Virus record (IMG/VR): IMGVR_UViG_3300032246_000316
Span: 1-21,274 of that record
Direction: 5' to 3' (one strand)
From: a virus
Length of the DNA: 21,274 nt
Shown piece after piece: positions 1 through 21,274 of the stretch. The position numbers and the translations under genes are program-made. Under the pieces are notes generated by a model that was given only the letters and a program-made list of their open reading frames with translations, had not been told where the DNA came from and searched no databases. Numbering within the stretch: position 1 is the stretch's first letter; each line of letters opens with the position of its first letter.

Positions 1-58
1 TTAGACAGGATTTGAAACACCGCGTGACCATCGCTTGCAGAGCCACGCGGAGAATTTC

Positions 59-78
59 GGTGCAGTCTGCACCTTTTT
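59..78 (+). terminator. Possible rho-independent terminator for a + strand gene left of the window
   Basis: Seen: GGTGCAG and CTGCACC form a perfect 7-bp inverted repeat around a single T (realistically a 5-bp stem with a 5-nt loop), followed directly by TTTTT on the + strand. The T-run overlaps the stop codon of the minus-strand gene at 77-457, so the two transcripts would converge here. Inference: it ends a + strand transcript arriving from outside the window. The stem is short and the upstream gene is not visible, so confidence is low. Confidence 0.35.
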
Positions 79-457
79 AAGCAATAGCTTTCAAGAAACG
101 CTTTTGCTCGGCGGGCGTCATGGCTTTGAACTTCTTAGCAAGCGCGGCCACGGCGTCAACTGGTTCCGCCTTGGCTTGCGTGGCGTAACGTGACGTGCCT
201 TGAAGCATGAGCATGATGTCGCGCAACGCGCCTTTGGTGGTGTTGTAGGCGGCGTGGCTTGAATCGAGCATGACCTTGCCAGACTTGCTCACGTTGAACG
301 TGGCGCCAGTCTTACTGCAAAGCCATTCGATCACGACATCGCGTGCCGTTTCCAAGGTATAGCCCGCTTTGTGCAGTTCGGCTATGAGTTGAACGCGGCT
401 ATTGGCAAAGGTGTTGAGGGCTTTGAAAGCGGCGGGTTTGTTTTGAGTTACTGACAT
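77..457 (-). CDS. Hypothetical protein, 126 aa, unknown function
   Basis: An ATG at 457 preceded by a good ribosome binding site (AAAGGAA about 6 bases upstream on the minus strand) opens a 126-residue reading frame ending in TAA at 77. The protein looks soluble and mostly helical, with no membrane segment or signal peptide. Its middle (about residues 45-60) reads TGATFNVSKSGKVMLD, and its Lys/Ala-rich C-terminus (MTPAEQKRFLKAIA) looks like a short helix. I do not recognise the family. It is one of three minus-strand genes in the window and runs divergently from the packaging operon, so it may belong to the early or replication half of the genome. That is inferred from orientation only. Confidence 0.65.
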   Translation of the reverse strand: MSVTQNKPAAFKALNTFANSRVQLIAELHKAGYTLETARDVVIEWLCSKTGATFNVSKSGKVMLDSSHAAYNTTKGALRDIMLMLQGTSRYATQAKAEPVDAVAALAKKFKAMTPAEQKRFLKAIA

Positions 458-739
458 GATGATTTCCTTTGAAGTTAAGTTGAAGCAATGAGGTTGTCCC
501 CACTGCTAAATCCTATTGTGCGGCACCCCCGATTCGATCGGCCCAAAACGTGTAAAAACGATACATTCTGCACCGAAAAACCGAATACTTTTGACCCCAC
601 CCTACCCCCACAACCCCTTTTTGACGGGGCAGCGACCACGGCACAACAACACTGTTTCTCAACCGCAAATCAGTTTTTTGTAATTCTTAAATACTAAATA
701 GCACCCCACAAAAATTTTATAAAAATTTACAAGAAACCT

Positions 740-755
740 TGTCTAATCTTAGACA
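740..755. promoter_or_regulatory. Inverted repeat, possible operator
   Basis: TGTCTAA-TC-TTAGACA is a perfect 7-bp dyad with a 2-bp spacer, beside an A/T-rich tract in the divergent intergenic region. The size suits a dimeric DNA-binding regulator. The spacer is too short for a stable RNA hairpin and no T-run follows, so a terminator is unlikely. No regulator gene is visible in the window. Confidence 0.35.
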
Positions 756-761
756 GCCCCA

Positions 762-795
762 CAAATAAAAAACCCCAGCCTTGTGAGCTGGGGTT
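762..795 (-). terminator. Rho-independent terminator, minus strand
   Basis: AACCCCAGC (771-779) and GCTGGGGTT (787-795) form a perfect 9-bp stem with a 7-nt loop. Read on the minus strand the stem is followed by TTTTTTATTT; the + strand side has no T-run. It would therefore stop leftward transcription coming from the packaging genes. No minus-strand gene is seen immediately to its right, so it may insulate the left gene from antisense transcription. Confidence 0.7.
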
Positions 796-850
796 GAAAG
801 ACAGCCGAGGCCATCAAGGAGAAGCAATGGGGCCGACAACTGCAAGCTGC

Positions 851-880
851 TTGCACCACTACCGGGAGTTAGTGTACACT
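851..880 (+). promoter_or_regulatory. Weak sigma70-like promoter candidate before the packaging operon
   Basis: TTGCAC (851-856) and TACACT (875-880) are separated by 18 bp, about 40 bp upstream of the TerS start. The match is 3 of 6 at -35 and 4 of 6 at -10, so it is weak; an activator or a phage-specific polymerase could be used instead. The -10 lies within the palindrome GTGTACAC. Confidence 0.25.
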
Positions 881-918
881 TAAGCATCGGGTATCGCAAC
901 CCGCCCACTTAGGAAAAA

Positions 919-1515
919 ATGCTGGATCACTTGTTAGATTTTGAGCCCCCTGTGCAAGCGCACACGGCGAAGGCTGTGAAGTCCTTGGACAAAGCGTCCA
1001 CGGACGAGACGCTCAACGCTCAAATTACAACAACAGCATGGCTGGAGAAGCTCGGCGTCGATGATGACGACAAGGCGCTCAAAGAAGCCAACACCAAAGC
1101 GGCTCAGAAAGTTTTTACAGCGCTGGCTACCAACGCCCCGCTGACTGAGACCAAGAACCAGCTCACCCAGATCAAAACACCAGAGGCCGTTCGGCACTTA
1201 GTCGCCATGCTGGCGGCATACGACTGGGAGTTTGTGGAGCAAGCCAAGAACCTGCGCGGCATGGCCGTGGCCAAAATCTTGGAAGAGACCAATCACCCAG
1301 ACGCCCGCATCCGACTTAAAGCCTTGGACATGCTCGGGCGCATCACGGAGGTGGCGTTGTTCACCGAACGCATCGAGGTCAAGAAGACAGACATGTCCGA
1401 CCACGAGATTGACGCCAAGATCAAAGAAAAGCTCAACCGCTTCATGGGCGTTGTGGACGTGGAAGACGTGAGCGAGATCAGCACACCTGCACCGAAGTCA
1501 GATGAAACTGAATAA
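919..1515 (+). CDS. terS: Probable terminase small subunit
   Basis: A 198-residue protein whose ATG follows a clear ribosome binding site (TAGGAAAAA). The family role is to recognise the packaging start on concatemeric phage DNA and load the large subunit. The call rests on position, overlapping the terminase large subunit gene by 14 bp, and on a helical C-terminal segment (about residues 130-154) of the type RIRLKALDMLGRITEVALFT followed by ERIEV, which resembles the oligomerisation and tail part of phage small terminases. The N-terminal half is charged and helical; no unmistakable helix-turn-helix was identified by eye. The overlap suggests coupled translation. The alternative is a conserved phage protein of unknown role upstream of TerL. 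Confidence 0.65.
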   Translation: MLDHLLDFEPPVQAHTAKAVKSLDKASTDETLNAQITTTAWLEKLGVDDDDKALKEANTKAAQKVFTALATNAPLTETKNQLTQIKTPEAVRHLVAMLAAYDWEFVEQAKNLRGMAVAKILEETNHPDARIRLKALDMLGRITEVALFTERIEVKKTDMSDHEIDAKIKEKLNRFMGVVDVEDVSEISTPAPKSDETE

Positions 1516-3037
1516 CCTCAACCTCACGCCCAAAGAGGCCAAAGCGTTTCAGATGGCGCTCCCCACCATGTCGGTGCAGGAGAAGATTGAGCTCATGGAC
1601 ATGCTTGAAGAGCGCGAGCGCAGGACAGCGATCTATAGCGCCCGCAATGACATGCTGGGCTTTGCCAAGGCGGTGTACCCGGGGTTCAAAGTCGGGCCGC
1701 ACCACAAGAAGCTAGCTAAGATTTTTACGGACGTGATTGAGGGGCGTAAGAAGCGCGTCATCATCAACATCGCCCCGCGTATGGGTAAGTCCGAGTTCTC
1801 GTCCTATTTGTTCCCCGCATACTTCCTAGGTAAATACCCTAATAAGAAGATCATCATGGGGACGCACACTGCCGGACTGTCCGAAGATTTTGGACGACGC
1901 ATTAGGAACTTGATTGATACCGAGGAGTACCGTGATGTTTTTCCTAGCACGTTGGTGGCAGACGATCAAAAGGCTGCTGGTAAATGGTCTACGGCGGCTG
2001 GTGGACAGTACTATGCGGCAGGTGTGGGCGGAGCGCTGGCCGGTCGTGGTGCCGACTTGTTTGTTATTGATGACCCTCACTCTGAGCAGGACGTAAAGAT
2101 CAACTCGCGTCTGGCATTTGATACGGCGTGGTCATGGTTCCAAACGGGTCCGTTGCAGCGGCTGATGCCCGGCGGGGCGATCATCATTATCATGACGCGC
2201 TGGTCGTTGCTTGACCTTACAGGGCGCTTACTTGACTACCAGACCAAAAACCCAGAGTCCATACCGTGGGAGATTGTGGAGCTGCCCGCCATTCTGAATG
2301 AAGACACAGAACACGAGAAGTCGCTGTGGCCAGAGCAGTGGTCGCTGGAGTCGCTCAAGGCGACGAAAGCCAGTATCGAGCCGCGGTATTGGAACGCGCA
2401 GTACATGCAGCAGCCCACGTCGGAGACCAGCGCGATCGTCTCGCGCAAGATGTGGCGCATTTGGTTAGGGGATGAACCCCCTGTGTGCGACTACCTGATC
2501 CAGTCTTGGGACACGGCGTTTGAAGTCAAGAACAACTCGGACTACTCTGCGTGCACAACGTGGGGTGTGTTCTACAACGAGGAAGAAGGCGACAAGCCCC
2601 AGATCATCCTGCTGGATGCGTTCAAGGACAGGATGACGTTCCCCGATTTGAAGTCCACAGCGCTCAAGCACTACAAAGAATGGACGCCCGATGCGTTCAT
2701 TGTTGAAAAGAAAGCGTCTGGTGCACCGCTGATCCAAGAACTGCGGGCCATGGGCATACCTGTGCAGGAAACAAACCCTAGTCGCGGTAATGACAAAATG
2801 GTACGATTAAACGCGGTGGCCGACATGTTTGCTTCTGGCATGGTGTGGGCACCAGACACACGCTGGGCACGAGAAGTTATTGAAGAGATGGCGTCATTCC
2901 CTGTTGGGGAGCACGACGACTACGTGGATACAACAACTCAAGCCCTGCTACGGTTTCGTCAAGGCGGGTTCATTGCGCTAGACTCCGATGAAAAAGACGA
3001 CCCGTATTCGTATCGCCGCAAAGCCGCATACTATTAA
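1502..3037 (+). CDS. terL: Terminase large subunit (packaging ATPase-nuclease)
   Basis: A 511-residue protein of normal length for TerL, the motor that cuts concatemeric DNA and pumps it through the portal. The N-terminal ATPase shows a Walker A-like loop APRMGKSE (91-98), Walker B LFVIDDP (186-192) and a coupling motif MTRWS (231-235). The C-terminal RNase H-like nuclease shows the expected acidic residues: D337 in QSWDTAF, E402 in FIVEKKASG and D472/D473 in HDDYVD. The first ATG at 1502 overlaps the TerS stop; the later start at Met23 is possible but would discard a helical N-terminus. The Walker A lacks the usual GxxG spacing, which is common in phage terminases. The family assignment is secure. 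Confidence 0.95.
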   Translation: MKLNNLNLTPKEAKAFQMALPTMSVQEKIELMDMLEERERRTAIYSARNDMLGFAKAVYPGFKVGPHHKKLAKIFTDVIEGRKKRVIINIAPRMGKSEFSSYLFPAYFLGKYPNKKIIMGTHTAGLSEDFGRRIRNLIDTEEYRDVFPSTLVADDQKAAGKWSTAAGGQYYAAGVGGALAGRGADLFVIDDPHSEQDVKINSRLAFDTAWSWFQTGPLQRLMPGGAIIIIMTRWSLLDLTGRLLDYQTKNPESIPWEIVELPAILNEDTEHEKSLWPEQWSLESLKATKASIEPRYWNAQYMQQPTSETSAIVSRKMWRIWLGDEPPVCDYLIQSWDTAFEVKNNSDYSACTTWGVFYNEEEGDKPQIILLDAFKDRMTFPDLKSTALKHYKEWTPDAFIVEKKASGAPLIQELRAMGIPVQETNPSRGNDKMVRLNAVADMFASGMVWAPDTRWAREVIEEMASFPVGEHDDYVDTTTQALLRFRQGGFIALDSDEKDDPYSYRRKAAYY

Positions 3038-3051
3038 GAAAGATTTGACCC

Positions 3052-5637
3052 ATGGCCACCAACATTGACAAAGCGCTGTACCAAGCGCCTGCAGGTATCG
3101 ACCAAGCCGCCGAAGGCGAGCAGCCCATTGAGATTGAGATCGTAGACCCTGAAGCGGTCAAGATCGGCATTGATGGCATGGAGATTGAGATCACGCCAGC
3201 AGAGCCCTCGGCTGAAGACTTTGATGCCAACTTGGCGGAGTACATGGACGACGGCGAACTGGCGACAATCGGGGGCGATTTGGCCGGTGAAATTGAGCAA
3301 GACAAGAGCAGCCGCAAGGACTGGGAGAAAGCCTATACAGAAGGTTTGAAACTCTTAGGCCTGCAGATGGAAGAGCGCACGGAGCCTTGGAACGGCGCGT
3401 CTGGCGTGTTCCACCCAATGATTACAGAAGCGGTGGTGCGGTTCCAGTCCGAGACAATCACTGAGACGTTCCCAGCACAAGGCCCCGTGCGTACCAAGAT
3501 CATGGGCAAAGAAACCCCAGCCAAGCAGCAAGCGGCGGTGCGTGTTGAGAACGACATGAACTACCAGCTCACCGAGACAATGGTTGAGTTCCGCCCAGAG
3601 CATGAGCGCATGTTGTGGAGTCTGCCAGCTACAGGCTCTGCGTTCAAGAAGGTGTACTACGACCCGTCGTTGGGTCGTCAGGTATCTATCTTTATTCCTG
3701 CTGAAGACATGATCTTGCCTTACGGCTGCTCGGACATTCAGAGCTGCTACCGCGTTACCCATGTGATGCGCAAGACCAAGAACGAGCTCATCAAGCTGCA
3801 GCAAGCTGGGTTCTACCGCGACGTGGAGTTCGGTGAGCCAGACAAGAACTTAGGCGAGATTCAAAAAGCCAAAGACAAAGAGACTGGGTTTAGTGACTTG
3901 AACGACGATCGCTTCACGTTGTTGGAGTGCCACGTTGATCTGGACATCAAGGGCTACGAAGATTTGGATGACGACGGCGAGCCTACAGGCATCGCACTTC
4001 CCTACGTGGTGACGCTCATCAAGGGCACGAACACCGTGCTGTCAGTGCGTCGCAACTGGAACGAAGACGATGAGTTGAAACTCAAGCGCCAGCACTTTGT
4101 ACACTACCAGTACATCCCCGGCTTTGGCGCTTATGGCTTTGGTCTGTTCCACCTGATCGGGGGCTTTGCCAAGTCAGCTACCAGCATCATGCGTCAGTTG
4201 ATTGACGCGGGCACACTGTCTAACTTGCCCGGCGGTTTGAAGTCCCGTGGCTTGCGCATCAAGGGCGATGACACGCCGATCGCACCGGGTGAGTTCCGCG
4301 ACGTGGATGTGTCTTCAGGCAGTATCCGTGACAGCATTTTGCCGCTGCCTTATAAAGAACCCTCCGCCGTGCTGTCTAGTTTGTTGGACAAGATTGTGGA
4401 AGAGGGACGTCGCTTCGCTGCAACCGCGGATATGAACGTGTCGGACATGTCGGCTCAAGCCCCTGTGGGTACGACGCTGGCGTTGCTAGAGCGCCAGTTG
4501 AAAGTGATGACGGCCGTTCAGGCGCGGGTGCACTACGCCCTGAAGCAAGAGTTGCAACTCTTGCGCGACATTATTCGTGACTACACAGACGACTCGTACA
4601 CTTACGATCCAGAAGGCGCAGAAGGCCCCCGCGCTAAAAAAGCCGACTACGAAATGGTGGCAGTGATTCCGGTGAGCGACCCCAACGCGGCCACAATGAG
4701 CCAGCGGGTTGTGCAGTACCAAGCGGTCATTCAGATGGCGCAGATGGCTCCGGACATTTACGACTTACCACAATTGCATCGCAACATGCTGCAGGTGCTG
4801 GGAATTAAGAACGCCGACAAACTTGTGCCGCTGCCAGACGACCAGAAGCCAAAAGACCCCGTGGCTGAGAACATGGCCATCATCAAAGGCGAGCCGGTCA
4901 AAGCGTTTGCAGATCAAGATCATGACGCGCACATGGCCGTGCATGGCTCAATGATGCAGGACCCAACGGTGATGCAGGTTATTGGACAAAGCCCCAAGGC
5001 TCCTCAAATTCAAGCCGCCAACGCAGCGCACATGGCCGAGCACGTTGCCTTTAAGTACAAGCTCAGCATTGAGAAGCAGCTGGGCATGGCGATCCCCAAA
5101 GAAGACGAAGTGTTGCCAAGCGAAATTGCGAACGCTATGGCGGGCATGATGGCGCAAGCTGCGCAACAGATGCAGCAGCAAAACCAAGCGCAGGCCGCAC
5201 AACAGCAAGCGCAGCAGCAGCAACAAGACCCACTGATCCAGATGCAGCAGCAAGAGTTGCAGCTCAAGCAACAAGAAGTGCAGGTCAAGCAGCAAGAGGC
5301 GCAAGCCAAGATGCAAGAAACGCAAGCCAAGATTCAGCTAGACCAGCAACGCTTCCAGCTTGATGCACAAAAAGCACAGCAGGACTTCCAGTTGAAACAA
5401 CAAGCGGCACAGCTTGAGGCACAGCGCATGATTGTGGACGCCACGGCCAAGAACGACAAGATGGAGCTTGAGCAAGAACGTCTTAGAAGCTCCATGCAGC
5501 TCGACGGCATGAAGATGGGTGCCCAGATCAACCAGAGCAAAGCAAAAATGGAGGCCGATCAACACCGCGAAGGCGTGAAGATGGGTATTGACATTGCCAA
5601 AACACAACAACAAGTGAACAACACCAAAGGGGAATAA
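3052..5637 (+). CDS. Portal protein (P22-like, long C-terminal Gln-rich helix)
   Basis: An 861-residue protein directly after TerL. Portals are dodecameric rings at one capsid vertex through which DNA enters and leaves. Residues about 85-600 carry the portal body, including DWEKAYTEGLKLLGL, EPWNGASGVFHPMI, a segment around SLPATGSAFKKVYYD and the wing/stem region near RQLIDAGTLSNLPGGLKSRG. From about residue 700 to 855 the chain becomes an almost uninterrupted Gln/Ala/Lys helix with coiled-coil character. This matches the long C-terminal barrel known for P22-type portals and is evidence for a short-tailed virion. The ribosome binding site is weak (AAGA), and the gene starts 14 bp after TerL. 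Confidence 0.9.
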   Translation: MATNIDKALYQAPAGIDQAAEGEQPIEIEIVDPEAVKIGIDGMEIEITPAEPSAEDFDANLAEYMDDGELATIGGDLAGEIEQDKSSRKDWEKAYTEGLKLLGLQMEERTEPWNGASGVFHPMITEAVVRFQSETITETFPAQGPVRTKIMGKETPAKQQAAVRVENDMNYQLTETMVEFRPEHERMLWSLPATGSAFKKVYYDPSLGRQVSIFIPAEDMILPYGCSDIQSCYRVTHVMRKTKNELIKLQQAGFYRDVEFGEPDKNLGEIQKAKDKETGFSDLNDDRFTLLECHVDLDIKGYEDLDDDGEPTGIALPYVVTLIKGTNTVLSVRRNWNEDDELKLKRQHFVHYQYIPGFGAYGFGLFHLIGGFAKSATSIMRQLIDAGTLSNLPGGLKSRGLRIKGDDTPIAPGEFRDVDVSSGSIRDSILPLPYKEPSAVLSSLLDKIVEEGRRFAATADMNVSDMSAQAPVGTTLALLERQLKVMTAVQARVHYALKQELQLLRDIIRDYTDDSYTYDPEGAEGPRAKKADYEMVAVIPVSDPNAATMSQRVVQYQAVIQMAQMAPDIYDLPQLHRNMLQVLGIKNADKLVPLPDDQKPKDPVAENMAIIKGEPVKAFADQDHDAHMAVHGSMMQDPTVMQVIGQSPKAPQIQAANAAHMAEHVAFKYKLSIEKQLGMAIPKEDEVLPSEIANAMAGMMAQAAQQMQQQNQAQAAQQQAQQQQQDPLIQMQQQELQLKQQEVQVKQQEAQAKMQETQAKIQLDQQRFQLDAQKAQQDFQLKQQAAQLEAQRMIVDATAKNDKMELEQERLRSSMQLDGMKMGAQINQSKAKMEADQHREGVKMGIDIAKTQQQVNNTKGE

Positions 5638-5639
5638 AG

Positions 5640-5834
5640 ATGGTCCAAGATTTCGCACGCGTATTGCGCGAACAAATACGCAAAGACATGAACAACTACG
5701 CCGATGACTTGGCAGGCGGAGCATGTCGCTCATTTGACGAGTATCAAAAACTCTGCGGGACCATTCAGGGTCTGGCGCTTGCAGAGCGTTATGTCATCGA
5801 CCTTGCAGAGAAAGTGAGAAACGCAGATGAGTGA
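5640..5834 (+). CDS. Small conserved-type phage protein, 64 aa
   Basis: A 64-residue acidic, helical protein starting 2 bp after the portal stop with a good ribosome binding site (AAAGGGG). Its end overlaps the next start by 8 bp, which suggests coupled translation. It contains two cysteines (GGACRSF and YQKLCGT) but no metal-binding spacing. Function is unknown; its position between portal and co-chaperonin suggests an assembly or portal-associated role. No membrane segment is seen. Confidence 0.75.
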   Translation: MVQDFARVLREQIRKDMNNYADDLAGGACRSFDEYQKLCGTIQGLALAERYVIDLAEKVRNADE

Positions 5835-6264
5835 AATTGACTTAAGCCCCGGTGCTCTTGCCTTGCCCGAGACGATTAAAGCTGTGGACGCACCGACCCC
5901 CGATGCGACTTCAGAAGAAAAAGCTCGACAACTTCCCGACCCAGCGGGCTACAAACTGCTGTGTGCTGTGCCTGACGTTGAAGAGCGTTATGCCGGTACA
6001 ACACTGGACCTTGTAAAACCAACAGACATCTTGCGACAAGAAGAGCACGCCACCACGGTGTTGTTTGTCATGAAGCACGGTGCTGATGCGTACAAGGACA
6101 AAACCAAATTCCCAACAGGTCCTTGGTGTAAACCCGGTGACTTCATTTTGGTGCGTACGTATTCAGGTACACGCGTCAAGATTTTTGGGAAAGAGTTCCG
6201 TCTCATCAACGACGACCAAGTTGATGCTGTTGTGCAAGACCCCCGCGGAATTACCCGCGCATAA
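5827..6264 (+). CDS. GroES-like co-chaperonin
   Basis: A 145-residue protein that I read as a phage co-chaperonin. After a ~36-residue N-terminal extension, residues 37-138 follow the GroES plan: an opening strand PDPAGYKLLCAVP, a variable segment at about 51-66 where GroES has its GroEL-binding mobile loop, a central VLFVMKHGADAYKDK segment, the turn KPGDFILVRTYSGTRVKIFG and the closing strand EFRLINDDQVDAVV. Host GroES is about 97 residues, so this version is enlarged, as phage T4 gp31 also is. In such phages the protein caps host GroEL to enlarge or retune the cage for the capsid protein. Placement between portal and scaffold fits that role. The start overlaps the upstream stop (ATGAGTGA). 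Confidence 0.75.
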   Translation: MSEIDLSPGALALPETIKAVDAPTPDATSEEKARQLPDPAGYKLLCAVPDVEERYAGTTLDLVKPTDILRQEEHATTVLFVMKHGADAYKDKTKFPTGPWCKPGDFILVRTYSGTRVKIFGKEFRLINDDQVDAVVQDPRGITRA

Positions 6265-6273
6265 GGAGTAGAT

Positions 6274-7221
6274 ATGCCAGAAGCATATAAGTTTCCAGAC
6301 GAAATGGAAGAAGAAAACATCGAAGTTCCAGAAAGTCCAGAGTTGGACATTGAAATTGAGGTGGTTGACGACACCCCAGAACGCGATCGTGGCCGTAAAC
6401 CACTGGATCGTGAAGTGGCTGACCCTACCGAAGACGAAATTGAGAACTACTCCGAGGGCGTCAAGAAGCGCATCAAGGAACTGACCCATGCTCGTCATGA
6501 TGAGCGACGTGTCAAAGAAGCCACCATGCGTGAGAAACAAGAGCTTGAGCGCATGGCGCAGCACTTGTTGGCAGAAAACAACAAACTCAAACAGTACGTC
6601 AACAACGGTGAGCAGCAATACGCGGTAACTGTCCAAAATGCGACAGAAGCTGAGCTGGCTATGGCGCGTCGCAAGCTCAAAGAAGCCCACGAAGCGTTTG
6701 ACACTGATGCCATCATTGCGGCCCAAGAAGAACTGGCTGATGCAAAGATGCGTGCTACGGCAGCAAAAAACTTTCGGCCAACTCCTTTACAAATTGACGA
6801 AAATGTTGTACAAACACGTACACAAGTACCCGAGCAAGCTAAACCTGACGACAAAACTCTGCGCTGGCAGGCAAAAAACCAGTGGTTTGGCGCACCCGGA
6901 TACGAAGAACTCACCAGCTTTTCACTAGGGCTGCATCAAAAGCTAGTAAATTCGGGAATTGACCCCCGTTCTGACGAATATTTCGAGCGGATTGACGCTC
7001 GCATGAAAGCTACGTTTCCCGATGTTTTCGGTGAACAAAGCAGGCCGAGGTCCGGCGATGGCTCCAAAAAGCCTTCAACGGTGGTTGCTTCTGCGACACG
7101 TTCCACAGGAGCGAAGAAAGTCCAACTCAGCCCGACGCAAGTCTCGCTGGCAAAAAAGTTTGGCTTGACACCGCAGCAATACGCTGCTGAATTGGTAAAA
7201 ATGGAGAAATCGAATGGCTGA
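6274..7221 (+). CDS. Capsid scaffolding protein
   Basis: A 315-residue, highly charged protein immediately upstream of the capsid genes. Residues 1-60 are very acidic; about 60-165 is a long Lys/Glu/Ala-rich coiled coil (for example QELERMAQHLLAENNKLKQY); a more conserved-looking block spans about 203-252 (NQWFG to RIDARMKATFPDVF); and a basic helix-turn-helix-like tail covers 255-315 (LAKKFGLTPQQYAAELVKM). A basic helical C-terminus that binds coat protein is characteristic of P22-type scaffolds. The role is internal core formation during procapsid assembly, followed by exit before packaging. The start has a clear GGAG ribosome binding site. Confidence 0.8.
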   Translation: MPEAYKFPDEMEEENIEVPESPELDIEIEVVDDTPERDRGRKPLDREVADPTEDEIENYSEGVKKRIKELTHARHDERRVKEATMREKQELERMAQHLLAENNKLKQYVNNGEQQYAVTVQNATEAELAMARRKLKEAHEAFDTDAIIAAQEELADAKMRATAAKNFRPTPLQIDENVVQTRTQVPEQAKPDDKTLRWQAKNQWFGAPGYEELTSFSLGLHQKLVNSGIDPRSDEYFERIDARMKATFPDVFGEQSRPRSGDGSKKPSTVVASATRSTGAKKVQLSPTQVSLAKKFGLTPQQYAAELVKMEKSNG

Positions 7222-7666
7222 AAACCGTACCCCTCGTGATTTAGTGTCACGCGATATATCTGCTCGTGCTGTATACGTACCGCCGACATCGTTGCCCGAT
7301 CCGACACCTGAACCCGGATATGCCTACCGTTGGGTTGCTACCCATGTTTTAGGACAAGCCGAGACCCGTAACGTATCTACCAAGATGCGCGAGGGCTGGG
7401 AGCCGGTGAAAGCAGCAGACCATCCGGAATTGCAAATGTACGGTAATGCCGCTACAGGTAACGTCGAAATTGGTGGACTCATGCTCTGCAAGTGTTCAAC
7501 CGAAAAGATGCGTGCCCGTGACGCGTATTACAACGCGCAGGCGCAGACCCAGATGGAATCAGTGGACAACCACTTCATGCGAAACAACGACCCTCGAATG
7601 CCTCTGTTTGCTGACCGCAAGTCATCGACCAGTCGCGGCCAAGGATTTGGTTCTGGTTCAAAATAA
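7214..7666 (+). CDS. Hypothetical head-region protein, 150 aa
   Basis: A 150-residue protein overlapping the scaffold stop by 8 bp. The N-terminus is rich in Arg/Pro (about residues 5-35), the middle reads YRWVATHVLG and MREGWEPVKAADHP, and a Cys pair sits in MLCKCSTEKM (about residues 91-96). The C-terminus is disordered and Ser/Gly-rich. I do not recognise a named family. Its place between scaffold and capsid genes suggests a capsid-assembly or minor head protein. No membrane segment or signal peptide is seen. Confidence 0.75.
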   Translation: MAENRTPRDLVSRDISARAVYVPPTSLPDPTPEPGYAYRWVATHVLGQAETRNVSTKMREGWEPVKAADHPELQMYGNAATGNVEIGGLMLCKCSTEKMRARDAYYNAQAQTQMESVDNHFMRNNDPRMPLFADRKSSTSRGQGFGSGSK

Positions 7667-7679
7667 ATAGGAGCCCAAA

Positions 7680-8315
7680 ATGGCATCTACCTCTTCTCCC
7701 TACGGCTTCAAAGCCGTAAACGAGTTGGGTGGTCTACCTTATGCTGGTAGCACCCGACAATTCCCCATCAACCCTGCCGGTTACAACACGAACATCTTCA
7801 ACGGTTCACTCGTGTACGTTGCTGCGTCAGGCTACTTGCAAATCGCTACCTCGACTGGTGCTGACGCAACTACCAACGGTTTCCCCACTGGTACTGCTAA
7901 CACTGGTTGTATCGGCGTGTTTGTTGGTTGCTCATACGTGAACAGCCAAGGCCAAGTGGTTTACGCTCAGTACTACCCAGCTAACACTGTGGCACCTACT
8001 GGTACAGCTATCACTGCTTACGTTATCGACGACGACCGCGCTGTGTTCCAAGTCCAAGCTGCAGGTTCTATGACCTTCGCTGACGTGGGCTCTAACGTGT
8101 ACTTGAACGCCGTGCAATCTACCTCTACAGGTAGCACTACTACTGGCAACTCAAACACTGCTGTGAACCCCACTGCGATTCAAACTACTGCCGCTTTCCG
8201 CGTCGTTGGTTTTGTGAACATGCAGGGCTTCTCGGTTCCGGGCGACGCCTACACTGACATTCTGGTGAAGTTCAACCCCGGATACCATTCTTACAGCAAC
8301 GCTGTTGGTCTGTAA
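7680..8315 (+). CDS. Probable capsid decoration / minor head protein
   Basis: A 211-residue protein rich in Gly, Ala, Ser, Thr and aromatic residues with few charges, preceded by a strong AGGAG site. The opening SPYGFKAVNELGGLPYAGST and the alternating small/hydrophobic pattern suggest an all-beta virion surface protein. It ends 13 bp before the major capsid gene and shares its codon style (many GGT, GCT, AAC and ACT codons), consistent with high expression. In many phages the gene just before the MCP encodes a decoration or stabilising protein. Function is inferred from position and composition; no catalytic motif is seen. Confidence 0.65.
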   Translation: MASTSSPYGFKAVNELGGLPYAGSTRQFPINPAGYNTNIFNGSLVYVAASGYLQIATSTGADATTNGFPTGTANTGCIGVFVGCSYVNSQGQVVYAQYYPANTVAPTGTAITAYVIDDDRAVFQVQAAGSMTFADVGSNVYLNAVQSTSTGSTTTGNSNTAVNPTAIQTTAAFRVVGFVNMQGFSVPGDAYTDILVKFNPGYHSYSNAVGL

Positions 8316-8328
8316 TAGGAGCTAAATC

Positions 8329-9261
8329 ATGGCTATTTCCCGCGCACAACTGCTCAAAGAATTGCTTCCCGGTCTGAACGCTTTGTTCGGTATGGAGTAT
8401 GCACGTTACGGTGAAGAGCACACCGAGTTCTACGAAACAGAGAAATCTGAGCGTAGCTTTGAAGAAGAAACCAAGCTGGCCGGTTTCGGCGCTGCTCCGG
8501 TCAAGAACGAAGGTTCTGCCATTGCTTATGACAATGCGCAAGAAGCGTTCACTGCCCGTTACAGCCACGAGACCATCGCCTTGGGTTTCTCCATCACTGA
8601 AGAAGCTGTTGAAGACAACTTGTACGACAGTTTGTCTGCTCGTTACACCAAGTCTTTGGCTCGCGCCATGGCTTACACCAAGCAAGTTAAAGCTGCTGCT
8701 GTTCCAAACAACGGTTTCAACCAAAACTATCTTGGCGGCGACGGCGTGTCTTTGTTCGGCGTGAACTCTTCTGGTACTCGCGTTGGTCACCCACTCATCA
8801 ACGGTGGCGTGAACTACAACAGCCCAAGCACTATGGTTGACTTGAACGAAACATCGTTGGAAAACGCTGTTATTCAAATCGCCGCTTGGACTGACGAACG
8901 TGGTCTGTTGATCGCTGCTCAACCCCGCAAACTGATTATTCCTCCAGCACTGCAATTCGTTGCAACCCGCTTGTTGGAAACCAGCCTGCGTGTGGGCACA
9001 AACAACAACGACGTCAACGCGTTGAAAAACAACGGCTCTATCCCTGAAGGCTACGCTGTCAACCACTACTTGACTGACGTCAACGCATGGTTCTTGACTA
9101 CAGACGTGCCTAACGGTTTGAAGCATTTCGAGCGTACCCCATTGACAAACTCAATGGACGGTGACTTCGATACTGGTAACGTCCGTTACAAAGCCCGCGA
9201 GCGTTATTCGTTCGGCTGGTCTGACCCATTGGGCATGTTCGGTAGCTCCGGCTCGTTCTAA
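8329..9261 (+). CDS. Major capsid protein (HK97 fold, Mu gpT-like)
   Basis: A 310-residue protein with features of the Mu major-head-subunit (gpT) branch of HK97-fold capsids: LLPGLNALFGMEYARYGEEH at about residues 12-31, an acidic E-loop-like stretch ETEKSERSFEEETKLAGFG, then FTARYSHETIALGFSITEEA and YTKSLARAMAYTKQVKAAA (spine helix). The A-domain part includes LLIAAQPRKLIIPPALQFVA, and the protein ends in RYSFGWSDPLGMFGSSGSF. The ribosome binding site is strong (TAGGAG) and codon use is very biased, as expected for the most abundant virion protein. A strong terminator follows 25 bp after the stop. Confidence 0.92.
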   Translation: MAISRAQLLKELLPGLNALFGMEYARYGEEHTEFYETEKSERSFEEETKLAGFGAAPVKNEGSAIAYDNAQEAFTARYSHETIALGFSITEEAVEDNLYDSLSARYTKSLARAMAYTKQVKAAAVPNNGFNQNYLGGDGVSLFGVNSSGTRVGHPLINGGVNYNSPSTMVDLNETSLENAVIQIAAWTDERGLLIAAQPRKLIIPPALQFVATRLLETSLRVGTNNNDVNALKNNGSIPEGYAVNHYLTDVNAWFLTTDVPNGLKHFERTPLTNSMDGDFDTGNVRYKARERYSFGWSDPLGMFGSSGSF

Positions 9262-9282
9262 TCTGGGGTTATTCCTAGATGT

Positions 9283-9308
9283 AAAAGGGGGCTTCGGCCC
9301 CCTTTTTT
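9283..9308 (+). terminator. Rho-independent terminator after the major capsid gene
   Basis: GGGGGC (9287-9292), loop TTCG and GCCCCC (9297-9302), extended by A/T pairs from AAAA and TTTT and followed by a 6-T run. The cUUCGg tetraloop makes this a very stable hairpin. It closes the head-assembly operon. Confidence 0.95.
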
Positions 9309-9385
9309 GTCGTTTAACCTTCACAATGCTTCATTAGGATGGTCTTACAGCGCTGTTGCTGTATGTGTGTTTTACAGGAGCTAGT

Positions 9386-9646
9386 ATGTACAAGATTGAA
9401 ATCAACATCTCTTCTTGGGGCGATGAAGAAAAAGTTACCATTGAGACTTCAGACTTTGACAAGATTGAAGTCATCCGTGAGTTCATTGAGTTTCAGCAAG
9501 AAAACGGTTGGGCTGCGGACTACGAACAGATCGCTGATTTTGACGAAGACGAGGCTGAAGTTGAAGAAACAGCAGATGAGCAAACGTCTGACATTCAGGT
9601 CGCAGTTTTTATTTTTGACGACAAAGAAGCACCTGTCCAAGAGTAA
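9386..9646 (+). CDS. Very acidic small protein, 86 aa, unknown function
   Basis: I choose the ATG at 9386, which has a good ribosome binding site (CAGGAG), over an upstream TTG in frame. The 86-residue product has by my count 28 Asp/Glu against 5 Lys/Arg, the densest stretch being DFDEDEAEVEETADEQ. The N-terminal part (YKIEINISSWGDEEKVTIET) looks like beta strands followed by a helix. It is an isolated gene between two terminators, with no clear promoter of its own (a weak TTTAAC/TAGGAT pair lies at 9313-9340). The charge would suit a DNA mimic or a protein that binds a basic partner, but this is inference; no family is recognised. Confidence 0.7.
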   Translation: MYKIEINISSWGDEEKVTIETSDFDKIEVIREFIEFQQENGWAADYEQIADFDEDEAEVEETADEQTSDIQVAVFIFDDKEAPVQE

Positions 9647-9662
9647 TTTGCACATTGCAAAT
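9646..9662. repeat. Inverted repeat next to terminator
   Basis: ATTTGCA-CAT-TGCAAAT is a perfect 7-bp dyad with a 3-bp spacer. It starts at the last base of the acidic gene's stop codon and ends just before the stop of the minus-strand HNH gene. It has no T-run on either side, so it is more likely an operator-type or RNA-stability element than a terminator. It may be chance. Confidence 0.3.
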
Positions 9663-9663
9663 G

Positions 9664-10050
9664 CTAGGGGGCTTCGGCCCCTTTTTTATTTTTCTTTTTC
9701 TTTTTAGCAGCCTGCCGTTCATCGTGGTGGTGAATACGGTGGCAGTTGGCACACAGAACCACACACTTTTTTGCTTCTTCCATTGCAAGGGCGTACTTGC
9801 CGTTACTAACCAAATCGTTTACGGACGTTGTTTTTGTGGCGGGGTCTATGTGGTGAAAGTCCAACACAGCTATGTGGTTAAACCCGCATTTTGTGCAGTA
9901 CAGCGTTGACTTGTACGCCTTCCAGTCTTTGCGCATCGAGGAGCGCCTGTCGGCGGAACGTTTCTTTGTTTCTTCTTTTGTCTTTTGGTAGTGCTTCGCC
10001 GAGTACTCTTTAGCTTTGGCTTTGTAAACTGCTGGGTCTTTGTAGGGCAT
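9664..10050 (-). CDS. HNH endonuclease (free-standing)
   Basis: A 128-residue protein from the ATG at 10050. That start is preferred because it overlaps the upstream stop as TAATG and has GGAG upstream; a 14-codon longer frame exists. A Lys/Arg-rich helical N-terminus (1-45) is followed by a zinc-knuckle HNH domain: C52-x2-C55, FHH at 65-67, C100-x2-C103 with N102, and HRIHHH at 104-109. These are the expected zinc ligands and beta-beta-alpha-metal catalytic residues. The Lys-rich tail (KKKKKNKKGAEAP) is encoded by the opposite strand of the neighbouring terminator. Free-standing HNH genes in phages are often homing-type mobile genes; some assist packaging cleavage, which is less likely here because the gene is far from the terminase. 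Confidence 0.88.
   Translation of the reverse strand: MPYKDPAVYKAKAKEYSAKHYQKTKEETKKRSADRRSSMRKDWKAYKSTLYCTKCGFNHIAVLDFHHIDPATKTTSVNDLVSNGKYALAMEEAKKCVVLCANCHRIHHHDERQAAKKKKKNKKGAEAP
9667..9687 (+). terminator. Rho-independent terminator after the acidic gene
   Basis: GGGGC (9668-9672), loop TTCG and GCCCC (9677-9681), followed by TTTTTT. It is nearly identical to the terminator after the capsid gene. It lies inside the 3' end of the minus-strand HNH reading frame, which it does not terminate because the T-run is only on the + strand. Confidence 0.9.
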
Positions 10051-10478
10051 TAGAGCTTCAATCTCCAGTAAAGCGTTTTGTCCGCACCCCAAGGAACAGT
10101 TGGGTCAAAAAGTTTGAACCCCTTTGCAATTAAGCTGTTTGAGGATGCGGGGTTGTCGTATGTGTCCGTGACAAGCCAGTTCCAACCTAGGGCGCGGGCT
10201 TGGCGGATGCGGACTCCGATGAGCTTTTTCTGCAGTCCTTTCCCACGATGCGCTGGTAGTACGCCTGCGCGACACATATAACCGCAATCACCCCAACGCA
10301 AAGAGGGAACAAGACCAGCAAAACCAACTTTGTTACCAGTCTCAGAGTAAACAATCCACCAGTAGCCAGATGTTGTAGCAGCAAGTTTGTCATAGGGTAA
10401 GCACTGTTTTTGAAGTTGGGTAAGCGCCAGCTGTGTGTCTGGACAGCTCAGGTCAGCACGATGGATTCTGTAGCGCAT
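10050..10478 (-). CDS. GNAT-family N-acetyltransferase
   Basis: A 142-residue protein with the GNAT fold signature: strand beta4 CRAGVLPAHRGKGLQKKLI (about 69-87), containing the acetyl-CoA pyrophosphate loop HRGKG, and the later NPASSNSLIAKGFKLF (about 109-124), typical of motif B. An upstream strand carries GNKVGFAGLVPS (48-59). The substrate cannot be deduced; GNATs acetylate small molecules, antibiotics or protein amines. It forms a two-gene minus-strand unit with the HNH gene, whose start overlaps its stop. It sits opposite to the structural genes, so it is best viewed as accessory cargo. The ribosome binding site is weak and somewhat distant (CCGGAAA). Confidence 0.85.
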   Translation of the reverse strand: MRYRIHRADLSCPDTQLALTQLQKQCLPYDKLAATTSGYWWIVYSETGNKVGFAGLVPSLRWGDCGYMCRAGVLPAHRGKGLQKKLIGVRIRQARALGWNWLVTDTYDNPASSNSLIAKGFKLFDPTVPWGADKTLYWRLKL

Positions 10479-10514
10479 GAATAATTATTTTCCGGCAATG
10501 TGACAGAAGTATGC

Positions 10515-10542
10515 TTGACGCCGAACAAATTTCGTGTATATT
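10515..10542 (+). promoter_or_regulatory. Sigma70-type promoter of the second structural transcript
   Basis: TTGACG (10515-10520) and TATATT (10537-10542) are separated by 16 bp and match consensus at 5 of 6 positions each. The predicted start near 10549 gives a leader of about 85 nt. It lies directly after the terminators and the minus-strand cassette and drives the 240-residue virion-type gene. This is the best promoter I can see in the window. Confidence 0.75.
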
Positions 10543-10562
10543 CAAACTATCTGGGATTTTCA

Positions 10563-10611
10563 AACGTACCATCAGCCGACCCAGCGGCCATGATGCAACA
10601 ATCGGTACGTT
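10563..10611 (+). promoter_or_regulatory. Nested stem-loop in the 5' leader
   Basis: AACGTACC (10563-10570) pairs perfectly with GGTACGTT (10604-10611). Inside it ATCAGCCG (10571-10578) pairs with CGGC (10585-10588) and, after a CA bulge, TGAT (10591-10594), around the loop ACCCAG. The whole lies between the promoter and the AAGGAG ribosome binding site, so it would be transcribed. It may stabilise the mRNA or regulate translation. No known riboswitch is recognised. Confidence 0.55.
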
Positions 10612-10635
10612 ATCTTTTGCATAAGGAGCCACACT

Positions 10636-11358
10636 ATGGCACGCGCAACCTTTGAAGGCCCAATCCTCTCGGGCAACAGTCGTTTTGGTCCTCTGCGTAA
10701 CGTCGGTTACACAGACCTCGTTCAAGCAACAACAGTTGTGCTGACTAACGTCACCAACGCAACAGCGGGCTATAGCGGCGGTTCAGGCCAGTTCGTTAAC
10801 GGCAACGGCATCCCCAACACCAACGCTGTGGTGTATACGCCTTCAGCTACTGTATACCCCCCAGTTGCAGCCACAATCACTGCTGACGCAGGTGCAGGCG
10901 GTACTGGTACGTTGTACCGCGGTATCGTGTTCTATGTTCCTTATGGTTCAGACATCAACGATTTCCTCATCGACACCAACGTGGCAATTACTGCTACCGG
11001 TGGTACTTTGGGTACTGTGACTGCCAAAATGGGTAATGCCTTTAATGACAGCACTTATGGCACGATCACCACCGTTAACGCAGCCGCTGCACGCAACACC
11101 ATCACTCAAACTGGCGCTCAGCTGTTGGCTTGCAATGCAACGACTGGTGACATCACTGTTGCTAACCCTCCCGGCTCTGGCCAATACTCTGGTTTGGTGT
11201 CGCAAGTTGTTGTGACTTTCACGATTCCTTACACAGCTGGTTCTGGTACTACGTTGCCAACAATCACTGCAGGTACTTTGACTGCCGCAATTCGCTACAC
11301 CCAGTTGGATTCCAGCATCGGTAACAGCACAACTTACCCATACGGTAACTTTGACTAA
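10636..11358 (+). CDS. Probable virion structural protein, 240 aa
   Basis: A 240-residue Thr/Ala/Gly-rich protein with very few charges, translated from a strong AAGGAG site. The N-terminus (RATFEGPILSGNSRFGPLRN) is more defined; the rest alternates small and hydrophobic residues and looks all-beta, including LYRGIVFYVPYGSDINDFLI (about 93-112). It has its own promoter, a structured leader and a terminator, and its codon bias is like that of the capsid genes, so it is probably abundant. A capsid decoration, capsid fibre or other surface role is plausible. The exact function is unknown and no enzyme motif is visible. Confidence 0.65.
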   Translation: MARATFEGPILSGNSRFGPLRNVGYTDLVQATTVVLTNVTNATAGYSGGSGQFVNGNGIPNTNAVVYTPSATVYPPVAATITADAGAGGTGTLYRGIVFYVPYGSDINDFLIDTNVAITATGGTLGTVTAKMGNAFNDSTYGTITTVNAAAARNTITQTGAQLLACNATTGDITVANPPGSGQYSGLVSQVVVTFTIPYTAGSGTTLPTITAGTLTAAIRYTQLDSSIGNSTTYPYGNFD

Positions 11359-11365
11359 TTAACTC

Positions 11366-11387
11366 CGGGGGCTTCGGCCCCCGTTTT
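11366..11387 (+). terminator. Rho-independent terminator before the tail-side genes
   Basis: CGGGGGC (11366-11372), loop TTCG and GCCCCCG (11377-11383), followed by TTTT. It is the third copy of the same UUCG hairpin type. The T-run is short and the next gene starts 16 bp later with no promoter between, so it probably acts as a partial terminator. Confidence 0.85.
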
Positions 11388-11402
11388 ACAAGGAGATTAG
11401 TT

Positions 11403-11909
11403 ATGAACCAGACACCTGTAAAGCAGGCGCACATAAACGGCAGCGGGTTTTTAGTCCTTGGACGAAACCGTGTAAAAGCTATTTCTTTTACGGGAACAGC
11501 AAGCGCGGGTTTTTTGGCTTTGTTCGATACAACCACTGCGCCAGTAACAACTGCTACGTATGGGCGTTCCGGTACGACAGTAACCATTACGCAGTCTGCC
11601 CACGGGCTGACCACTGGCCAAGTGATTGGTATTGACTTTGCAGCAGGAACTGGTGGCACAGCCACCAACGGCAACTACGCAGTAACCGTTACCAACTCCA
11701 GCACGTTCACAATCACAGACATCAACTCGGGCACCATTACGGGTTCTCCCGGTCTTGTCTATGCAAGCCGTTGGCTGCTTTCGTATGATTGCAGCGCAGG
11801 TGATTCGTACAACAACTCGCCTTTTATCCCTGATGATGGTGTAGTTGCTGTTGATGGAATCTACGCTTATTTGTCCAACGTAGCAGCGGCAAATATTTAC
11901 TATGGCTAA
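11403..11909 (+). CDS. Virion-type protein with inserted beta module, 168 aa
   Basis: A 168-residue protein with an AAGGAG ribosome binding site. The flanks (1-50 and 118-168) look like one small beta protein ending DGVVAVDGIYAYLSNVAAANIYYG-like, interrupted at about 51-117 by a separate module with the pattern TVTITQSAHGLTTGQVIGI, then NGNYAVTV and TFTITD. That pattern resembles the FCCH-type beta module, often annotated after ubiquitin-activating E1 enzymes, that is found inserted in many phage structural proteins. Its end overlaps the next start by 8 bp. A surface or decoration role is likely but unproven. Confidence 0.65.
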   Translation: MNQTPVKQAHINGSGFLVLGRNRVKAISFTGTASAGFLALFDTTTAPVTTATYGRSGTTVTITQSAHGLTTGQVIGIDFAAGTGGTATNGNYAVTVTNSSTFTITDINSGTITGSPGLVYASRWLLSYDCSAGDSYNNSPFIPDDGVVAVDGIYAYLSNVAAANIYYG

Positions 11910-12171
11910 AGCTGCGCCCAAGAAAAAAGGCCCCTCACTGGCTGTCGGCCGTGGGGAAAAACTCCCTGTATCGAAAGGTGCAGGGCTGACTGCCAAGGGC
12001 CGTGCTAAGTACAACCGTGAAACGGGTAGTAACCTGAAGGCACCACAGCCAGAAGGTGGCCCCCGTAAAAAATCATTTTGCGCTAGGATGTCGGGTATGC
12101 CCGGGCCTATGAAGGATGAGAACGGTAAACCAACCCGCAAGGCAGCATCTCTTGCAAGATGGAAGTGTTGA
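11902..12171 (+). CDS. Small basic protein with C-terminal Cys, 89 aa
   Basis: An 89-residue Lys/Arg/Gly-rich protein whose ATG lies inside the previous gene's end. A disordered basic N-terminus is followed by AGLTAKGRAKYNRETGSNLK (about 27-46), KKSFCARMSGMPGPMKDENG (about 56-75) and PTRKAASLARWKC at the end. I recognise this arrangement as recurrent in marine and freshwater phages, where it lacks an established function. The high positive charge suits nucleic-acid binding or a packaged minor protein. It is first in a run of similar tiny genes. Confidence 0.75.
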   Translation: MAKAAPKKKGPSLAVGRGEKLPVSKGAGLTAKGRAKYNRETGSNLKAPQPEGGPRKKSFCARMSGMPGPMKDENGKPTRKAASLARWKC

Positions 12172-12172
12172 T

Positions 12173-12370
12173 ATGACTGAACACACTGAAACAGCAAAAT
12201 CTGTGGTTGATGCGTTGTCAATCATCACCGTAATAGGGACACTTGCAGAAATGCTTCCTTCAATCGCAGCTTTGTTCACGATTGTGTGGACGACCATTCG
12301 CATATGGGAAACCCCGACCGTGCAGAATTGGGTGACCAAGTGGAGAAAACACAATGCCGTCAACCAGTAA
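12173..12370 (+). CDS. Holin-like small membrane protein, 65 aa
   Basis: I start at the ATG at 12173, 1 bp after the previous stop and behind GGAAG, rather than at an in-frame ATG inside the previous gene. The 65-residue product has a short polar N-terminus, one or two hydrophobic stretches (about 13-43: VDALSIITVIGTLAEMLPSI then AALFTIVWTTIRIW) and a basic amphipathic C-terminus (VTKWRKH). This is the size and layout of small phage holins, which permeabilise the inner membrane to trigger lysis. No endolysin is found beside it, so a different membrane role remains possible. Confidence 0.5.
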   Translation: MTEHTETAKSVVDALSIITVIGTLAEMLPSIAALFTIVWTTIRIWETPTVQNWVTKWRKHNAVNQ

Positions 12371-12680
12371 AAAGCAACACAATTTCATGGAAGCGATAGC
12401 CCACTCGCCGTCGTTTGCCAAGAAAGTAGGCGTCCCACAGTCTGTGGGTAAAGATTTTTCAAACGCGGACAAGGGCCGCAAATTCTCAAAAGGTGGCGAT
12501 ATGAAAGCAATGAAACCAGCAATGATGGCCAAGGGCGGCTCCGCAATGTCCGCTAAAATGGGCGCAGTTAAAACCGCCGCTCCAAGCCGTGACGGTATTG
12601 CATCCAAGGGTAAAACCAAGGGCACAATGATTGTCATGAAGGGCGACAAAGGCATGAAACGCGGCGGCAAAGTCTGCTAA
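12354..12680 (+). CDS. Small basic Lys/Gly/Met-rich protein, 108 aa
   Basis: A 108-residue protein starting inside the end of the holin-like gene. The N-terminal part SKKQHNFMEAIAHSPSFAKK (5-24) followed by VGVPQSVGKDFS is compact and of a type seen repeatedly in phage genomes. The rest is a low-complexity Lys/Gly/Met/Ala chain with KGG units, ending KRGGKVC. Net charge is strongly positive and a single cysteine is the last residue. The last five residues nearly match those of the next protein (GGKAC). Function is unknown; nucleic-acid binding or packaging inside the head is a reasonable guess. Confidence 0.75.
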   Translation: MPSTSKKQHNFMEAIAHSPSFAKKVGVPQSVGKDFSNADKGRKFSKGGDMKAMKPAMMAKGGSAMSAKMGAVKTAAPSRDGIASKGKTKGTMIVMKGDKGMKRGGKVC

Positions 12681-12690
12681 GGAGCACACC

Positions 12691-12897
12691 ATGGCAAAAT
12701 TTAAAGCTGAACCAACGACTGAACCACGCCATATCATCGAAGACACTGCAAAGCGTTTTGGTGGTGATGGTCACAAGCCTGCATTTGAAGAGTACAAGAA
12801 GCACGCTGCGGGGCACCAGCTTGAGCACGAGCGTGTCAAAGCCATGTGCGGCGGTGGTATGACCAAAAAAATGAGCATGGGCGGCAAAGCCTGTTAA
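12691..12897 (+). CDS. Small protein with C-terminal GGKAC, 68 aa
   Basis: A 68-residue protein with an AAGGAG ribosome binding site just after the preceding stop. Residues 1-50 form a charged helical segment (PRHIIEDTAKRFGGDGHKPA, then FEEYKKHAAGHQLEHERVK). The tail CGGGMTKKMSMGGKAC resembles the end of the preceding protein. No known family is recognised. It carries several His and two Cys, but no clear zinc-site spacing. Confidence 0.7.
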   Translation: MAKFKAEPTTEPRHIIEDTAKRFGGDGHKPAFEEYKKHAAGHQLEHERVKAMCGGGMTKKMSMGGKAC

Positions 12898-12901
12898 ACC
12901 C

Positions 12902-13180
12902 ATGATGGCCAGCCGTGGTATGGGGGCCATCTCCCCCAGCAAAATGCCCAAAGGTAAAAAGATTACCCGCAAGGATGATCCGAATACCGTGGACATGTAC
13001 GCCGACGGCGGCAAGGTAAATGCTGCTGGCAATTACACAAAGCCCAGTTTGCGCAAGCGGATTGTGTCTCAGGTAAAAGCCGCGGCAACGCAGGGCACTG
13101 GCGCAGGCGAATGGTCCGCCCGTAAAGCACAGCTGGTGGCCAAAAAATATAAAGCCGCAGGCGGCGGTTACAGAGACTAA
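12902..13180 (+). CDS. Small basic protein, 92 aa
   Basis: A 92-residue protein starting 4 bp after the previous stop; Met1 and Met2 are equally possible starts. Around residues 33-45 it reads YADGGKVNAAGNY, continuing the GGK motif of its two upstream neighbours, but here followed by a C-terminal helical domain: TKPSLRKRIVSQVKAAATQG and WSARKAQLVAKKYKAAGGGY. The latter block is familiar from many phages as a small domain of unknown function. It is strongly basic. The pattern looks as if a GGK-ending small protein had fused to this domain. Confidence 0.75.
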   Translation: MMASRGMGAISPSKMPKGKKITRKDDPNTVDMYADGGKVNAAGNYTKPSLRKRIVSQVKAAATQGTGAGEWSARKAQLVAKKYKAAGGGYRD

Positions 13181-13181
13181 A

Positions 13182-13415
13182 ATGAAAGCACCGCAACAAT
13201 CCCTGAAGGATTGGGGCGACCAGAAGTGGCGCACCAAGTCCGGCAAACCGTCAAGCAAGACGGGGGAGCGGTATCTTCCTGAAGCGGCAATTAAGTCTTT
13301 ATCCTCCGCAGAATATGCGGCGACAACCAAAGCAAAACGCAAAGGTAAGGCGGCGGGCAAGCAGTTTGTGGCCCAGCCAAAGTCAGTTGCAAAGAAAACC
13401 GCGAGGTATAGATAA
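13182..13415 (+). CDS. Small basic protein, 77 aa
   Basis: A 77-residue protein beginning 1 bp after the previous stop and ending in a TAATG overlap with the next gene. Most of it is one basic domain: SLKDWGDQKWRTKSGKPSSK (7-26), TGERYLPEAAIKSLSSAEYA (27-46), then KAKRKGKAAGKQFVAQPKSV and AKKTARYR. This sequence type recurs in phages and some large DNA viruses without an assigned function. The Arg/Lys density suggests binding to DNA or RNA. Confidence 0.75.
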   Translation: MKAPQQSLKDWGDQKWRTKSGKPSSKTGERYLPEAAIKSLSSAEYAATTKAKRKGKAAGKQFVAQPKSVAKKTARYR

Positions 13416-13594
13416 TGGCTACTAAAAACTTTATTGCCGGTGCAATCAAAAAACCCGGCGCGTTGCGCAAAGAATTGGGTGCCAAAAAAGGCGAGCCAAT
13501 TCCTGCTAAAAAATTAGCGGCGGCGGCAAAGAAGCCCGGCATTGAGGGTAAACGCGCTCGCCTTGCTGAAACCTTGCGTAGCTTTAAAAAGTAA
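13415..13594 (+). CDS. Small basic protein, 59 aa
   Basis: A 59-residue frame starting at the TAATG junction with the previous gene and ending TAA at 13592-13594, 9 bp before the next start. It reads NFIAGAIKKPGALRKELGAK (5-24), KGEPIPAKKLAAAAKKPGIE (25-44) and GKRARLAETLRSFKK. It is easily missed because it is so short. The tight spacing, the coupled start and its resemblance to short conserved phage/viral proteins with an AIKKPGALRKxLG core support it as a real gene. Function is unknown; it is strongly basic. Confidence 0.75.
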   Translation: MATKNFIAGAIKKPGALRKELGAKKGEPIPAKKLAAAAKKPGIEGKRARLAETLRSFKK

Positions 13595-13603
13595 GGATAC
13601 GTC

Positions 13604-14509
13604 ATGTTTAACAGCCCTTTCGGTGGACCAACCGGTACATACGCCCAACAGGCGCAGCAGCCTATGCAACAACAAAGCTACGGCCAACAACAGCCTATGC
13701 AACAGCAAGGTTATGGCCAACAGGGTGGGTTTGGCGGCATGGGCGGGGGCTTTAATCCGTACCAGCAACAGATGCAAAGTCCTTACGGCCCACAGCAAGG
13801 TGGGTTTGGTGGCTATGGCGGTCAGCAAGGGGGCTATGGCGGCTATGGCGGGCAGCAACAAGGCTATGGTGGCATGGGCGGCTACGGTGGCATGGGTGGC
13901 TACGGCGGTGGTTTTGGCGGGCAACAGCAAGGCTATGGCGGCATGGGTGGCTATGGTCAGCAACAAGGCTTTGGTGGTTTTGGTGGGATGGGCGGCTACG
14001 GCCAGCAGCAGGGTATGGGCGGCTTCGGCGGCGGCATGGGCGGCGGGTTTAATCCGTACCAGCAAATGCAAAGTCCTTATGGCCCACAGCAAGGGGGCTT
14101 CGGGGGTGGCTTCGGGGGTGGTTACGGCGGCCCACAGATGCAAAGCCCTTACGGCCCTCAAATGGGTGGTTTCGGCGGTCGTGGAATGGATCGTGGGTTT
14201 GGCGGCAGAGATCGCGATGTTGGCAATCAATCCATGGGCGGCTATGGCGCACGACAAGACGGTTTAGACCAACGCGCTATTGATGCCAACCCAGAAGGGT
14301 TTGAGTCGTGGAACCAAGGCCGAGCACAACAAGGCGGTTTGTCTGGTATACGTGGTCCTGTTGTCACTAACCAGCAAGCATCACCGGCCCTCGGATCGCT
14401 GTCGGAAATGTTCCGTGGAGCCCCTCTTGGCGGCGGTGAGTCAAACACGGGTATGCAGGCTCAAGAATACAGCCCGTCCATCAGACCTAACACGTTCTCA
14501 CAAAGCTGA
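13604..14509 (+). CDS. Gly/Gln/Tyr-rich prion-like low-complexity protein, 301 aa
   Basis: A 301-residue protein with an AAGGA ribosome binding site. Residues 1-192 contain no Asp, Glu, Lys, Arg or His and use only ten amino acids (G, Q, Y, M, F, P, S, N, A, T), mostly as GYGG, GFGG, GMGG and QQQGYG units. A unit FNPYQQ(Q)MQSPYGPQQGGF occurs at about 50-68 and 149-166, with a shorter copy at 179-190, showing internal duplication. Residues 193-206 are RGG-like (GGRGMDRGFGGRDRD), and 210-301 is a less biased tail with a possible short helix (LGSLSEMF). There is no Lys or Cys anywhere. The composition resembles FUS-like or prion-like domains that self-associate. Its phage role is unknown; it could be a virion component or an assembly organiser. 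Confidence 0.85.
   Translation: MFNSPFGGPTGTYAQQAQQPMQQQSYGQQQPMQQQGYGQQGGFGGMGGGFNPYQQQMQSPYGPQQGGFGGYGGQQGGYGGYGGQQQGYGGMGGYGGMGGYGGGFGGQQQGYGGMGGYGQQQGFGGFGGMGGYGQQQGMGGFGGGMGGGFNPYQQMQSPYGPQQGGFGGGFGGGYGGPQMQSPYGPQMGGFGGRGMDRGFGGRDRDVGNQSMGGYGARQDGLDQRAIDANPEGFESWNQGRAQQGGLSGIRGPVVTNQQASPALGSLSEMFRGAPLGGGESNTGMQAQEYSPSIRPNTFSQS
13747..14094 (+). repeat. Direct repeat inside the Gly/Gln/Tyr-rich gene
   Basis: A ~48-bp unit beginning TTTAATCCGTACCAGCA occurs at about 13751-13800 and 14048-14094 with one 3-bp indel and single-base differences. A shorter related copy starts near 14138. The copies are about 297 bp apart and keep frame, so the gene has grown by in-frame duplication. Confidence 0.75.
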
Positions 14510-14526
14510 TACACACGGTAAAAATT

Positions 14527-15456
14527 ATGGCAACCTCTGGCGTAGCAGCATTTAACCTCGATCTCGCCGAGATCGTTGAAGAAGCGTTTGAGCGATGCGG
14601 TGCGGAGCTGCGTACGGGGTATGACCTGCGCACAGCGCGCCGGTCGTTGAACTTACTGTTTGCTGATTGGGCTAACCGTGGCGTCAACATGTGGACGTTT
14701 GAGCAGGGGACGATTACCTTGACTCCGGGCTTGGCCACCTATGCCTTGCCCACAGACACTGTGGATTTGTTGGAGCATGTCATTCGCACGGGCGCGGGAA
14801 GCGCATCTACCCAAGCCGACTTGACCATCACGCGGATCAGCGTGTCTACTTACGCCACGATCCCAAACAAACTCCAACAAGCACGTCCCATTCAGTTGTG
14901 GTTCCAACGCCTTGACGGCCAGCGCTCTTCTGTAGGGACAGTGTTGTCGGCATCAATCACCGCCACGGACACCACGATCACTGTGGCTTCGACTGCAGGC
15001 TTGGCTACAACCGGTTTTGTTTTGATTGGCACAGAGACCATCAATTACGGCTCCATCAGCGGCAACCAGCTTTTGTACTGCTCACGCGGGCAGGCAGGAA
15101 CTACAGCAGCTACGCACACCGCGGGCGACCCCGTGTATGCCCAAAATCTACCGTCTGTAACGGTGTGGCCAACCCCAGACAATACCCAAACATACCAACT
15201 CGTGTACTGGCGTATGCGCCGCATTGATGATGCTGGCGGTGGTGTGAACACAATGGATGTTCCGTTTAGATTTCTGAACTGCATGGTGGCTGGTTTGGCA
15301 TACTACCTTGCGTTAAAAGTGCCCGATGGCGCACAACGACTTGATGTGCTCAAAGCCCAATACGATGAAGCGTGGCAGCTGGCTTCCGAAGAAGACCGCG
15401 AGAAAGCCGCGGTACGGTTTGTCCCCCGCCAGATGTTTATTGGAAGCGGTACGTAA
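14527..15456 (+). CDS. Head-tail adaptor / head completion protein candidate
   Basis: A 309-residue protein. The N-terminal helical part (FNLDLAEIVEEAFERCG, then LRTARRSLNLLFADWANRG, about 9-52) and a beta stretch (LTPGLATYALPTDTVDLLEH, 65-84) are characteristic of podovirus portal-adaptor proteins in the P22 gp4 / T7 gp11 position. The C-terminus contains YQLVYWRMRRIDDAG and a helical tail ending DREKAAVRFVPRQ. Residues about 137-205 form an inserted beta module (ITATDTTITVASTAGL, INYGSISGNQLLYCSRGQAG) of a kind found in many phage proteins. The role would be to seal the portal after packaging and connect it to the tail. The ribosome binding site is weak. Family-level confidence is moderate. 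Confidence 0.65.
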   Translation: MATSGVAAFNLDLAEIVEEAFERCGAELRTGYDLRTARRSLNLLFADWANRGVNMWTFEQGTITLTPGLATYALPTDTVDLLEHVIRTGAGSASTQADLTITRISVSTYATIPNKLQQARPIQLWFQRLDGQRSSVGTVLSASITATDTTITVASTAGLATTGFVLIGTETINYGSISGNQLLYCSRGQAGTTAATHTAGDPVYAQNLPSVTVWPTPDNTQTYQLVYWRMRRIDDAGGGVNTMDVPFRFLNCMVAGLAYYLALKVPDGAQRLDVLKAQYDEAWQLASEEDREKAAVRFVPRQMFIGSGT

Positions 15457-15846
15457 ATGGGCAATCGGTTTGCTTCTGGAAAAAACAGTATTGCTATATG
15501 CGATCGCTGTGGTTTCCAATTCAAATTGACGGCCTTAAAGAAGGAAGTCATCAAGACAAAGATTTATAATCTGCTGGTCTGTGGTTCTTGTTGGGACCCG
15601 GATCAACCGCAGTTGCAGTTGGGTATGTACCCAGTTGATGATCCTCAAGCGGTGCGCAATCCTCGTCGTGATACAACGTATGTGACGGCTGGCCCTAATG
15701 CACAAGGCTCGCTGACTGGCGGTTCACGGGATACTCAGTGGGGCTGGAACCCTGTTGGGGGGTCGAGTTCTTTTGATAACGGTCTGACACCAAACTACTT
15801 GTCCTTGGCAGTACAACTTGGTACAGTCACAGTGGTAACAACCTAG
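15457..15846 (+). CDS. Zinc-ribbon virion-type protein, 129 aa
   Basis: A 129-residue protein whose ATG directly follows the previous TAA. Residues 15-45 form a four-cysteine zinc ribbon: C15-x2-C18 in ICDRCGF and C42-x2-C45 in VCGSCWD, joined by a basic segment LKKEVIKTKIYNLL. Next comes MYPVDDPQAVRNPRRDT and then a Gly/Ser/Thr-rich beta-type C-terminus. Lying between two adaptor-like genes it is most likely a minor connector or tail component that binds zinc for stability. A DNA-binding role is possible but less supported. Confidence 0.75.
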   Translation: MGNRFASGKNSIAICDRCGFQFKLTALKKEVIKTKIYNLLVCGSCWDPDQPQLQLGMYPVDDPQAVRNPRRDTTYVTAGPNAQGSLTGGSRDTQWGWNPVGGSSSFDNGLTPNYLSLAVQLGTVTVVTT

Positions 15847-15855
15847 GAGTTGAAT

Positions 15856-16056
15856 ATGGCAAAAATGGAATCAATGAAGGCTGACAAAAAGCAAGATGTC
15901 GCCCTCATCAAAAAGGCTTTTAAACAGCACGACATGCAAGAGCACAAAGGCGGCAAAGGCACAAAGCTCAAGCTGGCCAAAGGCGGTGTAACCACCGACA
16001 ACATGAAGGCTATGGGCCGTAACATGGCTCGTGCAAATAATCAAAAGACAGGTTAA
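15856..16056 (+). CDS. Small basic protein, 66 aa
   Basis: I take the ATG at 15856, 6 bp after AGGAG, not an in-frame TTG two codons upstream. The 66-residue product is Lys/Met/Gly-rich: KKAFKQHDMQEHKGGKGTKL (about 19-38) followed by KLAKGGVTTDNMKAMGRNMA (39-58). The KGG element links it in style to the small basic genes at 12354-13180. The last block is of a type I recognise from other phages, without a known function. Confidence 0.75.
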   Translation: MAKMESMKADKKQDVALIKKAFKQHDMQEHKGGKGTKLKLAKGGVTTDNMKAMGRNMARANNQKTG

Positions 16057-16060
16057 TACC

Positions 16061-16306
16061 ATGGCTAAGATCAACAACCTCCCAGCTTCCGAGTACGCCA
16101 AGCCCCACACCATGAGCGGCAAAGACGTTCCTTTGGAAAACAACCCCGGCAAAGGCCCAAGTCGCAGCAACCTCGACTCGATGGATGTTAGCATTGGCCG
16201 TATCAGCAAGTCTGCTGGCAACGAGCCTATCAAGACTTCTGGCATCGTGACTCGCGGCAACGGCGCGGCCACCAAGGGTATCACCGCACGCGGACCAATG
16301 GCCTAA
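16061..16306 (+). CDS. Small basic/polar protein, 81 aa
   Basis: An 81-residue protein from the ATG at 16061; an earlier TTG frame overlaps the upstream gene and has no better ribosome binding site. The chain appears largely disordered: NLPASEYAKPHTMSGKDVPL, NNPGKGPSRSNLDSMDVSIG, and an end KTSGIVTRGNGAATKGITAR followed by GPMA. It is basic, has no Cys and no membrane segment. It sits between the small basic gene and the second adaptor-like gene. Function is unknown. Confidence 0.7.
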   Translation: MAKINNLPASEYAKPHTMSGKDVPLENNPGKGPSRSNLDSMDVSIGRISKSAGNEPIKTSGIVTRGNGAATKGITARGPMA

Positions 16307-16307
16307 C

Positions 16308-16979
16308 ATGAACTACGCCGACCTTGTAACTGCGGTCTCCAACTATACGGAGAACACATTTCTGACTGCCGAGATGAATACGTTCATCAAGCAGGCGGAG
16401 CAGCGCATTTACAACTCGGTGCAGTTTCCTTCGTTGCGTAAGAACGTCACAGGGACGATTACGGCCAACAACAAATACTTGTCGTGCCCACTGGACTATC
16501 TTTCGAGTTACTCGCTGGCGGTAATTGATGCCACAGGTGCGTATGAGTATTTGTTGAACAAGGATGTCAACTTTATCCGCCAAGCGTACCCACAGCCAAC
16601 AGACACAGCGATCCCTAAGTACTACGCTTTGTTTGGCCCCAACTCAACTGCGCCAAATGAGTTGTCGTTTATTCTTGGCCCAACACCGGATGCAACGTAC
16701 AGCGTAGAGCTGCACTACTTCTTCTATCCTGAGTCGATTGTGACTGCAGGTACTACATGGCTTGGCGACAACTTTGACACCGTTCTGCTATACGGCACAC
16801 TGGTGGAAGCCTATACATTCATGAAGGGTGAGACCGACATGATGCAGCTGTACGACAGTAAGTACAAAGAAGCCCTCCAGTTGGCTAAGCGTTTGGGCGA
16901 TGGCTTGGAGCGTTCCGATAGTTACAGAAGCGGACAGTACCGTACGGCACCCCTGCCCCAGAATAGAGGGGTGGCTTAA
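16308..16979 (+). CDS. Tail adaptor-type protein, 223 aa
   Basis: A 223-residue protein beginning 1 bp after the previous stop. It opens with a helical part (VTAVSNYTENTFLTAEMNTF, IKQAEQRIYNSVQFPSLRKN), continues with a beta core (YLSCPLDYLSSYSLAVIDAT; LSFILGPTPDATYSVELHYF) and ends in a helix (LLYGTLVEAYTFMKGETDMM; YKEALQLAKRLGDGLER). This helix-beta-helix plan fits the adaptor or tail-tubular class of short-tailed phages. It resembles in outline the protein at 14527, so one may contact the portal and the other the nozzle; which is which cannot be told from sequence alone. Confidence 0.65.
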   Translation: MNYADLVTAVSNYTENTFLTAEMNTFIKQAEQRIYNSVQFPSLRKNVTGTITANNKYLSCPLDYLSSYSLAVIDATGAYEYLLNKDVNFIRQAYPQPTDTAIPKYYALFGPNSTAPNELSFILGPTPDATYSVELHYFFYPESIVTAGTTWLGDNFDTVLLYGTLVEAYTFMKGETDMMQLYDSKYKEALQLAKRLGDGLERSDSYRSGQYRTAPLPQNRGVA

Positions 16980-16981
16980 TC

Positions 16982-17428
16982 ATGAGTATTGCTCAGACCG
17001 TCACCACATCATTCAAAACCGAGCTGTTGCAAGCGGTGCACAACTTTGGCCCCACATCGCCCAACACTTTTAAGATCGCGCTGTATACAGCAGCGGCCAG
17101 TCTTGACGCAACAACAACGGTTTACACAACGGCAAACGAAGTCAGTGGTGCAGGCTATACGGCCGGAGGCAACACGCTGGTTATCAGCGTTTCTCCCACA
17201 TCAGGGCTGAACAATGCCATGATCCCCACAGCGTTTGTTTCGTTTGACAATACAACATGGGCAACGGCGTCATTTACGGCCCGAGCTGCTTTGATTTACA
17301 ACGCCACACAGGGCAACAAGTCCGTGGCAGTGATTGACTTTGGTTCAGACAAATCGGTGAACGGAACAGGCTTCACAATCCAGTTCCCAACTGCAAACGC
17401 AAACAGCGCCATTGTGCGCATCTCATAA
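16982..17428 (+). CDS. Virion-type beta protein, paralogue A, 148 aa
   Basis: A 148-residue protein behind a GAGGGG ribosome binding site. It begins with a short helix TSFKTELLQAVHNFG, then NTFKIALYTAAASLDATTTV, NEVSGAGYTAGG and near the end AALIYNATQGNKSVAVIDFG. The same landmarks occur in the same order in the protein at 17638-18114, so the two are paralogues. The composition is that of an all-beta surface or tail protein. It is probably a tail or fibre-associated structural component; the exact function is unknown. Confidence 0.7.
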   Translation: MSIAQTVTTSFKTELLQAVHNFGPTSPNTFKIALYTAAASLDATTTVYTTANEVSGAGYTAGGNTLVISVSPTSGLNNAMIPTAFVSFDNTTWATASFTARAALIYNATQGNKSVAVIDFGSDKSVNGTGFTIQFPTANANSAIVRIS

Positions 17429-17436
17429 GGACTCAC

Positions 17437-17628
17437 ATGCTGGTTACTACCACCTACGGCGACATGGACGACTCTTTGCTTGAGAAGCGCGAGGGTACGT
17501 TTGAGGATGACAACGAACTCACGACTTGGGTAGAATACTGGAAAGATGCGGAGCTGGTGCATCGCTCGGCGCATGTTACGTTGAAGAAAATGCCTACCTT
17601 TGCAGGTGGCGAAACCGCATCTTTTTAA
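17437..17628 (+). CDS. Small acidic protein, 63 aa
   Basis: A 63-residue protein with an AAGGAC ribosome binding site, placed between two paralogous structural genes. The sequence DMDDSLLEKREGTFEDDNEL is acidic and is followed by strand-like TTWVEYWKDAELVHRSAHVT and LKKMPTFAGG. Small proteins of this kind occur beside tail genes in related phages, but no function is known to me. Tight spacing on both sides (8 and 9 bp) supports it as a real gene. Confidence 0.75.
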   Translation: MLVTTTYGDMDDSLLEKREGTFEDDNELTTWVEYWKDAELVHRSAHVTLKKMPTFAGGETASF

Positions 17629-17637
17629 GGAAAAATC

Positions 17638-18114
17638 ATGGCAAACACCCAAAGCATGGTCACATCGTTCCTCGGCGAACTGATGACCGCAACACACAAC
17701 TTCGGCACTGCACCTATCCGTGCAGCCACTACCGCTGACACTTTCAAAGCCGCGCTGTATTTGACTTCAGCCACGATCAACGCAGCCACCACTGCATATT
17801 CTGCGACTGGCGAAGTGTCGGGTACAAACTACACAGCGGGCGGTGTGACGGTTACAAACGCAAACGCACCGGCTTCAACCAACAGTTCTGCAACTGCTGG
17901 CGTGGGTTACTGGACACCCTCTGCTTCGATCACATACACGACTGTGACTTTGAGCACGGCGTTTGACTGTGTGTTGATCTACAACTCGACCCAATCGAAC
18001 AAGGCCGTCTCGGTGCACACTTTCGGTTCTCAAACGATTACCGCCGGTACGTTCACTTTGACAATGCCCTCGAACACTACGTCAACTGCATTGCTGCGCT
18101 TGGCCACAACCTAA
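17638..18114 (+). CDS. Virion-type beta protein, paralogue B, 158 aa
   Basis: A 158-residue protein with an AAGGAAA ribosome binding site. It shares with the protein at 16982-17428 the run TSFLGELMTATHNFG, DTFKAALYLTSATINAATTA, GEVSGTNYTAGG and CVLIYNSTQSNKAVSVHTFG. It differs by a short insertion after HNFG (TAPIRAATTA) and by a variable middle (NANAPASTNSSATAGVGYW). This indicates an old tandem duplication with divergence. It is probably a tail or surface structural protein; there is no enzymatic motif. Confidence 0.7.
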   Translation: MANTQSMVTSFLGELMTATHNFGTAPIRAATTADTFKAALYLTSATINAATTAYSATGEVSGTNYTAGGVTVTNANAPASTNSSATAGVGYWTPSASITYTTVTLSTAFDCVLIYNSTQSNKAVSVHTFGSQTITAGTFTLTMPSNTTSTALLRLATT

Positions 18115-18124
18115 AGGTTAGGCC

Positions 18125-18949
18125 ATGTCTCTCGGCTGGGGTGACAGCGCGTGGGGGAGTAATGGCTGGGGCGGTACTCTCGACGTAACAGGTAACGCTG
18201 CTTCTGGTGCGGTGGGCTCTGTTACGGCGGATCGCACCGTTGCTCTTTCTGGCGTATCTGCATCCGGGCTGGTTGGTATAGTTACCGCCGTAGAGACAGA
18301 AGCAGGAGTTGGGGATGTTGCGTACGGCTTTGTTGGAACACTAGGTGTTTCCCGTACTGTTGCTCTCACGGGCGTAGTTGCAAGCGGCGCTGTCGGAACC
18401 GTAACGGCAAGTAAAGATATTGCCCTGAGTGGTGTGTCGGCTACTGGGTCTGTCGGTACTGTGGCTCTGGGTCCACGCTCACTTGCTTTGGTAGGTGTTG
18501 AGGCTGCGGGTTTAGTGGGCACAGTAACGCCCGACCGTAGTAAAGCGTTGACAGGAGTTGCCGCCACAGGCGCTGTGGGTAGCGTGATTCAGTCTGCTTC
18601 TGTAGATTTGACAGGCGTGCAGGCTCAGGGCGATGTGTCCCAAGTCATTGTTCCGCTCAGCCCTCTTACAGCCAACGGCTTTGCGGGTACGGTGGTGGCA
18701 GACAGAGTTGTCGCGCTCACAGGTGTTGGAAGTACCGGCAGTGTTGGCATAATGACAGTTGCCGAACGTATCAAAGCGTTGACGGGCGTGGCCGCACAAG
18801 GTGCAGTCGGTAATGTTATCGCCGTATACTGGAAGCCAATAGATGACAACCAGACAGCAAACTGGCAAAATATCAGCAATTCACAAACACCGGGGTGGAG
18901 TCAAGTCGATACAAGCGATACTCCGAACTGGCTTGAAGTAACCACTTGA
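18125..18949 (+). CDS. Repeat protein with ~20-residue beta units and C-terminal Trp repeats, 274 aa
   Basis: A 274-residue protein. After a Trp/Gly-rich start (GWGDSAWGSNGWGG) about ten imperfect repeats follow to residue ~230, each near 20 residues, with the consensus ALTGVxAxGxVGTVTxxxxx; two units are shortened (around YGFVGTLG and TANGFAGTV). The last ~35 residues hold three 11-residue units around QTANWQNI, QTPGWSQV and DTPNWLEV. Such short Gly/Val repeats suggest a beta-solenoid or other repetitive fibre. Lying just before the tail fibre it may be a tail spike or fibre-linking protein. No family is securely recognised. Confidence 0.75.
   Translation: MSLGWGDSAWGSNGWGGTLDVTGNAASGAVGSVTADRTVALSGVSASGLVGIVTAVETEAGVGDVAYGFVGTLGVSRTVALTGVVASGAVGTVTASKDIALSGVSATGSVGTVALGPRSLALVGVEAAGLVGTVTPDRSKALTGVAATGAVGSVIQSASVDLTGVQAQGDVSQVIVPLSPLTANGFAGTVVADRVVALTGVGSTGSVGIMTVAERIKALTGVAAQGAVGNVIAVYWKPIDDNQTANWQNISNSQTPGWSQVDTSDTPNWLEVTT
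18180..18822 (+). repeat. Tandem ~60-bp coding repeats
   Basis: Imperfect units of about 60-63 bp encode the ALTGVxAxGxVGTVT repeat of the 274-residue protein. DNA identity between units is modest because synonymous codons vary, so the array is old or selected at protein level. Two units are shortened. Confidence 0.7.
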
Positions 18950-18956
18950 GGTACAC

Positions 18957-21274
18957 ATGACAACAGCTTACACATCACTCTTAGGTCTTGCTCTCCCCGT
19001 CACGGGAGAACTTTCAGGCACTTGGGGCGACACTGTCAACAACGCGATTACCTCCCTTTTAGACTCCGCAGTGGCGGGCACCACTACCGTCAGTACAGAC
19101 GCTGACGTCACCCTCACAACCACAACAGGTGCGGCTAACCAAGCCCGAGAAGCGATTCTGTTGTTCTCTGGCTCACGCACTGCAATTCGCAACGTGACGG
19201 CCCCGGCACAGTCAAAGATTTATACGGTTATCAACGCAACGACTGGCGGATACTCGGTGGTGCTTCGGGCTACTGGTCCAACTACTGGTGTGACGATTGT
19301 TGCTGGCGAGTCTGCTTTATGCGCATGGAACGGTTCTGACTTCATCAAGGTAAGTAACTTTGGCGGCCCTTTCACGGTTACCGATTTGACCGTTACTGGC
19401 AATACGATCCTTGGCGATGCAAACACCGATACGGTTACCATTAACGCGCTGTCACGCCACAATGCGCTTTCTACGTTTGGTTATGCCGGTGCGACTGGAA
19501 GCACGCTAACAACCTCCTCGCCTGCGTTTGTTTATAGCGGGGCTACAACGTACACGGATACCAGCATTTCTGGTGGAACAAAAGCGCACGGTCCGTTTTG
19601 GTCGTTGGATACCCCAACATTGACTAATGCGACTACGGCTACTACGTACACGAATGCGTCGACCTTGTACATCGCGGGCGCCCCAACTGCGGGCACAAAC
19701 ATTACGATCACCAACCCGTATGCTTTGTACATCAATGCAGGTAATGTTTACTTGGGCGGCGGCACAGCAAACGGTGTTGCCTATCTCAACGGCTCTAAGG
19801 TGCTGACTACTGGTAGTGCGCTGGTCTTTGATGGGACTAACTTGGGTGCTGGTGGTTCGCCAACAGCATATAGTGGATATGGGCCTACTATTGGAACTAA
19901 AGGTGGTAATGGCGGCATTTTCCAATCACAAAATAATGCAGGAACCGCCAATGCTTTATTTTATATAGATGGCAATGTTGGTGCGGCGTTTCTTAATACA
20001 TTAACGAATCACCCTTGGGCGTTTAAAGTAAATGACGCCGAACAAATGCGCCTAACCAGCACAGGTCTGGGTATTGGGACGAGTTCTCCTTCTGCAAAGC
20101 TAACCCTTAGCGGAAACCAAAGTTTTGTAGAAAAGACGGCTGCTTATCTCGGTGTTGATGTTGCAACATCATCGGGTAATGGTGGTAACTTTACTGTTAA
20201 AGCGGGGGCTGGCTCAGGCGCTGGTAATGCAGCGGGGAGTTTGTATTTAGGGGCTGGTCGAGGAAACGCTTCTTCGTCAAACGGTGCTATTTACTTTGGC
20301 ATCTCTCAATCAACAAATGCTGTTGGTTTAGCGGACACTTTGATGACACTTGATGGGTCAGGCAACCTAGGCTTGGGTGTTACTCCTAGTGCTTATATTA
20401 GCGCATATAGGGCATTAGAAATTGGAACAACCACTGGGCTATATGGGCGTACTGATAGCACAATGGAGTTTGCCCTTGCGTTAAATTGTTATCGAAATTC
20501 TGGTGGTTCTTGGATTTATCGCAACAACGGAGTAGCCGCACGATATAACCAGAATTTAGGAGCGCATTGGTGGGATTCGGCCCTATCCGGCACAGCAGGT
20601 AACACCATTACCTTCACCCAAACAATGACACTTGATGCTAGTGGGAATTTGGGTATTGGGACGACTTCTCCTTCTGGAAAATTGGATGTAATAGCCACTA
20701 ACGCAGGTGGAACAACTTACAACTATTTCCAAAATAATGGCGCAAGCGGAACAAGTCTTGTCGGCTTGGCTTTTGCTCAATCAGGTTCGATCAAATCATC
20801 CATCACTGCGGCTGTATACGGCAACGACTACATGACATTTAATGTCGGCAGTAATACAGAACGTGCCCGTATAGACTCCAGCGGTAACTTGCTGGTGGGG
20901 GCTACAAGCACGATACTTTCTGCAAAACAGACATTAGCTTATTTAACTGGCTCAAATGGTCTAACTATTAGCACAGCAGACAACATCAGTGGGACAGATT
21001 TCGCTATTTTTAGAGCAAACGGCGCTACTTGTGGAACTGTCACTAGAGTTGGAACAACTTCAGCAGTCAATTATGTGGCAGCTTCGGATTACAGGTTAAA
21101 AAATGTAATTGGTGCTGTAACTGGTCATGGTGAACGTATTGATGCTCTTAAGCCTATTCACTATTCATGGAAAGATGGAGGTCAATCCGCCAGCGGTTTC
21201 TTGGCTCACGAGTTTCAAGAAATCTATGCAAACAGCGTTACAGGTTCAAAAGATGCTGTTGATGCTGACGGAAA
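18957..21274 (+). CDS. Tail fibre with C-terminal S74 (endosialidase-type) chaperone domain, cut by the window end
   Basis: An ATG at 18957 behind TTGAGG opens a frame with no stop through the window end (772 codons). The N-terminus (TAYTSLLGLALPVTGELSGT, WGDTVNNAITSLLD) looks like a virion-attachment domain. The shaft has four copies of a DxSGNLGIGTTSPSxKL-type motif, near bases 20051, 20349, 20632 and 20872. The C-terminus shows the S74 intramolecular chaperone signature: SDYRLKN with candidate catalytic Ser710 (21084-21086) and Lys715, then IDALKPIHYSWKDGG and GFLAHEFQEIYANSV. Known S74 domains trimerise the fibre and cut themselves off at that Ser. The protein probably binds the host surface. 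From about 19850 codon use becomes more A/T-rich than upstream. Confidence 0.9.
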   Translation, partial: MTTAYTSLLGLALPVTGELSGTWGDTVNNAITSLLDSAVAGTTTVSTDADVTLTTTTGAANQAREAILLFSGSRTAIRNVTAPAQSKIYTVINATTGGYSVVLRATGPTTGVTIVAGESALCAWNGSDFIKVSNFGGPFTVTDLTVTGNTILGDANTDTVTINALSRHNALSTFGYAGATGSTLTTSSPAFVYSGATTYTDTSISGGTKAHGPFWSLDTPTLTNATTATTYTNASTLYIAGAPTAGTNITITNPYALYINAGNVYLGGGTANGVAYLNGSKVLTTGSALVFDGTNLGAGGSPTAYSGYGPTIGTKGGNGGIFQSQNNAGTANALFYIDGNVGAAFLNTLTNHPWAFKVNDAEQMRLTSTGLGIGTSSPSAKLTLSGNQSFVEKTAAYLGVDVATSSGNGGNFTVKAGAGSGAGNAAGSLYLGAGRGNASSSNGAIYFGISQSTNAVGLADTLMTLDGSGNLGLGVTPSAYISAYRALEIGTTTGLYGRTDSTMEFALALNCYRNSGGSWIYRNNGVAARYNQNLGAHWWDSALSGTAGNTITFTQTMTLDASGNLGIGTTSPSGKLDVIATNAGGTTYNYFQNNGASGTSLVGLAFAQSGSIKSSITAAVYGNDYMTFNVGSNTERARIDSSGNLLVGATSTILSAKQTLAYLTGSNGLTISTADNISGTDFAIFRANGATCGTVTRVGTTSAVNYVAASDYRLKNVIGAVTGHGERIDALKPIHYSWKDGGQSASGFLAHEFQEIYANSVTGSKDAVDADG

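Follow-up and report, generated by a model that had tools for sequence, protein, structure and literature searches.

Prion-like, sticker-and-spacer sequences have been studied mostly in eukaryotes. Eukaryotic prion-like domains of the FUS family, and GGFG repeats of the FG-nucleoporin type, are uncharged, disordered and rich in Gly and Gln, with evenly spaced aromatic residues. Among phages, PLAAC predicted prion-like regions in 5040 of 370,617 proteins (1.35%), and the largest functional group among them was attachment and penetration (Tetz and Tetz 2017, PMC5694896). In phage T7 the small ejected virion proteins gp7.3 and gp6.7 are located at the adaptor-nozzle junction and core; the C terminus of gp7.3 is ordered at the junction, and its positively charged N terminus is unstructured around the DNA in the portal-tail channel (PMC11784390). 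Phage SU10 has five ejection proteins, gp20-gp24, without resolved density in the virion, which were recognized by comparing virions with genome-release intermediates (PMC9509320).

P0001 is a low-complexity (LC) protein encoded in a complete virus record of 21,274 bases, the whole of which was analysed (the window). Like the FUS-type and GGFG domains, it has an uncharged G/Q body that is predicted to be disordered, with spaced aromatic residues and an Arg patch after them. It differs from FUS-type domains in its high Gly content (41%), in having little Ser or Asn, no RGG and no RNA-binding domain, and in that no homology was detected. Its prion-like composition is shared with the phage set of Tetz and Tetz; the largest group in that set consists mostly of tail, tail fibre and baseplate proteins, whereas P0001 belongs to a stand-alone LC family in a head-adaptor cluster, with no PHROG. 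The original prediction had considered such a sequence unusual in a phage structural operon. The LC gene does sit among head genes, but prion-like regions as such already occur in 1.35% of phage proteins (PMC5694896).

P0001 and the T7 proteins have in common a podophage setting, an unstructured region with a short docking segment (predicted in the case of P0001), and a place in the particle that we propose to be analogous. In contrast, gp7.3 is short and basic, P0001 is long and neutral, and no sequence similarity has been established; searches of PHROG, Pfam and PDB revealed no sequence or profile similarity between P0001 and known ejection proteins. The connection with SU10 is that the adaptor encoded next to P0001 belongs to the SU10_adaptor Pfam family, although the SU10 ejection proteins were defined from particles and P0001 from its sequence. 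Prion-like phage proteins are a kind already known (PMC5694896). What is new, within the databases searched, is a stand-alone family that occupies a fixed place by the adaptor, is accessory in its distribution and shows evidence of selection.

The LC protein and its gene neighbourhood

Judged by its genes for terminase, portal, a GroES-like protein and capsid, the window is allied to DSL-LC04, Pag-Yong1 and the pelagiphages of the HTVC023P type. Upstream of the LC gene, 11902-13594 encodes a series of small and strongly basic proteins (pI mostly 10.4-10.9), as had been expected of the genes adjacent to it, and downstream lies a SU10_adaptor-family gene (Table 1). K59 falls below the length cut-off of the open reading frame list and lies between the gene for the 77-residue protein and the LC gene. 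A ribosome-binding-site-like AAGGA is found upstream of the P0001 ATG.

Table 1. Coordinates of P0001, its parts and neighbouring genes in the window
Feature	Coordinates	Strand	Basis or remark
Portal protein, C-terminal tail long and Q-rich	3052..5637	+	Profile match
Major capsid protein (Phage_capsid_4)	8329..9261	+	Profile match
Small basic protein with DUF6321	11902..12171	+	Profile match
Small basic protein (phrog_16759), contains SRDGIASKGKTKG	12354..12680	+	N terminus matches virion structural protein profiles
Small basic protein (phrog_17747)	12902..13180	+	Profile match
77-residue basic protein (phrog_14910, function not known)	13182..13415	+	Conserved left border of slot
K59, 59-residue K/A-rich basic protein, pI 10.9	13415..13594	+	Overlaps stop of 77-residue gene; variable slot occupant
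P0001, LC protein, 301 residues	13604..14509	+	ATG start; open reading frame, family comparison
P0001 residues 1-192, charge- and aliphatic-free G/Q/Y/M/F/P body	13604..14179	+	Composition, spacing, repeat comparison
P0001 residues 193-207, Arg/Asp patch RGMDRGFGGRDRDVG	14180..14224	+	RG-rich in relatives
P0001 residues 223-243, helix, sole predicted secondary structure	14270..14332	+	AlphaFold2, pLDDT about 79 at 231-240
Head-tail adaptor (Pfam SU10_adaptor)	14527..15456	+	Conserved right border of slot
Second SU10_adaptor-family protein	16308..16979	+	Pfam match

The first 192 residues of P0001 comprise only ten residue types (G79 Q43 Y18 M14 F13 P13 S5 N3 T2 A2), with Gly at 41%, Gln at 22%, Tyr plus Phe at 16%, Ser at 2.6% and Asn at 1.6%. 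Asp, Glu, Lys, Arg, His, Leu, Ile, Val, Trp and Cys are absent, and the earliest charged residue is Arg-193. Tests of the other 23 proteins of the window gave 33 residues as the longest run lacking these ten types. The aromatic residues are evenly spaced: the coefficient of variation of the Tyr/Phe gaps is 0.377, compared with 0.870 +/- 0.144 for shuffled sequences (0 of 5000 shuffles were as low), and inclusion of Met gives 0.370 compared with 0.846. The same even spacing relative to shuffles was found in four family members built from different repeat units (P0001, L163, L164 and L227; L-numbers denote fetched contigs or loci of relatives). In P0001, 21 of the 31 aromatic residues stand in [GSQ][YF][GSQ] contexts, and three copies of QMQSPYGPQ(Q/M)GGFGG are present in the body. 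Part of the regular spacing is due to tandem DNA repeats of 18-33 bp in the gene.

These properties bear directly on the original prediction. The ten-type composition that it had given for residues 1-192 agrees exactly with our count, and the regular placement of Tyr, Phe and Met that it had noted holds with or without Met. The grammar it had read in the sequence (charge-free and G/Q-rich, with spaced aromatics and a later Arg patch) is conserved in the family and is under purifying selection. The description 'FUS-like' is apt for the uncharged G/Q-rich body and its spaced aromatics but overstated in view of the low Ser and Asn content. P0001 shares with FUS-type domains their biased composition, even aromatics and (by AlphaFold2) predicted disorder; it lacks the clustered RGG tripeptides of an RGG/RG box and, in Pfam searches up to E = 1, the RNA-recognition or zinc-finger domain that FET/hnRNP proteins carry in the same chain. 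'RGG-like' was likewise too strong a term for the segment after the body. This segment (GGRGMDRGFGGRDRD) is Arg-bearing, with RG and RD dipeptides, and lacks the RGG tripeptide, whereas relatives have RG or RGG runs at the equivalent position (GRGRGRG in L254, many GRGG in L249).

AlphaFold2 was run on P0001 with 27 family members. P0001 is predicted to be almost wholly disordered, with a mean pLDDT of 48.4, no secondary structure in residues 1-222 and the helix of Table 1 as its only ordered element. In L274, residues 1-165 are predicted to be disordered and residues 168-240 helical (pLDDT about 70-88). The motif [RK]AI.A.P..F in the helix region of P0001 is shared by L263, L276 and L283; a comparison of the conserved helical segment and the AI.A.P..F motif with phage records gave no convincing match. 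Pfam searches with P0001 returned nothing up to E = 1, and neither a signal peptide nor a membrane segment is visible in its sequence.

Self-attraction was assessed by single-chain coarse-grained Monte Carlo simulation with CALVADOS-2-type parameters; the values are indicative only. Four LC bodies gave scaling exponents nu of 0.46-0.49, compared with 0.54-0.58 for the controls (the P0001 C-terminal part, the portal Q-tail, a charged slot protein and a putative scaffold segment). This single-chain result suggests that the LC bodies are net self-attractive, a property distinct from phase separation.

The portal tail is itself Q-rich with repeats at about residues 700-861, with tandem repeats at 5172-5333. 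The adaptor contains an insert at about residues 133-204 that matches tail fibre, baseplate and virion structural protein profiles, and adaptor inserts or fused domains vary among members (for example L003:32740-33837). Two minus-strand genes (9664-10478) separate the capsid gene from the next structural gene and were judged by eye to be an HNH-endonuclease-like (9664-10092) and an acetyltransferase-like (10050-10478) open reading frame. Terminator-like hairpins are present near this pair, at 9283-9306 and 9666-9683, and the pair is probably a cargo insertion.

A family at a fixed position, with patchy presence and a conserved body

Neither tblastn nor a locus search at the protein level gave any match to P0001, partly as a result of low-complexity masking. 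The LC family was recovered by unmasked local tblastn and then by codon-motif scans. An alignment of the first orthologues yielded the motif QMQ[S/N]P[Y/F], and 2.9 million viral contigs were scanned in two runs for codon-degenerate forms of it, without regard to neighbouring genes. At least 43 distinct viral contigs were identified, and on every one listed the slot between the 77-residue gene and the adaptor codes for a protein rich in Gly, Gln and aromatic residues. The 77-residue gene was found on 42 of the 43 listed contigs, the remaining one starting inside the open reading frame, and the adaptor on 37, the other 6 being cut by contig ends. P0001 itself has the motif, the G/Q-rich body and the position that define the family. 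On the evidence of sequence, this is a previously unlisted family carried by some freshwater phages at one fixed spot by the adaptor gene. No match above chance was obtained in PHROGs or Pfam with P0001 and the tested members, and no PDB chain matched P0001; a position-conserved protein family had been overlooked by masked BLAST and profile libraries. Unmasked G-rich matches 7-10 kb downstream of the adaptor lay in other genes and were dropped as composition matches, and a generic G[YF]GQQ pattern retrieved two phage proteins unrelated to the family.

The members form at least 26 clusters of 103-469 residues (the shortest is a contig-end fragment) with differing sub-architectures. The bodies include long GQQGGY hexapeptide arrays (L256), F-rich (L254) and M/Y-rich (L248) types, and the repeat grammar is conserved in the family, contrary to the concern, raised with the original prediction, that homologues might not conserve it. 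The C-terminal modules are exchangeable and comprise a helical segment ending in QQLQDLQGK, D.[RK]AI.A.P..F, [TS]MDMPQ and YQGG ends. L055, L016 and L238 lack the QMQ motif yet have a helical segment or N terminus common to members. The C terminus of the LC protein of L250 (L250:5974-6930), LQLGMYPVDDPQ, matches part of the zinc-ribbon-like protein encoded beyond the adaptor (15457-15846 of the window), which suggests module swapping across the adaptor gene.

The LC gene is accessory: most related phages lack it, including two of the nearest. Relatives were gathered via the 77-residue, capsid and adaptor genes, and among the matches listed 168 contigs show the slot with its two borders. The slot is empty in 102 of these and holds a long LC protein in 9, the window included; in the remainder it is occupied by basic genes of the K59/K88 type, by genes for tag-bearing proteins or by others. 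Two contigs have slot genes judged by eye to be homing-endonuclease-like (GIY-YIG-like at L012:1164-1805 and LAGLIDADG-like at L085:1356-1970). The slot acts as a hot spot for insertions, and its residents need not be structural because homing-endonuclease-like genes enter it too. L162 and L165, whose adaptors are 92% identical to that of the window, have an empty slot; L163 and L164 have an LC orthologue there. An adaptor tree of 152 contigs requires at least 12 changes of LC state, 8 of them forced by well-supported branches; this tree is enriched for LC carriers and so informs patchiness rather than frequency. The absence of the LC gene from most near relatives makes an essential role in assembly unlikely.

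Of the named or cultured relatives, DSL-LC04, 023Pt_psg01, HTVC023P, HTVC027P, Pag-Yong1, CRP-901, QDWS535 and Caulobacter RW showed no LC member among the inspected genes that lie from capsid to adaptor. The stretch in Pag-Yong1 encodes a P/R/G-rich protein of 308 residues that is unrelated to the LC family. None of the small genes nearby co-occurred significantly with the LC gene among the fetched loci, and host inference from MAG bins was too scattered to use. An unrelated phage contig, L309, encodes a Q-rich, disordered-looking protein of 550 residues near a K59 homologue, a hint that Q-rich proteins may move together with K59.

Selection on the LC gene was assessed by DNA-level alignment of close relatives, in which the codon alignment of repeats is imperfect and errors of repeat-unit registration can inflate synonymous counts. 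Synonymous and nonsynonymous differences in the LC body numbered 25 and 0 for L246/L254 (166 codons), 17 and 0 for L246/L247, 25 and 1 for L261/L254, and 27 and 1 for L251/L254. A loss-free alignment of the first 60 codons gave the same pattern in 5 of 6 pairs (L246/L254: 6 synonymous, 0 nonsynonymous), the exception being L253/L254 (11 synonymous, 9 nonsynonymous). The repeat copies within P0001 also differ almost exclusively at synonymous positions. Since change is predominantly synonymous both between relatives and between internal repeats, residue composition and placement are maintained rather than drifting. The C-terminal part, with pN/pS of 0.26-1.15 in 5 of 6 pairs and 0.13 in L253/L254, appears to evolve more freely or to be swapped. 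In L251/L254 this part is highly divergent and the protein sequence of the body nearly identical, which points to module exchange.

The LC family presents prion-like sequence as a whole small gene of a prokaryotic virus, with natural presence/absence variants, swappable C-terminal modules, Y/F/M sticker substitutions among relatives and measurable selection. It is a compact system in which to ask what prion-like composition does for a virus.

Possible roles of P0001

Since evolution has kept its odd composition, P0001 probably has a part in virus assembly or in the particle as a flexible and sticky component. The neighbours of P0001 are head, portal and adaptor proteins, and the gene at 12354 matches virion structural profiles; from this position we infer that P0001 is virion-associated. 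Our preferred reading, to which we assign a probability of roughly 45%, is that P0001 works, as a disordered accessory, at the head-tail junction or in the head interior, where its C-terminal helix would anchor it and it would act through weak multivalent contacts. P0001 would then belong to an accessory, position-locked disordered family in the head genes of HTVC023P/SU10-related podophages. The uncharged G/Q body, with its evenly spaced Y/F/M stickers, would weakly attract itself and similar chains, and the short C-terminal helix and linear motifs would dock the protein, the likeliest partner being the portal/adaptor junction or a head-interior protein. P0001 would probably travel with the virion, within it or on it, filling the head-tail junction or the head interior as a sticky and flexible material that may tune assembly, stability or genome release. 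It would be a bonus part and not an essential one, because many sister phages do without the LC gene.

Several other roles were considered. P0001 might phase-separate in the infected cell as an unpackaged scaffold that concentrates capsid or portal components and small basic proteins. A charge-free sticker-and-spacer body with even aromatics and a composition under selection suits such a condensate, as does the tighter packing of LC bodies than controls in the coarse-grained model, and the Arg patch and strongly basic neighbours are possible partners. We regard this as possible but doubtful, because many sister phages assemble without the LC gene and a scaffold-like gene, judging by its position, probably already lies upstream of the capsid gene. 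The hot-spot character of the slot, so often empty or filled with K59-type, tag-bearing or homing-endonuclease-like genes, and the repeated changes of LC state on the adaptor tree would fit an accessory 'moron' with a host-directed, non-structural role in exclusion, the envelope or phase-separating host modulation. This is unlikely given that the LC gene is part of the head-gene run, sharing its strand and separated from its neighbours by short gaps, that promoter-like sites in the region are not above chance and that no signal peptide or membrane segment can be seen; the occurrence of one family in one fixed place on many branches also suggests a local functional link.

An improbable alternative is a sticky coat or adhesin on the particle surface, like flexible decorations with affinity for mucus, polysaccharide or other particles. 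Flexible G/Y/Q-rich chains fit weak adhesion, and attachment and penetration form the top functional group of phage prion-like proteins (PMC5694896), but the gene lies with head and adaptor genes, away from the fibre genes, and P0001 has no predicted folded binding domain and no fibre-family match. Neutral repeat expansion by replication slippage, or a spurious open reading frame, is very improbable. The tandem DNA repeats, whose units are gained and lost between relatives, are as such expansion would leave them, but the LC body is almost free of nonsynonymous change while synonymous sites vary, and the occurrence of a like protein in a like place in all of the at least 43 contigs already contradicts it; slippage junk was ruled out by the codon evidence from relatives and internal repeats. 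For a packaged P0001, a long shot is a plug or condensate, selective and gel-like, which P0001 would build with the adjacent basic proteins in the portal-adaptor channel or around the packaged DNA end and which would dissolve on ejection. P0001 would in that case be the phage counterpart of a hydrogel of the FG-nucleoporin or prion-like type.

A C-terminal tag with the consensus (S)RADGIAxRGKTRGK recurs on many small proteins encoded in the head-gene region, which are otherwise unrelated; P0001 is without it. There were 331 open reading frame matches at 193 loci, which are upper counts in that some loci were fetched twice, and 200 of the 331 lie within six residues of the C terminus. The tag occurs on proteins with 245 different N termini, with up to 4 per locus, and may be a shared docking, sorting or packaging signal of the region. 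Examples are found at 12354-12680 in the window and at L233:7603-7989, L187:2024-2425 and L005:26232-27158.
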